Source of the DNA: Algorimicrobium echini
GTDB lineage: Bacteria > Bacteroidota > Bacteroidia > Flavobacteriales > Flavobacteriaceae
Assembly: GCF_900115185.1 (NCBI RefSeq)
Contig: NZ_FOVN01000001.1
Coordinates: 620,001-684,000, forward strand
DNA length: 64,000 bases
Reading direction: 5' to 3'
Shown here: positions 1 through 64,000 of the stretch, piece after piece
Layout: every line of letters begins with the position of its first letter
Numbering within the stretch: position 1 is the first letter of the stretch
Program-made: the position numbers and the translations under genes
The notes under the pieces: generated by a model
What the model was told of the DNA's origin: nothing
Seen by the model: only the letters and a program-made list of their open reading frames with translations
The model's database searches: none

Positions 1-568
1 TATTTTAGCTTATGATGCAGAAATTATTCCCGTTGGAAAAGACCAATTACAGCATATAGAAATTACTCGTGATGTGGCTTCGCGTTTTCATGCGCAAATG
101 GGTGAAACATTTGTATTACCAACCGGAAAAGTAGCAGACAATACCATGCTAATTCCTGGAACCGATGGTGAAAAAATGAGTAAAAGTCGTGGCAATTTTA
201 TCAATATCTTTTTAGACGATAAAAAACTCCGTAAGCAAATTATGTCTATCCAAACAGATAGTACCGCTTTAGAAGACCCTAAAGATTGGGCAACCTGTAA
301 CTGTTTTGCTTTATACAGTTTATTGGCTTCAGAAGCCGAAATAGCAACCATGAAATCCAATTACGAAGCAGGCAATTATGGTTATGGTCATGCCAAGCAA
401 GCCTTGTTTGAGCTAATTGTAGAAAAATTTGCAGAACCTCGTGAACGCTACCACCATTATATGAATAACCTCCACGAAATTGATAACGCTTTAAAATTTG
501 GCGCTGAAAAAGCAAGTCAAGTAGCCAATGCAGTTATTACACGTGTTAGAGGGAAGGTTGGGTATTAA
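1..568 (+). CDS. trpS: tryptophanyl-tRNA synthetase, C-terminal part (5' end outside window)
   Basis: Charges tRNA(Trp) with tryptophan in the cytoplasm. The reading frame is open from base 2 through the TAA at 566-568, giving 188 residues. The left edge therefore cuts the gene, and the GTG at 74 is an internal codon, not a start. The part seen includes the class I signature KMSKS at about 173-187 in the context GEKMSKSRGN, and upstream the stretch IPVGKDQLQHIE followed by RFHAQMGE, both typical of bacterial TrpRS. The N-terminal Rossmann half with the HIGH motif lies outside. It converges on dprA, with a hairpin between them at 612-631. Identification is firm. Confidence 0.95.
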   Translation, partial: ILAYDAEIIPVGKDQLQHIEITRDVASRFHAQMGETFVLPTGKVADNTMLIPGTDGEKMSKSRGNFINIFLDDKKLRKQIMSIQTDSTALEDPKDWATCNCFALYSLLASEAEIATMKSNYEAGNYGYGHAKQALFELIVEKFAEPRERYHHYMNNLHEIDNALKFGAEKASQVANAVITRVRGKVGY

Positions 569-611
569 AAATGATTTGGCATCTAGAATGGCTGGGTCTT
601 TATATTATGAG

Positions 612-631
612 ATTCCTGTCTTCGCAGGAAT
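612..631. terminator. hairpin between convergent trpS and dprA
   Basis: ATTCCTG at 612-618 pairs exactly with CAGGAAT at 625-631 around a 6-base loop, followed by TTTTAT on the plus strand. It lies between two convergent genes and probably terminates both. The same CCTGC/GCAGG core recurs at 9915-9932, 28669-28684 and, as a short form, 9770-9781. Confidence 0.6.
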
Positions 632-632
632 T

Positions 633-1736
633 TTATATAATCTCAAACAACTTTCCAGGTAAAGGTCTAATAACCCCTTTTAATTCCATATTTAGCAATA
701 GGCTAGCTACTTTATAAGTTGGTAGATTACAGTCTATAGCAATACTATCCAATTCTTCTTTAGATTTCGTTTGTAGATAACTATAAATTTTCTGTTCCTC
801 TGGTTCCAACTCCACAAACAACTGTTTTTGAATGGTAGGTTTCTGCTTGGTTTCCAATTCCCAATTCAACATATACGGAATGTCTAACGGAGTGGATAGC
901 AAATGTGCTTTCTGAAATTTTATTAAATTATTACAACCCACGCTTTGGCTATCGGTTGTGCGTCCGGGAACGGCAAAAACATCGCGGTTATAAGAATTAG
1001 CAATATCGGCTGTTACCAAACTCCCACCTTTTTCAGCAGATTCAATAACAATAGTCGCCTGACTCATACCAGCAATCACCCTATTTCGTTTTAAAAAATT
1101 ATTTCTATCAAACGGATCAGAGCTCCAAAAATCAGTTAAAAACCCGCCATTTTTTTCTACATCTACCATATATTTTTTATGTGTTTTAGGATAAATCTGA
1201 TTTAAGCCATGAGCCAAACAGCCAATAGTTTGTAAACCGTGTTTTATAGCTGCCTTCTGTGCAGTAATATCAGTTCCGTAAGCAAAGCCTGAAACAATAA
1301 CGGGATTGAAAGGTACGAGCTCTTCAATTAACTTATTACAAAAAGCAATTCCAGAACTGGTAATTTTCCGTGTACCAACAATGCTAATAATCCGTTGATT
1401 TTCTAGGTTTACATGTCCCGCTTGAAATAATAAAACAGGACTATCAATGCATTGTTTTAATAATTGCGGATAGTTTTCATCCATAAAATACAAACATTGA
1501 ATATTGCTTTCAGAAATAAACTGCATTTCCGCTTCGGCCGCTTTAAAATGACTTTTATTATGTAAATCGCGTAACACATGGGTTCCTATCCCATCTATTT
1601 GAAGTAAATGGTGTTTTTTTTCTTGAAAAACCGCTTCCACCGAACCACAATGATTAATCAGTTTTTTGGCCGTAATATCACCAATAAACGGCACACGTTG
1701 CAGTGCTAAAATATGTAATAAGTGCGTGTCGGTCAT
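633..1736 (-). CDS. dprA: DNA-processing protein DprA
   Basis: Loads RecA onto incoming single-stranded DNA during natural transformation; cytoplasmic. 367 residues, normal for the family. An N-terminal helix-hairpin-helix/SAM-like region (about 1-70, with VPFIGDITAKKL) is followed by the Rossmann-like domain. That domain carries IVGTRKITSSG near residue 120, GFAYGTD, FLKRNRVIAGMS and GGSLVTADIA. A C-terminal winged helix follows at about 300-365. The ATG at 1736 is the first in-frame methionine of a conserved start. No other competence gene is seen nearby. Identification is firm from the motifs. Confidence 0.95.
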   Translation of the reverse strand: MTDTHLLHILALQRVPFIGDITAKKLINHCGSVEAVFQEKKHHLLQIDGIGTHVLRDLHNKSHFKAAEAEMQFISESNIQCLYFMDENYPQLLKQCIDSPVLLFQAGHVNLENQRIISIVGTRKITSSGIAFCNKLIEELVPFNPVIVSGFAYGTDITAQKAAIKHGLQTIGCLAHGLNQIYPKTHKKYMVDVEKNGGFLTDFWSSDPFDRNNFLKRNRVIAGMSQATIVIESAEKGGSLVTADIANSYNRDVFAVPGRTTDSQSVGCNNLIKFQKAHLLSTPLDIPYMLNWELETKQKPTIQKQLFVELEPEEQKIYSYLQTKSKEELDSIAIDCNLPTYKVASLLLNMELKGVIRPLPGKLFEII

Positions 1737-1805
1737 GGTAGCCTTTTGATTTTCAACTTACAAGTAAAGAAATTTTAAGATGTTAATAAATTGTTAGCAA
1801 GATTT

Positions 1806-1835
1806 TTTGTTCATGTTCAAAAATTTCTAACTTTG
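1806..1835 (+). promoter_or_regulatory. Bacteroidota-type promoter of the HU/SPOR gene
   Basis: A -33 element TTTG at 1806-1809 and a perfect -7 element TAACTTTG (TAnnTTTG) at 1828-1835 are separated by 18 bases, within the usual range. The ATG follows only 5 bases after the -7 element, so transcription would begin at or next to the start codon. Confidence 0.6.
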
Positions 1836-1840
1836 TTTCT

Positions 1841-2782
1841 ATGCAATTAGAACCTTACATAAGCGATTTACTTTACCGTTACGAATGTGTGACTGTCCCT
1901 GAATTTGGCTCGTTTTTAACACGAAAAACGTCAGCAACAATTCATGAAACAACACATGCTTTTTATCCACCAAAAAAGGTGTTATCTTTTAATGAGCAAA
2001 TTCAAGAAAATGATGGTTTATTAGCACGTTACATTGCTGATGTTGAGAAAATCCCTTACGAAGAAGCTTCTAAAAAAATTAAAAAACGCGTAAAATACTT
2101 AAAATCCTATTTAGTTGAAGGTGAAACCATTGCTTTTGAAAACATTGGTAGTTTATCATTAAACAACGAAGGAAAAATGTTATTTGAACCATCCTATAGT
2201 TTTAACTATTTAACGGATGCGTTTGGTTTATCTCAATTTACTTCACCTGAAGTAACTCGAGACCTTCATAAAGAAACGGTAGAAGCTATTGAAAAAGTAG
2301 TTCCAATTGCAGTAACACCACAAAGACGCCAATCTCGTGGCTATTTAAAATATGCTGCTGTTGGTTTAATTGCTTTAACTATTGGTGGTTTTGCAGCTTC
2401 TAATTATTACGTGAATCAGATTGAAACACATAATCAATTAGCACAAGAGGAAGCCAACACCCAATTGGAAAGCAAAATTCAAGAAGCGACATTTGTCATT
2501 AATAACCCTTTACCGGCTGTTACGCTTAACGTGAAAAAGCAGTATGGGAACTATCACATTGTTGCTGGTGCCTTTCGCCTTGAAGAAAATAGCGATAAAA
2601 AAGTCAACCAACTAAAAGAGTTGGGTTATGCAGCACGCAAAATCGGCACCAATAAATACGGTTTACATGAAGTGGTTTACGCTAGTTATGAAGACCGATT
2701 AGAAGCCCTTCAAGCCTTACGTGATGTTAAAAAAACACATAATAGTGATGCTTGGTTGTTGGTGAAGGCTATTGAGGAGTAG
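1841..2782 (+). CDS. HU-like (CCDC81-type) domain membrane protein with SPOR domain
   Basis: 313 residues in three parts. Residues 1-130 resemble the prokaryotic HU-like/CCDC81 domains of Bacteroidota (VPEFGSFLTRK, FENIGSLSLNNEGKMLFEP). A single membrane helix follows at about 168-190, and a C-terminal SPOR domain at about 232-310 (YHIVAGAFRLEENSDKKV, AYASYEDRLEALQALR-like end). SPOR domains bind denuded septal peptidoglycan. With one membrane helix the HU-like part should face the cytoplasm and the SPOR part the periplasm. Exact function is unknown; a link between nucleoid and septum is inference. A promoter lies directly upstream at 1806-1835. Confidence 0.8.
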   Translation: MQLEPYISDLLYRYECVTVPEFGSFLTRKTSATIHETTHAFYPPKKVLSFNEQIQENDGLLARYIADVEKIPYEEASKKIKKRVKYLKSYLVEGETIAFENIGSLSLNNEGKMLFEPSYSFNYLTDAFGLSQFTSPEVTRDLHKETVEAIEKVVPIAVTPQRRQSRGYLKYAAVGLIALTIGGFAASNYYVNQIETHNQLAQEEANTQLESKIQEATFVINNPLPAVTLNVKKQYGNYHIVAGAFRLEENSDKKVNQLKELGYAARKIGTNKYGLHEVVYASYEDRLEALQALRDVKKTHNSDAWLLVKAIEE

Positions 2783-2798
2783 TTTTTTTTTCGTTCTC

Positions 2799-2855
2799 GT
2801 TCTCGATACTTTCATTTTGAGCTATCGCTAAAATGAACACGCGAACTGACGTGGA
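2799..2855. repeat. palindromic repeat A, copy 1
   Basis: 57 bases beginning GTTCTCGATAC and ending GACGTGGA. 55 of the 57 positions match copy 2 at 3249-3305. It contains two hairpins: TTCATTTTGAGC against GCTAAAATGAA (one bulged G), and CACG against CGTG near the end. It is the first half of an A-B module placed before the GIY-YIG pseudogene. Confidence 0.75.
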
Positions 2856-2893
2856 CTTTTAACAAAACTATATACTTTCAATAAAAACGACGC

Positions 2894-2938
2894 GTCACTT
2901 CGAGTGTCACGACTTTTTTGTCGTGATGTATCGAGAAG
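2894..2938. repeat. palindromic repeat B, copy 1
   Basis: Begins GTCACTTCGAGTG and ends GTATCGAGAAG, the same boundary sequences as copy 2 at 3343-3386. Inside is a perfect hairpin, TCACGAC against GTCGTGA around a T-rich loop. Its end GTATCGAGAA is the exact reverse complement of TTCTCGATAC at the start of repeat A. Confidence 0.7.
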
Positions 2939-2951
2939 CCAAATATTAAAT

Positions 2952-3242
2952 GTGAAATTATCATACGTCTACATATTACTTTGTGCTGACGACTCCTATT
3001 AGACAGGTGTCACTTCCAATATAGAAAAACGCTTTTTAGAACATCAATCAGGAAAATATTTAGATAGTTATACGTTTAAAAGACGACCGTTGACTCTTGC
3101 TTTTTATACGGAATTCACAGATATTCGATTAGCCATTCAAAGTGAAAAGCAAATCAAAAAATGGTCACGCGTAAAGAAAGAAGCCTTAATAAACGGTGAA
3201 TTTGAAAAACTACCGAATTTATCTAGAAAGAAATTTAATTGA
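2952..3242 (+). pseudogene. GIY-YIG endonuclease domain protein, interrupted by one amber codon
   Basis: Reading from GTG at 2952 to TGA at 3240-3242 gives 97 codons with a single in-frame stop, TAG at 3000-3002. The product would be a small GIY-YIG nuclease of normal length. It has YVYILLC, then SY(stop)TGVTSN where YYTG is expected, the catalytic-type Arg in NIEKRFLEH, and the Glu in QSEKQIKKWSR. The amber codon replaces the tyrosine of the YIG element. The gene fits tightly between repeat B (ends 2938) and repeat A (starts 3249). The downstream half has no evident start of its own, so the gene is probably dead. This single-domain family is common in Flavobacteriaceae. Confidence 0.8.
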
Positions 3243-3248
3243 GAAGTA

Positions 3249-3305
3249 GTTCTCGATACGTTCATTTTGAGCTATCGCTTAAATGAACACGCGAACTGAC
3301 GTGGA
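3249..3305. repeat. palindromic repeat A, copy 2
   Basis: Differs from copy 1 (2799-2855) at two of 57 positions. It starts 6 bases after the stop of the GIY-YIG pseudogene. TTCTCGATAC at 3250-3259 forms a perfect 10-base inverted repeat with GTATCGAGAA at 2928-2937, bracketing the gene. Confidence 0.75.
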
Positions 3306-3342
3306 TAACATTATAATCAGATACCCTTAATTAACAATAGGT

Positions 3343-3386
3343 GTCACTTCGAGTGATCTTGAGGAACGAAAGATTGTATCGAGAAG
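3343..3386. repeat. palindromic repeat B, copy 2
   Basis: Shares the ends GTCACTTCGAGTG and GTATCGAGAAG with copy 1, but has a different interior (GATCTTGAGGAACGAAAGATT, hairpin-forming). The A-to-B spacer is 37 bases here and 38 in the first module, so the whole A-B unit is duplicated on either side of the pseudogene. Confidence 0.7.
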
Positions 3387-3407
3387 TATAATTCCACTTT
3401 TTCATCA

Positions 3408-3415
3408 TACCTTTG
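3408..3415 (+). promoter_or_regulatory. -7 promoter element of thioesterase gene
   Basis: TACCTTTG is a perfect match to TAnnTTTG, 23 bases before the ATG at 3439. No clear TTTG -33 element was found at the expected distance. Confidence 0.45.
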
Positions 3416-3438
3416 CAGCGCATTTAAAAAATGACCGC

Positions 3439-3948
3439 ATGACACCTAAAACACCCGAACAATCCAAAACCATCATGACCGACTTGGTACTACCAAGCGA
3501 AACCAATCCACTTAATAATTTATTTGGAGGCGAACTATTAGCGCGTATGGATCGAGCAGCTAGTATTGCTGCCAGACGTCATAGTCGTCGAATTGTGGTT
3601 ACCGCTTCTGTAAACCATGTGGCTTTTAACCGTTCCGTACCTTTAGGAAGTGTGGTGACTGTTGAAGCTAAAGTATCTCGGGCGTTTAAAACCTCTATGG
3701 AGGTGTTCTTGGACGTTTGGATTGAAGACCGTGAATCTGGCATACGCGATAAAGCAAACGAAGCAATTTACACCTTTGTAGCTGTTGATGAAACCGGACG
3801 ACCAATTCAAGTACCAGAAATTGAACCTGAAACCAAATTAGAAAATGAACGTTACGCAGCAGCCTTAAGACGTAAACAATTGAGTTTGGTTTTAGCTGGA
3901 AAAATGAAACCGAATGATGCTACGGAATTGAAGGCGTTGTTTGAGTAA
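3439..3948 (+). CDS. acyl-CoA thioesterase (hotdog fold)
   Basis: Hydrolyses acyl-CoA to free acid and CoA; cytoplasmic. 169 residues with a single hotdog domain. The diagnostic stretch NPLNNLFGGELLARMDRAAS lies near residue 23, followed by TASVNHVAFNRSVPLGSVV. This matches the YciA/cytosolic ACOT type. Substrate length cannot be read from sequence. ATG at 3439 is preceded by an A-rich region and a -7 element at 3408-3415; the ATG at residue 13 is a less likely alternative. A strong terminator follows. Confidence 0.88.
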   Translation: MTPKTPEQSKTIMTDLVLPSETNPLNNLFGGELLARMDRAASIAARRHSRRIVVTASVNHVAFNRSVPLGSVVTVEAKVSRAFKTSMEVFLDVWIEDRESGIRDKANEAIYTFVAVDETGRPIQVPEIEPETKLENERYAAALRRKQLSLVLAGKMKPNDATELKALFE

Positions 3949-3970
3949 AAGATCGATTTTGTATAATATA

Positions 3971-4000
3971 AAACAGCCTGAACGAAAATTCAGGCTGTTT
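3971..4000 (+). terminator. rho-independent terminator after thioesterase gene
   Basis: AAACAGCCTGAA at 3971-3982 pairs perfectly with TTCAGGCTGTTT at 3989-4000 around a 6-base loop, followed by TT. The A-rich left arm makes it usable from the minus strand too, where the lipoprotein gene at 4046 ends. Confidence 0.85.
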
Positions 4001-4045
4001 TTGCTTAGTTTTTTTAATTACCTATTTGTTTTAATAGTGTAATCA

Positions 4046-4450
4046 TCAACAACCTGGGCAACTAATTGTTTCCTCATCAACAAGGGGTTTTTTCGGAAAA
4101 CCATCTAATTTCCAACCGTCTTTTTTTGTCCAATACTTTTTTCGCATTTCAATATTTTTAATTCTTTTTTCTGATTCGTGTTTCCAAAATGAGTTTGGAT
4201 ATCTATCTATTAATTTTTTGTAATCTTGTATAATTGAATCAGGTTCAATTTCTTTTTCATTAGTTACAATGCTTTCGTAAAGCTTAAAAGGCATTACATA
4301 CAGTTTTTTAATAGAATCCAATTCTTTATCTAAAGTTTTATGAGAATTTTTAAGTTCATTTAATTCGCTTCTCAATAGATTTACGTCATTTCTTTTAGCA
4401 CATCCTACAGTGAGCATAAGAATTAAAATTAGTAGATTATATTTTTTCAT
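4046..4450 (-). CDS. small lipoprotein with coiled coil, unknown function
   Basis: 134 residues. Residues 1-17 are a lipoprotein signal peptide ending in the lipobox TVGC (Cys17). Then come a predicted coiled coil (LLRSELNELKNSHKTLDKEL, about 25-48) and a TPR-like helix (IIQDYKKLIDRYPNSFWKHE) of the kind found in outer-membrane assembly lipoproteins. The C-terminus ends in CPGC. It starts 2 bases after the stop of the HExxH lipoprotein gene upstream, so the two are probably cotranscribed. No family was recognised. Confidence 0.65.
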   Translation of the reverse strand: MKKYNLLILILMLTVGCAKRNDVNLLRSELNELKNSHKTLDKELDSIKKLYVMPFKLYESIVTNEKEIEPDSIIQDYKKLIDRYPNSFWKHESEKRIKNIEMRKKYWTKKDGWKLDGFPKKPLVDEETISCPGC

Positions 4451-4452
4451 TA

Positions 4453-6259
4453 TTATTGACAGTTTGGATTAGAAGATTTAAAAGTATTTATCACGCTTAA
4501 AGTATTTAATCTTTCTTGTTGACTCAAATTAGACCAAGCTACCGTAGAATTTGAATATAAACCTGTAGTAGCGTTGAAAGTGCCACTTCCCATCAGACCC
4601 TCCCATGCCAAAGCTTCATAGACATCATTCGTTTGATTTGGGTCATATTCCATAAGAGCCTGTATAACTATATCCCTATAATGTTGAGCCATGGCTTCAT
4701 GTTGAGGGTCTGAAGGAGTTTGATCATGCGGAACGTCCCACTTCCATCGCATATAATAGTCATATAATCCTTCAAAATTATTCCGTAAATTAATAATATA
4801 ATTACGCCATTGTTCCTCTGTATATTGAGTGTAATTAAGATTAGGTTGATTTGCAGCGCTAAGTAATTTCCTAAAAACTTCTGCATGAATTATTTCATGA
4901 ATAAAAGTTCTTGCTATAGATAAGTTTGGTCTATCTAAATTGTTTTCATTAAAGGTAATAGTTATTAAATAATTTTGCGGAGGGCTTGTTTGCGCATTTG
5001 TACCGCTAATTAAATTTGTATTTGATGTTAATTTTAAATTAGCAACAGACATATCACTATCAAAGTTACTTAAATAATTTGCAAAAGTTGGAGCTTTGCC
5101 CATTTCTATATAAACAGAATTAAGACAAGTGTTATTTTTTAGATCACTATCTAAAATCAATTCTTCATCCCAATCCACCTCACCATCAAGCAACCATGCT
5201 TCTACAGCAGCTTCAGCAAATTCATCATTACCGTTTTCCTCTAAATATGTATCTAACTGATCTTTTAATAAAAGATTGTTTAATAAAAAACACACTTCTT
5301 CTGCTGATAAATTTAAATTAGCTGATGGGCCATTAAATGGTTCCGTTCCAGTGCATTCAAAATCTATATCACCTATCGGTACACATTTACCTTTGCAAGA
5401 AGTAGTAGGAGATGAGGTATTCCCGCCTGTACTACCATTACCATGACCGTTACCAGGATTATAAGGCGGAGGTGTACCTCCATTACTTGGTGCTCCTCCT
5501 CCTGATGGACCACCACTTGGATTACATGTAAATTCAGTAACTATAATTTCCCCTGAATTTGGAGGCGGATTAGTATTTGGATTGCCATCATCCTCATCAT
5601 ATTCACATGCTTGCCCATAAACATGGTTGCCTGAACTACAGGTGTCTGGTATATATTCCATAAGTATGCAATCATCTTGGTATAGCACTTTGGAAAATAG
5701 TTGATTTGAAAAGCCGCCCTCAATTTCGATCATACTAAAACGATTAGAGAAATCTACTTCTTCTCTATTGTCCAAACGAGTAATTTCTTCATCTGTAATA
5801 TCATAATGAACAAGAAATTCTTTATAGCTTCCATCATCTTGTAAACTTAAAAGAATATTCTGTAAACCTTCACCTGAAGGTGTATTAGTAACCAAAAAAG
5901 TGTAGGAATGATATCCGTTTTCAAACTCAATATAAGTCGCGAAATCAGTATCAATGGAAAGACCAGCTTCATTTGAATGAACAGTTCTATTTTGACTTGT
6001 TTTGCTAAATTCAGCTAGTTCAGTTTTTAAAGCACCAATTTTTGACCATACTTTTTTGTTCGCTATAAACTGGTTTTGAGGAATTGTTGAAATGGTAATT
6101 GGTTTCTGTTTGTATTCTTCTGCGGTAACAGCATTTTGGATATCATCATCCTTTTGGCAATTAGTAATAACTAAACAGGCTAGTAAAATTGTAAACCATA
6201 GAAATATAGGTTTAACTTGTTTTGTTTTGTTTTGTTTTGTTTTGTTTTGTAAAATTCAT
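4453..6259 (-). CDS. putative phase-variable surface lipoprotein, HExxH zinc-metalloprotease-like (frame broken as sequenced)
   Basis: The frame is open from 6216 down to the stop at 4453, but has no ATG, GTG or TTG before a TTG at 5895 that lies deep inside the protein. The only plausible start, ATG at 6259 after an A-rich leader, is separated from this frame by six CAAAA units (6220-6249) and runs into TAA at 6212-6214 after 15 codons. Seven or four units would join them. With seven the protein has 603 residues. It would have a basic N-terminus, a hydrophobic stretch (PIFLWFTILLACLVITNC) and then CQKDDD. QKDD after the Cys resembles the lipoprotein surface-export signal described in Capnocytophaga. 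A Gly/Pro/Asn-rich linker and HEIIHAE (4879-4899) follow; QHEAMAQHY comes later. Substrate unknown. Confidence 0.75.
6217..6250. repeat. pentanucleotide tandem repeat (TTTTG/CAAAA), six full units
   Basis: On the plus strand, a partial TTG is followed by six perfect TTTTG units (6220-6249) and one more T. It lies between the ATG at 6259 and the signal peptide of the minus-strand lipoprotein. The unit length is not a multiple of three, so each slip changes the frame. From the ATG to the GTT codon at 6216 there are 43 bases; one extra unit gives 48 and two fewer give 33, both divisible by three. Confidence 0.9.
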
Positions 6260-6371
6260 CTTTTATTTTTAAATGGTTCGCTAACAAACCTAGGCTAAAT
6301 ATACCGTTTATAAAATACGTAGTTATACGTAATTTTTGGGGTTTTGATGATAGTCAAACATCGTAAAAGAG

Positions 6372-6391
6372 ATCCCTTTTTTCAAAGGGAT
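6372..6391 (-). terminator. terminator after EnvC-like gene
   Basis: ATCCCTTT at 6372-6379 pairs perfectly with AAAGGGAT at 6384-6391 around TTTC, just beyond the stop of the minus-strand gene at 6396, with a T-rich continuation (CTCTTTTAC) on that strand. Confidence 0.65.
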
Positions 6392-6395
6392 TATT

Positions 6396-7622
6396 TTACA
6401 TCCTATAAATCCATTCCGCAGGATTGACCGTTTTGGTTTCTTTAAAAACACTAAAACTCAAAATGGTTTCGCCGTTGGCTGGATTGGTAAATACTTCGCC
6501 TACGGGTTGCTTGGTGCTTACCTTATCGCCTTTCTTCACATATATTTTTGACAAATTAGAATAGGCTGTAATGTAATTACCATGCTGAATTAATAGGGTT
6601 GGGTTTCCGTTTTTAGAGGAGATAACACGCAATACTTCGCCATTAAAAACAGCCCGTACTTGGGCATTTTTTTCGGTAGCAATACGGACGCCTGTACTTT
6701 GTATCATAACACTTGGCACCAATGGAGACGGTTGTTTTCCATAACGGACTTTAACAACCCCTTTTTCAACAGGCCATAATAATTTACCTTTATTAGAAAC
6801 AAAATCTTTGGCTAAAGCTGCTGCTTCTGGTGTTAAGGCAAAACCACTAGATGCGGTTGTTGTTTTCCCCGCTTTTTTGTTGGATGCTGCAATAGCTTCG
6901 CGAATAATTTTTTCTATCTCACGATCAATCTGATCAGCTTCACGTTGCTTTTTCTTTATTTGAGCGGTATAATTCGTTAAATTTTTAGTTATAGAAGCCA
7001 TTAACTCCCTATGCTGAACAAGCTCCTTTTCTAGTTCACGCTGTGCAACGCGGTTTTCTTCAATCAGCTTTTGTTTGTCCGCTTTTTGGCGTAATAAATC
7101 GGTATTGGTTTCTTGAAGTTCGGCTGTTTTGGTTTTTATGGATTCGCCTTGCTCCTTCTGGTAATTGGCATACTGATTTAAATATTGAACACGTTTATAG
7201 GCTTGCTTAAAATTAGTGGACGATAATAAAAACATCACGCGACTTTGCTCACTTTTGCTTTTGTACGATGTTTCAATCATTTTGGCATAACTGGCTTTTA
7301 GTGTTTCCAGTTCATCCCGTAATTCGGTAATTTTATTTTGATTGTCGTTTATTTCTCGCGTTAATAAATTGGCTTGCTGATTGGTAACCTGAATGAGATT
7401 TTTACGCACATTTACGCGGTAATTCACATCTTCAATCAACGATATTTGCGATTTCTGTTTGGTTTTATCCTTAAACAGTAACTCGTTAATTTGTTTAATT
7501 TCGGTACGTAAAGCTTGCCTGCGCTCTTCTAATTCCTGTTGCTTTTTACTTTGCGAAAAGCCTAAAACAGACATCAAAAGAAATCCTAATACTAGAGAAT
7601 ATGTTTGCGTTGGTTTTATCAT
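6396..7622 (-). CDS. EnvC-like murein hydrolase activator (degenerate LytM domain)
   Basis: 408 residues: a signal peptide ending near FSQS at 23-26, a long coiled coil to about residue 250, and a C-terminal LytM/M23 domain at about 285-405. Active M23 enzymes carry HxxxD and HxH zinc ligands. Here the first is GVRIAT and the second reads ILSFSVFKE, so the zinc ligands are missing. That is the pattern of EnvC-type proteins, which are known to activate amidases at the septum without cleaving peptidoglycan themselves. Periplasmic. The upstream genes at 7625 and 8401 are almost contiguous with it, suggesting one operon. Confidence 0.85.
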   Translation of the reverse strand: MIKPTQTYSLVLGFLLMSVLGFSQSKKQQELEERRQALRTEIKQINELLFKDKTKQKSQISLIEDVNYRVNVRKNLIQVTNQQANLLTREINDNQNKITELRDELETLKASYAKMIETSYKSKSEQSRVMFLLSSTNFKQAYKRVQYLNQYANYQKEQGESIKTKTAELQETNTDLLRQKADKQKLIEENRVAQRELEKELVQHRELMASITKNLTNYTAQIKKKQREADQIDREIEKIIREAIAASNKKAGKTTTASSGFALTPEAAALAKDFVSNKGKLLWPVEKGVVKVRYGKQPSPLVPSVMIQSTGVRIATEKNAQVRAVFNGEVLRVISSKNGNPTLLIQHGNYITAYSNLSKIYVKKGDKVSTKQPVGEVFTNPANGETILSFSVFKETKTVNPAEWIYRM

Positions 7623-7624
7623 GA

Positions 7625-8401
7625 TTACTTTAAATCAATTTTATCAAATCCTGAAGGAATTTTAAACGGAAATCGTACTTCTTCATTCAAGCTAACTGAT
7701 TTTATTTCCAATTCAATAATGGTTTCATCGTCACCTTCCAAAGCTATTATTTTTAATTGTTCTGGTAAACTTTGTTTATCAATAATTTGATAATTTAAAT
7801 AATCGACTTGCAAAAATCGGGATTCTCTTGGTTGTTGCAACTGTTGGGAATTCATCTTGAAATGAGAAGCATTAACAATATAAAACAACTCGAAAAGCGC
7901 TATTTGTTCTTTGGGTTGAAACAAATACGCGTCTTCATAAACAGACATGTTATAGTTGTTTTTATCTAAATTGAAAATGGCATTTCCTAAAAGTAAATTT
8001 TGGACTTTATTGTAATCCAATTCCGTACCTAACAAATCACTTAAATAACTGAAATCACCATCAAAATACGTATTATCTATTTTGTTATAAAACTGCACTT
8101 TTTCCGGTGTTATCATCACCCGAATTAAATTTAAAGCCGAATTTATCCAAATGGTTTTATCCGCTTCCATACGCAAATTTACGGTATGGGTTTGCGATTT
8201 CGTGCCTTCCGTATAAACCACACGAACTTTGGCTTGCATGGTTTTAAAATCAGGTGTATTTTTTTGATGTGCTTTTAAAACATCTTTTTTGGAAAGTGCT
8301 AAATTGGCTTCACCTGACGTTAAGCTAGCTGTTGATTTGCAACTCATAACCACTAAAAACAGGAGTGTTATAAGCCATGGATAATTATATGTTTTATTCA
8401 T
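7625..8401 (-). CDS. outer-membrane lipoprotein, DUF4292-like
   Basis: 258 residues with a lipoprotein signal peptide ending in VMSC (Cys21). The rest (FKTMQAKVRVVYTEGTKSQT, NLRMEADKTIWINSALNLIRVMITPEKV) matches what I know as DUF4292, a Bacteroidota family thought to have a LolB/LolA-like half-barrel. Function is not established. It overlaps the TPR gene by one base and ends 2 bases before the EnvC-like gene. The order TPR protein - DUF4292 - EnvC-like is typical of Flavobacteriaceae. Confidence 0.8.
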   Translation of the reverse strand: MNKTYNYPWLITLLFLVVMSCKSTASLTSGEANLALSKKDVLKAHQKNTPDFKTMQAKVRVVYTEGTKSQTHTVNLRMEADKTIWINSALNLIRVMITPEKVQFYNKIDNTYFDGDFSYLSDLLGTELDYNKVQNLLLGNAIFNLDKNNYNMSVYEDAYLFQPKEQIALFELFYIVNASHFKMNSQQLQQPRESRFLQVDYLNYQIIDKQSLPEQLKIIALEGDDETIIELEIKSVSLNEEVRFPFKIPSGFDKIDLK

Positions 8402-9762
8402 TAATTGGAGGACTCTAGTTGTTGGGCTTTTTCTATAAACGTTTTTGCCTTGTTTGTATTGTTCAATTGAGTATATGCCACACTCAATTGTTTGTAAAAA
8501 TCAGCTTGCATTTTGGTGTCTTCAATAATATAATCCAGACCCATTTCTAACGTTTCTATGGCTTCTTTTGGTTTTTTAAGTTCGTTTAAGGCAACACCAT
8601 TCACCAAATAAAATATAGGTTGAGATGGATATTTATCTAATGCTGAAGCACTCATGGTTTGCGCTTTTTTATAATTTTTTAAATCGATATGGAGCAATAA
8701 AATGTTTCTAGTAATGCCAAAATTATCTGCATCCTTTTCCAATGCTTTTTCGTAATATGATAGGGCTTTATCTTTCTCACCTTTTTTAAGATAATATTGC
8801 GCTACTTCTAAAGAAGAGGTTCCTTTATTATCTTCAGTAACCAAAGCCGTAGCTTCAATTAAATCGGCTTCGTATTCTGGGTTTTCTGAAACAAAATTTA
8901 CAAAGTCTGATAATACCATCATTTTTGCTTCTGGTTTTATTTGAGGACTTTGAATGACTATTTTCATGGACGCAATGGCCTCTTCAGGATGGTTATCTTC
9001 TATGTAAAACTTGTATAATGCTAAATGTGCTAATTGCGAATTGGGTTTTGCTTCTAATAGTTTTTTAGCGGTTTCAAAGGCTTTATCCTTCTCGTTATTT
9101 TCACTGTAACGATAAATTAAAGCTAAATAATTTGTTTCTTCATCGGGATGATCTTCCACGCGATCCTCCAAATTCTCTATTTGTTCTTTCTTTTTACCTG
9201 TAATTTCGTAAATCTGATTTCTTATCACATCTCTAGTCATTGAAATACCTAATTCGGCATCCATTTCATCTAATACATCTAAAGCATCATTATAGTTTTT
9301 AGTTTTAACATATAAAGTTGCTAAATCCTCTTTATAGTCTGGGTGGTATTTTACTAATTGCTTAACAACTTTAATAGCTTTGTCATAGTCATCCTGCTGT
9401 GCATAGACTTCGTAAAGTTCGTCCAAATACCACTCGTTATCAGGTTCCATTTTTACGGCATCTTTAAGCGCATCTTCTGCAGCGCCAAAATTTTTAAGCT
9501 TGTTATAATTTTTACCTAATTCGTAATAGTAAACCGATTTAGAATCATCTAATTCCAAGCATTTAAGGAGGGCTTTTGCTGCACGATCATAGTTTTCAAT
9601 CCCTTTTTGTTTTAAGGCTTCAAAGAAATACTCTTGTTGTAAATCTTCTACATCACCTAAATCATCTTGATTAATTTTATTATAATCTATTTGCGCATAC
9701 GTTGTCTGCGGAAATGTAAAAATTCCGAAGAGACTTATGAGTATATAGATTTTTTGTTTCAT
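8401..9762 (-). CDS. secreted/periplasmic TPR-repeat protein
   Basis: 453 residues. A signal peptide (ends near TYAQ, residue 24) is followed by tandem tetratricopeptide repeats over nearly the whole length, for example YYELGKNYNKLKNFGAAEDA, YLDELYEVYAQQDDYDKAIK, YLKKGEKDKALSYYEKALEK and FYLVNGVALNELKKPKEAIE. TPR arrays mediate protein-protein contacts; the partner is unknown. It is first of a three-gene unit with the DUF4292-like lipoprotein and the EnvC-like protein, which suggests an envelope or cell-division job. Confidence 0.8.
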   Translation of the reverse strand: MKQKIYILISLFGIFTFPQTTYAQIDYNKINQDDLGDVEDLQQEYFFEALKQKGIENYDRAAKALLKCLELDDSKSVYYYELGKNYNKLKNFGAAEDALKDAVKMEPDNEWYLDELYEVYAQQDDYDKAIKVVKQLVKYHPDYKEDLATLYVKTKNYNDALDVLDEMDAELGISMTRDVIRNQIYEITGKKKEQIENLEDRVEDHPDEETNYLALIYRYSENNEKDKAFETAKKLLEAKPNSQLAHLALYKFYIEDNHPEEAIASMKIVIQSPQIKPEAKMMVLSDFVNFVSENPEYEADLIEATALVTEDNKGTSSLEVAQYYLKKGEKDKALSYYEKALEKDADNFGITRNILLLHIDLKNYKKAQTMSASALDKYPSQPIFYLVNGVALNELKKPKEAIETLEMGLDYIIEDTKMQADFYKQLSVAYTQLNNTNKAKTFIEKAQQLESSN

Positions 9763-9769
9763 AATATGT

Positions 9770-9781
9770 CTGCGAAAGCAG
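9770..9781. repeat. short CTGC-GAAA-GCAG hairpin upstream of TPR gene
   Basis: CTGC 9770-9773, GAAA tetraloop, GCAG 9778-9781. It carries the same core as the larger terminator-like hairpins at 612-631, 9915-9932 and 28669-28684, but lies in a 5' leader. Confidence 0.4.
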
Positions 9782-9914
9782 GTATCTTGTATTTATTTCA
9801 AATCTTAATGAATTATATAATCAATTCTCAAAACAAAAAGTTGTTTCAAAAAATTAAATAAAACTGTTTGCCTTTTTATAGTTGTCCCAATGTTCTTGCT
9901 CGTTTATTATGAGC

Positions 9915-9932
9915 TTCCTGCTTTCGCAGGAA
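9915..9932 (-). terminator. hairpin after nucleotidyltransferase gene
   Basis: TTCCTGC at 9915-9921 pairs with GCAGGAA at 9926-9932 around TTTC, directly beyond the end of the minus-strand gene at 9935. Same hairpin family as 612-631. Confidence 0.5.
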
Positions 9933-9934
9933 TT

Positions 9935-10951
9935 TTACTCCATAACCGAATAATCACCGATACTTATTTTAGTAAAATTACCATCAAAGGTTACATGGTT
10001 ACCAATCATGGCTTCGTCTAAAGTAGCATTTTTTATAGAGGTATGATTCTGAATTAAGCTATTTTTAACGGTTGATGCTTCAATAGTACAATTATTTCCA
10101 ATGGATACATTAGGGCCAATAGTAGCATCTTTAATCACGACATTTTCACCAATAAAACACGGTTGAATGATTTTGGAGTTATGAATTTTTAAATTTGATG
10201 CTATTAATTCCTCGCCATCTTTCTCTAAAAACCCAAGCATTCTTGCGTTTGTTTCAACGGTAACCGCTTTATTTCCACAATCCATCCACTCATCTACTTG
10301 ACCTGTTTTAAAGATTTTTCCATCGGCCATCATCCGCTTTATACCATCGTTAATTTGGTATTCACCACCATTAACAATATTATTATCTAGTACGTATTGT
10401 AGAGCTTCTTTTAAAACGCTAACATCTTTAAAGTAGTATATACCAATAACTGCTAAATCGCTTACAAAGAATTTAGGCTTTTCTACGAGTTCCACAATTT
10501 CGTTATTATCATTTAATTTTACAACACCAAACGCTTCTGGCTTGTCTACTTTTTTAACCCAAATGACGGAATCGGCTTCTTGATCTAGTTTGAAATCGGC
10601 ACGAATTAGAGTGTCGGCATAGGCAATTACGGTTGGACCTGATAACGACTCTTTAGCACACATAATAGCATGTCCTGTTCCTAGCGGCTCATCTTGACGG
10701 TAAATAGATGCTTTAGCACCTAAAGATGCTGCTAAAGCTTTTAAACTGCTCACTACATCATCACCAAACCACGCTGCATCGCCCAAAACAAAGGCAATTT
10801 CATCAACAGGTTGATTAAGAACTTTTACAATATCTTTTACCAACCTGTGAACTATAGGTTCACCAGCAACTGGTATTAATGGTTTTGGTACTGTTAAACT
10901 GTGTGGACGCAGACGCGAACCGCGTCCTGCCATGGGTACTATTATTTTCAT
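9935..10951 (-). CDS. NDP-sugar nucleotidyltransferase with left-handed beta-helix
   Basis: 338 residues. The N-terminal nucleotidyltransferase domain starts with the sugar-1-phosphate signature MAGRGSRLRPHSLTVPKPLI, with LGTGHAIMCAKE near residue 92 and GVVKLND later. From about residue 250 hexapeptide-like repeats (LKIHNSKIIQPCFIGENVVI, IGPNVSIGNNCTIEASTV) form a short beta-helix. It should couple NTP with a sugar 1-phosphate; the sugar is not determined by sequence. It is followed in transcription by the TPR unit and preceded by dut and a flippase, a grouping frequent in Flavobacteriaceae. It is not the rfbA of this window, which is at 57962. Confidence 0.85.
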   Translation of the reverse strand: MKIIVPMAGRGSRLRPHSLTVPKPLIPVAGEPIVHRLVKDIVKVLNQPVDEIAFVLGDAAWFGDDVVSSLKALAASLGAKASIYRQDEPLGTGHAIMCAKESLSGPTVIAYADTLIRADFKLDQEADSVIWVKKVDKPEAFGVVKLNDNNEIVELVEKPKFFVSDLAVIGIYYFKDVSVLKEALQYVLDNNIVNGGEYQINDGIKRMMADGKIFKTGQVDEWMDCGNKAVTVETNARMLGFLEKDGEELIASNLKIHNSKIIQPCFIGENVVIKDATIGPNVSIGNNCTIEASTVKNSLIQNHTSIKNATLDEAMIGNHVTFDGNFTKISIGDYSVME

Positions 10952-11051
10952 CTTTTAAAGTTGATTCGTTTTTTGTTTCGTTGTTGATTTGTTTCAGAAA
11001 TGAGCTATTTCTTATCCTTCTGAAATCAAAATCTTTAATCATAATTCGCCA

Positions 11052-11486
11052 TCATTTTACACCTGTACTCCCAAAACCGCCTTCACCTCGATCAGTATCA
11101 GATAAGATCTCCACCTGTTCCCATTCCGCACGTTCGTGTTTGGCAATAACTAATTGCGCAATTCGTTCGCCATTTTCTATGGTAAAATCTTCATTTGATA
11201 GGTTTACCAAAATAACACCAATTTCGCCTCTATAGTCGGCATCAATTGTTCCAGGCGCATTTAAAACCGTAATTCCTTTTTTAGCAGCTAACCCACTTCG
11301 TGGTCTTACCTGCGCTTCAATACCAACTGGTAATTCTATAAAAAGGCCAGTGCCAACAATGCTTCGTTCTAAAGGCTTTAAAACTCTAGATTCTGATAAA
11401 TTGGCTCGTAAATCCATTCCTGCTGATGCTATGGTTTCATAGTGTGGTAAGGCGTGATTGGATTTGTTAATGATTTTAATTGTCAT
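11052..11486 (-). CDS. dut: dUTP pyrophosphatase
   Basis: Hydrolyses dUTP to dUMP and pyrophosphate; cytoplasmic trimer. 144 residues, normal length. The five dUTPase motifs are visible: AGMDLRANL near residue 24, [26 protein letters not shown] with the catalytic Asp, NGERIAQLV, and the C-terminal [10 protein letters not shown]. The stop of the flippase gene upstream lies 1-2 bases away, so the two are cotranscribed. Confidence 0.97.
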
Positions 11487-11487
11487 A

Positions 11488-12915
11488 TTATGATTTTAAT
11501 AATTGTTTGATATCTTTTCGTTCTGAGATATAAACGATTCCCAAAAATACTAAAACTAAAATGGTACTCACATAGTAATTGGCATTAAATCCGTAATACG
11601 AAACAGCGGAAATTAGGGTTGCCAATACCAAATAACTGCCTATTCTCTTAATATCATAAGGAACAGGATAATGCTTTTTTCCTAATTGATATGAAACGAG
11701 CATCATACTACCATAAGCGGCTAATGTGGCCCAAGCCGATGCCATGAATCCAATTTTAGGAATCATTATATAGTTAAACGTAATAGTTATAATGGCTCCG
11801 AAAATAGAAATATACATCCCGAAGCGTGTTTTATCAGTGAGTTTATACCAAATAGCCAAATTGAAATAAATACCTAAGCAAAGGTTTGCTAATAGGACAA
11901 TAGGAACAATATCTATGGCAATCCAATAGGATTCATCTTGAACGAGTAGCATTTTAAACTGATCAAGGAAAGCGACTGTAAAAACAAACATGAGGCTACC
12001 ACAAATGACAAAGTACTTCATAATTCTGGCATAGGTTTCTTTTGCATTCAATTCTTTAGCATGATTGAAAAAGAAGGGTTCAGCTCCAAGTCTGAAAGCT
12101 TGAATAAAGATGGTCATAAAAACCGCAATTTTATAGCAACCACTATAAGCTCCGTTTATTGATTTTCCCAACATTTCTGGCAATAACCATTTATCGAAAT
12201 TTTCGTTGATAACATAAGCCAAACCGGCTACCATTATTGGCCAACCATAATTGAGTAATTGTTTGAAAATAGTTTTACTAAACTGAAGTTTTGTTTTAAA
12301 GAAATAAGGCGATAATAATAGCAGCGTTGTAATACTTGCACAAAGATTAGCTATAAAAATGTACTGCACCAAATCGTTTGGATTGTAGCCTGGAAAGTTG
12401 ATTCCAAATTCAGGAATTGCCCAAAGAAAGAAATAGTTTAGAATTACAAAAATTATGACATTGGACAATTTTATTGCCGTAAATTTAATAGGTCTTCCAG
12501 TAGCTCTCAAATAGGCAAAAGGCGCAACGACAAGTGCATCTAACACCAAAACACCAATCAATAGATTGAAATAGGTTTGGTTTAGATTCACCAAATTAGC
12601 CAGCTGTTCATTAAAAATTACAACAGCAATTAAAAATAGAATGGTTGAAACCGTAAGGCTAATCAGTGTAGTTGAAAATACCTTGTCCTTCTCTTCGTGT
12701 TTAGTGAAAAATCTGAAAAAAGCCGTTTCCATTCCATAAGTCAAAAGAACATTAAAAAATGCAGCGTAAACGTAAAACGTTGTATTATCAGAATAACTTG
12801 AGGTTTCTAATTTATCCGTTTGCAGGCGAACCAAAATAAGATTCATCAGTCTTGGCAGAACGGTTGCCAAACCATAAATTATTGTGTCCTTAAAAAAGGT
12901 TTTTATAGTACCCAA
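11488..12915 (-). CDS. Wzx-like polysaccharide flippase (MATE/MOP superfamily)
   Basis: 475 residues with about 12-14 membrane segments and the N-terminal pattern [21 protein letters not shown] typical of the polysaccharide transport family. A membrane protein that would move lipid-linked sugar units across the inner membrane. It sits outside the main polysaccharide locus, next to dut and a nucleotidyltransferase. It is therefore probably a conserved housekeeping copy rather than a partner of the sulfated-polysaccharide genes, which have their own Wzx at 48803. Confidence 0.8.
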
Positions 12916-13006
12916 GTTTCCATATTTGAAGTGCTAAATATAAGGTTTTAATACAGGACTTGCAACGCAGTCATTATTCCAAAAATCGTGCAGTATTAGG
13001 ATGATC

Positions 13007-13483
13007 TTACAGTTCCTTTTTTGTTACCTGATTGTATTTAAAATAAAAGACCTGATCTTTTTCTATATATTTAATAACACAGGTTTTTTCGCCAAAATCA
13101 AACTGTTTATTTCGTAATATTTTAGTAGAATTCCCATATTCCTCACCTTGTTTATTACTCATGATTAAATCTTCCTTCCGATTTTCTGGGGTTTGAATAG
13201 TCGCAAAATATCCCATTTTACCAACTTCTATTTTAGCAGCATAACCCTTATAATACACACTATCAAATTGAACGTAATTCTTATTTTCTAAAACTGATAT
13301 ACCCATATTATAGACAAAACCTTCACCTGGAATTTCAGAAACCCAACGTTGATACTGGATATGTTCCAATACAAAAGGAGGCTTTTCTTGAAACTCCAAA
13401 TCATTCACAGAGATTTTAGTTTTTGAACTTGAGCAACTAGTAATTACATATATACACAAAACAGCAATGTATTTAGTTCTCAT
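13007..13483 (-). CDS. small lipoprotein, unknown function
   Basis: 158 residues. Lipoprotein signal peptide ending in ITSC (Cys17) followed by SSSKTK. The remainder is predicted mostly beta (HIQYQRWVSEIPGEGFVYNM, VQFDSVYYKGYAAKIEVGKM) with no motif I recognise. It lies just downstream of the ATP synthase operon terminator and appears to be a single-gene unit. Confidence 0.65.
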   Translation of the reverse strand: MRTKYIAVLCIYVITSCSSSKTKISVNDLEFQEKPPFVLEHIQYQRWVSEIPGEGFVYNMGISVLENKNYVQFDSVYYKGYAAKIEVGKMGYFATIQTPENRKEDLIMSNKQGEEYGNSTKILRNKQFDFGEKTCVIKYIEKDQVFYFKYNQVTKKEL

Positions 13484-13541
13484 TATTTTAGATGTTAAAG
13501 GTTGATTCTCTAATATATCAAATAAATATAAGGCATAAAAA

Positions 13542-13574
13542 AAGACCTTCCAAGTTTTAAACTTGAAAGGTCTT
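13542..13574 (-). terminator. terminator of the ATP synthase operon
   Basis: Arms of 16 bases at 13542-13557 and 13559-13574 pair with one mismatch. On the minus strand the stem is followed by a run of seven T, giving a strong rho-independent terminator 27 bases beyond the atpG stop. Confidence 0.85.
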
Positions 13575-13600
13575 ATCTGTTTGACTTGCCTATTAAAAGC

Positions 13601-14461
13601 TTAATTATTCAAGGCCTCTGCTCCACCAACAATTTCTAAAATTTCATTAGTAATAGCAGCTTGACGGGCTTTGTTATATGTTAATTTTAATTGATCACGT
13701 AATTCCGTAGCGTTATCGGTTGCTTTATGCATAGCCGTCATACGCGCGCCATGTTCAGAAGCAAACGAATCTCTAATACCTTTATATAATTGTGTTTTAA
13801 GAGACTTTGGAATTAATTGTTCAACGATTTCAATTTTTGAAGGTTCAAAAATATACTCTAATTGTACATTATCATCTTTTTCAATTGGAACAATTGGTAA
13901 AAATTGCTCCACCATGATTTCTTGTGTTGCTGCATTTTTAAACTTGTTATAAACGATTTCGATTTTATCAAATTCGCCAGCTACAAATTTATCCATGAGC
14001 ATTTGTGCCAATTCAGCAACATTATCAAAAGTTAAATCATCAAAAATGTCACTTTTATTTGCAATTACGTTACCAGTTTTCTTAAAAGCATCATTGGCCT
14101 TTTTACCAACAGCTACATATGATACGTGTTTGTTGGCATATTTTTCTGTAGTTATCTTATTAACTGCCTTGATTATATTGGAGTTAAAAGCGCCACATAA
14201 ACCTCTATTAGAAGTTATAGCAACAATAAGTACTTTTTTCACATCGCGTTGTTCTGAAAATTTACTTCCAGAATCAGCATCCAACGTTGCGCTTAAATCT
14301 TGTAAAAGCTCGGTTAACTTATCTGCATAAGGACGCATAGCTGTAATAGCATCTTGCGCTTTCTTTAACTTTGCAGCCGATACCATTTTCATGGCACTGG
14401 TTATCTGCATGGTAGAAGATACCGATGATATTCTGTTACGTATTTCTTTTAAGTTTGCCAT
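13601..14461 (-). CDS. atpG: ATP synthase F1 subunit gamma
   Basis: Central rotor stalk of F1, cytoplasmic face of the inner membrane. 286 residues from the ATG at 14461 (MANLKEIRNRISS); the frame extends 8 codons further upstream, but those residues are not part of the family. Typical N-terminal helix TMQITSAMKMVSAAKLKKAQ, the central SNRGLCGAFN, and the C-terminal helix NKARQAAITNEILEIVGGAEA. It is the last gene of the operon here: the beta and epsilon genes do not follow. Confidence 0.97.
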   Translation of the reverse strand: MANLKEIRNRISSVSSTMQITSAMKMVSAAKLKKAQDAITAMRPYADKLTELLQDLSATLDADSGSKFSEQRDVKKVLIVAITSNRGLCGAFNSNIIKAVNKITTEKYANKHVSYVAVGKKANDAFKKTGNVIANKSDIFDDLTFDNVAELAQMLMDKFVAGEFDKIEIVYNKFKNAATQEIMVEQFLPIVPIEKDDNVQLEYIFEPSKIEIVEQLIPKSLKTQLYKGIRDSFASEHGARMTAMHKATDNATELRDQLKLTYNKARQAAITNEILEIVGGAEALNN

Positions 14462-14475
14462 TTTTTCCGCTCCTA

Positions 14476-14546
14476 ACCTCTCCACAGGAGAGGTATTGAT
14501 TAGTTAAACTATATATTTTCCCGATTCTATTTCTCCTTTAAGGGAG
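14476..14546. repeat. two small palindromes between atpA and atpG
   Basis: ACCTCTCC (14476-14483) pairs perfectly with GGAGAGGT (14487-14494) around ACA. A second near-perfect palindrome, TCTCCTTTAAGGGAGA, lies at about 14531-14546. They sit inside an operon with no T-run, so they are more likely mRNA processing or stability elements than terminators. Confidence 0.5.
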
Positions 14547-14559
14547 ATTTCAGAGAGGG

Positions 14560-16140
14560 TTATTTACGGTATTTTGCTGATAAATCTTTAGCAACCGTTG
14601 TTAAGGTATCTGTAACCTCGTCAGTTAATTTTCCAGCTTTTAAAGTTGCTAAAATATCACTATGCTTCGCTCTTAAAAACTCTAAATAATCACGTTCAAA
14701 TTCTTTTACCTGCTCAACTGGAACATCTCTTAACAAGTTTTTAGATCCTGCATAGATAATTGCCACTTGTTCTTCCACTTTAAAAGGATCATTTTGCGCT
14801 TGTTTTAAAATTTCAACGTTGCGTTTACCTTTATTAATTACATTTAAAGTAACGGCATCTAAATCAGATCCGAATTTAGCAAATGCTTCTAATTCGCGGT
14901 ATTGTGCTTGATCTAATTTTAAGGTACCAGATACTTTCTTCATGGATTTAATCTGTGCATTACCACCAACACGAGATACTGAAATACCTACGTTAATGGC
15001 AGGACGTACACCCGAATTAAATAAATCTCCATCCAAGAAAATTTGACCATCTGTAATAGAAATTACGTTGGTTGGAATATATGCTGATACGTCACCTGCT
15101 TGAGTTTCAATAATTGGCAATGCTGTTAAAGAACCACCACCTTTAACTAAAGGCTTTAAAACATCTGGTAGGTCATTCATTTCTTTAGCAATAGCATCAT
15201 TATTAATGATTTTTGCAGAACGCTCTAATAATCTAGAGTGTAGGTAGAAAACGTCACCTGGATAAGCCTCACGTCCTGGTGGACGTCTTAATAATAAGGA
15301 TACTTCACGATAAGCAACAGCTTGCTTTGATAAATCATCAAATACAATTAAAGCTGGACGACCCGTATCTCTAAAATACTCACCAATTGATGCGCCTGTA
15401 AACGGTGCATAAACTTGCATAGCAGCAGGATCAGATGCATTTGCAGCAACAATAGTTGTATAGGCTAAAGCACCTTTTTCCTCTAAAGTTTTAGCAATAA
15501 GTGCCACCGTTGAAGCTTTCTGTCCAACAGCAACATATATACAATATACAGGCTCACCTGCATCATAAAATTCTTTTTGATTTAAGATAGCATCGATACA
15601 AACCGCAGTTTTACCGGTCTGTCTGTCTCCAATAACCAACTCACGCTGCCCTCTACCAACTGGAATCATAGCATCAATTGCTTTAATTCCTGTTTGTAAT
15701 GGTTCTGTTACTGGCTCTCTATAAATAACACCTGGCGCTTTACGCTCTAAAGGCATTTCGTAGGTATCTCCAGTAATAGGACCTTTACCATCTATAGGGT
15801 TTCCTAACGTATCTACAACACGTCCAACAATACCTTCACCTACTTTAATAGATGCGATACGTCCTGTTCGTTTTACGGTAGAACCTTCTCTTACTCCTAC
15901 TGAAGTTCCTAATAATACGATACCTACATTGTCTTCTTCAAGATTCAGTACGATACCTTCTAATCCGCCATCGAATTCTACTAATTCACCATATTGCGCA
16001 TTTGAAAGTCCGTAAGCACGTACAATACCATCACCAACCGTTAATACGGTTCCTACTTCATCTAATGATGCACCTGCATCAAAATTTGAAAGTTGTTGTT
16101 TTAAGATTGCTGATATTTCAGCTGGTTTTACTTCTGCCAT
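14560..16140 (-). CDS. atpA: ATP synthase F1 subunit alpha
   Basis: Non-catalytic nucleotide-binding subunit of F1. 526 residues. Walker A GDRQTGKT near residue 173, the beta-barrel N-terminus with [13 protein letters not shown], and the ATP-synthase alpha/beta signature [11 protein letters not shown] near residue 370. The conserved arginine finger lies in this signature region. Follows atpH by 58 bases and precedes atpG by about 100 bases. Confidence 0.98.
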
Positions 16141-16198
16141 CTTTATTTAGATATTAGACGTTAGATTATTAAGATGTTACCACCGAATCTAACTATAT

Positions 16199-16735
16199 TT
16201 AGTTTATTGTAAATTCTCTTTTTAATGTGTTCAGTTTGTTAGCAATACTACCGTTGTATTGAATATCGCCAACGCGTAATATGAAACCACCTAAAATGCT
16301 TTCATCTACGATATTTTTTACCGTTACAGCTTTATTTGTTAACTCTTTTATTTTAGCTAATACTTTTGCTTCTACTTCTTCAGTAATAGGAACTGCCGTT
16401 GTTACCGTAGCAGATTCTTTACCGTTTTGAATATCAAACAATTCGGTATATTTATTAGCTACAGCTCCTATTAAATCTAAACGCTTATTAGCATCTAAAA
16501 CTTTAAATAGCTCCTGTACCATAGCATTTACATTAGGAAATACTTTTGATAAAATAGCTTTTTTATCTTCAGATTTAACAACTGCATTTTTAATAGCCTC
16601 GTCTAGCTCTGGATTATCTTGAATGGTTGTATAGATTAAAACCATATCCGAATTAATAGCTTCGGCAACCTGCTTATCGGTTGCTAAACTTAATGCCGCT
16701 TTTGCGTAACGTATTGCTGCTCGTGTTTCTGCCAT
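16199..16735 (-). CDS. atpH: ATP synthase F1 subunit delta
   Basis: Connects the peripheral stalk to the top of F1. 178 residues, normal. N-terminus RAAIRYAKAALSLATDKQ and C-terminal signature DESILGGFILRVGDIQYNGS followed by KLNTLKREF, characteristic of the OSCP/delta family. Position between atpF and atpA agrees. Confidence 0.96.
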   Translation of the reverse strand: MAETRAAIRYAKAALSLATDKQVAEAINSDMVLIYTTIQDNPELDEAIKNAVVKSEDKKAILSKVFPNVNAMVQELFKVLDANKRLDLIGAVANKYTELFDIQNGKESATVTTAVPITEEVEAKVLAKIKELTNKAVTVKNIVDESILGGFILRVGDIQYNGSIANKLNTLKREFTIN

Positions 16736-16799
16736 AGCTATATTAAACTTATTCTATTGAAAATTACCATTCAATTGAAAAAGCATTTTTAATTAATAT

Positions 16800-17300
16800 T
16801 TAATTTAACGTTGCTTCTCCTAACATAGACTCAACCAATTTCATTTGTTTGTCTTTATTAGATAATTCTTCGCGAACTACTTTTTCAGCGATTTCAATTG
16901 ATAATGAAGCAACTTGAGTTTTTAGTTCTGCTATAGCCGCTTTCTTTTCATTTTCAATGGCAACTTGCGCATTAGCAACTAATTTACCTGCTTCGGCTTG
17001 CGCTTCAGCTTTTGCGTCTTCAATCATTTTCAATTTCATTTCACGCGCTTCCTTAAGCATAGACTCACGCTCTAGACGTGCTTCTTGTAACAATTTCTCA
17101 TTACTAGCTTGAAGGTTTTGCATTTCACGCTTTGCCTTTTCTGCTGCATCTAACGCACCTTGAATACCTTCTTCTCTTTCATTTAAAGAGTTCATAATTG
17201 GTTTCCAAGCAAATTTCACCATTAATACTATTAATAGTAAAAGTAGTATGGTTTGTACTACAAATAATCCTGGTGAAAAATCGTTTAATAAATCTCCCAT
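16800..17300 (-). CDS. atpF: ATP synthase Fo subunit b
   Basis: Peripheral stalk. 166 residues with one N-terminal membrane helix (about 10-30, PGLFVVQTILLLLLIVLMVKFAWKP pattern) followed by a long charged helix to about residue 150, rich in Ala, Lys and Glu. Single copy; no b' gene is seen. Confidence 0.96.
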   Translation of the reverse strand: MGDLLNDFSPGLFVVQTILLLLLIVLMVKFAWKPIMNSLNEREEGIQGALDAAEKAKREMQNLQASNEKLLQEARLERESMLKEAREMKLKMIEDAKAEAQAEAGKLVANAQVAIENEKKAAIAELKTQVASLSIEIAEKVVREELSNKDKQMKLVESMLGEATLN

Positions 17301-17395
17301 TTCTTATAAAAATTGATTTTTTTAACTTTTTTAAAATAGGCTCTGCAACCAACCGTTGCAGAGACTCTATTTTGCTTTTTTAGCGTCGTTGCTGA

Positions 17396-18815
<1,420 letters not shown>

Positions 18816-18855
18816 TGTTAAAAAAATCAAAAAAACTGTGTTTTTAAATTCGGTG

Positions 18856-18863
18856 CAAAACTA
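18856..18863 (-). promoter_or_regulatory. -7 promoter element upstream of atpB
   Basis: On the minus strand TAGTTTTG, a perfect TAnnTTTG, with a partial -33 element (ATTG) about 18 bases further upstream. It would give the ATP synthase genes their own start, independent of the sprE-bactofilin region. Confidence 0.5.
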
Positions 18864-18904
18864 CGGAAAATATTGAAAAAACAATTACTTTTTTTTATTA
18901 TTAT

Positions 18905-19297
18905 TTAGTACTGTTTTTTACTTATTATTTTAGATATGAAATACACTTCTAAAAAAAGAAACAGGAATAGCGGTATTAACAAATTTAAGCCTTCCACCAA
19001 GCTTAAGTTTTCCTTTTTAAAAAGGGTGTAATTAAAGAACAACGCAAAGAGAATGAGTTTTCCAATAAACGTGAATAGATACACAAAACCCAACTGATGC
19101 GACCATTTATGTGTTGCTTCTAATAGCGCAAAACCAACACATATAAATAACGATATAACAAAATGAAACAGGTAAACAGACACTAATGGAATACTTAAAT
19201 TAAGTGCCATGGAATTCAATATGAATACATGCACACTAGAAGAGACCGTAAATAAAACTAAAAAGCTAATTATATAGAAAACAATTTTTTTAATCAC
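18905..19297 (-). CDS. small inner-membrane protein of the ATP synthase locus (DUF6168-like)
   Basis: 130 residues with four predicted membrane helices and little else (IIKKIVFYIISFLVLFTV-type start, ending in ISKKQY). It overlaps the AtpZ-like gene by 8 bases. Proteins at this position in Flavobacteriaceae are, as far as I recall, called DUF6168. By location it may play the AtpI role in assembling the c ring, but this is inference only. Confidence 0.65.
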   Translation of the reverse strand: MIKKIVFYIISFLVLFTVSSSVHVFILNSMALNLSIPLVSVYLFHFVISLFICVGFALLEATHKWSHQLGFVYLFTFIGKLILFALFFNYTLFKKENLSLVEGLNLLIPLFLFLFLEVYFISKIISKKQY

Positions 19298-19541
19298 TAT
19301 CCTTTGTGTCTTTAGATATTTTTATAACCTGACTAATTACTAAATACATAGCAATAAAAACGGCCAAGAGCGTAATGATGTTTTCTAAATTAGATGTTTG
19401 GTATTTTGCATCCAGCCATTTTCCTAATACATTACCTAACCAGATGGTACCACCCATTTGAAACCCTGTCGCGGTAAACTGTATAAATTTACTAGGCGAC
19501 CTCCTCTTGTTTGGCTTTTTTTGTGGTTCTTTCGCGCTCAT
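19290..19541 (-). CDS. AtpZ/AtpI-like membrane protein
   Basis: 83 residues: a charged N-terminus (KEPQKKPNKRRSPSK) and two membrane helices, with GFQMGGTIWLGNVLGKWLD, the pattern of the AtpZ/AtpI family encoded at the head of many atp operons. AtpZ/AtpI proteins are linked to c-ring assembly or divalent cation supply. Its first 50 bases lie inside the 3' end of the bactofilin gene in another frame, implying translational coupling. Confidence 0.8.
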   Translation of the reverse strand: MSAKEPQKKPNKRRSPSKFIQFTATGFQMGGTIWLGNVLGKWLDAKYQTSNLENIITLLAVFIAMYLVISQVIKISKDTKDSD

Positions 19542-19920
19542 TTTTCTGGATATCTTTTGCTGCTCCTGTCATGGCGCAGTTAACGTTAAATATGGCTCCT
19601 GGCTCCACAGCTAGCTTGCCTAATGTTACATCGCCTTCAATCTGTGCTGAATTTTTTAAAGTTAATGTACCAGAAAGCGTTAACGTACCAGAAAATTTTC
19701 CTTCAAAATAGGCATCAGTACCAGATATGGTACCTTTAACAAAGCCCGATTTTCCGACAACAATTTTTCCTGGTGTTTTAATACTGCCTTCTACGGTACC
19801 ATCAATACGGAAATCGCCTTCACTTTCTAAATCGCCAATCATTTTTGTGCCTTTGGCTATCAAATTTTGATTAGAAGTAGTTTCTAAATCTAATTTACTT
19901 TTTTTGTTTTCTGAAAACAT
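19492..19920 (-). CDS. bactofilin (polymer-forming cytoskeletal protein)
   Basis: 142 residues with the right-handed beta-helix repeats of bactofilins (LIAKGTKMIGDLESEGDFRI, GSIKTPGKIVVGKSGFVKGT, SGTDAYFEGKFSGTLTLSGT). Flanking tails are short and charged. Bactofilins self-assemble into membrane-associated filaments that position envelope machinery. It follows sprE after 18 bases and overlaps the AtpZ-like gene by 50 bases. Confidence 0.9.
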   Translation of the reverse strand: MFSENKKSKLDLETTSNQNLIAKGTKMIGDLESEGDFRIDGTVEGSIKTPGKIVVGKSGFVKGTISGTDAYFEGKFSGTLTLSGTLTLKNSAQIEGDVTLGKLAVEPGAIFNVNCAMTGAAKDIQKNERERTTKKAKQEEVA

Positions 19921-19938
19921 GGCTTTATTTTTTGGGGT

Positions 19939-22500
19939 TTAATTTACTGCTAAATATGCATCCATATTTTTATGGATTTGTAGGGTTGCATAATTGGTTG
20001 AGGAAATAGCAAAATGTTGTTGTAGGATTTTATTTTTCTTCTTTTCTTCTAATGATGCGGCATAACCTAATGCACCTTCTTTGCTTGTTAATCCATGAAT
20101 GATAACAAATGTCGTTTCTGGATTGTAAACATCAACAGAAACCGATAAATTGAATACGTTTACTTGGTCTGTTTCTTTTTTGAGTTTGGTTACAAAGTCG
20201 GATATCGCTTTCTCATCTGTGGCTTTAAAATAGTATACAACCTTGTAATTGGTTTCATCAGGGTTTTCAACAAACTCACTATTGCTAATTTTTGGCAACA
20301 AATTATCTACAATATCTTGAGCTTGAGCACCTTCTTCCGTATTAGCATAATTATAGGCTACAAAATTCATGGCTTTACTATAAGCCTCATAGCCATACAA
20401 ACGTCCTGTTGCTCGTGCTTTTAACAGTTCGAATTTAGGTACTAATGCTTCTCCTTCAAATATAGAAATATACCTATCCGTTTCGTCTATTACGTGTTGA
20501 TATTTACTGTTTTCTAAAGCTGCATATAGTTTTTCGTATACGCTTTCTGGACTACTATCATCTTTTGCAGAAGCCGATTCAGGATTTTTAAGAATGGTAG
20601 CATATCGCGAATCTGGATAATTAGATATAATATCGTTTTTAGCAATTTCAGCTTCCGCATGCTGACCTTCTAATAGATACATTTTATATAAATTGTATTT
20701 ACTAGGAACTTCTAATTTAGTTTCTGGATTAAAAGATAATAGCGTTTGAAATTTATTTTTAGATAATCCATACTCTTTAAATTTTTCCTTATAAATAAGT
20801 CCTAATTGGTAATAGGCACGATTACGTTCTCTGGTAATACTGTCAATAACCTTTTCATCGGTTGGTATTTGCGACACGTAAAACTCGGGATTGTACAATT
20901 CATTTTCTTGTTCATTTTCAACCAAATCATTGAACGCTTCATTGGTTTTAGATTTGTTAATACTTGCCCAACGCCAATTATCTTTCAATTCGCGATCTCC
21001 CCAGATTTTTATAAACTCATTTTTACCATAAGAAACGGTTGTAGGATTATAAAAATAAAACTCTGAAGCACCACCATTTGCAGGACCTCCCGCTTTTTTA
21101 ACTAACGCATTGGAATTTGCGAAATTATTATTTGTATTTACTTGAATTAAGCCTTGTGTGCGTTCACGCTCTTCTTGAAGGGCCTGTTCTGCTTCTGCTT
21201 TTAATTTTAAATCTTGGGTATAGGTTTCAAAATATGCTATTCTTTCGTCTGTAGACATGGCAACCAAACCAAGTATACTATCGTTTACTTCGGCAACATC
21301 TTCATAATAAATAACGTCTTCTAAATTATCGCGTTTACGCTTGATAATTCGGTAAGGCTTACTATTCATTTTCATGTTAAGCATGGTGCTGTCATAATAA
21401 GCACCTGCAATTTTATACTCGGTATAATCGAAAAAGATATCTCCTAAATTTTCATAGTCTTTGGAAACTAAAATTTTGTCGGTTGGATTGGTACGTAAGG
21501 ATTTATTATAAAATTCTACGGCTAAAGAATCCGAACCATTTTTTAAATGATATTGGCCTATTTGGTAATATATTTTACTTAAAAATGGTCTGTTTTCACG
21601 ATCATCTTTAAGTTCATGTAATAATTCTAATAACGCTTGTTTATCGCCTTCTGTAAAATCGAAATTACGTGCTTTCCCAACATAAGCAGCTATTCGGTAA
21701 GGTCTTGGTGTTTTTCTATTTAGTGCTATAACCTTATCAAAAGCTATGTTTGCACTATCGGTTTTATGGAGTCTGTTATATAATTGGGCTTGTATAAATC
21801 GGTAACGGCCACGTTCATCATTACTTTTTGTGTTTTGTGCAGCCACATCCAATTGCCAAACCGCACTATCAAGAGATTTCGTATTTATGTAGGCTTGAGC
21901 TAGCATGGATGTTGCATCAGCTAAATCCTGACCTTCCAAATCTACTTGGTACATTAATCGTTTTAAATTGGTAATTGCTAAATCATCATTATCCAAACGA
22001 ATATTGGTTTTTTCACGCCATATTCTAGCTTGGTTAATTTTATCGCTAGTAGGATATTTATAAAGAATGTAATTAAATGCTTCTAAAGCTGGAATAAAAC
22101 GTTGATCAAAATAGCGCGCTTTACCTAATAACAAGTAAGCTTCATCTATTTGCGGATTTTTTTCTTTACCGCCAATATTCATGCCATGTTTTTGAACCGC
22201 TTTAATGGCTTTTTCTTCAGCACGCTCAAAATCTTGATTTTTACTTTGACCAGGAAGCATAATTTCTTCTGAAATCTGCATACGTTCTATAGGTAGAATT
22301 TCCCAAAAATTATCTTCATAAGAATCATTCACCCCTTTTTGACCGCTTTCTAGAGCTAAATAACCATTGTAAAGAATGTTGTATTTTGTGGACAGAGCAT
22401 GCATATTGCGACTCACAAAAGAATCTTTCTTGCGTGAACAACTAGTAAATGCTAGCGAAATACTAAAGAGAAATATAATGATTCTAAAAGATGTCTTCAA
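19939..22500 (-). CDS. sprE: type IX secretion system lipoprotein SprE/PorW (TPR)
   Basis: 853 residues. Lipoprotein signal peptide with lipobox FTSC (Cys21), then many TPR-like helices (DEAYLLLGKARYFDQRFIPA, YYQIGQYHLKNGSDSLAVEF, YYQLGLIYKEKFKEYGLSKN). Length, lipoprotein nature and start (SCSRKKDSFVSRNMHALSTK) agree with SprE of Flavobacterium and PorW of Porphyromonas, needed for T9SS protein secretion and gliding. It acts at the periplasmic side of the outer membrane. No other T9SS gene is in the window. A dyad ATGT-N8-ACAT lies just before the start. Confidence 0.88.
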   Translation of the reverse strand: MKTSFRIIIFLFSISLAFTSCSRKKDSFVSRNMHALSTKYNILYNGYLALESGQKGVNDSYEDNFWEILPIERMQISEEIMLPGQSKNQDFERAEEKAIKAVQKHGMNIGGKEKNPQIDEAYLLLGKARYFDQRFIPALEAFNYILYKYPTSDKINQARIWREKTNIRLDNDDLAITNLKRLMYQVDLEGQDLADATSMLAQAYINTKSLDSAVWQLDVAAQNTKSNDERGRYRFIQAQLYNRLHKTDSANIAFDKVIALNRKTPRPYRIAAYVGKARNFDFTEGDKQALLELLHELKDDRENRPFLSKIYYQIGQYHLKNGSDSLAVEFYNKSLRTNPTDKILVSKDYENLGDIFFDYTEYKIAGAYYDSTMLNMKMNSKPYRIIKRKRDNLEDVIYYEDVAEVNDSILGLVAMSTDERIAYFETYTQDLKLKAEAEQALQEERERTQGLIQVNTNNNFANSNALVKKAGGPANGGASEFYFYNPTTVSYGKNEFIKIWGDRELKDNWRWASINKSKTNEAFNDLVENEQENELYNPEFYVSQIPTDEKVIDSITRERNRAYYQLGLIYKEKFKEYGLSKNKFQTLLSFNPETKLEVPSKYNLYKMYLLEGQHAEAEIAKNDIISNYPDSRYATILKNPESASAKDDSSPESVYEKLYAALENSKYQHVIDETDRYISIFEGEALVPKFELLKARATGRLYGYEAYSKAMNFVAYNYANTEEGAQAQDIVDNLLPKISNSEFVENPDETNYKVVYYFKATDEKAISDFVTKLKKETDQVNVFNLSVSVDVYNPETTFVIIHGLTSKEGALGYAASLEEKKKNKILQQHFAISSTNYATLQIHKNMDAYLAVN

Positions 22501-22504
22501 CTTG

Positions 22505-22526
22505 GTTATGTTTAATTATACATAAC
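22505..22526. promoter_or_regulatory. inverted repeat in the sprE leader
   Basis: GTTATGT at 22505-22511 and ACATAAC at 22520-22526 are exact reverse complements, giving ATGT-N8-ACAT, the dyad known for several PadR operators. It lies 4-26 bases before the sprE ATG. Function unproven; in such AT-rich DNA this could be chance. Confidence 0.35.
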
Positions 22527-22603
22527 TAAAAACAGCTATATATATTATGTATTGCCGTAAAAATAAGCATCTTTTTGAATTATTATAAAAAAAGAGCAGA
22601 CTT

Positions 22604-23311
22604 TTAAACAGTTTCTGTTCCAGCAAAGTGCGCTTCTAGTTCTTTTAAGGTGGCTGCACTGGTTCTTAAATCTTTTACAACCTTGCCTTTTTCTAACACA
22701 ACAATGCGTTCGCAAACATCTGTTACGTGTAATAAATCGTGACTAGAAATTAAAACGGTTACGCCTTTAGTTTCTGCTAAATCTTTGATAATTCCTTTTA
22801 AGCGAATTTGAGTTGTGGGATCTAAATTAGCAAATGGTTCATCTAAAATAATAACTTCTGGATTCCCAATTAAAGCGGCAACAATACCTGCTTTTTTCTG
22901 ATTTCCTTTACTTAAATCGCGTAAATATTTTTTCTGATTGAGTATTTCACCATGGAAGAAATCTTCAAACTGCGCAACTAATTTATCAACATCCGATTTG
23001 TTCTGACCGCGTAATTCGCCAATAAAGTAGAAATATTCTTCGGCTGTTAAATAGCCTATTAAAAACGTTTCATCAATGAAAGCTGATGTAAACGGTTTCC
23101 AATCTTCGCTTTCATTAACTAACACCTCATTGTTTTTAATATATCCTGTTGTTGGCTGAATTAAATCTAGTAACAAACTGAAATAGGTTGTTTTTCCAGC
23201 ACCATTATTTCCAACTAAACCAAAGCTTTGACCTTTTGGAATTTCCAAAGATTCTATATTTAGAACTTGAATATCATTATATTTTTTTGAGAGATTTGAT
23301 GTAACTATCAT
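22604..23311 (-). CDS. ABC transporter ATP-binding protein
   Basis: 235 residues. Walker A GNNGAGKTTYF near residue 34, signature LSKGNQKKAG near 136, Walker B VIILDEPFANLDPTT near 157, and switch His in LISSHDLLHVTD. Cytoplasmic ATPase of an exporter-type ABC system. Its permease is the DUF5687-like protein encoded just upstream (25-base gap). Substrate unknown. Confidence 0.92.
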   Translation of the reverse strand: MIVTSNLSKKYNDIQVLNIESLEIPKGQSFGLVGNNGAGKTTYFSLLLDLIQPTTGYIKNNEVLVNESEDWKPFTSAFIDETFLIGYLTAEEYFYFIGELRGQNKSDVDKLVAQFEDFFHGEILNQKKYLRDLSKGNQKKAGIVAALIGNPEVIILDEPFANLDPTTQIRLKGIIKDLAETKGVTVLISSHDLLHVTDVCERIVVLEKGKVVKDLRTSAATLKELEAHFAGTETV

Positions 23312-23335
23312 GAGTAATTGTAATTAACTGATTGA

Positions 23336-24808
23336 TTATTTTTTTTCGCTAAAAGCAGCAATGGTTTTATATTTTCCATCTTGATATACATTTTCAATTT
23401 TTCGTAAAAAGAAATTTTTGAAAACAATTCCTATTACACCGCTCAAGGCTAATACTAAAATTCCAGTTTCAAAATTTACTATTTTATAGGGTATGTAAAA
23501 CAGTCCCATGGGTAGTAAAAATTTTGGTAAAGCAATAAGCATTTGTGTTGGATTAAATCCGTTGGTATTACTAAAGGCTTTGGCTTTTGTATTAAGCTCC
23601 ACTGGCATCCTATTTAAAGCGCCACCAAAAAGTGTAATAAAGGAGTTTAAACCAATATTAAATAAGGCACCAGCGGCAATCATTCCAAAAATATCCCATC
23701 CAAAAAAGATATATGGTGTACTTAAAATAAAGGAAATAGCTACGGCTACTACCATTAAATACCACTTGGATTCTAAATATTGACGATAGGGAATATTCTG
23801 ACTCATCAGCATTTTGTAATATTCGCTATCCCAAGATGGCACTAACTGTCCGAAGGTCATTAAAAATCCACCAGTTACAAACATGGAAGCAAAGGCTAAT
23901 ATGGCTGGCATTTCTCTATACATATCTTGCGTATAAAAAATGAGGCCATAAAACAAAAACATAAAAGACATCATCATGGTTTGTTTTGGTCTAGCATTTC
24001 GCCATATTAATTTAATATCGTTCTTTAAAAATGGAGCAATACTTCCAAACCTATCAAACCAGGATAAATCTGTGGCTTCTACTTCCTTAATTTTTTTAGA
24101 GACAGCATCATCTAAATAAAAGCCCTTTTTAATGTATTTAAAATTTAATTGATATAAAACTACCAATAGTAACACAGGAATAATAGCTAAATAAGGCAGA
24201 TTGTACAGGGTATTAAATGCAAAACCAATAGGTTCAGAAGCGGCATAAATACCATAAAACTCCAGAGCAATTAATCCTAATAATAAAGGTGCCGCAATGT
24301 AGAATACGGTATTACTTTTATTTACTAAAAAGTTTAAAAAATTTATAGATAATGTTACGAATATAATAGATAAAAACCAGCAGAACACGTTTATAACTGG
24401 ATAGCCTTTTACTAATAAAACAATGCTAAAAGGCAGGAATAAAAACAAGGATAAGAAGTTAAAAAACGAAAGTGTCGTTTTACCCAATAAATAGTGAATT
24501 ACTGTATCTCTTTTTATAGGAATTGTCATTAAGGGTTTCACGTTCATTACAGGTAGTTGCTGCATGAAATAGCGAATAAGAAGTTCAAATAAAAACCAAT
24601 AAATTAAAAAGTTATTTACGGTAATTATAGGATCTACGTCTGGTATCGCTTTTTTAGCAATAAAGAACATACCAACACCCATAAAAAGAGCAATACCGCC
24701 AAAATATAAGGCTCCCAAAATGAGGAATATTTTTATAACAAGACCTTTTTGAAAATAGGATGCTCTTTTAAACTGTTTCCATTCGAGGCTTAAAAATTGT
24801 TTAATCAT
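23336..24808 (-). CDS. ABC transporter permease, DUF5687-like
   Basis: About 490 residues from the ATG at 24808 (MIKQFLSLEWKQFKRASYFQ). The frame runs 17 codons further up but would overlap the preceding gene. About 12 membrane helices; the LEWKQFKRASYF start and FLKNDIKLIWRNARPKQTMM in the middle are those of a Bacteroidota permease family I know as DUF5687. Partner of the ATPase at 22604. Confidence 0.82.
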   Translation of the reverse strand: MIKQFLSLEWKQFKRASYFQKGLVIKIFLILGALYFGGIALFMGVGMFFIAKKAIPDVDPIITVNNFLIYWFLFELLIRYFMQQLPVMNVKPLMTIPIKRDTVIHYLLGKTTLSFFNFLSLFLFLPFSIVLLVKGYPVINVFCWFLSIIFVTLSINFLNFLVNKSNTVFYIAAPLLLGLIALEFYGIYAASEPIGFAFNTLYNLPYLAIIPVLLLVVLYQLNFKYIKKGFYLDDAVSKKIKEVEATDLSWFDRFGSIAPFLKNDIKLIWRNARPKQTMMMSFMFLFYGLIFYTQDMYREMPAILAFASMFVTGGFLMTFGQLVPSWDSEYYKMLMSQNIPYRQYLESKWYLMVVAVAISFILSTPYIFFGWDIFGMIAAGALFNIGLNSFITLFGGALNRMPVELNTKAKAFSNTNGFNPTQMLIALPKFLLPMGLFYIPYKIVNFETGILVLALSGVIGIVFKNFFLRKIENVYQDGKYKTIAAFSEKK

Positions 24809-24836
24809 TTTTATTAGTTTGTTGAAACGTGATTTT

Positions 24837-25241
24837 TTAATTGGTATACTTTTGAGCAATCTGTCCGACTTCCATTCCCCAACTCTGACCTAATATCATT
24901 CCTTTTTGTGTAAGCAAACTTTGTTTAGATGCTAATTTTTTTCCTAAATCGGTTTTATAGAAGGCCACTAATTCTTGAATTTCATCTTGTGTAAATTCTT
25001 CCATATAAATATCGGCTAATTGCTCATACAATTTATCAAGTGTTCCATTTGCTTCCTTTTTAAAAGCAGCCTTGTTTGCTTCAGGCACCATAGCGCCAAT
25101 TTGAGAAATAGCGTCATCAAAAGCACTTGTGGCTCCTGTGAGCCCTATAAACTCTACCGTTTGTTTTTTAAATTCAGTTGTTTCTTGAGCTGAAATAGAT
25201 ACTGTTAAAAATAAGGCAAGTGCTAAAAAGAGTGTTTTCAT
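24837..25241 (-). CDS. secreted DUF2059-like protein
   Basis: 134 residues with a signal peptide ending at ISAQ (about residue 19), then an all-helical domain with YEQLADIYMEEFTQDEIQEL and VAFYKTDLGKKLASKQ, the pattern of DUF2059. Periplasmic; function not known. It lies between the HAAS-like membrane protein and the ABC permease, in the same direction. Confidence 0.78.
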   Translation of the reverse strand: MKTLFLALALFLTVSISAQETTEFKKQTVEFIGLTGATSAFDDAISQIGAMVPEANKAAFKKEANGTLDKLYEQLADIYMEEFTQDEIQELVAFYKTDLGKKLASKQSLLTQKGMILGQSWGMEVGQIAQKYTN

Positions 25242-25289
25242 AAAATTGGTTGTTTAGTTGATTAATAGGTAGTAAAAAAACATAATTTG

Positions 25290-25973
25290 TTACATGTAAT
25301 ATTCCGGATAGGTTTCTTGAAGATGAAAAGTAGCGTTTTTTGGCAGAATAATAGCTGATATATAGGTGTAAATTATTATTACCGTAAAAACGCTTGCACA
25401 AATTATTGGTATCAAACCACTAAAATTGTCGGTTAAATTAACCAATTGAAACACTTGAGGCCCTAGAACTAATGTTCCTAGACCTGCATTTCTGAAAATC
25501 ATATCTTCTAAAAGCCATAGTTTTTCCTTTGCCTCTCGTTTTCTTTTTATGTCTCGATTAATACGGATAGTTTTTACAAATAAAAACATACAAAGGATTA
25601 TATAGGAGGCGATAAATATATAACTCCCAATTTCAGTTGAAAAAACAGTATAAAGTGTTGTAAAAATGGTTATAGTTAAAATTATTTGAGGAAGTCTGAA
25701 CCAGTCTTTGGCGTAATTCCAGAGCAGTTTCATATATATTTTAGACATGGCTTTTTGGCGTTGTTCCACCACATCCATAAACCCAAAAATTCCAAATTTT
25801 TTAAAGGATTTATCTAGTGCGTCTTCAAACGACATTGTTGGATTTTTGTCCATAATTACTTCAATATCATTTGCCATGTGGTCTACTAATTCTGTTTGCA
25901 AATCGTAATATTCAACATAATGCTGTCTAGTAAACGCGTATAAATTTTCAATATGAGAATCAGTTAATGCCAT
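25290..25973 (-). CDS. membrane protein with HAAS-like N-terminal domain, PadR partner
   Basis: 227 residues. The first 75 residues are helical and soluble (YDLQTELVDHMANDIEVIMD, EDALDKSFKKFGIFGFMDVV), resembling the HAAS/permease-prefix domains that accompany PadR regulators. About four to five membrane helices follow. The start is 3 bases after the padR-like stop, which argues for coupled expression. Such proteins often act as membrane partners or anti-regulators of PadR; this is inference here. Confidence 0.7.
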   Translation of the reverse strand: MALTDSHIENLYAFTRQHYVEYYDLQTELVDHMANDIEVIMDKNPTMSFEDALDKSFKKFGIFGFMDVVEQRQKAMSKIYMKLLWNYAKDWFRLPQIILTITIFTTLYTVFSTEIGSYIFIASYIILCMFLFVKTIRINRDIKRKREAKEKLWLLEDMIFRNAGLGTLVLGPQVFQLVNLTDNFSGLIPIICASVFTVIIIYTYISAIILPKNATFHLQETYPEYYM

Positions 25974-25976
25974 AAA

Positions 25977-26312
25977 TTAATAACTCAATTTCGGATTAAT
26001 TAATGTTTGAAGCGTGGCAATATACTGTTCCAATTCACTTAATTTATTAACGGTTTCGGTGGTTCCTTTTTCTGTAAGTTTATAATATTTACGCAACCTG
26101 TTATCTACTTTTGCCACCTCAACATCTAGCAAACCTTCGGCCTCCAACTTATGGAGGGATGGATACAAGGCACCTTCGGTAATCTGCAATTCGCCTTTGG
26201 TGAGTGCTTTTACTTTTTGCGTAATTTCATAACCATACATTTTATCATGCTCGCTTAAAAGCTTTAAAATGATGGTGGTTAAACTGCCTTTGTATAAATT
26301 GGAATTCGCCAT
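25977..26312 (-). CDS. PadR-family transcriptional regulator
   Basis: 111 residues from the ATG at 26312; the TTG three codons earlier lies within the -7 element and is unlikely. Winged-helix DNA-binding domain with KGSLTTIILKLLSEHDKMYG, EITQKVKALTKGELQITEGA, LYPSLHKLEAEGLLDVEVAK and RLRKYYKLTEKG, all PadR hallmarks. First gene of a five-gene run ending with the ABC transporter. Its promoter carries an inverted repeat (26326-26346), so it probably represses itself. Confidence 0.93.
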   Translation of the reverse strand: MANSNLYKGSLTTIILKLLSEHDKMYGYEITQKVKALTKGELQITEGALYPSLHKLEAEGLLDVEVAKVDNRLRKYYKLTEKGTTETVNKLSELEQYIATLQTLINPKLSY

Positions 26313-26318
26313 ACTATT

Positions 26319-26346
26319 CAAATATATACATAAATTTCTTATGTAT
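26319..26346 (-). promoter_or_regulatory. padR promoter with overlapping operator
   Basis: On the minus strand a perfect -7 element TATATTTG occupies 26319-26326, 6 bases before the ATG at 26312. Immediately upstream ATACATAA (26326-26333) and TTATGTAT (26339-26346) form a perfect 8-base inverted repeat with a 5-base centre. A dimer bound there would block the -7 element. Confidence 0.6.
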
Positions 26347-26399
26347 GTAAATATTTAAATAAATTTCTACAATTATATGCTTAAAAACAAAGGCTTCCC

Positions 26400-26407
26400 T
26401 ATTTTTG
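26400..26407 (+). promoter_or_regulatory. -7 promoter element of the ferredoxin reductase gene
   Basis: TATTTTTG, a perfect TAnnTTTG, 15 bases before the ATG at 26422. It favours that start over the ATG at 26377, which would lie upstream of the promoter. Confidence 0.45.
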
Positions 26408-26421
26408 TAAAAAATCAATAT

Positions 26422-27480
26422 ATGTCACACTTCCATACACTTTCCGTTCAAGAACTTCATAGAGAAACAGACAAATCGGTTACCATTAGTTTTCAGGTTC
26501 CAGCCGACTTAAAGTCGGTTTACGAATTTCAAGCTGGTCAATACATTACATTGAAAACCAATTTAAACGGTCAGGAAGTCCGTCGTGATTACTCCTTATG
26601 TTCCTCACCTAAAAGTGGTGAGCTTAAAGTAGCCGTGAAAGAAGTTAAAGACGGAACGTTTTCGGCCTATGCAAATAATGATTTAAAAGTTGGCGACCAA
26701 TTAGAAGTGGCACCACCAAAAGGTCGTTTTGTTTTTGAACCAAACGATAAGAAAACAAAAAACATTGCCTTATTTGCTGCAGGTAGCGGTATTACGCCTG
26801 TTTTAAGTATTATAAAATGTGCTTTGGAAGAAGAAGTACACAGTCAAGTTATTTTGGTTTATGGGAATAAAACCACAAAAGACACCATGTTTTTAAATGA
26901 ACTGTTAGAATTACAACATGCCCATAAAGACCGTTTTACCATACAGTTTGTGTTTAGCCAAGCCGATGAAACCGATGCTATTTTTGGTCGTATTGAAAAA
27001 AGCACAGTCAATTATGTGATGAAAAACAAGCATAAACACATTGAGGTAGATGCCTTTTATTTATGTGGACCCGAGGCTATGATTTATGCCGTTAAAGATG
27101 TTTTAACCGAACACGATATTCCAAAAGAACGTATTCATTTTGAATTATTTAAAGCTGCAAAACCTACTGAAGATACTACATCAAATGTTATTCCTGACGG
27201 AAAAACGCAAATTACAGTTGTGGTTGATGATGAAGAAACGACTTTTGAAATGAGCCAAAAACAAACCGTTTTAGAAGCCGCTTTAGATGAAGATTTAGAT
27301 GCACCATATTCCTGCCAAGGTGGCATTTGTAGTAGTTGTTTAGCTCGAATAACTGAAGGTGAAGCAACCATGCGCCAGAATAATATTTTAACGGATAGTG
27401 AAGTTGCTGAAGGCTTAATTTTAACCTGTCAAGCACATCCTACCACGCCGACTTTGAAGGTGGATTATGATGATATTTAA
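26422..27480 (+). CDS. ferredoxin-NADP reductase-like flavoprotein with C-terminal 2Fe-2S ferredoxin domain (PaaE-like)
   Basis: 352 residues from ATG 26422. FAD-binding barrel with RRDYSLCSS, NAD(P)-binding domain with AAGSGITPVLSI and YLCGPEAMI, then a plant-type ferredoxin domain with four cysteines in CQGGICSSC and, about 29 residues later, LTCQ. It transfers electrons from NAD(P)H to a partner oxygenase or desaturase. This layout is that of PaaE and related reductases; no phenylacetate genes are nearby, so the partner is unknown. It diverges from padR. Confidence 0.88.
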   Translation: MSHFHTLSVQELHRETDKSVTISFQVPADLKSVYEFQAGQYITLKTNLNGQEVRRDYSLCSSPKSGELKVAVKEVKDGTFSAYANNDLKVGDQLEVAPPKGRFVFEPNDKKTKNIALFAAGSGITPVLSIIKCALEEEVHSQVILVYGNKTTKDTMFLNELLELQHAHKDRFTIQFVFSQADETDAIFGRIEKSTVNYVMKNKHKHIEVDAFYLCGPEAMIYAVKDVLTEHDIPKERIHFELFKAAKPTEDTTSNVIPDGKTQITVVVDDEETTFEMSQKQTVLEAALDEDLDAPYSCQGGICSSCLARITEGEATMRQNNILTDSEVAEGLILTCQAHPTTPTLKVDYDDI

Positions 27481-27505
27481 AAAAGACCTCTTTACCTTTG
27501 GACAG

Positions 27506-27602
27506 CTCTCTCAAAAGAGAGAAAATAAATAGGTTTATAAATAAATTGAATATCGAATTTCTCTGTGAAACTCCGAGAGTTTTTGTGTAACTCTGTGAAA
27601 TA
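27506..27602. repeat. intergenic hairpin and short direct repeats
   Basis: CTCTCT at 27506-27511 pairs with AGAGAG at 27516-27521. Further on, CTCTGTGAAA occurs twice exactly, at 27561-27570 and 27591-27600. The region lies between the converging reductase and GT9 genes. I see no gene in it. Confidence 0.45.
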
Positions 27603-27632
27603 ATTTAGTTTTTATTTAAAAACAATTACAAA

Positions 27633-28652
27633 CTAACCTAAAACAGTCCTAATCTTCTCAACAACCCTTTCAACCGGAACAGTCCCAGCAGCATCTTTAT
27701 AATCTTCTGGATATTTGTTACCATAAATAGATGTTGGGATTTTCGGGTACTGATTTCTGTCCGCTACCAAGGCATAATCAGCCGGTTGATTAAAAGGTGC
27801 AAACCCAGCAAATGGATGCGTAACTCCCCAAATAGTCACCACTTTTACACCAAACATAGCTGCTAAATGCGCATTTCCAGAATCCATAGAAAGCATGACG
27901 TTTAAATTAGAAATAACATCCAACTCCTCATTAAACGCTAATTTCCCAGCCATATTAATAATACCATCTGCTTCAGATTCGAAGTAATTTAAAATCTGAA
28001 CTTCTTTTTTTCCGCCTCCAAATAATAAAACCTGATAGTTTTTAGACAATTCTTTAATAACCTGCTCCATGAGTTCCAATGGATATTTTTTACCATCATG
28101 AGCCGCAAAAGGAGCAATACCAATGCGTTTCTTATTTGAATCTCCCATTAATTTGGAAATATTAGGGTTTAAAGCTGCTGGAATTGGGTAGTTGGGATTG
28201 CTTAAATCTACAGGAAAACCGAGTGTTTCAAACACATCTGCATAGCGTTGATGTGTGGTTTTTAATTGTTCGAAGATTTTGCCTTTGGTAAGTTGCTTTT
28301 TGGCCTTTCGGTCTTTATCAATGGTTGCTACTTTTCGGGTACCAATTAAAGGTTTTAATACTTTGGTTCGTAACACCTTGTGCAAATCGGCAATGGCATC
28401 GCAGTTTTCTTTTTTTAATTCTCGAGACAATTTATACAAACCCACGAGGCCTTTATGTTTGCCTTTTACATCTGCTGGAAAAACGGTTACGTTTTTTAAA
28501 TCGCGAAACAATGGTTTAAAGAAAGCACGTGTTAAAACGGTTATTTTAACACTGGGATACTGTTGTGTAAACGCACGAAGCACAGGAACCGTCATAGCAA
28601 CATCGCCCATTGCGGAGAGTCGGATAACAAGTATGTGTTTTGGTTTGGACAT
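27633..28652 (-). CDS. glycosyltransferase family 9 (heptosyltransferase-like)
   Basis: 339 residues from ATG 28652 (MSKPKHILVIRLSAMGDVAM); the TTG one codon earlier is not needed. N-terminal RLSAMGDV and C-terminal MLSMDSGNAHLAAMFGVKVVTIWG are the GT9 donor/acceptor motifs. Such enzymes add heptose or related sugars to the LPS core on the cytoplasmic face. It follows a DUF4254-like gene, its usual partner in Flavobacteriaceae, with a hairpin between. Confidence 0.9.
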   Translation of the reverse strand: MSKPKHILVIRLSAMGDVAMTVPVLRAFTQQYPSVKITVLTRAFFKPLFRDLKNVTVFPADVKGKHKGLVGLYKLSRELKKENCDAIADLHKVLRTKVLKPLIGTRKVATIDKDRKAKKQLTKGKIFEQLKTTHQRYADVFETLGFPVDLSNPNYPIPAALNPNISKLMGDSNKKRIGIAPFAAHDGKKYPLELMEQVIKELSKNYQVLLFGGGKKEVQILNYFESEADGIINMAGKLAFNEELDVISNLNVMLSMDSGNAHLAAMFGVKVVTIWGVTHPFAGFAPFNQPADYALVADRNQYPKIPTSIYGNKYPEDYKDAAGTVPVERVVEKIRTVLG

Positions 28653-28668
28653 CAAAGACGAAAGAGAC

Positions 28669-28684
28669 TCCTGCTTTAGCAGGA
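28669..28684. repeat. TCCTGC-TTTA-GCAGGA hairpin between DUF4254-like and GT9 genes
   Basis: TCCTGC 28669-28674 pairs with GCAGGA 28679-28684. Another member of the CCTGC hairpin family of this window, here between two codirectional genes, so it may partly terminate or stabilise the upstream transcript. Confidence 0.5.
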
Positions 28685-28687
28685 AGT

Positions 28688-29296
28688 TTATTTTTGAGAA
28701 CGCAACACCGGATTTAGTTCGTCGTCATTATACATCTTCATTTGCTTGTATACTTTCATGTACTTATCGCCTTTTTCAATGTCTGCGAGTAATGTATCTA
28801 TAGCTGTAGACAGGTCTACCCGTTGCTCCAGTAACACATTTAATTTAGTTTGGCAAGCAGCCAAATGTGCATCTGTAGCATCGGTACGTGTAGCTTCTTC
28901 ATGCATGTGGTACACTTTTAGTGCTAAAATAGATAATCTATCAATGCCCCAAGCTGGACTTTCCGTATTAATTGTAGCATTGGCTTTAGGAGTTACGTGC
29001 TTATATTTTTCAAGAAAATAGCTGTCAATATATTCAACCATATCGGTTCTATCTTGATTAGATGCATCAATTTGACGTTTCAATTTCAAGGCGGCCACGG
29101 GATCAATTTGAGGGTCACGAATAATATCTTCATAATGCCATTGGACAGTATCTATCCAACATTTTCTATATAACAAATGTTCTAAAGTTTCTGAATCTTT
29201 ATCATAAGGATTGCTAAAAGGTTGGTCTACCGTGTTAATAACATGATAGGTTTTTATAACGTCCTGAAATATTTTATTGGCTTTTTCTGAAAACAT
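28688..29296 (-). CDS. DUF4254-like protein
   Basis: 202 residues from ATG 29296; the frame runs seven codons further up, but the -7 element at 29317-29324 favours this start. All-helical, soluble, with HLLYRKCWIDTVQWHYEDII and QIDASNQDRTDMVEYIDSYF, as in DUF4254. Function is unknown; it usually sits beside a GT9 glycosyltransferase, as it does here, hinting at LPS core synthesis. Confidence 0.78.
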   Translation of the reverse strand: MFSEKANKIFQDVIKTYHVINTVDQPFSNPYDKDSETLEHLLYRKCWIDTVQWHYEDIIRDPQIDPVAALKLKRQIDASNQDRTDMVEYIDSYFLEKYKHVTPKANATINTESPAWGIDRLSILALKVYHMHEEATRTDATDAHLAACQTKLNVLLEQRVDLSTAIDTLLADIEKGDKYMKVYKQMKMYNDDELNPVLRSQK

Positions 29297-29316
29297 AATG
29301 TAAAAATTTTGAAACA

Positions 29317-29324
29317 CAAATATA
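29317..29324 (-). promoter_or_regulatory. -7 promoter element of the DUF4254-like gene
   Basis: TATATTTG on the minus strand, a perfect TAnnTTTG, 20 bases before the ATG at 29296. A TTTG lies about 24 bases further upstream, slightly beyond the usual spacing. Confidence 0.45.
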
Positions 29325-29368
29325 AACCTATTTATTAACTTTACAGTTCAAAATAAAACCAAAACAGA

Positions 29369-30028
29369 ATGCATATTCACAATATTTCGCTTGAAAATTC
29401 CATTTTAAATGCCTTTATATCTGAAATGCGCGATATAAACATTCAAATAGATCCCATGCGTTTTAGGCGTAATATTGAACGCACCGGTGAAATTTTAGGA
29501 TATGAATTAAGCAAATCTTTAAATTATAAATCAGTAGATATCCAAACCCCTTTGGGTACTGCTACAGAATTTTTAACTTCAGATGACATTGTATTATGTT
29601 CCATTTTGCGTGCAGGCGTTCCGCTTCATAACGGTTTATTAAATTACTTTGACAAAGCTGAAAACGCCTTTATTTCTGCTTACAGACATCATAAAAATAA
29701 ACCTGAAAGTTTTGAAATTATTGTGGAATATTTGGCCTGCCCTAGTTTAGAAGGTAAAACCCTTATTTTGGCTGACCCTATGTTAGCAACGGGTCAATCT
29801 ATGGTTGCAACCTTTGAAGCTTTAAAGCCATTTGGAAAACCTAAAGCGGTGCATTTAGTAAGTGTTATTGGTGCTCAAGAAGGTTTGGATTATGTCTCTA
29901 AACATTTTAACTCCAATGCGCATTTATGGATTGCAACTGTTGATGAACAACTAACAGACAAAGGCTATATTATGCCTGGATTAGGAGACGCAGGCGATTT
30001 AGCATTTGGCCAAAAATTACAAAATTAA
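29369..30028 (+). CDS. upp: uracil phosphoribosyltransferase
   Basis: Converts uracil and PRPP to UMP in pyrimidine salvage; cytoplasmic. 219 residues. The PRPP loop is ADPMLATGQSM near residue 136, and the uracil-binding C-terminus reads GYIMPGLGDAGDLAFG. Its 3' end overlaps the convergent membrane-protein gene by 12 bases, so there is no room for a terminator. Confidence 0.95.
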   Translation: MHIHNISLENSILNAFISEMRDINIQIDPMRFRRNIERTGEILGYELSKSLNYKSVDIQTPLGTATEFLTSDDIVLCSILRAGVPLHNGLLNYFDKAENAFISAYRHHKNKPESFEIIVEYLACPSLEGKTLILADPMLATGQSMVATFEALKPFGKPKAVHLVSVIGAQEGLDYVSKHFNSNAHLWIATVDEQLTDKGYIMPGLGDAGDLAFGQKLQN

Positions 30029-30940
30029 ATTTGCCAAAAGTGCCAAAATTAAAATCCAAATTAAAACTTCACGAAACCATTTTTCGGAAATTAATTCAAT
30101 ATAATTACTCACAATAATAGCTAAAGGTGCTATTAAGAAAATAAATTCTGCTCCAGATTTTTCGGGTGCTATTATAATAATTACTAATGCTATTATTGCT
30201 GCAAACAAAATAAGCATATAGGACGGTCTGTAACTTTTTGATTTGTTTTTAATATTCTGTAAATAATAAAATAAGGACCAAATAAAATAGGAAAAATAAA
30301 TAGTTGCCGCAATGATTATTTGACGGTTATTCAACATACTAAAATTAAAATTTTTACCGCTTTCAAATCTGTCCACATAATCCCAAAAATTTATATTAAA
30401 TACAATCAATATGGCATAGGTAATTACAGCAACTAAAAGCACACCTATAAGCGGGATAATCCAATTTTTAACATCATTTATGCCGTATAAAAAAAGCGCT
30501 ACAAAAAGGACTATAAAAAATAGCGAGCTCCAAAAAAAGAGCAGTGTCGCTAAAGAAATCCAAATAGAAGCGTCTAGTATTTTCTTCTTTTGTTGCTTTT
30601 TAGTCCGCAGACTCACAATGCGTCTTAGTGCTAATAGGATGAATAAATTAGCAATTACTAATTTGGTATTCAAAAATGTTTGAAACATCAATACCATAAA
30701 CAGCCCATAAAATAGCAGATTGTAACTGTTTTTTTTAGTTAAACTATTTTTACTCGTAAAAAAATTAAAAATAAAAAGCGATACGATACAAACACCAAAT
30801 AAAGCCAATTGCTTCAATACAAACCCCATACTTATTTGAGGATGCAACCTAAATTTAGCATATAAAAAACCTAGAAACAGCACCAAACTCATTATAACAA
30901 AATGAATAGGTGTTGCTTTTTTAAAGAATTTTGAAATCAT
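30017..30940 (-). CDS. polytopic membrane protein, DUF6427-like
   Basis: 307 residues with about nine to ten membrane helices. The order (KLHPQISMGF-like start, LVIANLFILLALRRIVSLRT, NFWDYVDRFESGKNFNFSML) matches a family I recall as DUF6427, which regularly lies next to upp and purD in Flavobacteriaceae. Inner membrane; function unknown. Confidence 0.7.
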   Translation of the reverse strand: MISKFFKKATPIHFVIMSLVLFLGFLYAKFRLHPQISMGFVLKQLALFGVCIVSLFIFNFFTSKNSLTKKNSYNLLFYGLFMVLMFQTFLNTKLVIANLFILLALRRIVSLRTKKQQKKKILDASIWISLATLLFFWSSLFFIVLFVALFLYGINDVKNWIIPLIGVLLVAVITYAILIVFNINFWDYVDRFESGKNFNFSMLNNRQIIIAATIYFSYFIWSLFYYLQNIKNKSKSYRPSYMLILFAAIIALVIIIIAPEKSGAEFIFLIAPLAIIVSNYIELISEKWFREVLIWILILALLANLIL

Positions 30941-31033
30941 AGGTTTTAGAAATAAATGGCTTCAATGAATAAATAGTTCAGGTAAATTACTAATATTCTC
31001 TACGAATTATTGATATTTAATTTGAAAAAAATG

Positions 31034-31041
31034 TAATTTTG
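31034..31041 (+). promoter_or_regulatory. -7 promoter element of the small membrane protein gene
   Basis: TAATTTTG, a perfect TAnnTTTG. It overlaps the earliest possible in-frame start (TTG at 31039), so the ATG at 31102 is preferred. No -33 element was found at normal spacing. Confidence 0.4.
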
Positions 31042-31101
31042 TATCAGTTTATATTGATTACGTTATTTCACGCGCTTGTAAGAGCCTTAAAATTTTATAT
31101 T

Positions 31102-31329
31102 ATGACCGATTTTTTTTACGCCATTGAGGACTTATTTGTAAACGTTTTGTTTGCACCATTTGATGCTTTAAGAGAATTAGAGCTGGAAAATTGGACAGCC
31201 GCAAATATACTTAATTGGCTTTTTATAGTTGTTGGTTTTGTAGCATTTACTTATTGGATGTTACAACTTAAAAAATATAACGATAATAATGAGGAAAATA
31301 AAAGTATTACCTCTCATAGTTATCTATAA
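31102..31329 (+). CDS. small membrane protein, DUF6341-like
   Basis: 75 residues from ATG 31102 (MTDFFYAIEDLFVNVLFAPF) with one strong membrane helix (ILNWLFIVVGFVAFTYWML) and a charged tail. This small protein regularly sits between DUF6427 and purD in flavobacteria. It is sometimes mislabelled a uracil phosphoribosyltransferase, which its length rules out. The end overlaps purD by 6 bases. Confidence 0.72.
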   Translation: MTDFFYAIEDLFVNVLFAPFDALRELELENWTAANILNWLFIVVGFVAFTYWMLQLKKYNDNNEENKSITSHSYL

Positions 31330-32595
31330 ATCGAAACCAATATCTTTTCTATAATACATCGTATCAAAATGTAGTTTGTCTATGTTTTGATACGATTTTT
31401 TTAGCGCCTCGCTATAGGTATTTCCATAGCTAGTAATGGCCATTACACGACCTCCAGAAGTAATTATTTTTCCTTCCTTTACAATGGCACCTGCATGAAA
31501 AGGCAAAACATCTACTAACTTATTTAAGCCTGTAATTTCTTTCCCTTTTTCATAAGACTCTGGATAACCACCAGACACAAGCATAACGGTTGTTGCTGCG
31601 CGTTCGTCAATTTCTATATTAATAGTATCTAATGTTTGGTTGGAAATGGCTTGAAAAACTTCTACCAAATCATTCTTTAAACGCGGTAAAACAACTTCCG
31701 TTTCAGGGTCTCCCATACGGACATTATATTCAATAACTTTAGGTTCATTACCAACCTTAATTAATCCAATAAAAACAAATCCTTTATAAGGTAAATTATC
31801 TTTTTGAAGCCCACTAATAGTTGGTTTTACAACGAGTTCTTCTATTTTATTTAAAAATTCAGGAGTTGCAAATGGCACTGGCGATACAGCTCCCATTCCT
31901 CCCGTGTTTAAACCTGTATCTCCTTCGCCAATACGCTTATAATCTTTTGCCGTTGGCAGAATTTTGTAATTTTTCCCATCGGTTAAAACAAAACAACTTA
32001 ATTCAATACCATCTAAAAATTCTTCAATAACCACTTTAGTACTGGCTTCACCAAATTTGGCATCTACCAACATGCTTTTTAGTTCCGCTTTGGCTTGGTT
32101 TAAATCATTTAAAATTAACACACCTTTACCAGCTGCTAAACCATCTGCTTTTAAAACATAAGGTGGTTTTAAAGTTTCTAAAAACTGACAACCTGCCTCT
32201 ACGTTACTTGCATTAAAACTCTGGTAGGCTGCTGTAGGAATGTTATGACGTATCATAAACTCTTTAGCAAACTCCTTACTCCCTTCTAATTCAGCTGCTG
32301 CTTTTTCTGGACCAATGACTAAAACACTTTTTAAATCATTGTCCTTTAAAAAGAAGTCATGAATGCCTTGAACCAACGGATCCTCTGGGCCAACAACTAC
32401 CATATCTATCTTTTTATCTAGAACCAGCTTTTTTATGGCTTGAAAATCGGTAACACCAATAGCTACGTTTTCAGCTATAGCAGCTGTTCCTGAATTTCCA
32501 GGTGCTACATAAAGAGCCTCACATAACGGACTTTGTTTTATTTTCCAAGCAAATGTATGTTCTCTACCACCTGACCCTAATATTAAAATATTCAT
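31324..32595 (-). CDS. purD: phosphoribosylamine-glycine ligase
   Basis: Second step of de novo purine synthesis: joins phosphoribosylamine and glycine with ATP. 423 residues. N-terminus NILILGSGGREHTFAWKI, ATP-grasp stretch PYVLKADGLAAGKGVLI, and the GARS signature EYNVRMGDPETE. Normal length, no oddities. A -7 element is present upstream at 32613-32620. Confidence 0.97.
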   Translation of the reverse strand: MNILILGSGGREHTFAWKIKQSPLCEALYVAPGNSGTAAIAENVAIGVTDFQAIKKLVLDKKIDMVVVGPEDPLVQGIHDFFLKDNDLKSVLVIGPEKAAAELEGSKEFAKEFMIRHNIPTAAYQSFNASNVEAGCQFLETLKPPYVLKADGLAAGKGVLILNDLNQAKAELKSMLVDAKFGEASTKVVIEEFLDGIELSCFVLTDGKNYKILPTAKDYKRIGEGDTGLNTGGMGAVSPVPFATPEFLNKIEELVVKPTISGLQKDNLPYKGFVFIGLIKVGNEPKVIEYNVRMGDPETEVVLPRLKNDLVEVFQAISNQTLDTINIEIDERAATTVMLVSGGYPESYEKGKEITGLNKLVDVLPFHAGAIVKEGKIITSGGRVMAITSYGNTYSEALKKSYQNIDKLHFDTMYYRKDIGFDL

Positions 32596-32612
32596 ATTGT
32601 TGTTGTTTGCTG

Positions 32613-32620
32613 CAAAAATA
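32613..32620 (-). promoter_or_regulatory. -7 promoter element of purD
   Basis: TATTTTTG on the minus strand, a perfect TAnnTTTG, 17 bases before the purD ATG at 32595. Confidence 0.45.
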
Positions 32621-32677
32621 ATTGGTTTTACGCTTAAAAAACAATTATTTTACAAAAACATCTTAAGCCAATTTCTT

Positions 32678-33997
32678 TTGAATTTATTTGACCTGTCATT
32701 ACAAATTAATGGTTTTCCTATAAAGAAAGCTGAACAGATTTTGAAAGGCATCCAAGCGCAATCAGAGCAAGCGTTTGAAACTTATGTAGAGAAGAAAAAA
32801 CGTGAGATTATTGATTATCATATTCAGCACAATACTTTTTATAATACGTTTACACATGGTGTAAACGTATTAGACTGGAATTCTATTCCAATAATGACCA
32901 AACGAGATTTACAAAAACCACTAGAATCAAGACTTTCAGACGCTTATAACCTAAAAAATGTGTATATCAATAAAACATCTGGCTCTTCTGGTGATCCATT
33001 TATTTTTGCTAAAGATTTTGTTTGCCATGCACTAACTTGGGCTGTAATAAAAAATAGATTTGGCTGGTATGACTTGGATTTTAACTGCTCTAAACAAGCC
33101 CGTTTTTATGGTATTCCCTTAGATAAGAAAGGCTATTACAAAGAACGTTTTAAAGACTTTTTAAGTAGTAGGTTTCGCTTTTCAGTTTTTGATTTAAGCG
33201 ATGCTGCCTTTGAAGGCTACATTCAAAAATTTAAATCCTCATCTTTTGATTACCTAAATGGCTATACTAGTTCCATTGTGCAATTTGCCAAGTTTTTAGA
33301 GCGTAAAAATATGGTTTTAAAAAGCCTGTGTCCAACCTTAAAAGCCTGTGTCGTGACATCTGAAATGCTTTTTGATTCAGATAAATTACTCTTGGAAAAA
33401 CAATTCGGAATTCCTGTAATTAATGAATATGGTGCATCTGAATTGGATTTAATAGCGTTTCAAAATCTAGAAAACGACTGGCAAATTAATAGTGAAACAT
33501 TGTTTGTAGAGATTCTAGATGATACGAATCAAGTATTGCCTTTAGGTGAAGAGGGCCGAATTGTTATTACTTCCCTTTACAACCAAGCCCATCCATTTAT
33601 ACGTTATGATATTGGTGATATTGGCATACTTTCAGAAAAAAGCACCACAAAAAAACCCATTCTTAAAAAGCTAATTGGTAGAACGAACGATTTGGCCGTT
33701 TTACCAAGTGGTAAAAAAGCGGCTGGTTTAACTTTTTATTACATCACGAAACGCATTATTGAAGATGATGGTTTGGTAAAGGAGTTCGTTATTCAACAAA
33801 CACACCTTGATACATTTAAAATTATTTATGTTAGCTCCAAAGGCTTATCGGAAGAAAAAATGCAACAAATCTGTGATGAAATGACACGCTATTTAGAACC
33901 TAATTTAACCGTTTTGTTTGAGCGCCAAGATGCACTAGAACGTTCAAAAAGCGGTAAACTGAATCAGTTTTCTTCTCAGATAAAGCAACCTTCATAA
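32678..33997 (+). CDS. PaaK/CapK-like adenylate-forming protein (first copy)
   Basis: About 439 residues from a TTG at 32678 (NLFDLSLQINGFPIKKAEQI); an earlier TTG at 32597 is possible, and no ATG is available, so the start is uncertain. AMP-binding motifs: NKTSGSSGDPFIFAKD near residue 110, NEYGASELDLIAFQ, and RYDIGDIGIL. Family members include phenylacetate-CoA ligase and CapK-like capsule proteins. The neighbours are polysaccharide genes and no paa catabolic genes are present, so a role in capsule synthesis is more likely. It overlaps the next gene by one base (TAATG). Confidence 0.75.
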   Translation: MNLFDLSLQINGFPIKKAEQILKGIQAQSEQAFETYVEKKKREIIDYHIQHNTFYNTFTHGVNVLDWNSIPIMTKRDLQKPLESRLSDAYNLKNVYINKTSGSSGDPFIFAKDFVCHALTWAVIKNRFGWYDLDFNCSKQARFYGIPLDKKGYYKERFKDFLSSRFRFSVFDLSDAAFEGYIQKFKSSSFDYLNGYTSSIVQFAKFLERKNMVLKSLCPTLKACVVTSEMLFDSDKLLLEKQFGIPVINEYGASELDLIAFQNLENDWQINSETLFVEILDDTNQVLPLGEEGRIVITSLYNQAHPFIRYDIGDIGILSEKSTTKKPILKKLIGRTNDLAVLPSGKKAAGLTFYYITKRIIEDDGLVKEFVIQQTHLDTFKIIYVSSKGLSEEKMQQICDEMTRYLEPNLTVLFERQDALERSKSGKLNQFSSQIKQPS

Positions 33998-35160
33998 TGA
34001 AAGATATTCTCATTATAACTAGTTATTTTCCACCTGAAACTGGAGCTGCTTCCAACCGGATTTTTCATTTAGCAACAGGTTTAGAAAAACAAAACTTTAA
34101 AGTATCTGTTCTGACACCTTTGCCCAATTATCCAAAAGGTAGGATTTTTGAGGCTTATCGAGGAACGTTCAAACAAACTTCTATAGAGAATACTATTACT
34201 ATTCATAGATTATGGTTGTATGCCAGTAATTCTAAAAACAAATTACTGCGCTTATTCGCTATGATCTCGTATAGTATAAGCCTGGTTTGGTTTTTTATTT
34301 GGAACAAAATCCCGAATACGGTTATTGTACAATCGCCTCCATTACTAGTGGCTTTTACCTGTATGTTATGTTTACAGCGCAAAAAGAGAAAACTTATTTT
34401 AAATGTCAGTGATTTGTGGCCAATTGCAGGTTTAGAGTTAGGTGCTTTTAAAAAAGACTTTAGTTATAAATTGCTTGAAAATATTGAACGTTATAATTAC
34501 AAAAAAGCGGATTTAGTATTAGGCCAGAGCAATGAGATTTTAACACATGTAAAATCATTATTTCCTGAAAAAGAAACATTTTTATATAGAAATTACCCTG
34601 ATTTTGAACTTCCAAAATTAGAAGAACAGTTTGATTCAGGTGAAAAAATTACTATGGTTTATGCTGGATTATTAGGAATAGCGCAAGGTATATATAGACT
34701 TTGTAAATCTTTGGATTACACTAATGTGGTATTCCATATTTATGGCGCAGGTGCAGAACAAGAAAAAATTGTTCAGTTTATTTCTAAAAATCCAGATTTG
34801 CCAATTATTTATCATGGCGAAGTTTCCCGAGACACATTGCATGAAGTGCTTTTAAACTACGATATAACTATAATTCCGTTACTCAATAGGATTTATGGCT
34901 CTGTGCCCTCAAAAATATTTGAATATGCCAGATTAGGGCTTCCTATGCTTTATTTTGGTGGTGGTGAGGGTGAAGATATTATTCGAAATCATCAATTGGG
35001 TTGGATTTCTAAATCAGGAAATTACAGTCGCTTAAACGCTACCATTAACAATTTAAGTAAAGATGAATTAGGTTTAAAAAAACGTCTGGCGATTCAGCAA
35101 GTAGCAAAAAAATATTTTGACTTTAATTGCCAATTATTAAAACTAACAACAAGACTCTAG
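33997..35160 (+). CDS. glycosyltransferase family 4 (WbuB-like)
   Basis: 387 residues. GT-B fold with N-terminal TSYFPPETGAASNRIFHLAT and NVSDLWPIAGLELGAF, the pattern of WbuB-type transferases, and a C-terminal donor domain with MVYAGLLGIAQGIYRL and PSKIFEYARLGLPMLYFGGG. Cytoplasmic or peripheral. Cotranscribed with the PaaK-like gene. It converges on the priming transferase, the two 3' ends overlapping by 4 bases. Confidence 0.85.
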   Translation: MKDILIITSYFPPETGAASNRIFHLATGLEKQNFKVSVLTPLPNYPKGRIFEAYRGTFKQTSIENTITIHRLWLYASNSKNKLLRLFAMISYSISLVWFFIWNKIPNTVIVQSPPLLVAFTCMLCLQRKKRKLILNVSDLWPIAGLELGAFKKDFSYKLLENIERYNYKKADLVLGQSNEILTHVKSLFPEKETFLYRNYPDFELPKLEEQFDSGEKITMVYAGLLGIAQGIYRLCKSLDYTNVVFHIYGAGAEQEKIVQFISKNPDLPIIYHGEVSRDTLHEVLLNYDITIIPLLNRIYGSVPSKIFEYARLGLPMLYFGGGEGEDIIRNHQLGWISKSGNYSRLNATINNLSKDELGLKKRLAIQQVAKKYFDFNCQLLKLTTRL

Positions 35161-36515
35161 TAGGCTTTTTCTTCGCCTCGAACAGCATTTAAGAACGTTT
35201 TTATAATAATCTTTAGGTCTAAAAGTAACGACCAGTTTTCGATATAAAAAATATCATATTTTACACGACCAATAATATCTTTATCGGTTTCAACTTCACC
35301 ACGAAAACCACTTATTTGAGCTAAACCTGTAATACCAGGTTTAACAAAATGACGTACCATAAATTTGTCAATACGTTTAGCATACATATTGGTGTGACTT
35401 ACCATATGTGGTCTTGGACCCACAACAGACATATCACCAAAGAGTACATTGAAAAATTGTGGTAGTTCGTCAATGCTTGTTTTTCTTATAAACTTCCCGG
35501 TTTTTGTTACACGTTGATCTCCACGAGTTGCTTGATGAAGGTTTGCGTCTTTATTAGGTGTCATAGACCGAAATTTATAGCAGTCAAACTCCTTATAATT
35601 AAAACCATTCCTTGATTGTTTAAAAAACACAGGACCTTTGGATTCTAATTTTATTAAAATAGCAATAATGGGTGTGAGCCAAGATAAAATGAAGACAATA
35701 ATACAAGCTGAAAACAGAATATCAAAAAGGCGCTTAATAAATTGGTTTGCAGATTCTTCTAGTGGAATATTTCGTAATGATAAAATAGGAATATAATCGT
35801 AATACTCATATTTTAATTTTTTTGAATAAATATCTTTATTATCAGGTAAAAACTTAAGGATGATTAGGTTATTATCTGCAAAATCTATGACTTTCATCAT
35901 TTGCGAATTAGACAATTCGGATATTGAGCAATAAACCTCTTCAATGGATTCCTTTTTCAAAAAGTACAAACACGCATCAAGATCAAAGGTGTCTTTATTT
36001 TTTAAACTGAATGTTTTTTTGTGCTTGTATCCATATTCTGGGTTGGAATTGAAAAAATTCTCTAATGCTATAGTTTGTTTGTTCTTTCCTATAATTGCAG
36101 TAGTTCTATAATTCCCCCCAAAAGAGGAGCGGTATTTCTGTAATAAATAATAAAACGCAAATTTAAATATGGTAATTAAAATAAAAGCGAATCCAACATA
36201 TTTAAATATACTTTTTGGCCGAATGTCTAAATTGTGATAGAACCCGGAATATGCCAAAACAAACAATCCGAAAAGTACCATTTGTCTGAAAATTAATGAC
36301 AAAATGGTTATTTCACGAGTGTATCTGTAAACTTCATAAAATTTTGAATTAATAGATATAAATAACCAAGCAATGGTTGTAACACTGACAAAAATTATAG
36401 GATGTTGAAAATTGAAAAAATATAAAATAGCTAAACCATTTATGATGCCTAAATCTATTAAATAAGAAATAGGCCTAATATAAATAGAGTATCTACCATG
36501 TTGTATTTGGCTCAT
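35157..36515 (-). CDS. polyprenyl-phosphate sugar phosphotransferase (WcaJ-like, initiates polysaccharide)
   Basis: 452 residues. About four N-terminal membrane helices, a CoA-binding-like Rossmann domain (TTAIIGKNKQTIALENFFNS), then the bacterial sugar transferase domain with GPVFFKQSRNGFNYKEFDCY, KFRSMTP, IRKTSIDELPQFFNVLFGDM and SVVGPRPHM. It transfers a sugar 1-phosphate, probably glucose 1-phosphate, to undecaprenyl phosphate in the inner membrane. It is the only clear priming enzyme in the window and thus likely starts the repeat unit of the locus. Confidence 0.9.
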   Translation of the reverse strand: MSQIQHGRYSIYIRPISYLIDLGIINGLAILYFFNFQHPIIFVSVTTIAWLFISINSKFYEVYRYTREITILSLIFRQMVLFGLFVLAYSGFYHNLDIRPKSIFKYVGFAFILITIFKFAFYYLLQKYRSSFGGNYRTTAIIGKNKQTIALENFFNSNPEYGYKHKKTFSLKNKDTFDLDACLYFLKKESIEEVYCSISELSNSQMMKVIDFADNNLIILKFLPDNKDIYSKKLKYEYYDYIPILSLRNIPLEESANQFIKRLFDILFSACIIVFILSWLTPIIAILIKLESKGPVFFKQSRNGFNYKEFDCYKFRSMTPNKDANLHQATRGDQRVTKTGKFIRKTSIDELPQFFNVLFGDMSVVGPRPHMVSHTNMYAKRIDKFMVRHFVKPGITGLAQISGFRGEVETDKDIIGRVKYDIFYIENWSLLLDLKIIIKTFLNAVRGEEKAY

Positions 36516-37501
36516 TAATTCTTAATATGCTTTGAGAAATCTTTGTGTTCGCTTTTGTTTAATTCTTCGGCAGATAATTGTTTAAAATAGTTGAAGGTTT
36601 TTTCCATACCTTCTGCTCTCTCTACTTTTGGCGTCCAATTTAAGAGTTTTTTGGCTAGTGTAATATCTGGTTGTCTTTGCAGTGGATCATCTGTAGGAAG
36701 TTCCTTGTAAATAATTTTCTGATTGGTTCCTGTTAGTTTTATAATTTCTTCGGCAAAATCTTTTATAGTAATTTCATGAGGGTTACCGATATTTACTGGA
36801 TATGAATAATTGCTAAAAAGCAAATTATAAATACCTTCTACTTGATCGTCCACATAACAAAACGAACGTGTTTGTGAGCCGTTACCAAAAACGGTTAAGT
36901 CTTCACCACGCAATGCTTGTCCCATAAAAGCTGGAATTACACGACCGTCATTTAAGCGCATTCGTGGTCCATAGGTATTAAATATACGGACTATGCGCGT
37001 TTCAAGACCATGAAACCGGTGGTAAGCCATGGTTATGGATTCTTGAAAGCGTTTGGCCTCATCATAAACGCCACGTGGTCCAATGGTATTAACATTTCCA
37101 TAATAATCTTCGGTTTGTGGATGCACTAATGGATCGCCATAAACCTCCGATGTAGAAGCAATTAATATTCTAGCCTTTTTTGCTTTAGCAAGACCTAATA
37201 AATTGTGGGTTCCTAAAGAGCCTACTTTTAAGGTTTGAATGGGTATTTTTAAATAATCAATAGGACTTGCTGGCGAGGCAAAATGCAATATGTAGTCTAA
37301 CTCACCTTCAATTTTAATAAATTCGGTGACATCATGCTCGATAAATTCAAAATTAGGATTATCCATCAAGTGCTTGATGTTTTTAGAATCGCCTGTGATA
37401 TAGTTATCCATACCAATAACGTGAAACCCTTCCTTTATAAACCGGTCGCTTAAATGTGATCCTAGAAATCCAGCTGCTCCTGTAATTAATACCTTTTTCA
37501 T
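36515..37501 (-). CDS. UDP-glucuronate decarboxylase (UDP-xylose synthase)
   Basis: 328 residues, short-chain dehydrogenase fold: [14 protein letters not shown] for NAD at the N-terminus and catalytic [26 protein letters not shown] and NTYGPRM are characteristic of UXS. Converts UDP-GlcA to UDP-xylose. The UDP-GlcA is supplied by Ugd, encoded immediately upstream with a one-base overlap. The pair strongly suggests xylose in the polymer. Confidence 0.9.
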
Positions 37502-38811
37502 TAATCTATTGTCTTTCTTCCTATTGAGCTATAATAAAAGCCTTCGTTTTTAATATCTTGAACGTCATACAAATTTCTACCATCAAAAATAACTGGTGCA
37601 CTCATTTCCGCTTTTAGTTTATTAAAATCTGGTGTTCTAAAGATACTCCATTCTGTACAGATAATCAAGGCGTCGGCATCTTGAATTGCTGAATACATAT
37701 CGGGAGCAAAGGTTATTTGATTTCCAAACTTCCGTCCCACATTATCCATAGCTTCTGGGTCGAAGGCTGTAATTGAAGCGCCTCTTTCAAGTAAATCTTG
37801 AATTATATACAAAGCTGGAGCTTCGCGAATATCATCGGTTTCTGGTTTAAATGCCAAGCCCCAAATAGCTATTTTTTTATCTTTTAAATCGCCTTTAAAA
37901 TAAGCATCAATACGAGGTAATAGGATACGTTTCTGGGTGTCGTTAACTTTAATAACGGCATTCAAAATATCAAAATTATAATTGTTATCCTTTCCAGATT
38001 TATGTAATGCTTTTACATCTTTAGGGAAGCAGGAGCCACCATAACCTATTCCTGGAAATAAGAAACGTTTGCCTATTCTAGAATCGGTACCCATACCAAT
38101 ACGGACTTTATCAACATCAGCACCAATCTTTTCACAGAAATTAGCAATTTCGTTCATAAAGGTAATTTTGGTGGCTAAAAATGAGTTGGCTGCATATTTA
38201 GTAAGTTCAGCCGATTTTTCATCCATAACAATTATTGGATTTCCAGAGCGAACAAAGGGTTTATAGAGTTTTTCCATTAGCTTGGTTGCTTTATCCGAAC
38301 TAGAGCCAATAACAATGCGTTCTGGTTTTAAAAAGTCTTCTACAGCAAAACCTTCCCGTAAAAATTCTGGATTAGAAACCACATCAAAATCTACAGTCGT
38401 TTCATTGGCAATAGCTTCGGTAACACGATCGGCTGTTCCAACAGGAACGGTACTTTTATCGACAATTACTTTATAGCTTTTTAATAATTTTCCAATGTTT
38501 TTGGCGGCTCCTAATACGTATGATAAATCAGCCGAACCGTCTTCATCTTCTGGTGTTGGGAGTGCTAGGAAAATAATATCACCATGGTTTAAACCTTCTT
38601 CTAAAGACGTTGAAAACTTTAAGCGATTGGCTTTTATATTTCTATCGAAAAGCGTGTCCAATAATGGTTCATAAATTGGCACAACACCATCTTGCATTTT
38701 TTTAACTTTATTTTCATCAATGTCAATACACAAGACATTGTTACCTGTTTCGGCCAGACATGTTCCGGTAACTAAACCTACGTAGCCTGTTCCTATTACT
38801 GATATGTTCAT
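37501..38811 (-). CDS. ugd: UDP-glucose 6-dehydrogenase
   Basis: Oxidises UDP-glucose to UDP-glucuronate with NAD. 436 residues. [20 protein letters not shown] at the N-terminus, [10 protein letters not shown], and the catalytic cysteine in [31 protein letters not shown] lies in the C-terminal domain. First of the ugd - UXS - WcaJ-like set, with -7 elements just upstream. Confidence 0.95.
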
Positions 38812-38831
38812 TTGGTGTTTTTTATTATTTT

Positions 38832-38847
38832 CAAATTTACAAAACTA
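38832..38847 (-). promoter_or_regulatory. two adjacent -7 elements upstream of ugd
   Basis: On the minus strand TAGTTTTG (38840-38847) is directly followed by TAAATTTG (38832-38839); both match TAnnTTTG. They overlap the stop of the WecG-like gene and could give ugd, UXS and the priming transferase their own transcript. Confidence 0.45.
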
Positions 38848-39594
38848 GTTTGTATTGTTTTTTTTAAATTTCTCACGTATTACTAAACCTATAAATTTAC
38901 TATTTCCAACTAGGTATCGTTTCCACATACGTTGAGGTTCTTGAGAAAATCTATAGGCCCATTCTAACCCTGAATTTTGCATCCATATTGGAGCGCGTTT
39001 TACTTTTCCTGAAACAACATCAAAACTTCCACCAACGCCCATAATGAAGTTTACTTTTTGTAAAACATCTTTGTTATCGTATAAAAAATTCTCTTTAGTT
39101 GGTGAACTTATGGCAACAAAAAGCATTTGAGCTCCACTTTGGGCTATTTCTTTTGCTATTTCCTTTTCTTCATCTTTTTTAAAATATCCATTCCGATAGC
39201 CTGCAATTATGTTTGAAGAATATTGGCTACTGTATTGTTTTACAACACTTTTAACAACATCTTCTTGAGCTCCAAAGAAAAACACTTTATAATTTTTTCT
39301 ATGAGCTAGCTCTATAAGGTTTACCATAAGGTCTATTCCAGCTACCCGTTCTTTTAAAGGTTTACCTAATATTTTTGAAGCCCACACGACGGCTTGACCA
39401 TCAGCATTAATTAAATCACTTTCATTGACACTCTGTCGGAGTTGCAAATCAGACTGTAAAGCCACAATTTTTCCTGCATTAACGACGACATGATGTAGCT
39501 GCTTTCCACTACTTATTGTTTTTTCAACAATAGTCAAGGTTTCTTGCATAGATAAATTATCAATGTACGTGTTTAGTATGTTAATTTTATCCAT
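38845..39594 (-). CDS. WecG/TagA/CpsF-family glycosyltransferase
   Basis: 249 residues. The GT26 pattern VVNAGKIVALQSDLQLRQSV, LINADGQAVVWASKILG, ERVAGIDLM and FVAISSPTKENFLYDN, ending in GGSFDVVSGKVKRAPIWMQN and GLEWAYRF. Members transfer ManNAc or ManNAcA to polyprenyl-linked acceptors. With wecB and wecC in the same locus, UDP-ManNAcA is the likely donor (inference). Confidence 0.9.
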   Translation of the reverse strand: MDKINILNTYIDNLSMQETLTIVEKTISSGKQLHHVVVNAGKIVALQSDLQLRQSVNESDLINADGQAVVWASKILGKPLKERVAGIDLMVNLIELAHRKNYKVFFFGAQEDVVKSVVKQYSSQYSSNIIAGYRNGYFKKDEEKEIAKEIAQSGAQMLFVAISSPTKENFLYDNKDVLQKVNFIMGVGGSFDVVSGKVKRAPIWMQNSGLEWAYRFSQEPQRMWKRYLVGNSKFIGLVIREKFKKNNTN

Positions 39595-39630
39595 TTAATT
39601 TAACTAAAAATTCTAATAACGCTAAGCTAA

Positions 39631-40821
39631 TTATTTTTCCTGCAAAAAGTAATAACTAAATGCATAAAACATCCAAGATTGCGCCCAACGAATATAAGGA
39701 GTTTTTGATGTTAAATAGGGCTTTTTTTGATAATAAAAATATCCCTCTTTTGATTGCATATTACTAATAGTCCAATTTAACACCTTGTGAGCTAATGCTT
39801 TTTCTTTATGAAAATTACCACACTTTACTAAAGTAACTATTAATTGAGCTGGTGCATGTATATCAATAGGATAAGTACTGTTATTATAATATTTAGAAAT
39901 ACCTTCTTTGGTAAAAAATGTATTTAAGTAATAATTCATGCCTTTATCAAAATGTGAGTCAAAAGTTTTATCCCCTGAAACTTCTCGATAAATATGTATA
40001 CACTCTAGATTGTATCCTGTATGAAAATTATCTATCCATTGGTGAAAAGGTAAAGTCCCATAGCTCCAAGATCCATCGATATTTTGACGCTTACAAACAT
40101 ATGAAACTACTTTATTAGCTGCTTCTAATAGTTCTTTCTTTTGAGTATGTTTATAAATTAGTGATAATAATTTAGCACCTAATAAGCCAGCATTATATAC
40201 TTGTGTTTCATCTAAAGGTGAATAAGAAAATGTAAAGTCACCATCTTCATCATAAGACTTATTTAAATCTTTCAATATGAATCTGGCTGTACTTATAGCA
40301 GTTTCTAAATATAGTTTGTTTTCTGTTATTTTATAGGCCTCTAACAGAGCTTCTCCTATAAATGTGGTTGCCACTACAGTTGGTGTATATTTAGGTTGAA
40401 AAAAAGCACGTGCTTGCCAATCAAAATTATAGCCCCAACAAGCTCCAGAATAACCTGCAGTTTGTAAATCTATGATTTGTTGGGCTAATTTATTTATAAC
40501 CTCTAAATGACACTCTAATTTTTCATTTTTATATAGATTACAATAACCAATTAAAAATAAACCTAAACCTTTAGGGTTATAATCTTTTTTAATTCCAAAA
40601 AGAGGTCTTAAATTAAATGGGTTTAGTTTAAAAGCCTGAATCCATGCCAATCTAAAAAAACGTGATCTACCTATAGGTGTCTTTTGAATAACCCAACTGT
40701 TTAATCCATCATATGGATCCCAACCCTTGAATTCTTCATTCTCACAATAGGATTTAAGTCTGTTAAAGCTTTCTTGTTCTTTCAATATTATTTTTTTAAA
40801 AAAAATCCATTTCAATGTCAC
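39631..40821 (-). CDS. alpha/alpha-toroid protein with QW-like motif, unknown function
   Basis: Up to 396 residues. It starts at GTG 40821 or at a nearby TTG; no ATG is available, and the 5' end overlaps the MORN gene by 26 bases. No signal peptide. Repeated helical pairs as in (alpha/alpha)6-barrels (LGLFLIGYCNLYKNEKLECH, YNAGLLGAKLLSLIYKHTQK), and RQNIDGSWSYG, the Q-x3-G-x-W signature of squalene-cyclase-type repeats. It could be a glycan-processing enzyme or lipid cyclase. Family members are sometimes annotated as aminolevulinate dehydratase, with no support here. Confidence 0.6.
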   Translation of the reverse strand: MTLKWIFFKKIILKEQESFNRLKSYCENEEFKGWDPYDGLNSWVIQKTPIGRSRFFRLAWIQAFKLNPFNLRPLFGIKKDYNPKGLGLFLIGYCNLYKNEKLECHLEVINKLAQQIIDLQTAGYSGACWGYNFDWQARAFFQPKYTPTVVATTFIGEALLEAYKITENKLYLETAISTARFILKDLNKSYDEDGDFTFSYSPLDETQVYNAGLLGAKLLSLIYKHTQKKELLEAANKVVSYVCKRQNIDGSWSYGTLPFHQWIDNFHTGYNLECIHIYREVSGDKTFDSHFDKGMNYYLNTFFTKEGISKYYNNSTYPIDIHAPAQLIVTLVKCGNFHKEKALAHKVLNWTISNMQSKEGYFYYQKKPYLTSKTPYIRWAQSWMFYAFSYYFLQEK

Positions 40822-41812
40822 TCAATTGACTCTGAATGGCTTCTTCTGTTCCTTTTTTTATTTCAATTAACTTGCCTAATTCAAATTTAGCAGAAATTAT
40901 AATAGTCCCGTTTTCATTCCATACTGTAAAATCACCATTACGATAGTCATCTAAATAACTCCCTTTCATTTTCATAAGCTTTTGGTTTTTTTGAAATAAA
41001 ATCATCTCACCGTTCAGCTTACCATTTTGAAATTTAACTTTATGTTTAAGATTTGCATTGTCAAACCAAGCCACTTGTAATCCGTCAAGTTTACCATGCT
41101 TAAAATTTTCACGTGACTTCATGGAATTTGTATTTTTATAATACGTTATCTGCTCGCCTTGTTTCTGTCCGTTCTCATAAGTAACTTTCGATTTAATTTT
41201 TCCATTATCAAACCATTCAATTACATCACCTACTATAATGCCTTCAGAATAATCTATTCTTTTGGATAAAATACCATTTGGATAAAAGTTTTCTTGAATA
41301 CCGTTCGGTTGATTGTTTTTGTACTTTAATGTTTTTCTTTTAGTATTATCGTTGTAATATCCTTTCAAAAAAATTGTGTCGTTATTCTTAAAATTTATTT
41401 CCTGAAACCCTATTTCGTCAAAATTGACATAAAAACCGTTATAAATTTTATTTTTTAAAAATCCATTCCGTAAACTATCATTTATTTTAAACTTTAGTGT
41501 AATATCTTCTACCGAATTTATCAAGTATGTTATATTAGGTATTTCAACACGAATTAAGTCTTCTTTTAAAAACACAAGCTTATTTGTTTTGTCTTTTATA
41601 ATAATAGTGTCTTTAGATTTTGTATTGAAATTAAGTTTTTTTGTTTGAGAAAATTCTTCTAAACTATTTAGAATATTTGAATAAACTTGATGTTGCTTTT
41701 CTAATTTACTGTATTTTGTTATTGAATCATCTATCAATTTACTTGATAATTGATCTGATTTACAAGAAACCAATAGCGTTAAAACTAATGCTGATTTAAT
41801 AAAGAATTTCAT
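40796..41812 (-). CDS. lipoprotein with MORN-type (YwqK-like) repeats
   Basis: 338 residues. Lipoprotein signal peptide with LVSC (Cys17). After a non-repetitive N-terminal half, residues 165-320 hold tandem MORN variants (NGIQENFYPNGILSKRIDYS, GDVIEWFDNGKIKSKVTYEN, GLQVAWFDNANLKHKVKFQN, GEMILFQKNQKLMKMKGSY). Probably surface or periplasmic. Its place inside the polysaccharide operon suggests envelope contact, but no function is known. Confidence 0.75.
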   Translation of the reverse strand: MKFFIKSALVLTLLVSCKSDQLSSKLIDDSITKYSKLEKQHQVYSNILNSLEEFSQTKKLNFNTKSKDTIIIKDKTNKLVFLKEDLIRVEIPNITYLINSVEDITLKFKINDSLRNGFLKNKIYNGFYVNFDEIGFQEINFKNNDTIFLKGYYNDNTKRKTLKYKNNQPNGIQENFYPNGILSKRIDYSEGIIVGDVIEWFDNGKIKSKVTYENGQKQGEQITYYKNTNSMKSRENFKHGKLDGLQVAWFDNANLKHKVKFQNGKLNGEMILFQKNQKLMKMKGSYLDDYRNGDFTVWNENGTIIISAKFELGKLIEIKKGTEEAIQSQLSDIEMDFF

Positions 41813-41819
41813 ACTATGA

Positions 41820-43082
41820 TTATATTTTTGATATTACTAAACTAAATTTTCCAGATTTACTGTAGATTAAATCATCTTTAGAAATGGAATTAATATTTAA
41901 TTGGGTATCCAAACCCAATTTTTGCTTTAAATTATTTAATAACTCCTGCTCGTCTTTATCTGTATAGGAATTATCTTTTACAATATTAACCTCTATTGAA
42001 TAGTTGTTTTTTTGAACAATTTGAGCCATTTTTATATTTTTAACACCCTTAAAAACAACATCTAACCTACCTATTCTGGATCCATCTTTTAAAATAATTA
42101 TATCTTCTTGTCTACCTCCTATAGAATCAATTATTATTGATTTTTTTTGAATACTATATTTATTTTGGGTTTCAATATCATCATTTACTTCATAATTAAT
42201 TAAAGGAAAATAAGTATTAATTAGAGAAGTTGTCAATACATTTTTATCGTTGTAATTATTTATACTATATAATATTGGCTCATAGTATTTTGAGTTGTCT
42301 TTATAAAGTGCAATTGTACGTTCTGCATTTCCATACCAATCATAGATAGTAGTTCCGAATACACATCCAATTTTAGTTTCTTGATAAGGCAATAATTTTT
42401 CTGAACTCGTAAATGATAATGGAACATCTAAACTGATGTTATTATCTTCAAACAAAAGCGCTAAAGAAAACAATGAACTTGGATACCCAATAAAAGCTTT
42501 TGGTTTAAATTGTGTTATTTTGGAATACAACGTTTTAAAATTACGCTTGTTTAGTGCATAACTTGAAATGTATAATGTATTAAAACATTTGTCGTGATAA
42601 AACATAGTTTCACGGTTAAGGTCTCCACGAATTGATATTTTTTTATCTTTAGGTAATAAACCATTTTGCATTCTGTACCACCAAACATATGCATTCTCTT
42701 TAATAATTGCGTTAAAATCTCGATAAATAACTAATGGGCTTCCTGTTGTTCCGCTTGTATGACCTTTTAGAACTAAAATTTTTCTTCCTTGTTTTATATC
42801 ATTGATATTGGTCTTTACTAAATCCTTATTCAATATTGGTAACCTAACAATATCATTTAAATTTTGTATTTGATTTAAATTGACACCATGTTTGTCATAA
42901 AATTTTTTATAAAAAGTATTATGTTTTACCTGTTGAATTAATGACTGGAACGCATTATTTCTTTGCAATTCAATGGAGTTTGAATCAGAATCATAATATT
43001 CCTGGATTCTATATAACTCTCTATTAAACAGAAAGTTGTGTTTTGCATAGTAATCTATTGTTGATTTAATAGTTGAAATCAT
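41820..43082 (-). CDS. PaaK/CapK-like adenylate-forming protein (second copy)
   Basis: 420 residues. The AMP-binding P-loop GHTSGTTGSPLVIYRD lies near residue 110; FGTTIYDWYGNAERTIALYK stands where EYGxxE is found in relatives, and a C-terminal domain follows (GRLDVVFKGV). It overlaps the O-antigen-ligase-like gene by 4 bases. Divergent from the copy at 32678. Such CapK-like proteins are frequent in capsule loci with no proven chemistry; coupling of an acyl or amino acid to the glycan is a guess. Confidence 0.72.
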   Translation of the reverse strand: MISTIKSTIDYYAKHNFLFNRELYRIQEYYDSDSNSIELQRNNAFQSLIQQVKHNTFYKKFYDKHGVNLNQIQNLNDIVRLPILNKDLVKTNINDIKQGRKILVLKGHTSGTTGSPLVIYRDFNAIIKENAYVWWYRMQNGLLPKDKKISIRGDLNRETMFYHDKCFNTLYISSYALNKRNFKTLYSKITQFKPKAFIGYPSSLFSLALLFEDNNISLDVPLSFTSSEKLLPYQETKIGCVFGTTIYDWYGNAERTIALYKDNSKYYEPILYSINNYNDKNVLTTSLINTYFPLINYEVNDDIETQNKYSIQKKSIIIDSIGGRQEDIIILKDGSRIGRLDVVFKGVKNIKMAQIVQKNNYSIEVNIVKDNSYTDKDEQELLNNLKQKLGLDTQLNINSISKDDLIYSKSGKFSLVISKI

Positions 43083-44278
43083 TTTGAAGTGGTGTTGTTA
43101 GCACTTAAACTTAATGATAGAAAAAACATAAAACTAATAATACCTTTTTGCCTTTCTAATATTGATTCGGTAAGCATAAATACCATAAAAACAATTACTT
43201 GTGTTAGAAAAAACATATTATGGTTTTTTAAACTTTGTCTTAAACATTGATATAAAATTAATAATAATGAAAATAAACCTAATAATCCAAAACTCAACAA
43301 AATTTCTAAATATTGATTATGGGCATTATATTGATATTGGTAACCAGAGACAAACCCCAAATTTCTATACTCTTCAAAGAGGTTTTCATGGGCGTCACCA
43401 GTTCCGTTTCCAAATAATGGATTTGATTTTTTTATGGCATTTACAACAGCTTCCCAATGTATAAGCCTAGTATCTATGCTTGGCAATTCGGTACCAAACT
43501 CATCTGCTTGTATATTTCTGTTCTGAAAATTCGGAGAGGTAAAAAATAAAACTGTTAGTAACAGTGTAACTATAAGTATAGAAACTTTACTAACTACATC
43601 TATTTTTTTAAAGTTTGATAGAATATAAACTATGAAAATGGTTACTAATGCTATAATGCTAATCCTTGCGCTAACAATGTATAGCATGCCTAAAAGAAAA
43701 ATAACACAAACCACATTTTGCCACTTTTTTAAAGTTTTAAAAAGTGTAAAATCATAAAAGAAATAAAGTATTGCAAGTACTAGAAATAATGCAAAGTAGG
43801 TAGTATGTATATCTAAAATTTTTGAGAATTCGGTGTAGTAAAAGTAATTTCCTAAATTATTTATTCTAAAAAATAAGGCCTTAATTAAACCAAAAACAGA
43901 GGCGATAATTACGGAAAAACTAAAAATTTTAAAAAGTTTTTGTTTAAGGGCATTATCCAGTTTTACTGAAAAAAAAACTAACGGAATAATTAGAAAAGGT
44001 AAATTAGCGAGTAGTACTTCGGATGCTTTACCAAAATTATCTGTATAAAACAAACCGAGTAAGCTAAGCCAGAATATTGAAGACATAGTAATAAAAGGAA
44101 GTAACATGGCCTTTAAATTCTTTGTTTTTTCAGAAAAATTATTGAACAACAACCATGAAACTACAAGTAAAATAATACTTTGAGAGTTTAAACTGTATTT
44201 AGGAAATGGTAATGTGACTACTACCATAGACAACGACCAATAAAAAAACATATGTTTAAAAGATTTACTTTCCTTCAT
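43079..44278 (-). CDS. O-antigen ligase/polymerase-like membrane protein (WaaL/Wzy family)
   Basis: 399 residues with about 11-12 membrane helices. The large periplasmic loop before the last helices holds FGNGTGDAHENLFEEY and YNAHNQYLEILLSFGLLGLF, the ligase-family signature with the conserved His. It either ligates the finished polymer to lipid A-core or polymerises units. The other such protein is at 46657; one of each role is likely but cannot be assigned. Confidence 0.82.
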   Translation of the reverse strand: MKESKSFKHMFFYWSLSMVVVTLPFPKYSLNSQSIILLVVSWLLFNNFSEKTKNLKAMLLPFITMSSIFWLSLLGLFYTDNFGKASEVLLANLPFLIIPLVFFSVKLDNALKQKLFKIFSFSVIIASVFGLIKALFFRINNLGNYFYYTEFSKILDIHTTYFALFLVLAILYFFYDFTLFKTLKKWQNVVCVIFLLGMLYIVSARISIIALVTIFIVYILSNFKKIDVVSKVSILIVTLLLTVLFFTSPNFQNRNIQADEFGTELPSIDTRLIHWEAVVNAIKKSNPLFGNGTGDAHENLFEEYRNLGFVSGYQYQYNAHNQYLEILLSFGLLGLFSLLLILYQCLRQSLKNHNMFFLTQVIVFMVFMLTESILERQKGIISFMFFLSLSLSANNTTSK

Positions 44279-45203
44279 ATTTTTTTAGTTGATTTGTTAA
44301 AATTTCAATAAACAATTGATGCCCATATTTATTCAAATGAATACCGTCTGGCAGTAAAATTCGTGATGATTCTTCAGTCAGTTCAGATAAATTAATAACC
44401 TCAACATTTGGATTAGATTCATAATTAATATAGATATTTTTTACAGCTTGATAAATACCTTTTTTATTTGGGTTTTTATATTTTGGCGGAATAACAAGTA
44501 GAAGTCTTTTATTTTTATTGTTAAGCCTGTTTATAATATTCGTAATGTTTTTTTTAAAAAGCTCTATATTTTTTTCATGTGCACCTAAATAAATAATATA
44601 TATATCAGCATTTGGTATTCTATCAAATGTCTCTAATAAATTACTCGTATTGTTTAATGTAGTTGCGCAATATGGGTATGCATATAAATCTTTTTCATTA
44701 CCTACAAACGTAATGTTTTTTAAATTTGAATATAATTTTTGTCTTGTAAATTTACCTGTCTTATAGGTTAATTGCGAATCGCCAATCATACAAACATTGA
44801 TATCGCCATTTTGAATTAAAGGTAAGTCAATCTCTTCAAGAGTTACATTGTTACTTATTGTTTTAGGCAAGGTGTTTATCCAGTATCCACCACTAAAAAT
44901 AAGATTGTCATCTTTAACTTTAATTGTCTTACACCTAAAGTAATATTTATTATTTATAGAAAATGTATTTTGAAAATCTAGTCTGTCCACATCTATTTGA
45001 GTATTATTTTTAACTGATAAATAATTAATACCCAAAGAGTCTATTTGTATGTTTTTAAACGTATTAATTATAGTGATATTAGACCAATTGAAATTTAACT
45101 GCGGAAAGTAGCGTTTACTTTTTAAATAAAAGTCTAATGTTAGATAGGCAATTAAAAGTATAAATGTGAAAATAAAAACTTTTCTATGAGGAAAATCAGT
45201 CAT
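44265..45203 (-). CDS. membrane-anchored SGNH/GDSL-type hydrolase
   Basis: 312 residues from ATG 45203 (MTDFPHRKVFIFTFILLIAY); the frame extends 14 codons upstream, deep into the acetyltransferase gene. One N-terminal membrane helix, then VCMIGDSQLTYKTGK (block I, GDS), YLGAHEKN, and LPDGIHLNKYGHQLF with the D-x2-H pair (block V). An esterase or acetyltransferase acting on the periplasmic glycan is plausible. It overlaps the acetyltransferase gene by 8 bases. Confidence 0.72.
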   Translation of the reverse strand: MTDFPHRKVFIFTFILLIAYLTLDFYLKSKRYFPQLNFNWSNITIINTFKNIQIDSLGINYLSVKNNTQIDVDRLDFQNTFSINNKYYFRCKTIKVKDDNLIFSGGYWINTLPKTISNNVTLEEIDLPLIQNGDINVCMIGDSQLTYKTGKFTRQKLYSNLKNITFVGNEKDLYAYPYCATTLNNTSNLLETFDRIPNADIYIIYLGAHEKNIELFKKNITNIINRLNNKNKRLLLVIPPKYKNPNKKGIYQAVKNIYINYESNPNVEVINLSELTEESSRILLPDGIHLNKYGHQLFIEILTNQLKKYEGK

Positions 45204-45621
45204 TATATTTAATAATTTTAGCAGGTATTCCTGCCACAACGGCATTACTTGGAATGTCCTTTAATACTACAGCATTTGCTCCAATAATTACATTGTCACC
45301 AATTTTAATGGGTCCTAAAACTTTTGCTCCAGTAGCTATGTACACGTTGTTACCTATTACAGGAACCTCATAATGTGGGTGTTTACCACCTATAGTAATA
45401 TTGGTTCCAATAGAGCAGTTTTCCCCTATAACAGTACGCTTGTGTATAACTACACCTATTCCACCATATCCAAATTTAGAACCTTTTCCTATTTTACATT
45501 GAAAAGGGATATTAGAGTTATAAATTAAAAAACATAACAGTTTTAAAATATTTGGAATTATAGGAATCTTCCAACAATAAAGCTTATGAGCGATACTATA
45601 AAATATATATGCGTTAATCAT
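45196..45621 (-). CDS. hexapeptide-repeat serine acetyltransferase-like O-acetyltransferase
   Basis: 141 residues forming a left-handed beta-helix: GIGVVIHKRTVIGENCSIGT, NITIGGKHPHYEVPVIGNNV, IGDNVIIGANAVVLKDIPSN, with the AGIPAKII tail. Resembles CysE-like sugar O-acetyltransferases of capsule loci, which use acetyl-CoA. Overlaps the SGNH gene by 8 and the GT4 gene by 4 bases. Confidence 0.85.
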   Translation of the reverse strand: MINAYIFYSIAHKLYCWKIPIIPNILKLLCFLIYNSNIPFQCKIGKGSKFGYGGIGVVIHKRTVIGENCSIGTNITIGGKHPHYEVPVIGNNVYIATGAKVLGPIKIGDNVIIGANAVVLKDIPSNAVVAGIPAKIIKYND

Positions 45622-46667
45622 AAATCCATATATATATTAGAAATTTTTTGCATGAAAATATCTGGAAAATAATTTTTGGAAATCTCATACGATTTTTTTC
45701 CATGGTCAATAATTTTATCACTGTTTTTAATATAATAATCTATAGCCTCTAATATAGCTTTCTTATTTTTTATTTGAATTAAAATACCATTTTGATTATT
45801 TTGAACAAATTCAGGAATACTACCTACTGGTGTAGCAATTACAGGCATACTATAACTCATACCTTCTAAAATGGACATAGGCATAGCTTCTGTATAAGAA
45901 GGTAATATTATAATGTCTGACTCTTTATAAGCATTAACTTTACTGGAACCTTTTAGCCAACCTCTAAATAAAATAATATTTTCCAAACCATTAGTTTTAA
46001 TCAAGTCTTTAAGTTTAATATCATCTCCAGATCCTCCAACAATTATTTGTATTTTACCCAATAAATAGTCTTTATTTTCTTTTACTGAATCAACCAAATC
46101 AAAAATTCCTTTAGCTGGAGTTATTTTACCCAAAAAAAGGAGTTTTATCGTTGTATTCTCTTTTTGAGCTTCGTATTCCCTAAAATCAATTATATTATTT
46201 ATTAGATATGTATTATTTAAAGAAAGTTCTTCTATAAATTGACTTCTTTGTTCTTTTACTAAAAAAATTATACCATCTAATTTAGAAAAAACAAATGAAA
46301 CATAAGCCCCAATCCATTTGCGTTTTTTAAAAAACGCATAAAAATGACCACCATGTATTTGGAAAACACATTTTTTAGAAAAAATAAATTTTGCAATTAT
46401 AAAAAGTATAGATTTTCTATAAAAGCTACCGTTAGAGGCACTGTGAAAATGAATAATTTCTATTTTCTTATTTACTAATAAAAATATTGAAAACTTTAAA
46501 ATAACTAATGGAAATAATAACAAGTTAATTAATTTGTTATTATACTTAATTGAAGAAAAACCATTAAATTTATCACCAAAAGCCCGTCTATAACTTAATA
46601 AAACCTCGTTTATACCTCCTTGTAAATTTTCACCTAAAGGCCCAACATGCAATACTTTATAAAACAT
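45618..46667 (-). CDS. glycosyltransferase family 4
   Basis: 349 residues from ATG 46667 (MFYKVLHVGPLGENLQGGIN); an earlier in-frame start at 46700 would lie further inside the preceding gene. GT-B enzyme with LLFLGKITPAKGIFDLVDS and the E-x7-E region SYTEAMPMSILEGMSYSMPV, then TPVGSIPEFV. Sugar specificity unknown. Overlaps the Wzy-like gene by 11 bases. Confidence 0.88.
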   Translation of the reverse strand: MFYKVLHVGPLGENLQGGINEVLLSYRRAFGDKFNGFSSIKYNNKLINLLLFPLVILKFSIFLLVNKKIEIIHFHSASNGSFYRKSILFIIAKFIFSKKCVFQIHGGHFYAFFKKRKWIGAYVSFVFSKLDGIIFLVKEQRSQFIEELSLNNTYLINNIIDFREYEAQKENTTIKLLFLGKITPAKGIFDLVDSVKENKDYLLGKIQIIVGGSGDDIKLKDLIKTNGLENIILFRGWLKGSSKVNAYKESDIIILPSYTEAMPMSILEGMSYSMPVIATPVGSIPEFVQNNQNGILIQIKNKKAILEAIDYYIKNSDKIIDHGKKSYEISKNYFPDIFMQKISNIYMDL

Positions 46668-47904
46668 TCTCTTTAGAATAATAGATAATTGGATAAACAA
46701 ATAATAAAGTAACAGAAAGCATCGCTAAATTATTTAATGAATACGAAAACAAACTATCAAAAAATAGCATACCATAAATGAGTAGCAAAGCTTTTAACTT
46801 TTTGATGTGTATTTTTCTATGAAGTAATAAAGGGCCCAATAAGAGTAATAAGTAGGACAGGGCACCAAGTATTCCCATTTCTACAAATAAGTGAGGGTAA
46901 AAAGTATCAGTAGTAACGAGACTCTCTAAACCATACCAATTAAAATCAACCTTTTCATAAAATGGCGAATCATATTTAGTAGATGCAGGCCCTCCAAAAG
47001 AACCTATTCCCTCACCAAAGAAATTGAAAGATTTAAACTCGTCGAACATTACTCTATAGGATTCTGATCTTGCTGAATTTCTTTCTGTTACATATAGCTC
47101 TAATCTAACACTTACCGAATCCAATATAGATTTCCTCAAGGTAGAACCAGCTGTAATAAAAAGAATAATCAAAACAAAGGGTACTATTAAAAGGTATTTT
47201 AATTTCTTTCTATATTCTACTAATAGGGTTACAATAAAAAATCCAATAGTTTTAAAAGATGTACTTAAAAATACCCCTACGAACAGTATGTATAGAAAAA
47301 GTGTTCGTCTTTTTCCAAAATAATAAAGTTTAGTATACCAATAGGCCATGAAATTTAAAATTCCAAAAGCACCAAAAAATCCAACAAGCCCTGTTGCCCT
47401 TAGGATACCATTTGTAGTTGCTGGCCAATAGAAAAATTTACCAATTTTTTCAGCGTAAAACTCTTGATAAAACCATTGTTTTTCAACGTTTAAAACATAA
47501 AAATCATAATAATTTGACAATTGATATACAATATTTATTATAGCAAAAGCTATTATAAAATTTATGAATAAATCTAACTTATCTTTATTATAATACCCAT
47601 ACAGTAAAATTGCTATTGGGAAAAAATAACGAATTCCTTCTTCAATTGCTGCCTTGATATTAAAAGAAATTATAAAGGCATAGATAAAAAAAACAAAAAA
47701 TACTAAAAACAGAAAAATTAATTTAGTTGGAAATTTAACTTTTAGCCAAATAGGAAATAAAAGAATAAAGCATGATACAACTTTTAATATTGGAGATATT
47801 GATGGGTGTGTAAACGCAACTATCTCACCAATAAAGATTAATATTATTGGTAAAAGAATTATAAAATTATTAACATATGTTCTTTTTAACATCATTTTTT
47901 CCAT
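46657..47904 (-). CDS. polysaccharide polymerase-like membrane protein (Wzy/O-antigen ligase family)
   Basis: 415 residues with about 12 membrane helices and a loop containing FFGEGIGSFGGP and TDTFYPHLFVEMGILGALSY, matching Wzy/WaaL-type proteins. It lies directly between the sulfotransferase and GT4 genes, so it is the better candidate for the Wzy of this locus. The ATG at 47904 overlaps the sulfotransferase by 13 bases; the ATG at 47895 is a close alternative. Confidence 0.78.
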   Translation of the reverse strand: MEKMMLKRTYVNNFIILLPIILIFIGEIVAFTHPSISPILKVVSCFILLFPIWLKVKFPTKLIFLFLVFFVFFIYAFIISFNIKAAIEEGIRYFFPIAILLYGYYNKDKLDLFINFIIAFAIINIVYQLSNYYDFYVLNVEKQWFYQEFYAEKIGKFFYWPATTNGILRATGLVGFFGAFGILNFMAYWYTKLYYFGKRRTLFLYILFVGVFLSTSFKTIGFFIVTLLVEYRKKLKYLLIVPFVLIILFITAGSTLRKSILDSVSVRLELYVTERNSARSESYRVMFDEFKSFNFFGEGIGSFGGPASTKYDSPFYEKVDFNWYGLESLVTTDTFYPHLFVEMGILGALSYLLLLLGPLLLHRKIHIKKLKALLLIYGMLFFDSLFSYSLNNLAMLSVTLLFVYPIIYYSKENVL

Positions 47905-48800
47905 TGTGTTAAATCTACATGTAATAATTTTTCTAACTGTTCTATATCCTCTTTAAATTTATCTTGTAAATAAGCTCTCTCAATAGGGTATGTGTTTTCA
48001 ACTCTAGCTTTATCTTTTGTGTTATACTCGTTAATAAAAATTTTAACTTTTAATCTTTTCTCTAATGGAAATATTGGATCGATTAGATATTTAACTATTT
48101 TCTGTTTTATTGGGCTTCTACTGTAAAATAACTTATGTATTGTTTTATTTTTTATTTCTCCTGTTTTATTCATTGTCTTAAATTTAGGAGTAAAGGAGTT
48201 ATCTACTTCTAAAAAACTATAAACATCTAAAATTAATTGTTTTGGATTGGTATTAATATCTTCATAAAACACAACTTTAATTTGTTCTAAAGGAAAATAT
48301 TTAAGTATTATTTGTAGTTGTTTATAATATAGTCCGTGATTAAAATAAGTTAAATCAGCAACAGTAGAATAATCATTTTCTTCCATTCTACTTTCTTCTG
48401 CTTTTAAGGCATCAAGAAAGGTTTTAATGGGCTCTTTTTGAGATTTCACTTGGTACTCATATGCTGATATTGCTCTATCGGTAGGATTTCTTAAAGACAT
48501 TATTAGTTTAATATCCTTATTGAAGTTGTATATTCTTTTAATAGATTTTTCAAAAAACATGTAGTTTACGAAGCCATGAATTACTATTTTTTCTTGATTA
48601 TACTCTTTTTTATAAATATGACTTAAAGATTCTAAACCTTGATTAAAGAATTCATCATACGCAAAAAAAGCATAATCCTTTAAAGTTGCAGGGCCACATA
48701 CATCTGGATGTTGTGCAATCCAGTTATATAACGAAGTTGTAGCTGCTTTTTGAGCTCCAATTAAAATTGTATTTGGCGTTATAAGTTTTGCGTTTTCCAT
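47892..48800 (-). CDS. PAPS-dependent sulfotransferase
   Basis: 302 residues. The 5'-phosphosulfate loop is IGAQKAATTSLYNWIAQHPD near residue 14, and the 3'-phosphate site is MSLRNPTDRAISAYEYQ near 100; both are hallmarks of carbohydrate (heparan-type) sulfotransferases. It moves sulfate from PAPS to a sugar hydroxyl or amine, probably in the cytoplasm. PAPS would come from the cysC/D/N genes in the same run, and the by-product PAP would be cleared by CysQ. It follows the flippase gene after 2 bases. Confidence 0.9.
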   Translation of the reverse strand: MENAKLITPNTILIGAQKAATTSLYNWIAQHPDVCGPATLKDYAFFAYDEFFNQGLESLSHIYKKEYNQEKIVIHGFVNYMFFEKSIKRIYNFNKDIKLIMSLRNPTDRAISAYEYQVKSQKEPIKTFLDALKAEESRMEENDYSTVADLTYFNHGLYYKQLQIILKYFPLEQIKVVFYEDINTNPKQLILDVYSFLEVDNSFTPKFKTMNKTGEIKNKTIHKLFYSRSPIKQKIVKYLIDPIFPLEKRLKVKIFINEYNTKDKARVENTYPIERAYLQDKFKEDIEQLEKLLHVDLTQWKK

Positions 48801-48802
48801 TA

Positions 48803-50104
48803 TTAATTAATTGTAAAGTACGAAGTTATATTTAGCTTTCTCTTTAAATAAACAGCACCCATAATGTTCCAAGAAGATATGCTAATTACTGTAGCTGTAG
48901 CTGCTCCTATAGCGCCATAAATAGGCGTTAATATAAAGTTTAGTACAAGGTTTAAAAATAAAGCGATTAAAACAATGTTTTGATATTTTTTTTGATTTCC
49001 AGTCATTTGTAAAATAACTCCTACCGAACCAGATAATGCGTTTAAGAGTTGTCCAAAACAAAATATCAGTAAAACAACGCTTCCAGATAAAAATTCTTCT
49101 CCAAAAATACCCAATAAAAACCTATGAAATACAATAATTGTTAATACAGTAAATACAGTTAACACCAAATTTATCTTTGCTGAAAAATTTATTATTTTCT
49201 TAAAATTAACCTCATCATTTATGGCATAACTTTCTGCTAATTTTGGAGCTAAAATTGAGTTTATAGCTTGTAATGAAAATACAGTTAAAGCGGCTATTTT
49301 TAAAGCAACGTTATAAACTCCTATAACGTCATCTGACTCATAGATACCGAGCATAAAAGTATCTAGCCAACCCAATAAAACAAGAATTGTTGACGAAAGC
49401 ATCATTGGAAAAGACTCTTTTAGAAATATCCATGAGCTTTCAGAAGTTTTAAACGTTATCTTATCCAAATTCCTAGTAGCAACAATAAGACTTAATATTG
49501 CTAGAAAAAACACACCATAAAAATGGGATTTAATTGAAATAATAGGATCTGAAAAATAAAAAGATAAACAAACAATAGCTAAAAGAGAAAATAAAAAACG
49601 ACCTGGATTGTTTAAAAAAGCAAACCAACTATTTTGTCTTTTAGCTCGAAGCATACCGCCACAAATTAGAGTAATTACCCAAAATGGTATGGTTAGAGCA
49701 ATCCATTTAATATAAGGTTCTAATTGAGGCTTATTAAAAAGAAATTCCGCAAAGAAATTCCTACTTAAATATAAAGTAAAAGCTAAAACACAAGATAGTA
49801 ATGTTGATTTTACAAGGACTCGATAAAAAATACCTTGATTATTTTCTAAATTCACTTTATCAGAAAAAAAACGAACCAAATTAGTATCTATACCAAAACA
49901 ACCAAAAATACTGATAAATAAGAACAGAGAAAAGCTTAAGGAGACTAAACCATTAACAGAAGCTCCATAATGTCTAGCAATAAAATATGTAAAAAAGTAA
50001 CCTGCTAAAACGCCTCCTAATCTAAATATTAAAAAAGAAAATCCTTTATTAAGGATTTCTTTTATATCTGTATCATTTATTATATTTTTTAGCTTTTTAA
50101 GCAT
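48803..50104 (-). CDS. Wzx-type polysaccharide flippase
   Basis: 433 residues, about 12-14 membrane helices of the MOP superfamily, with GFSFLIFRLGGVLAGYFFTY and ARHYGASVNGLVSLSFSLF at the start. Exports the lipid-linked (probably sulfated) repeat unit. Shares one base with the cysQ stop region. Distinct from the flippase at 11488. Confidence 0.87.
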   Translation of the reverse strand: MLKKLKNIINDTDIKEILNKGFSFLIFRLGGVLAGYFFTYFIARHYGASVNGLVSLSFSLFLFISIFGCFGIDTNLVRFFSDKVNLENNQGIFYRVLVKSTLLSCVLAFTLYLSRNFFAEFLFNKPQLEPYIKWIALTIPFWVITLICGGMLRAKRQNSWFAFLNNPGRFLFSLLAIVCLSFYFSDPIISIKSHFYGVFFLAILSLIVATRNLDKITFKTSESSWIFLKESFPMMLSSTILVLLGWLDTFMLGIYESDDVIGVYNVALKIAALTVFSLQAINSILAPKLAESYAINDEVNFKKIINFSAKINLVLTVFTVLTIIVFHRFLLGIFGEEFLSGSVVLLIFCFGQLLNALSGSVGVILQMTGNQKKYQNIVLIALFLNLVLNFILTPIYGAIGAATATVISISSWNIMGAVYLKRKLNITSYFTIN

Positions 50105-50856
50105 TATTTTACGACAAAATAAGGGTTTAATAAATTTTCTTTATTGTACTTCAAAGGTGTTTTATTGTGTGGGTTAACAACATCAATATCTATAGCACTC
50201 ATAATGGCATGTGCGGCAGCCGTATCCCATTCCATTGTTGGAGCAAACCTTGGATACACATCAGCTTCACCTTCTGCAACTAACATGAACTTAAGAGAAC
50301 TACCCATTGATAGAATTTCTACTTCTTTAAAATTGCTAATGTAGTTTTTAGTATCTTCATTTAAATGAGATCTAGAAGCCACCACTCTTGTTTTGAAAGA
50401 GCTACTTAACTGTTTTTTTAGAACAACAGTTTTGTTTTTAAAGATTAAATGTGCTCCTAGATTGGGACCACCAAAATAAAGTTTATTTAAAACAGGAGCG
50501 TAAACAACACCAAAAACAGAAATTCCATTTTGTATTAGAGCAATATTAACAGTGAATTCTCCGTTTCGTTTTATAAATTCTTTAGTCCCATCTAAAGGGT
50601 CTACCATCCAAAATAAGTTCCACTCTTTTCTAACCTCAAAAGGTATCGTAGCGCCTTCTTCGGATAAAATTGGATATGGTGTTTGTTTTAAATAAGATTC
50701 AATAACCATATTTGCTTCTTTATCAGCTCTTGTTAATGGGCTATCATCTCCTTTAAAATCAACATTAAAATCATCAGAATGATATACTTTTAAAATAGCC
50801 TCTCCTGCCTCTCTTGCAGCCTTTATGGTTAACTCTATTTGTTCTTTAGTTATCAT
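50104..50856 (-). CDS. cysQ: 3'(2'),5'-bisphosphate nucleotidase CysQ
   Basis: Hydrolyses PAP, the by-product of sulfotransfer, to AMP. 250 residues with WMVDPLDGTKEFIKRNGEFT (metal-binding DPLDGT) and MEWDTAAAHAI near the C-terminus, the two inositol-monophosphatase-family motifs. Its location next to sulfate-activation and sulfotransferase genes fits recycling of PAP. Confidence 0.95.
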   Translation of the reverse strand: MITKEQIELTIKAAREAGEAILKVYHSDDFNVDFKGDDSPLTRADKEANMVIESYLKQTPYPILSEEGATIPFEVRKEWNLFWMVDPLDGTKEFIKRNGEFTVNIALIQNGISVFGVVYAPVLNKLYFGGPNLGAHLIFKNKTVVLKKQLSSSFKTRVVASRSHLNEDTKNYISNFKEVEILSMGSSLKFMLVAEGEADVYPRFAPTMEWDTAAAHAIMSAIDIDVVNPHNKTPLKYNKENLLNPYFVVK

Positions 50857-50867
50857 ATAATATTTGG

Positions 50868-52121
50868 TTAAACTATCATTCCGGCTGCAACAGTTTCATT
50901 TGTAGCTTCATCTATAAGAATTATACTTCCGGTAGTTCGATTTTCTCTATATGAATCAACCATTAATGGTTTAGTAGTTCGTATTCTTACTTTAGCAATA
51001 TCATTCATGTTGAGCTCTGAATTGTTTGAGATACGATCTAAAGTATTTATATCATACTTGTAAACAACTTCTTTTATCATGGCTGTTTGTTCATTAGATG
51101 TATGCTTTACAGTATATTTAGTTCGTGGTTTTGCAGAAGTATTGTTTAACCAACATAACATAACCTCTATATCTTGAGATGGTTCTGGTTTGTTATTAGA
51201 TCTTACAATCATATCTCCACGACTAATATCTATATCATCTTCTAAAGTTACAGACACAGACATAGGCGCATAAGCCTCATCTAATTCAGTATTATGAAGA
51301 TTAATACTTTTTATTTTTGAAGTAAAACCAGATGGTAATACAGTAATATCATCTCCTTTTCTTAAAATACCACTGGCTACACGTCCAGCATAACCTCTGT
51401 AGTCCAAAAAACCTTCTCGCTGTGGCCTTAATACAGTTTGAATAGGTAAACGTGCGTCTATTTTATTTATATCGCTGCTAATATGCATGGTTTCCAACGT
51501 ATGTAGCATAGGAGCACCTTGATACCAAGGCATGTTTTCTGATTTATTAACCACATTATCACCTAGTAAAGCTGACATCGGTATAAAGCGTACATCTGTA
51601 ACCAATAATTTAGAAGCTATTTCTTCAAATTCTGTTACAATTTTATTATAAATCTTTTCTGAAAAATCAACCAAGTCCATTTTATTAATACAGACAATAA
51701 TATGTGGTATATTCAATAGTGATGCAATAAAAGCATGCCTTTTTGTTTGTTCTATTACACCATGTCGTGCATCAATTAATATCGTTGCAACATTTGCTGT
51801 AGAAGCACCTGTAACCATATTTCTAGTATACTGAATATGTCCTGGTGTATCAGCAATTATAAATTTGCGTTTAGGAGTTGTAAAATATCTATAAGCAACA
51901 TCTATAGTGATGCCTTGTTCGCGTTCGTCTCTTAAACCATCTGTAAACAAAGCCAAATCAACACCTTCATGTCCTTTTTTTCTACTTGTATTTTCTATAG
52001 CTACTAACTGATCTTCAAAAATAGATTTAGAATCGTATAATAAACGTCCAATTAAAGTGCTTTTTCCATCATCCACACTTCCTGCTGTTGTAAAACGTAA
52101 TAATTGATTGTTATCTAACAT
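50868..52121 (-). CDS. cysN: sulfate adenylyltransferase subunit 1 (GTPase)
   Basis: 417 residues, elongation-factor-like GTPase: G1 GSVDDGKSTLIGRLLYD, G3 DTPGHIQYTRNM, G4 NKMDLV. Couples GTP hydrolysis to APS formation by CysD. No APS kinase domain is fused; cysC is a separate gene. Lies between cysD and cysQ. Confidence 0.97.
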   Translation of the reverse strand: MLDNNQLLRFTTAGSVDDGKSTLIGRLLYDSKSIFEDQLVAIENTSRKKGHEGVDLALFTDGLRDEREQGITIDVAYRYFTTPKRKFIIADTPGHIQYTRNMVTGASTANVATILIDARHGVIEQTKRHAFIASLLNIPHIIVCINKMDLVDFSEKIYNKIVTEFEEIASKLLVTDVRFIPMSALLGDNVVNKSENMPWYQGAPMLHTLETMHISSDINKIDARLPIQTVLRPQREGFLDYRGYAGRVASGILRKGDDITVLPSGFTSKIKSINLHNTELDEAYAPMSVSVTLEDDIDISRGDMIVRSNNKPEPSQDIEVMLCWLNNTSAKPRTKYTVKHTSNEQTAMIKEVVYKYDINTLDRISNNSELNMNDIAKVRIRTTKPLMVDSYRENRTTGSIILIDEATNETVAAGMIV

Positions 52122-52150
52122 GCTTTTTATTTAAAATTTTGATATAAATT

Positions 52151-53056
52151 TTAGAAATACCCTTGACGTTTACGGTCTTCCATTGCTGATTCCGAACGCT
52201 TGTCATCACTTCTGTTTCCGCGTTCGGTATTACGCATACCTGCTACTTCTAGAGCAATTTTTTCTAAAGTATCAGCGTCTGATTCATCACCTCCAGTAAT
52301 GGTTATATCTCCTAGAGTTCTAAAACGTATTTTCTTTATTACTACTTCCTCATGATCTTCTAAAACTAAAAATTCAGAGTTTGGTATCCATGTACCATCA
52401 CGCTTAACAACTTCACGTTCATGCGCAAAATATAAAGACGGAATAGCAATATTTTCACGTTTAATATAATTCCAAACATCCATTTCAGTCCAATTACTAA
52501 TTGGAAAAGCCCTGAAATGCTCTCCTTGAAAGTGTTTACCATTAAAAATATTCCAAAGTTCTGGACGTTGGTTTTTGGGATCCCATTGACCAAAATCGTC
52601 TCTATGTGAAAAGAAACGCTCTTTTGCTCTTGCTTTTTCTTCATCACGACGACCTCCTCCAATTGCGCAATCTATTTTATTAGATTCAATAGCATCAAGT
52701 AGTGTTGTAATCTGAAGTGCATTTCTGGTTGCGTTTTTACCTTTTTCTTCAGCAACACGACCTTCATCAATAGACTCCTGAACAGAACCAACAATAAGTT
52801 CTACTCCTAAATCTTTAATAATATCATCTCTAAACTGAATGGTTTCAGGAAAATTATGACCTGTATCTACATGCATTAAAGGAAACGGAATTTTAGCAGG
52901 ATAAAAAGCTTTCTTTGCTAAATGAGTTACAAGAATAGAATCCTTACCACCTGAAAACAAAATGACAGGGTTATCAAATTGAGCCCAAACTTCACGTAAT
53001 ATGAAAATAGCTTCGCTCTCTAATTCGTCTAAATAATTTAAATAATATTTACTCAT
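52151..53056 (-). CDS. cysD: sulfate adenylyltransferase subunit 2
   Basis: 301 residues. PP-loop SGGKDSILVTHLAKKAF near residue 36, MHVDTGHNFPE, GGGRRDEEKARAKER and the C-terminal RNTERGNRSDDKRSESAMED. Makes APS from ATP and sulfate with CysN. Shares one base with cysC. No cysH, cysI or cysJ is present in the window. Confidence 0.97.
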   Translation of the reverse strand: MSKYYLNYLDELESEAIFILREVWAQFDNPVILFSGGKDSILVTHLAKKAFYPAKIPFPLMHVDTGHNFPETIQFRDDIIKDLGVELIVGSVQESIDEGRVAEEKGKNATRNALQITTLLDAIESNKIDCAIGGGRRDEEKARAKERFFSHRDDFGQWDPKNQRPELWNIFNGKHFQGEHFRAFPISNWTEMDVWNYIKRENIAIPSLYFAHEREVVKRDGTWIPNSEFLVLEDHEEVVIKKIRFRTLGDITITGGDESDADTLEKIALEVAGMRNTERGNRSDDKRSESAMEDRKRQGYF

Positions 53057-53652
53057 TATTGCCTTGACAATTTTGGTGTTATATAATCTACTATTCGTTT
53101 TGCAGCGCCTTCAATCGATTCAGTTTCTGTGTTTATCTCAATATCTGGGTTTTCAGGCGCTTCATAAGGTGCAGATATTCCAGTCATGTTTTTTATTTCA
53201 CCTGCTCGTGCTTTTTTGTAAAGGCCTTTTACATCACGACGCTCACACTCCTCTACACTTGTGTTGATATAAATTTCCACAAAGTTAACATCTTTAACGA
53301 TACTTCTAATGTTCTCACGGTCTTTTTTATAAGGTGAGACAAATGCTGCTAGAGTTACTAAACCAGCATCCACCATTAAATTAGCTAATTCAGCAATTCT
53401 TCGAATATTCTCGGTACGATCTTCTGGAGAGAAAGTTAAATCTTTATTTATACCTTTTCTAATATTGTCACCATCCAATGTATAAGTTTTAATACCTAAT
53501 TGATATAATTTTTGTTCTACTACATTAGCTATAGTAGATTTCCCTGATCCTGAAAGGCCTGTAAACCATAGTAAAAATGAATTATGATTATTTAATTTTA
53601 TCCTATCTTCTAAAGTTATTTGATAATGATGGGTAATAATATTCTCTTTCAT
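53056..53652 (-). CDS. cysC: adenylylsulfate kinase
   Basis: 198 residues. P-loop GLSGSGKSTIANVVEQ near residue 33, LDGDNIRKGINKDLTFSPED, and FVSPYKKDRENIR. Phosphorylates APS to PAPS. Stand-alone enzyme. Its presence with CysQ and a sulfotransferase shows that this set is for PAPS supply, not only for APS-type sulfate assimilation. Confidence 0.97.
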   Translation of the reverse strand: MKENIITHHYQITLEDRIKLNNHNSFLLWFTGLSGSGKSTIANVVEQKLYQLGIKTYTLDGDNIRKGINKDLTFSPEDRTENIRRIAELANLMVDAGLVTLAAFVSPYKKDRENIRSIVKDVNFVEIYINTSVEECERRDVKGLYKKARAGEIKNMTGISAPYEAPENPDIEINTETESIEGAAKRIVDYITPKLSRQ

Positions 53653-53664
53653 AGTTAAGTTTTT

Positions 53665-54084
53665 TTATCTATCGGGAAGGCCATAATTAACTTTATACCA
53701 AATACGCTCATGAAAATAATACAAAATCATTTTAGTAATAACTTCCGCAAAACCAATTTTTAAAGCAGCTATTGGATTACCTGAAATGATCCAAGCCAAA
53801 GTCATTGTATCTAAAGTACCAACTAATCGCCAAGTGACTGTTTTAGCTAAATGTCGTTTCCTGCTTTCCAGTGTCTTACCTTCTTTAGATAAGTTTATTT
53901 TATACCAAACACGCTCATGTAAATAATATAAAATACTTTTAGTTGTTACCTCTGCAAGCCCTATTTTAAGACCTGCGTATGGATTACCTGTTACAATCCA
54001 AGACAATAAAATAGTATCAATTGTACCTATTATTCGCCACGTAATAGTTTTAGCAATATGTCTTTTGTATGATTGGTCTTTCAA
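53665..54084 (-). CDS. DUF2061-like membrane protein, internally duplicated
   Basis: 139 residues made of two homologous halves (about 5-62 and 76-133). Each runs KRHIAKTITWRIIGTIDT or KRHLAKTVTWRLVGTLDT, then SWIVTGNP or AWIISGNP, then HERVWYKIN or HERIWYKVN. Each half has about two short hydrophobic helices. DUF2061 genes commonly lie beside sulfate-activation genes, as here (cysC 12 bases away). Function unknown; it may be a sulfate-related membrane component. Confidence 0.82.
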   Translation of the reverse strand: MKDQSYKRHIAKTITWRIIGTIDTILLSWIVTGNPYAGLKIGLAEVTTKSILYYLHERVWYKINLSKEGKTLESRKRHLAKTVTWRLVGTLDTMTLAWIISGNPIAALKIGFAEVITKMILYYFHERIWYKVNYGLPDR

Positions 54085-54105
54085 AGCTGAATAAGAACTT
54101 TTAAT

Positions 54106-55323
54106 TTATATGTTTTTTACTCCACAAAAATCTAAAACTACTTTACTACTATCTAATTTTAAAGTTTTAAACTCTTGATGTGCCACTAAAAATACGATTA
54201 TATCCGCTTTGTCAGCTGCTTCTCTATAATCTGTTATCTTGAATACTTTATGCTCCTCAATATTTGGTTCTACAATAAAGTACTCTTCGTTATTGGCGTT
54301 TTGAAGTACTTTTTGAGCTATATATTTTGCTGGCGATTCTCTTAAATCATCAATATTGGGTTTAAAAGCTAAACCCATTAATGCAATACTTGGTTTACGT
54401 CCTTCTTTTAACTCAAATTCTAATTTAGCGGTTTGTACCTTTTCAGCACACCAAAACGATTTGTAGTTATTAATCTCTCTTGCCTTTCCAATAATTTGAG
54501 ATTCCATTGGGTATTCAGCCACAATAAAGTACGGATCTACAGCAATACAATGACCACCAACACCGCAACCTGGTTGTAAAATATTAACTCTTGGGTGCTT
54601 ATTAGCTAGTGCTATAAGTTCCCAGACATTAATATCTGCCTTATCACAAATTAGGGATAACTCATTGGCAAACGCAATTTGCACATCTCGCGATGAGTTT
54701 TCTACTAATTTGCACATTTCTGCGGTACGTGCATTGGTTTTATGTAAATCACCTTCAATAAAATCGCGATAAAAATCAACGGCTTTATTTGTCGATTTTT
54801 GATCTACACCACCAATAACGCGGTCATTATGAACCAATTCATACATGACGTTTCCTGGAAGCACGCGTTCTGGACAATAAGCAATATTAATTTTACCTTC
54901 TAATTCTGGTCTTTCAGAATAAATAAGATGCATCATTTTTTCAGTAGTTCCAACAGGCGAAGTAGACTCAATAATATATAAATCGTCTGCTTTTAACAAG
55001 GGTAAAACAGCTTTTGTGGCTGCTTCAACAAAAGAGATATCTGGTTCATTTTTAGCCTTAAAAGGCGTTGGAACAACAATTAAATAGGTATTGGCTTCAA
55101 CAGGTGTTGTGGCTGCTTTTAAATAGCCATTTGCTACAGCTTCTGCTACTGCTGTATCCAATTCTGGCTCTACAATATGAATTTTACCAGCATTAATGGT
55201 TTCTACCACTTTCGGGTTAATATCAACACCATGAACGTAGATTTTATTTTTTGCAATTAATGCCGCAGTTGGTAGGCCAATATACCCTAAACCAATCATA
55301 ACCACACTGGGAGTTTTACTCAT
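54106..55323 (-). CDS. wecC: UDP-N-acetyl-D-mannosaminuronate dehydrogenase
   Basis: 405 residues. NAD motif GLGYIGLPTAALIAKN, ESTSPVGTTEKM, NPKVVE-type linker, and catalytic cysteine in LQPGCGVGGHCIAVDPYF; C-terminal GLAFKPNIDDLRESPA. Oxidises UDP-ManNAc to UDP-ManNAcA. Its substrate maker WecB is encoded 2 bases upstream. Confidence 0.92.
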   Translation of the reverse strand: MSKTPSVVMIGLGYIGLPTAALIAKNKIYVHGVDINPKVVETINAGKIHIVEPELDTAVAEAVANGYLKAATTPVEANTYLIVVPTPFKAKNEPDISFVEAATKAVLPLLKADDLYIIESTSPVGTTEKMMHLIYSERPELEGKINIAYCPERVLPGNVMYELVHNDRVIGGVDQKSTNKAVDFYRDFIEGDLHKTNARTAEMCKLVENSSRDVQIAFANELSLICDKADINVWELIALANKHPRVNILQPGCGVGGHCIAVDPYFIVAEYPMESQIIGKAREINNYKSFWCAEKVQTAKLEFELKEGRKPSIALMGLAFKPNIDDLRESPAKYIAQKVLQNANNEEYFIVEPNIEEHKVFKITDYREAADKADIIVFLVAHQEFKTLKLDSSKVVLDFCGVKNI

Positions 55324-55325
55324 AA

Positions 55326-56450
55326 TTATAACTTTGAAATAAATTCAACAATTCGTTGACAAGCCAAGCCATCTCCATACGGATTATGTAGCTTACTCAT
55401 TTTTATATAGGCGTTTTTACTATGTAATAACCTATTAGCTTCATTTACTATTTTATCTGTATTTGTACCTACTAAAAGTACGGTTCCAGCTTCTACAGCC
55501 TCGGGTCTTTCAGTAGTATCTCTCATTACCAAAACAGGCTTTCCTAAACTTGGCGCTTCTTCTTGCACACCACCACTATCGGTAATTATTAAAAAGGACT
55601 GACTCATAAGCCAAACAAAGGAAGGGTATGAAAGTGGTGCTATTAGTTTTATATTTTCTATATCTTCTAAAAGGTCATAAACCGGTTTTTGAACTTTCGG
55701 ATTTAGATGAACTGGGTAAATAATTTGAACATCTGGATTTTCTAATGCTATTTGTTTGAGCGCACTACAAATATTTATAAATCCTTGTCCGTGATTTTCG
55801 CGTCTGTGCCCTGTAACTAAAATAAGCTTTTTAGAGAAATCTACAAGCGTTTTTAGTTCTTCTACCTCATCATCTAGATACGATTCTGAAGTCACTTTGT
55901 TTGAACTGTACTGAAGCGCATCAATTACCGTATTTCCAGTAACTAATATAGTAGATTTTTGGATGTTTTCGTTTAATAAGTTTTGTTCTGAAGTTGTAGT
56001 AGGCGCAAAATGATAATCTGAAACTGAACCTGCAATACTTCTATTTATTTCTTCGGGAAAAGGTGAGCGTTTATTAAAGGTACGTAAACCAGCTTCTACA
56101 TGACATACTTTAGCTCCCGAATAAAAAGCAGCAATACTAGCCGCCATAGTGGTCGTTGTATCGCCATGTACATACACATAATCGGGTTTAAATTCCTCTA
56201 AAACAGGTTTTAAACTGGTAATAATATCAGCGGTTAAAGTGTATAAATTTTGATTGGGTTTCATTAAATCTAAATCAAAGTCAGGTGTAATTTCAAAAAA
56301 TGATAATACCTGATCTAACATTTCCCGGTGTTGTGCTGTAATACACACTTTGGTTTCAAACGCATTTGAGTTTTTTAGAAACTCTTTTACCAAAGGCGCC
56401 ATTTTAATAGCTTCAGGTCGCGTTCCAAAAATGATTAGATTTTTCTTCAT
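55326..56450 (-). CDS. wecB: UDP-N-acetylglucosamine 2-epimerase (non-hydrolysing)
   Basis: 374 residues. IFGTRPEAIKMAPLVKEF at the start, YVHGDTTTTMAASIAAFY, HVEAGLRTFNKRSPFPEE, LVTGHRREN and ITDSGGVQEEAPSLGKPVLV. Interconverts UDP-GlcNAc and UDP-ManNAc. First gene of the run leading through wecC and the cys genes; a -7 element is at 56493-56500. Confidence 0.95.
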   Translation of the reverse strand: MKKNLIIFGTRPEAIKMAPLVKEFLKNSNAFETKVCITAQHREMLDQVLSFFEITPDFDLDLMKPNQNLYTLTADIITSLKPVLEEFKPDYVYVHGDTTTTMAASIAAFYSGAKVCHVEAGLRTFNKRSPFPEEINRSIAGSVSDYHFAPTTTSEQNLLNENIQKSTILVTGNTVIDALQYSSNKVTSESYLDDEVEELKTLVDFSKKLILVTGHRRENHGQGFINICSALKQIALENPDVQIIYPVHLNPKVQKPVYDLLEDIENIKLIAPLSYPSFVWLMSQSFLIITDSGGVQEEAPSLGKPVLVMRDTTERPEAVEAGTVLLVGTNTDKIVNEANRLLHSKNAYIKMSKLHNPYGDGLACQRIVEFISKL

Positions 56451-56492
56451 TTAATAGCCTAATATTAGATTTAATCAAGTTCTTTTAGGCAG

Positions 56493-56500
56493 CAAAAATA
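56493..56500 (-). promoter_or_regulatory. -7 promoter element upstream of wecB
   Basis: TATTTTTG on the minus strand, a perfect TAnnTTTG, 42 bases before the wecB ATG, in a 109-base gap after rfbD. It suggests a separate transcript for wecBC, the cys genes and downstream transferases. Confidence 0.45.
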
Positions 56501-56559
56501 CCATAATAATTTGTTTATCCTATTTTAGATAACGAAGAATGTATTTGATAATAGGCATA

Positions 56560-57420
56560 CTAAATGTTTTGTAAACAGTTTTTTAAGCTAAAAAGCACCT
56601 TTTTTTCTTCTATTCTCAAATTCTGGTGAATTTTAGAAGAAGACAGCACTGAATAAAGCGGTCTTTTAGCTGGTGTTGGATATCCTGATGTTGGTATTGG
56701 TTTAAGTTGAATATTGTTTTGGGTGACATTAAAAATGGCTTGTGCAAATTCAAACCAGCTTAAAATACCTTGATTGCTATAGTGGTATAAACCAAATTGG
56801 GTGTTTTTAGTTATAACAATTTTGCATATCACTTCGGCTAAATCTTTGGCATAAGTAGGACTGCCTATTTGGTCATTTACAACATGCAACTCCTTTTTTT
56901 CAGCACCTAAACGCAACATGGTTTTCACAAAGTTATTTCCAAATTCTGAATACAACCACGACGTTCTAATAATAAAATAGTGTTTTAAGGTAGATTGAAT
57001 AAATCTTTCCCCTTGTAATTTTGAATCTCCATAAACGTTAATAGGGTTTGGAGTATCTGTTTCTAAATAGGGTTCTCGTTTGGAGCCATTAAAAACAAAA
57101 TCCGTGGAAATATGAATTAAAGTTACACCGTACCTTTTAGAAACTTCTGCTAAATTTTTAGCTCCTATAGCATTGACTAAAAAAGCCTGTTCTTTTTCTT
57201 CTTCAGCTTTATCAACAGCAGTATAAGCTGCACAATTTATGCAATAGTTGAAGTTATTAGATTGAAAGTATGTATCTATTTGCTTTTGATTTGAAATGTC
57301 TAAAGTAGCTTTAGTTGTAAAGGTGAACTGAAGTGAATTATAAGTATGGTTATTAATTAATGTGGATAAGGATTTACCAAGCTGACCATTTGATCCAGTA
57401 ACTAATACATGTATTTTCAT
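56560..57420 (-). CDS. rfbD: dTDP-4-dehydrorhamnose reductase
   Basis: Last step to dTDP-L-rhamnose. 286 residues, SDR fold: VTGSNGQLGKSL at the N-terminus, INCAAYTAVDKAEE, HISTDFVFNGSKREPY and catalytic YGDSKLQGE. Overlaps rfbC by 4 bases. Confidence 0.95.
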   Translation of the reverse strand: MKIHVLVTGSNGQLGKSLSTLINNHTYNSLQFTFTTKATLDISNQKQIDTYFQSNNFNYCINCAAYTAVDKAEEEKEQAFLVNAIGAKNLAEVSKRYGVTLIHISTDFVFNGSKREPYLETDTPNPINVYGDSKLQGERFIQSTLKHYFIIRTSWLYSEFGNNFVKTMLRLGAEKKELHVVNDQIGSPTYAKDLAEVICKIVITKNTQFGLYHYSNQGILSWFEFAQAIFNVTQNNIQLKPIPTSGYPTPAKRPLYSVLSSSKIHQNLRIEEKKVLFSLKNCLQNI

Positions 57421-57962
57421 TTAAAAAAAGTTTCAAATGTTGGTAGCACTTTGTCTTTGTCGGATAAAAGCAGTTTGTCATCTGGTAGCTGCCAATCAAT
57501 ATTTAAGGTTGGGTCGTTATAAATAATTCCAGCTTCCGACTCCCTATTATAATAATTATCACATTTATATGCAAAAATAGCAGTGTCACTCAACACCACA
57601 AAACCATGAGCAAAGCCACGTGGCAGAAAAAATTGTTTCTTGTTATCTTCTGATAATTCTAAAGCTTGAAACTCGCCAAAAGTTGGGGAATCTTGTCTTA
57701 CATCAACAGCAATATCTAATACGCGCCCTTTAATAACACGAACAAGTTTGGCTTGTGCAAACTTACCAGTTTGAAAATGGAGTCCACGTAAAACACCTTT
57801 TGTAGAAAATGTCTCATTATCTTGAATAAAATTAACATGTTGTCCTGTTGCATCAAAAAAATGTTTCTGATTATAACTTTCAAAAAAATAGCCTCTTGAA
57901 TCCTGAAAAACACGTGGTTCCAGAATGAAGCAATCCTTTAATTTTGTTTCTGTAATTCCCAT
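57417..57962 (-). CDS. rfbC: dTDP-4-dehydrorhamnose 3,5-epimerase
   Basis: 181 residues, cupin fold. Signature QDNETFSTKGVLRGLHFQTG with the catalytic His, VDVRQDSPTFGEF and FLPRGFAHGFVVLSD. Complete set with rfbA, rfbB and rfbD. Confidence 0.96.
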   Translation of the reverse strand: MGITETKLKDCFILEPRVFQDSRGYFFESYNQKHFFDATGQHVNFIQDNETFSTKGVLRGLHFQTGKFAQAKLVRVIKGRVLDIAVDVRQDSPTFGEFQALELSEDNKKQFFLPRGFAHGFVVLSDTAIFAYKCDNYYNRESEAGIIYNDPTLNIDWQLPDDKLLLSDKDKVLPTFETFFK

Positions 57963-58825
57963 TATTTATTTAACATTCCTAACAGGTTGATGCCGTAACC
58001 ACTTTTTAATAAGGGCTCTGCCAAGGCTCTAAATTGCACCTCATTAATAAAACCCATTTCAAAAGCAGCAGCTTCAATAGAGCCAATTTTTAATCCTTGA
58101 CGTTGCTCAATAACTTCAACAAACTGTGCGGCTTGCATAAGCGAATCAAAGGTACCTGTGTCCAACCAAGCCGTTCCTCTATCTAAAATACTAACACTTA
58201 ATTTACCTTGCTTTAAATAAGCTTTATTTACGTCTGTTATCTCTAACTCTCCGCGATGACTTGGTTTAATATTTTTTGCCACTTCTATAACAGAATTATC
58301 ATAAAAGTAAATACCAGGAACGGCATAATTAGATTTAGGATTTTCAGGTTTTTCTTCTATTGATATAACATGTCCTTCATCATTAAAATCAACTACACCA
58401 TAACGTTCTGGATCATTAACACGATACGCATAAATAATACCACCATCGGGATTATTATTACTCTGAAGCAACTTAGCCAAACCAGAACCATAGAAAATAT
58501 TATCACCAAGAATTAAAGCGACTTTGTCTTTTTGAATAAAATCTTCAGCTATTAAAAACGCTTCAGCTAATCCGTTAGGATGTTCTTGCACGGCATATTC
58601 AAAGGTGCAACCAAACTTTTTACCATCGCCTAATAACTCTTTAAATAAAGGTAAATCTTTTGGTGTTGAAATAATAAGAATTTCGTGTATTCCAGCATAC
58701 ATTAAGGTAGATAGTGGATAATAAATCATGGGTTTATCATAAACAGGCATAAGCTGTTTACTAACCGATAAGGTTAGTGGGTGTAATCGGGTTCCTGAAC
58801 CGCCTGCTAGAATAATTCCCTTCAT
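57962..58825 (-). CDS. rfbA: glucose-1-phosphate thymidylyltransferase
   Basis: 287 residues. [52 protein letters not shown] and [20 protein letters not shown] identify RmlA. Makes dTDP-glucose. One-base neighbour to both rfbC and rfbB. Confidence 0.97.
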
Positions 58826-59842
58826 CTAATTTTTATATTTATCCAAATACCAATTAATTGTTTTTTTAATACCAGACTCAAAGTTTTCATCTGATTTCCA
58901 ACCCAAATTGGATTCAATTTTTGATGCATCAATAGCATAACGGAAATCATGACCTGGTCTGTCAGAAACAAAGCTAATTTGTTCCTTATAGGTTGTGTCT
59001 TTTGGTTTTATTTCGTCTAGTGTTTTACAAATAGTATGAGCTATTTCTAAATTATTTCGTTCATTTTTTCCACCAATATTATAGGTTTCTCCAGCTTTTC
59101 CAGTTTGATATGCTAGATAAATACCTTTGCAGTGATCCAAAACATACAACCAATCGCGAATGTTTTTACCATCGCCATAAATAGGAATATCTTCTCCAGC
59201 AATGGCTTTTCTAATTATGGTAGGAATCAACTTTTCATCATGCTGTTTTGGCCCATAATTATTGGAGCAGTTTGTGGTAACTACATTCATTCCATAGGTA
59301 TGAAAATAGCTACGTACTATAAAGTCCGACGATGCTTTTGAGGCACTATATGGACTATTTGGTGCGTAGGGTGTAGATTCTGTAAATAAACCTGTTTCAC
59401 CTAAAGTTCCATAAACCTCATCGGTAGAGATATGTAAAAACCTGTTATTCTCACAACCTGGTTTAAATTGATTAGGACCATTCATCCAGTTTTTTTTGGC
59501 AGTGTCTAACAGATTAAAAGTTCCAAAAACATTCGTTTCAATAAAAGCATCTGGTTTTTTTATAGAGTTATCTACGTGAGATTCTGCAGCAAAATGGATA
59601 AGGCCATTAAACTGGTGCTTTTCAAATAGCTTTTCAACTAATACTCTATTACAAATATCACCTTCAACAAATTGGTATCTACTATTTTGTGCTATTTCGG
59701 TTAAATTAGAAAGCTCACCTGCATAAGTGAGCTTGTCTAAATTTACAATTGAAATATCTTGAAAATTTTCAAGCAAATAAACAATAAAATTTGAGCCAAT
59801 AAACCCAGCACCTCCTGTTATTAATAACGTCTTATGCTTCAT
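58826..59842 (-). CDS. rfbB: dTDP-glucose 4,6-dehydratase
   Basis: 338 residues from ATG 59842 (MKHKTLLITGGAGFIGSNFI); the ATG at 59854 adds four residues and a larger overlap with the upstream gene. NAD motif GGAGFIGSNF, STDEVYGTLGE and catalytic YSASKASSDF. Second step to dTDP-rhamnose. Confidence 0.95.
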   Translation of the reverse strand: MKHKTLLITGGAGFIGSNFIVYLLENFQDISIVNLDKLTYAGELSNLTEIAQNSRYQFVEGDICNRVLVEKLFEKHQFNGLIHFAAESHVDNSIKKPDAFIETNVFGTFNLLDTAKKNWMNGPNQFKPGCENNRFLHISTDEVYGTLGETGLFTESTPYAPNSPYSASKASSDFIVRSYFHTYGMNVVTTNCSNNYGPKQHDEKLIPTIIRKAIAGEDIPIYGDGKNIRDWLYVLDHCKGIYLAYQTGKAGETYNIGGKNERNNLEIAHTICKTLDEIKPKDTTYKEQISFVSDRPGHDFRYAIDASKIESNLGWKSDENFESGIKKTINWYLDKYKN

Positions 59843-60899
59843 AGTTTTTGACATATATAACGATTTTTCTTGTTAAATAAATTATACAAAGTAAAATAAA
59901 GGCGAATATTGGAAACAGTATTGAGTATCTTTCATACCAGTGTGAAACATTTTTTCCTACTTTTTGAAAGCTGGATATAACATCAAAAAACACATCTTCA
60001 TCTACTTTTTTCTCTTCAAGAGCACGCAATTGATTTCTTAATTCTATCTCCTTGTTTAATAAATCAAATTCTCGGGTATTCGATTTATCTTTGCTTAAAG
60101 AAAACCCTTCGCCGCCAATACTAAATTCAGTCGCTTGAGATTGAGATTCTTGTTCTAGAACATTAATATAAATCTTTTGCAGTGCATCAACTTGAGTTAA
60201 TTGTGCTATAATATTGTTTTTCTGAATAGTAATTAACGAATCTCTTTTTTCCATTCTTTTTGTGGAATAGGCATTCGTAAATGATTTATTCAAACCTAAT
60301 TCTAAATTAGTGAAAATATCATTCTTTTTTGAGTAAACAGTTATTTCAAACAGATCACCACTATAAATGCTTCTGTTTTCAATATATTCTTCAAAACTGA
60401 TTTCTTGAGCTCTAACGCTATCTATAGATTTAACAAAACGATCGTATTGTACAATTTTATCATTTTCAGTTTCTGGGCCAGGAGAAATTTCGAAGCCATT
60501 AATTTGTTTCGCATCTTCTTCAGAAATATTAAATATTGTAGCTACTGTCTTATAATTTTGGTTATTTAACAAGGCATTGTAGTAACTCATATTGGTTACC
60601 AATTGAAATTTTGATTCGAAATATGGTCTGACCAACATGGACGAACTATAAATTTTAGGCTTACTATGTTCTAATACATAGCCAAGTACACCAGCTAAAA
60701 TCATTACAACTATAATGACTTTTATATTAACAATGACAGCTCTTAAAGTATAAATGATAACAGAAAAAATAGCTTTAAAAATACTTGCTATAAAATTCAT
60801 TAATTTATTAAAAGCATTCCCTATTACATTAAACAACTGTCCTAAATCAACTTCTTCAGATGAGTTTGGCGTATTAGATTTTTGAGGATTCTCGTTCAT
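59832..60899 (-). CDS. Wzz-like chain-length determinant/polysaccharide co-polymerase
   Basis: 355 residues with a membrane helix at about 58-80, a long coiled-coil-rich periplasmic region (NKSFTNAYSTKRMEKRDSLI, EIELRNQLRALEEKKVDEDV) and a second helix near 325-347. The topology fits Wzz/PCP proteins without a cytoplasmic tyrosine kinase domain. It may set polymer length in the adjacent pathway. No Wza or BY-kinase gene is in the window. Confidence 0.68.
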   Translation of the reverse strand: MNENPQKSNTPNSSEEVDLGQLFNVIGNAFNKLMNFIASIFKAIFSVIIYTLRAVIVNIKVIIVVMILAGVLGYVLEHSKPKIYSSSMLVRPYFESKFQLVTNMSYYNALLNNQNYKTVATIFNISEEDAKQINGFEISPGPETENDKIVQYDRFVKSIDSVRAQEISFEEYIENRSIYSGDLFEITVYSKKNDIFTNLELGLNKSFTNAYSTKRMEKRDSLITIQKNNIIAQLTQVDALQKIYINVLEQESQSQATEFSIGGEGFSLSKDKSNTREFDLLNKEIELRNQLRALEEKKVDEDVFFDVISSFQKVGKNVSHWYERYSILFPIFAFILLCIIYLTRKIVIYVKNYEA

Positions 60900-60905
60900 A
60901 GTTAT

Positions 60906-62600
60906 CTATTGGTTATTAAATATTTGTTGTAATATTTTTCTGGTTATTAAATACGTTGGTTTTACGCCTGATGTTCCTAATCCGCCCGATGCCAATGTTC
61001 CTCCTGTTTCTAATGGGTTATCACTGGCATAATACGCATATCGTACCTTAACATCTGGATTAATTGTTTTTCTAACTTTAGCAGCTGATTGAATGGCTTT
61101 TTGATAGTGTGCACCTTCCATTTCAAGGCCAATAACATGCCATGTAGAGTTATAGAAAAACCTTAAAATATCTTTATTTTGCAGTGATGTTCCTAAAACT
61201 GTAATCATGGAGCCTTCAAAAACTGCCAAACCATGACCATCCAAATCGGATTTTGATAATTCATTAATAAACGGATAATTATCTGCAGTCCCTTCAAAAA
61301 TATGTGCGGAAGGTATCATGATATCACCTTTACCACCTTCTAAAATTCCTGCTTTACCCATTATTGAAATAGAAGCTACATTTAAATGAACATCTTTATT
61401 ATCAATAAATGCAGGTTTTAGCAATTCGTCTATGGTTTCATATGCTTGTTCTCCAAATGCATAATCCATAACAAATATAATAGGTTTTTCGGATTTCTTA
61501 TCGGTTTTAACAATTTCTAAATCTGTTTTGGATAAATCTAATTTCTCCGTATCAAAAATCTGGACGTCTATATTAGTTCCAGAAGCATCTGGTATATAAA
61601 TCATACCATTTTGTGTGGCTTGCTTGGTGACTTTTTCTCGTAAAATTACATTTTCCTTTTTGCTTAATTCTTCATAAACTTGAAAAATGGTTTTTTTACT
61701 CAACAAACTCTTTAAAGCAGTTGGTGAGTACAATGTATTCATTACACTATGCATGTTAGCACTAATGATATGAATTGGTCTTTCTAAAAGATTATTTTTG
61801 TGTAAAATATCTTTAATATTATCTGCCCAAATTTCACCATGAATATGATGCCCTAAACGCTCTCTTAAAACAGGGCTAAACGTAATGGTACGTTTGTTAT
61901 TATTAATAACTTCCTCAATAGCCAGTTTTCCTAACCAATAAACAATGTGTAATAACCGCTCTGGTTGTTCTGGTGTTTGAAATTGCTCATAAACAAAACG
62001 TAACTCTTCAAAGGTTCTTCCTAAAATATTTGCGGTATGGGTAATAGCTATTTCTCGTTCATTTTGAGTCAGCTTCTTTTTACCTAAAACAGCTTTTTCT
62101 AACTTAACCCAGTCTCGTGTGGTACCGCCTGATTCATTAATTAAAACCCGTTTACTAATTTTATGCGACTCCACAAACATAAATGTCAAGTGAGTGAGTA
62201 TATCATATATTTCTGATCGCCCTCTGGTAATTTCGATATTCATTTGTTCATCGTCTATACGATAACAATTTCTACGACGTTTTGGAGGAATAATAGGTTT
62301 GAAATGTGAATTGCTATAACCTTCATCACTTGTTAGATTAATAAACATACATTCCTCTATACCTTGAGGTAGTCTATCTATAACATACAAAAGACCTTCT
62401 AATTCAGCCTTTTCATCACCAATTGAGCCATAAATTTCTGGCCGTAAAAGTAACAAAGCCTCACGAAGTGTTTCACCTGAAACACCCATAGGCTTATAAA
62501 AACCACGATTAAACAAATGTCTCATGGTAATGTACATTCTTTCTATTGCATTTGAACTCTCTTGAGCTCTCGTTCTAGCATGATGCTTTTTCTTATTCAT
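60906..62600 (-). CDS. conserved protein with C-terminal nucleoside-phosphorylase-like region (DUF6909-like)
   Basis: 564 residues, no signal peptide or membrane helix. The N-terminal half is helical (AIERMYITMRHLFNRGFYKP). The C-terminal part includes PIIFVMDYAFGEQAYETIDE and VIGLEMEGAHYQKAIQSAA. EMEGA is the pattern seen at the ribose-binding site of MTA/SAH nucleosidases and purine phosphorylases. I recall this family as DUF6909 in Bacteroidota; no function is known to me. It lies between the GH3 gene and the Wzz-like gene, with a -7 element upstream. Confidence 0.6.
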   Translation of the reverse strand: MNKKKHHARTRAQESSNAIERMYITMRHLFNRGFYKPMGVSGETLREALLLLRPEIYGSIGDEKAELEGLLYVIDRLPQGIEECMFINLTSDEGYSNSHFKPIIPPKRRRNCYRIDDEQMNIEITRGRSEIYDILTHLTFMFVESHKISKRVLINESGGTTRDWVKLEKAVLGKKKLTQNEREIAITHTANILGRTFEELRFVYEQFQTPEQPERLLHIVYWLGKLAIEEVINNNKRTITFSPVLRERLGHHIHGEIWADNIKDILHKNNLLERPIHIISANMHSVMNTLYSPTALKSLLSKKTIFQVYEELSKKENVILREKVTKQATQNGMIYIPDASGTNIDVQIFDTEKLDLSKTDLEIVKTDKKSEKPIIFVMDYAFGEQAYETIDELLKPAFIDNKDVHLNVASISIMGKAGILEGGKGDIMIPSAHIFEGTADNYPFINELSKSDLDGHGLAVFEGSMITVLGTSLQNKDILRFFYNSTWHVIGLEMEGAHYQKAIQSAAKVRKTINPDVKVRYAYYASDNPLETGGTLASGGLGTSGVKPTYLITRKILQQIFNNQ

Positions 62601-62617
62601 TAAAATTGTTTAATTCC

Positions 62618-62625
62618 CAAATATA
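62618..62625 (-). promoter_or_regulatory. -7 promoter element upstream of the DUF6909-like gene
   Basis: TATATTTG on the minus strand, a perfect TAnnTTTG, 17 bases before the ATG at 62600 and just beyond the GH3 stop. It may drive the DUF6909-like, Wzz-like and rfb genes. Confidence 0.45.
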
Positions 62626-62628
62626 CTA

Positions 62629-64000
62629 TTATTTAATCAAATTCAAATCGTAGATTTTATCTGCAATTTTCCTATCGTTTGACAAGCGTGGCAATTTATT
62701 CTGACCACCTAGTTTTCCAATAGATTTCATGTAATCTTGAAAACCATTTTTTTTGACCATGGTTATTTTTAAGGGTTGCAATACATTTCCCTTTATTAAA
62801 TCGAAATAATAACTATTCTGATTTTGTAATGCCTGGTCAATTTTTACTGCCAATTCTGAAACGTCTGAAACTTCATTTTCAAACTCTATAAACCATTCAT
62901 GAAATGGTAATCCAAATTCTGGTGTAATTTGAGGTGCTACAGTAAATTCGGAAATTTGAAAATCTGTTGCTTCTATGGCTTCTTTTAAGGCTTGCTCCAC
63001 CTCTTTACCTATTACATGTTCGCCAAAAGCTGAAATAAAATGTTTTATCCTGCCTGAAACAATTACACGATAAGGTTTTGTAGATGTAAACATTATCGTA
63101 TCACCAACATTATACGCCCAAAGTCCTGCGTTGGTTGAAATAACCATGACATAATTAACTCCAACTTGGACATCTTTAAGGGTTAATCTGGTTGGATTCT
63201 CATCAAAAAATGTATCAGCTGAAATAAATTCGTAAAAAATACCAGCATTTAATAGCAATAACATACCTTTTTCATCTTGCTTATATTGGTAGGCAAAAAA
63301 CCCTTCGCTTGCTGGATATAATTCAATACTATCTACTTTACGGCCTATTAAGTTTTCAAATTTGGCTCGATAAGGTTCATAATTAACACCTCCAAAAATA
63401 AAAAGGTTGAAGTTTTTAAAAACATCACCCACTTTTTGACCGGTTTTCTGTTGAATTTTCTCAAAATACATTTGAACCCAAGACGGAATTCCAGAGATAA
63501 CCGTCATATTTTCAGGAAGCGTTTCTTTAACAATGGCTTCTACCTTGGTTTCCCAATCTTCAATACAATTGGTTTCCCAAGAAGGCATGCGGTTTTTCTG
63601 AAGATATTGCGGAACAAAATGTGCTACAATTCCAGATAGTCGCCCCAATTGAATACCATTTTGCTCATGTAAAACTGGACTTCCTTGTAGAAATATCATT
63701 TTTCCCGATACAAATTGTGAATTTCCTGTTTCATGAATATAAGATAAAATAGCATTTCGCGCAGCAGTGACATGCGTTGGCATACTTTCCTTGGTTAACG
63801 GAATATATTTAGCACCAGATGTTGTGCCAGACGTTTTTGCAAAATACAATGGTTTTCCAGGCCATAACACATCTGGTTCTCCAGCAACAACGCGTTCTAC
63901 GTAGGGCTTCAAATCTTCGTAATCGCGAACAGGCACACGTTTTACAAAATCAGTATGATTATTAACACTAATAAAATCATGATCAGTTCCAAAGGCTGTA
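62629..64000 (-). CDS. GH3 auxin-responsive-promoter family protein (5' end outside window)
   Basis: The frame stays open to the right edge, so the GTG at 63936 is not the start; 456 codons are visible. Upstream residues read TAFGTDHDFISVNNHTDFVK, as in bacterial GH3 proteins. P-loop-like FAKTSGTTSGAKYIPLT, then LYPASEGFFAYQ and YNVGDTIMFTS form the adenylate-forming core. Plant GH3 enzymes conjugate acyl acids to amino acids; the bacterial substrate is unknown. The N-terminal 60-70 residues are missing. Confidence 0.88.
   Translation of the reverse strand, partial: TAFGTDHDFISVNNHTDFVKRVPVRDYEDLKPYVERVVAGEPDVLWPGKPLYFAKTSGTTSGAKYIPLTKESMPTHVTAARNAILSYIHETGNSQFVSGKMIFLQGSPVLHEQNGIQLGRLSGIVAHFVPQYLQKNRMPSWETNCIEDWETKVEAIVKETLPENMTVISGIPSWVQMYFEKIQQKTGQKVGDVFKNFNLFIFGGVNYEPYRAKFENLIGRKVDSIELYPASEGFFAYQYKQDEKGMLLLLNAGIFYEFISADTFFDENPTRLTLKDVQVGVNYVMVISTNAGLWAYNVGDTIMFTSTKPYRVIVSGRIKHFISAFGEHVIGKEVEQALKEAIEATDFQISEFTVAPQITPEFGLPFHEWFIEFENEVSDVSELAVKIDQALQNQNSYYFDLIKGNVLQPLKITMVKKNGFQDYMKSIGKLGGQNKLPRLSNDRKIADKIYDLNLIK

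What the first reader, a model, noticed from the sequence alone, without database searches (positions are those of the whole stretch)
6212..6259. Pentanucleotide tract after the start codon puts a surface lipoprotein gene out of frame: probable phase variation
Six CAAAA units lie between ATG 6259 and a lipoprotein signal peptide that continues, open, for 587 codons to 4453. In the sequenced state the ATG frame ends after 15 codons at 6212-6214. One more unit (or two fewer) joins the ATG exactly to the signal peptide. No other start codon exists in the long frame before residue 107. A repeat of non-triplet unit size at the very 5' end of a surface protein gene is the known design of contingency loci. 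The CQKDDD after the hydrophobic stretch resembles the surface lipoprotein export signal of Capnocytophaga.
Basis: partly seen in the sequence, partly recalled or inferred. Interest (0 to 1): 0.78.

Follow-up and report, generated by a model that had tools for sequence, protein, structure and literature searches.

The report
Phase-variable bacterial toxin-like surface lipoprotein
A gene for a toxin-like protein on the outside of a flavobacterium starts with a stuttering five-letter DNA repeat that is currently one step out of frame, and relatives in many genera carry different repeats at the same spot, so these bacteria probably switch such weapons on and off at random in individual cells.

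Summary
ATG 6259 (- strand) is followed by (CAAAA)6 plus CAA; the ATG frame stops at 6212-6214, while a 587-codon frame encoding a surface-lipoprotein signal peptide runs on to 4453. The tract is the only 4/5/7/8-mer repeat of 20 bp or more in 864 kb of this genome. In the genus, (CAAAA)4+ occurs only behind this ATG (copies range from 2 to 8 units). The protein belongs to a Flavobacteriaceae family (65 of 399 genomes) with a shared lipoprotein N-domain and at least 30 unrelated C-terminal domains (Tox-MPTase3, Tae4, AHH nuclease, M23, GH19, HExxH), i.e. a polymorphic-toxin architecture. Across genera, 13 of 105 genes have a non-triplet repeat just before the signal-peptide core (64-fold above background), with different 4-, 5-, 7- or 8-base units, gained or lost at least 7 times; 14 of 15 usable tracts, this one included, read OFF. 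Best reading: slipped-strand translational phase variation of an antibacterial-type lipoprotein. Length switching within one strain and toxicity remain untested.

The parts
6217..6250 (-). (CAAAA)6.8 pentanucleotide tract, in the signal-peptide n-region
   Evidence: only such array >=20 bp in 864 kb of this genome
6257..6259 (-). ATG start codon, out of frame with the long ORF at 6 units
   Evidence: same ATG precedes the tract in sister species
6212..6214 (-). TAA that ends the ATG frame in the sequenced (OFF) state
6285..6292 (-). TAGGTTTG, match to the Bacteroidota -7 box TAnnTTTG (consensus from memory); about 25 bp upstream of the ATG and conserved in the genus
   Evidence: function inferred
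6316..6333 (-). ATTACGTA-N4-TACGTA inverted repeat, possible operator, conserved in the leader of all genus copies and found at 5 sites in this genome
   Evidence: function inferred
4453..6216 (-). long frame: LES lipoprotein with variable C-terminal HExxH domain (587 codons)
6142..6159 (-). lipobox cysteine and lipoprotein export signal CQKDDD
5710..6096 (-). shared N-terminal domain (YHSYTF), no Pfam or NCBIfam family
5362..5709 (-). low-confidence G/P/N/S-rich linker
   Evidence: AlphaFold2 pLDDT <50
4456..5361 (-). variable C-terminal zincin-like domain: HEIIH at 4885-4899, third histidine at 4699-4701
   Evidence: H157, E158, H161, H223 invariant in 17 homologs; pLDDT mostly >85
4046..4450 (-). 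partner gene: 134-aa small lipoprotein starting 2 nt after the toxin-like gene; candidate immunity protein
   Evidence: homolog (40% over 82 aa, E 1e-11) directly downstream of the matching HExxH gene in L094
3439..3948 (+). acyl-CoA thioesterase-like gene at the far edge of the cassette site; its 3' part is duplicated between tandem cassettes in G001 and G005
   Evidence: name by eye, not searched
6396..7622 (-). EnvC-like gene at the near edge of the cassette site, present in all six genus genomes
   Evidence: name by eye, not searched

Best explanation
The gene is under a translational ON/OFF switch and encodes a polymorphic-toxin-like surface lipoprotein. Transcription starts upstream of ATG 6259; slipped-strand mispairing during replication adds or removes CAAAA units; each change shifts the frame, so about one tract length in three joins the ATG to the signal peptide. 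The tract lies in the signal-peptide n-region, which signal peptidase removes, so every ON length gives the same mature protein: a lipidated Cys-QKDDD protein flipped to the cell surface, with a shared N-domain, a flexible linker and a C-terminal HExxH metallopeptidase-like domain. The small lipoprotein downstream has its own start codon and probably protects the cell even when the toxin-like gene is OFF. Shown: anatomy, family, recurrence, tract-length differences between copies and species, intact coding of OFF genes. Inferred: within-strain switching, surface display, antibacterial action, immunity.
For: Anatomy and rarity. In six genomes of the genus (CAAAA)4 occurs only here, in three genomes. 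Tract lengths at the same ATG and conserved leader: 6 (window), 7 and 8 (G005), 2 and 4 (G001). G001 copies A and B are 894/900 identical after the tract yet differ by two units. Homologs elsewhere have (CAAA)6, (AACACCG)7, (CAACACG)8, (CTCAAAC)10, (AAGAACC)11, (CAAACGC)4, (CAAACAA)5, (AAATTCC)4, (AACACCAA)3, (CACCCAA)3 with the ATG 3-21 nt before the tract. Enrichment 13 of 105 five-prime windows against 6 arrays in 322 kb (P about 1e-19). At least 7 forced changes on the tree. 11 of 12 units are stop-free in all frames, expected about half, P 0.003. Polymorphic C-termini: at least 30 clusters and toxin Pfam domains. Catalytic residues invariant, also in OFF genes. Partner gene co-inherited with its C-terminal type in one other genus.
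Against: No two tract lengths seen within one strain. 14 of 15 usable tracts are OFF (P about 0.02 if one third were ON), which may mean a cost of the ON state, or a different mode of expression. Several tract loci are in metagenome-assembled or fragmented genomes. No structure in the PDB resembles the C-domain; toxicity and immunity are not tested. dN/dS of about 0.4 between window and L074 is only mildly constrained and dS is saturated.
Confidence: 0.78

Rival explanations
1. Frozen OFF gene: the tract is a relic and the cassette is a silent or dying copy, used only as a donor for recombination between tandem cassettes.
For: 14 of 15 tract genes are OFF; tandem cassettes with near-identical N-termini and displaced thioesterase fragments show recombination at the site; G003 has a homolog with internal stops.
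Against: Tract genes, OFF ones included, keep long open frames (mostly 420-660 codons) and invariant zinc ligands; stop-free units in all frames; new tracts arise repeatedly; one tract gene (L112) is ON.
Confidence: 0.12
2. The ATG is not the start: the long frame is translated from a non-canonical start or by ribosomal slippage on the A-rich tract, so tract length does not matter.
For: OFF excess; A-rich tract.
Against: Out-of-frame copies sit in two different wrong frames with no shared alternative start; the tract sequences differ between genera and most lack a slippery heptamer (inference from the sequences); most family members without tracts use an ordinary in-frame ATG at the equivalent place.
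Confidence: 0.06
3. Sequencing or assembly error in unit count; the true gene has a fixed in-frame tract.
For: Short repeats can be mis-assembled; reads were not available.
Against: 34 bp is shorter than a read; independent genomes show different lengths and units at the same place, nearly all out of frame.
Confidence: 0.04

Closest known systems
SSR contingency loci of Haemophilus influenzae and Neisseria (PMC2651432, PMC5320596; abstracts seen)
   Same: Non-triplet simple sequence repeat at the 5' end of a surface-protein gene, frame-dependent ON/OFF.
   Different: Known loci are in Proteobacteria and mostly concern LPS, adhesins, receptors or methyltransferases; here the carrier is a Bacteroidota polymorphic-toxin-like lipoprotein and the unit changes from genus to genus.
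SitA lipoprotein toxins of Myxococcus (PMC8546572)
   Same: Polymorphic toxins built on a lipoprotein N-terminus with an immunity gene in the same operon.
   Different: No sequence link tested; SitA act from the inner leaflet of the outer membrane through TraAB exchange; this family bears a surface export signal and frame-switching repeats.
TANFOR polymorphic toxins of Bacteroidetes (PMC7073777)
   Same: Bacteroidota, conserved N-domain with variable toxic C-domain and downstream immunity gene.
   Different: No NCBIfam family matches the window protein; only the outline of the paper was read, and it names no such repeats.
Invertible promoters of Bacteroides (PMC10939037, PMC8375218; abstracts)
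   Same: Phase variation of surface components in Bacteroidota.
   Different: DNA inversion by recombinases, at the level of transcription; here slippage in a repeat, at the level of translation.
Fulvocin C-related bacteriocins (NF033852)
   Same: An unrelated family in which one member, G102 L232, carries ATG+(CAAA)17 out of frame before a lipoprotein signal peptide.
   Different: Not homologous to the window protein; shows the same switch design on another antibacterial-type lipoprotein.

Membership tests
SSR contingency (phase-variable) locus | Non-triplet tandem repeat inside the 5' end of the reading frame, so that unit changes shift the frame | tested here: met
SSR contingency (phase-variable) locus | Repeat far beyond chance and placed non-randomly | tested here: met
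SSR contingency (phase-variable) locus | Tract length differs between otherwise near-identical copies or relatives | tested here: met
   2 vs 4 units in G001 copies A/B, 6/7/8 in window and G005
SSR contingency (phase-variable) locus | Reversible length switching within one strain, with change of expression | not testable with these tools
   one genome per species, no reads, no proteomics
Bacteroidota surface lipoprotein with LES | Signal peptide with lipobox Cys followed by C-X-K-(D/E)2-X | tested here: met
   LVITNC-QKDDD
Bacteroidota surface lipoprotein with LES | Exposure on the cell surface | not testable with these tools
   needs immunolabelling or proteinase shaving
Polymorphic toxin system | Conserved N-terminal trafficking region with many unrelated C-terminal domains | tested here: met
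   at least 30 C-terminal clusters in 88 proteins
Polymorphic toxin system | C-terminal domains known from toxins | tested here: met
   Tox-MPTase3, Tae4, AHH, GH19, M23 in family members; the window's own HExxH domain has no toxin family match
Polymorphic toxin system | Immunity gene directly downstream | tested here: inconclusive
   small lipoprotein gene 2 nt downstream, co-inherited with the matching C-domain once; protection not tested
Polymorphic toxin system | Hypervariable locus with cassette exchange | tested here: met
   envC-thioesterase site empty, single or tandem in the genus, with thioesterase 3' remnants between cassettes
TANFOR polymorphic toxins | N-terminal TANFOR domain | tested here: inconclusive
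   no NCBIfam match of any kind for P0001 at E<=1; I did not confirm that a TANFOR model is in that release
SitA lipoprotein toxins | SitA family sequence and TraAB-dependent transfer | not tested
   -

The most novel reading that the evidence does not exclude
Flavobacteriaceae as a family bet-hedge their contact weapons: polymorphic lipoprotein toxins (and at least one fulvocin-type bacteriocin) are armed in only a minority of cells by lineage-specific repeats that keep arising in the discarded n-region of the signal peptide, while immunity stays on, so that OFF cells survive ON siblings.
Probability: 0.5. Interest if true: 0.85.

Novelty: new variant of a known kind. Interest (0 to 1): 0.74.

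Why it matters
Phase variation by repeat slippage is a classic of host-adapted Proteobacteria, while in Bacteroidota the well-known switches are DNA inversions. Here slippage tracts recur, with unrelated units, on one class of surface proteins that look like weapons against other bacteria. That suggests the selecting force is bacterial conflict rather than host immunity, and gives a set of ready test loci in Flavobacteriaceae for whether clonal populations arm only some of their cells.

Tried and rejected
Pfam and NCBIfam for the window protein: only a sub-threshold SprT-like hit. PDB by sequence: weak Spartan/SprT match only. Foldseek with the full model and with the C-domain model: nothing significant. 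Genus-level searches around G408 and G362 for tract-length variants of the same gene: no further members. The family-wide search for ATG+(CAAAA)4 found only the window, which first suggested a one-off; the profile search then showed that other genera use other units. L149 was dropped from the ON/OFF count because an in-frame ATG follows its tract. Literature searches for SSR phase variation in Flavobacteriaceae and for phase-variable polymorphic toxins found no earlier description in the held open-access library; subscription papers were not searchable.

Full report
Observation. On the - strand, ATG 6259 is followed by AATTTTA and a perfect 34-bp array of CAAAA (six units and a remainder). The ATG frame gives MNFTKQNKTKQNKTS and stops at 6214-6212. 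A second frame, closed upstream by TGA and without ATG, GTG or TTG before TTG 5895, reads 587 codons to 4453 and begins with VKPIFLWFTILLACLVITNCQKDDD, a lipoprotein signal peptide with the surface export signal C-X-K-(D/E)2-X of Capnocytophaga (PMC5080379). The frame arithmetic in the finding is right.

Chance. A 4th-order Markov model of the window produced no non-triplet array of 25 bp or more in 60 simulated windows. In 800 kb of the same contig plus the window, the next longest 4-11-mer array is 15 bp. The 20-mer (CAAAA)4 occurs nowhere else in the own genome, and in the six genomes of the genus it occurs only directly behind this ATG, in three of them.

Sister species. The site lies between an EnvC-like gene and a thioesterase-like gene (names by eye). 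In G004 it is empty; in G002 and G003 it holds other small genes; in G001 and in G005 (UBA5079, see L021) it holds tandem cassettes of the same kind. All copies share a leader with an ATTACGTA-N4-TACGTA-like inverted repeat and TAnnTTTG, then ATG and CAAAA units: 2 and 4 in G001, 7 and 8 in G005, 6 in the window; all are out of frame (the two G005 tracts worked out by hand). One further G005 gene has a decayed tract and is in frame. G001 copies A and B agree at 894 of the first 900 bases after the tract and then diverge into different C-terminal halves with different downstream genes: the tract changed faster than the gene. Between the tandem copies lie 188-211 bp fragments of the thioesterase 3' end, so cassettes were added by recombination that carried this edge along.

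Family. A profile of the N-terminal domain found about 110 genes in 65 of 399 Flavobacteriaceae genomes. No Pfam or NCBIfam model covers this N-domain. The C-terminal parts of 88 members fall in at least 30 blastp clusters and include Tox-MPTase3, Tae4 amidase, AHH nuclease, GH19, M23, DUF6973 and weak SprT-like domains. That is the architecture of polymorphic toxins. The window's C-domain belongs to a 17-member cluster in which HExxH and a third histidine are invariant; AlphaFold2 gives a confident fold (pTM 0.84) without a significant PDB match. The small lipoprotein gene 2 nt downstream (4046-4450) has a homolog directly downstream of the matching gene in another genus (L094, 40% over 82 aa), which fits, but does not prove, an immunity role.

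Recurrence of the repeat. I inspected the 5' ends of 105 members. Thirteen carry a 4-, 5-, 7- or 8-mer array in the about 104 bp before the signal-peptide core, against 6 such arrays in 322 kb of the remaining DNA of the same loci: 64-fold, P about 1e-19. The units differ: CAAA, AACACCG, CAACACG, CTCAAAC, AAGAACC, CAAACGC, CAAACAA, AAATTCC, CACCCAA with CTTTAAG, AACACCAA. On the N-domain tree tract presence needs 11 changes, at least 7 of them forced by well-supported branches (quick tree, so approximate). Eleven of twelve units have no stop in any frame on the coding strand, where about half would be expected (P 0.003): the tract can be read through at any length. It encodes mostly polar or basic residues in the n-region, which is cut off, so the mature protein does not change with tract length (inference). 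An unrelated fulvocin C-related lipoprotein (L232) has ATG+(CAAA)17 out of frame before its signal peptide.

State. Of 15 genes whose only start lies before the tract (13 after dropping L149, plus the two G005 copies), 14 are OFF and 1 (L112) is ON. If lengths were neutral a third would be ON (P about 0.02; the rows are not fully independent). This fits a cost of the ON state in the cells that were sequenced; it also keeps alive the rival that these are silent copies. Against that rival, OFF genes keep long open frames and catalytic residues.

Verdict. The gene should be described as a phase-variable polymorphic-toxin-like LES lipoprotein cassette. What it works like: a contingency locus. What it belongs to: a Flavobacteriaceae family for which I found no database name. 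Toxicity, immunity, surface display and within-strain switching are untested.

Noticed in passing
L232 (G102 contig 85): Fulvocin C-related bacteriocin lipoprotein (NF033852, E 3e-23) behind ATG+(CAAA)17, out of frame: the same switch design on an unrelated family.
   Followed up: partly
window 2850-3242: GIY-YIG-like small gene (open in G001, G003, G005) interrupted by an in-frame stop at about 3000-3002; named by eye.
   Followed up: partly
window 2799-2906 and 3250-3355: About 110-bp intergenic repeat, 80% identical, in several copies at the same place in G001, G003 and G005.
   Followed up: no
window 6316-6333; G000 C8:1081142, C9:1192, C16:431, C17:37603: ATTACGTA-N4-TACGTA inverted repeat upstream of several genes in the genus; possible binding site of an unknown regulator.
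   Followed up: partly
L036 1314-1501 and L041 2548-2758: 3' fragments of the thioesterase gene left between tandem cassettes, marking how cassettes are inserted.
   Followed up: partly
window 53692-54066: 207-bp tandem repeat, 1.8 copies, 75% matches.
   Followed up: no
L084 (G185 C4): Family member with a T9 run in its signal peptide that puts it out of frame: possible homopolymer switch.
   Followed up: no
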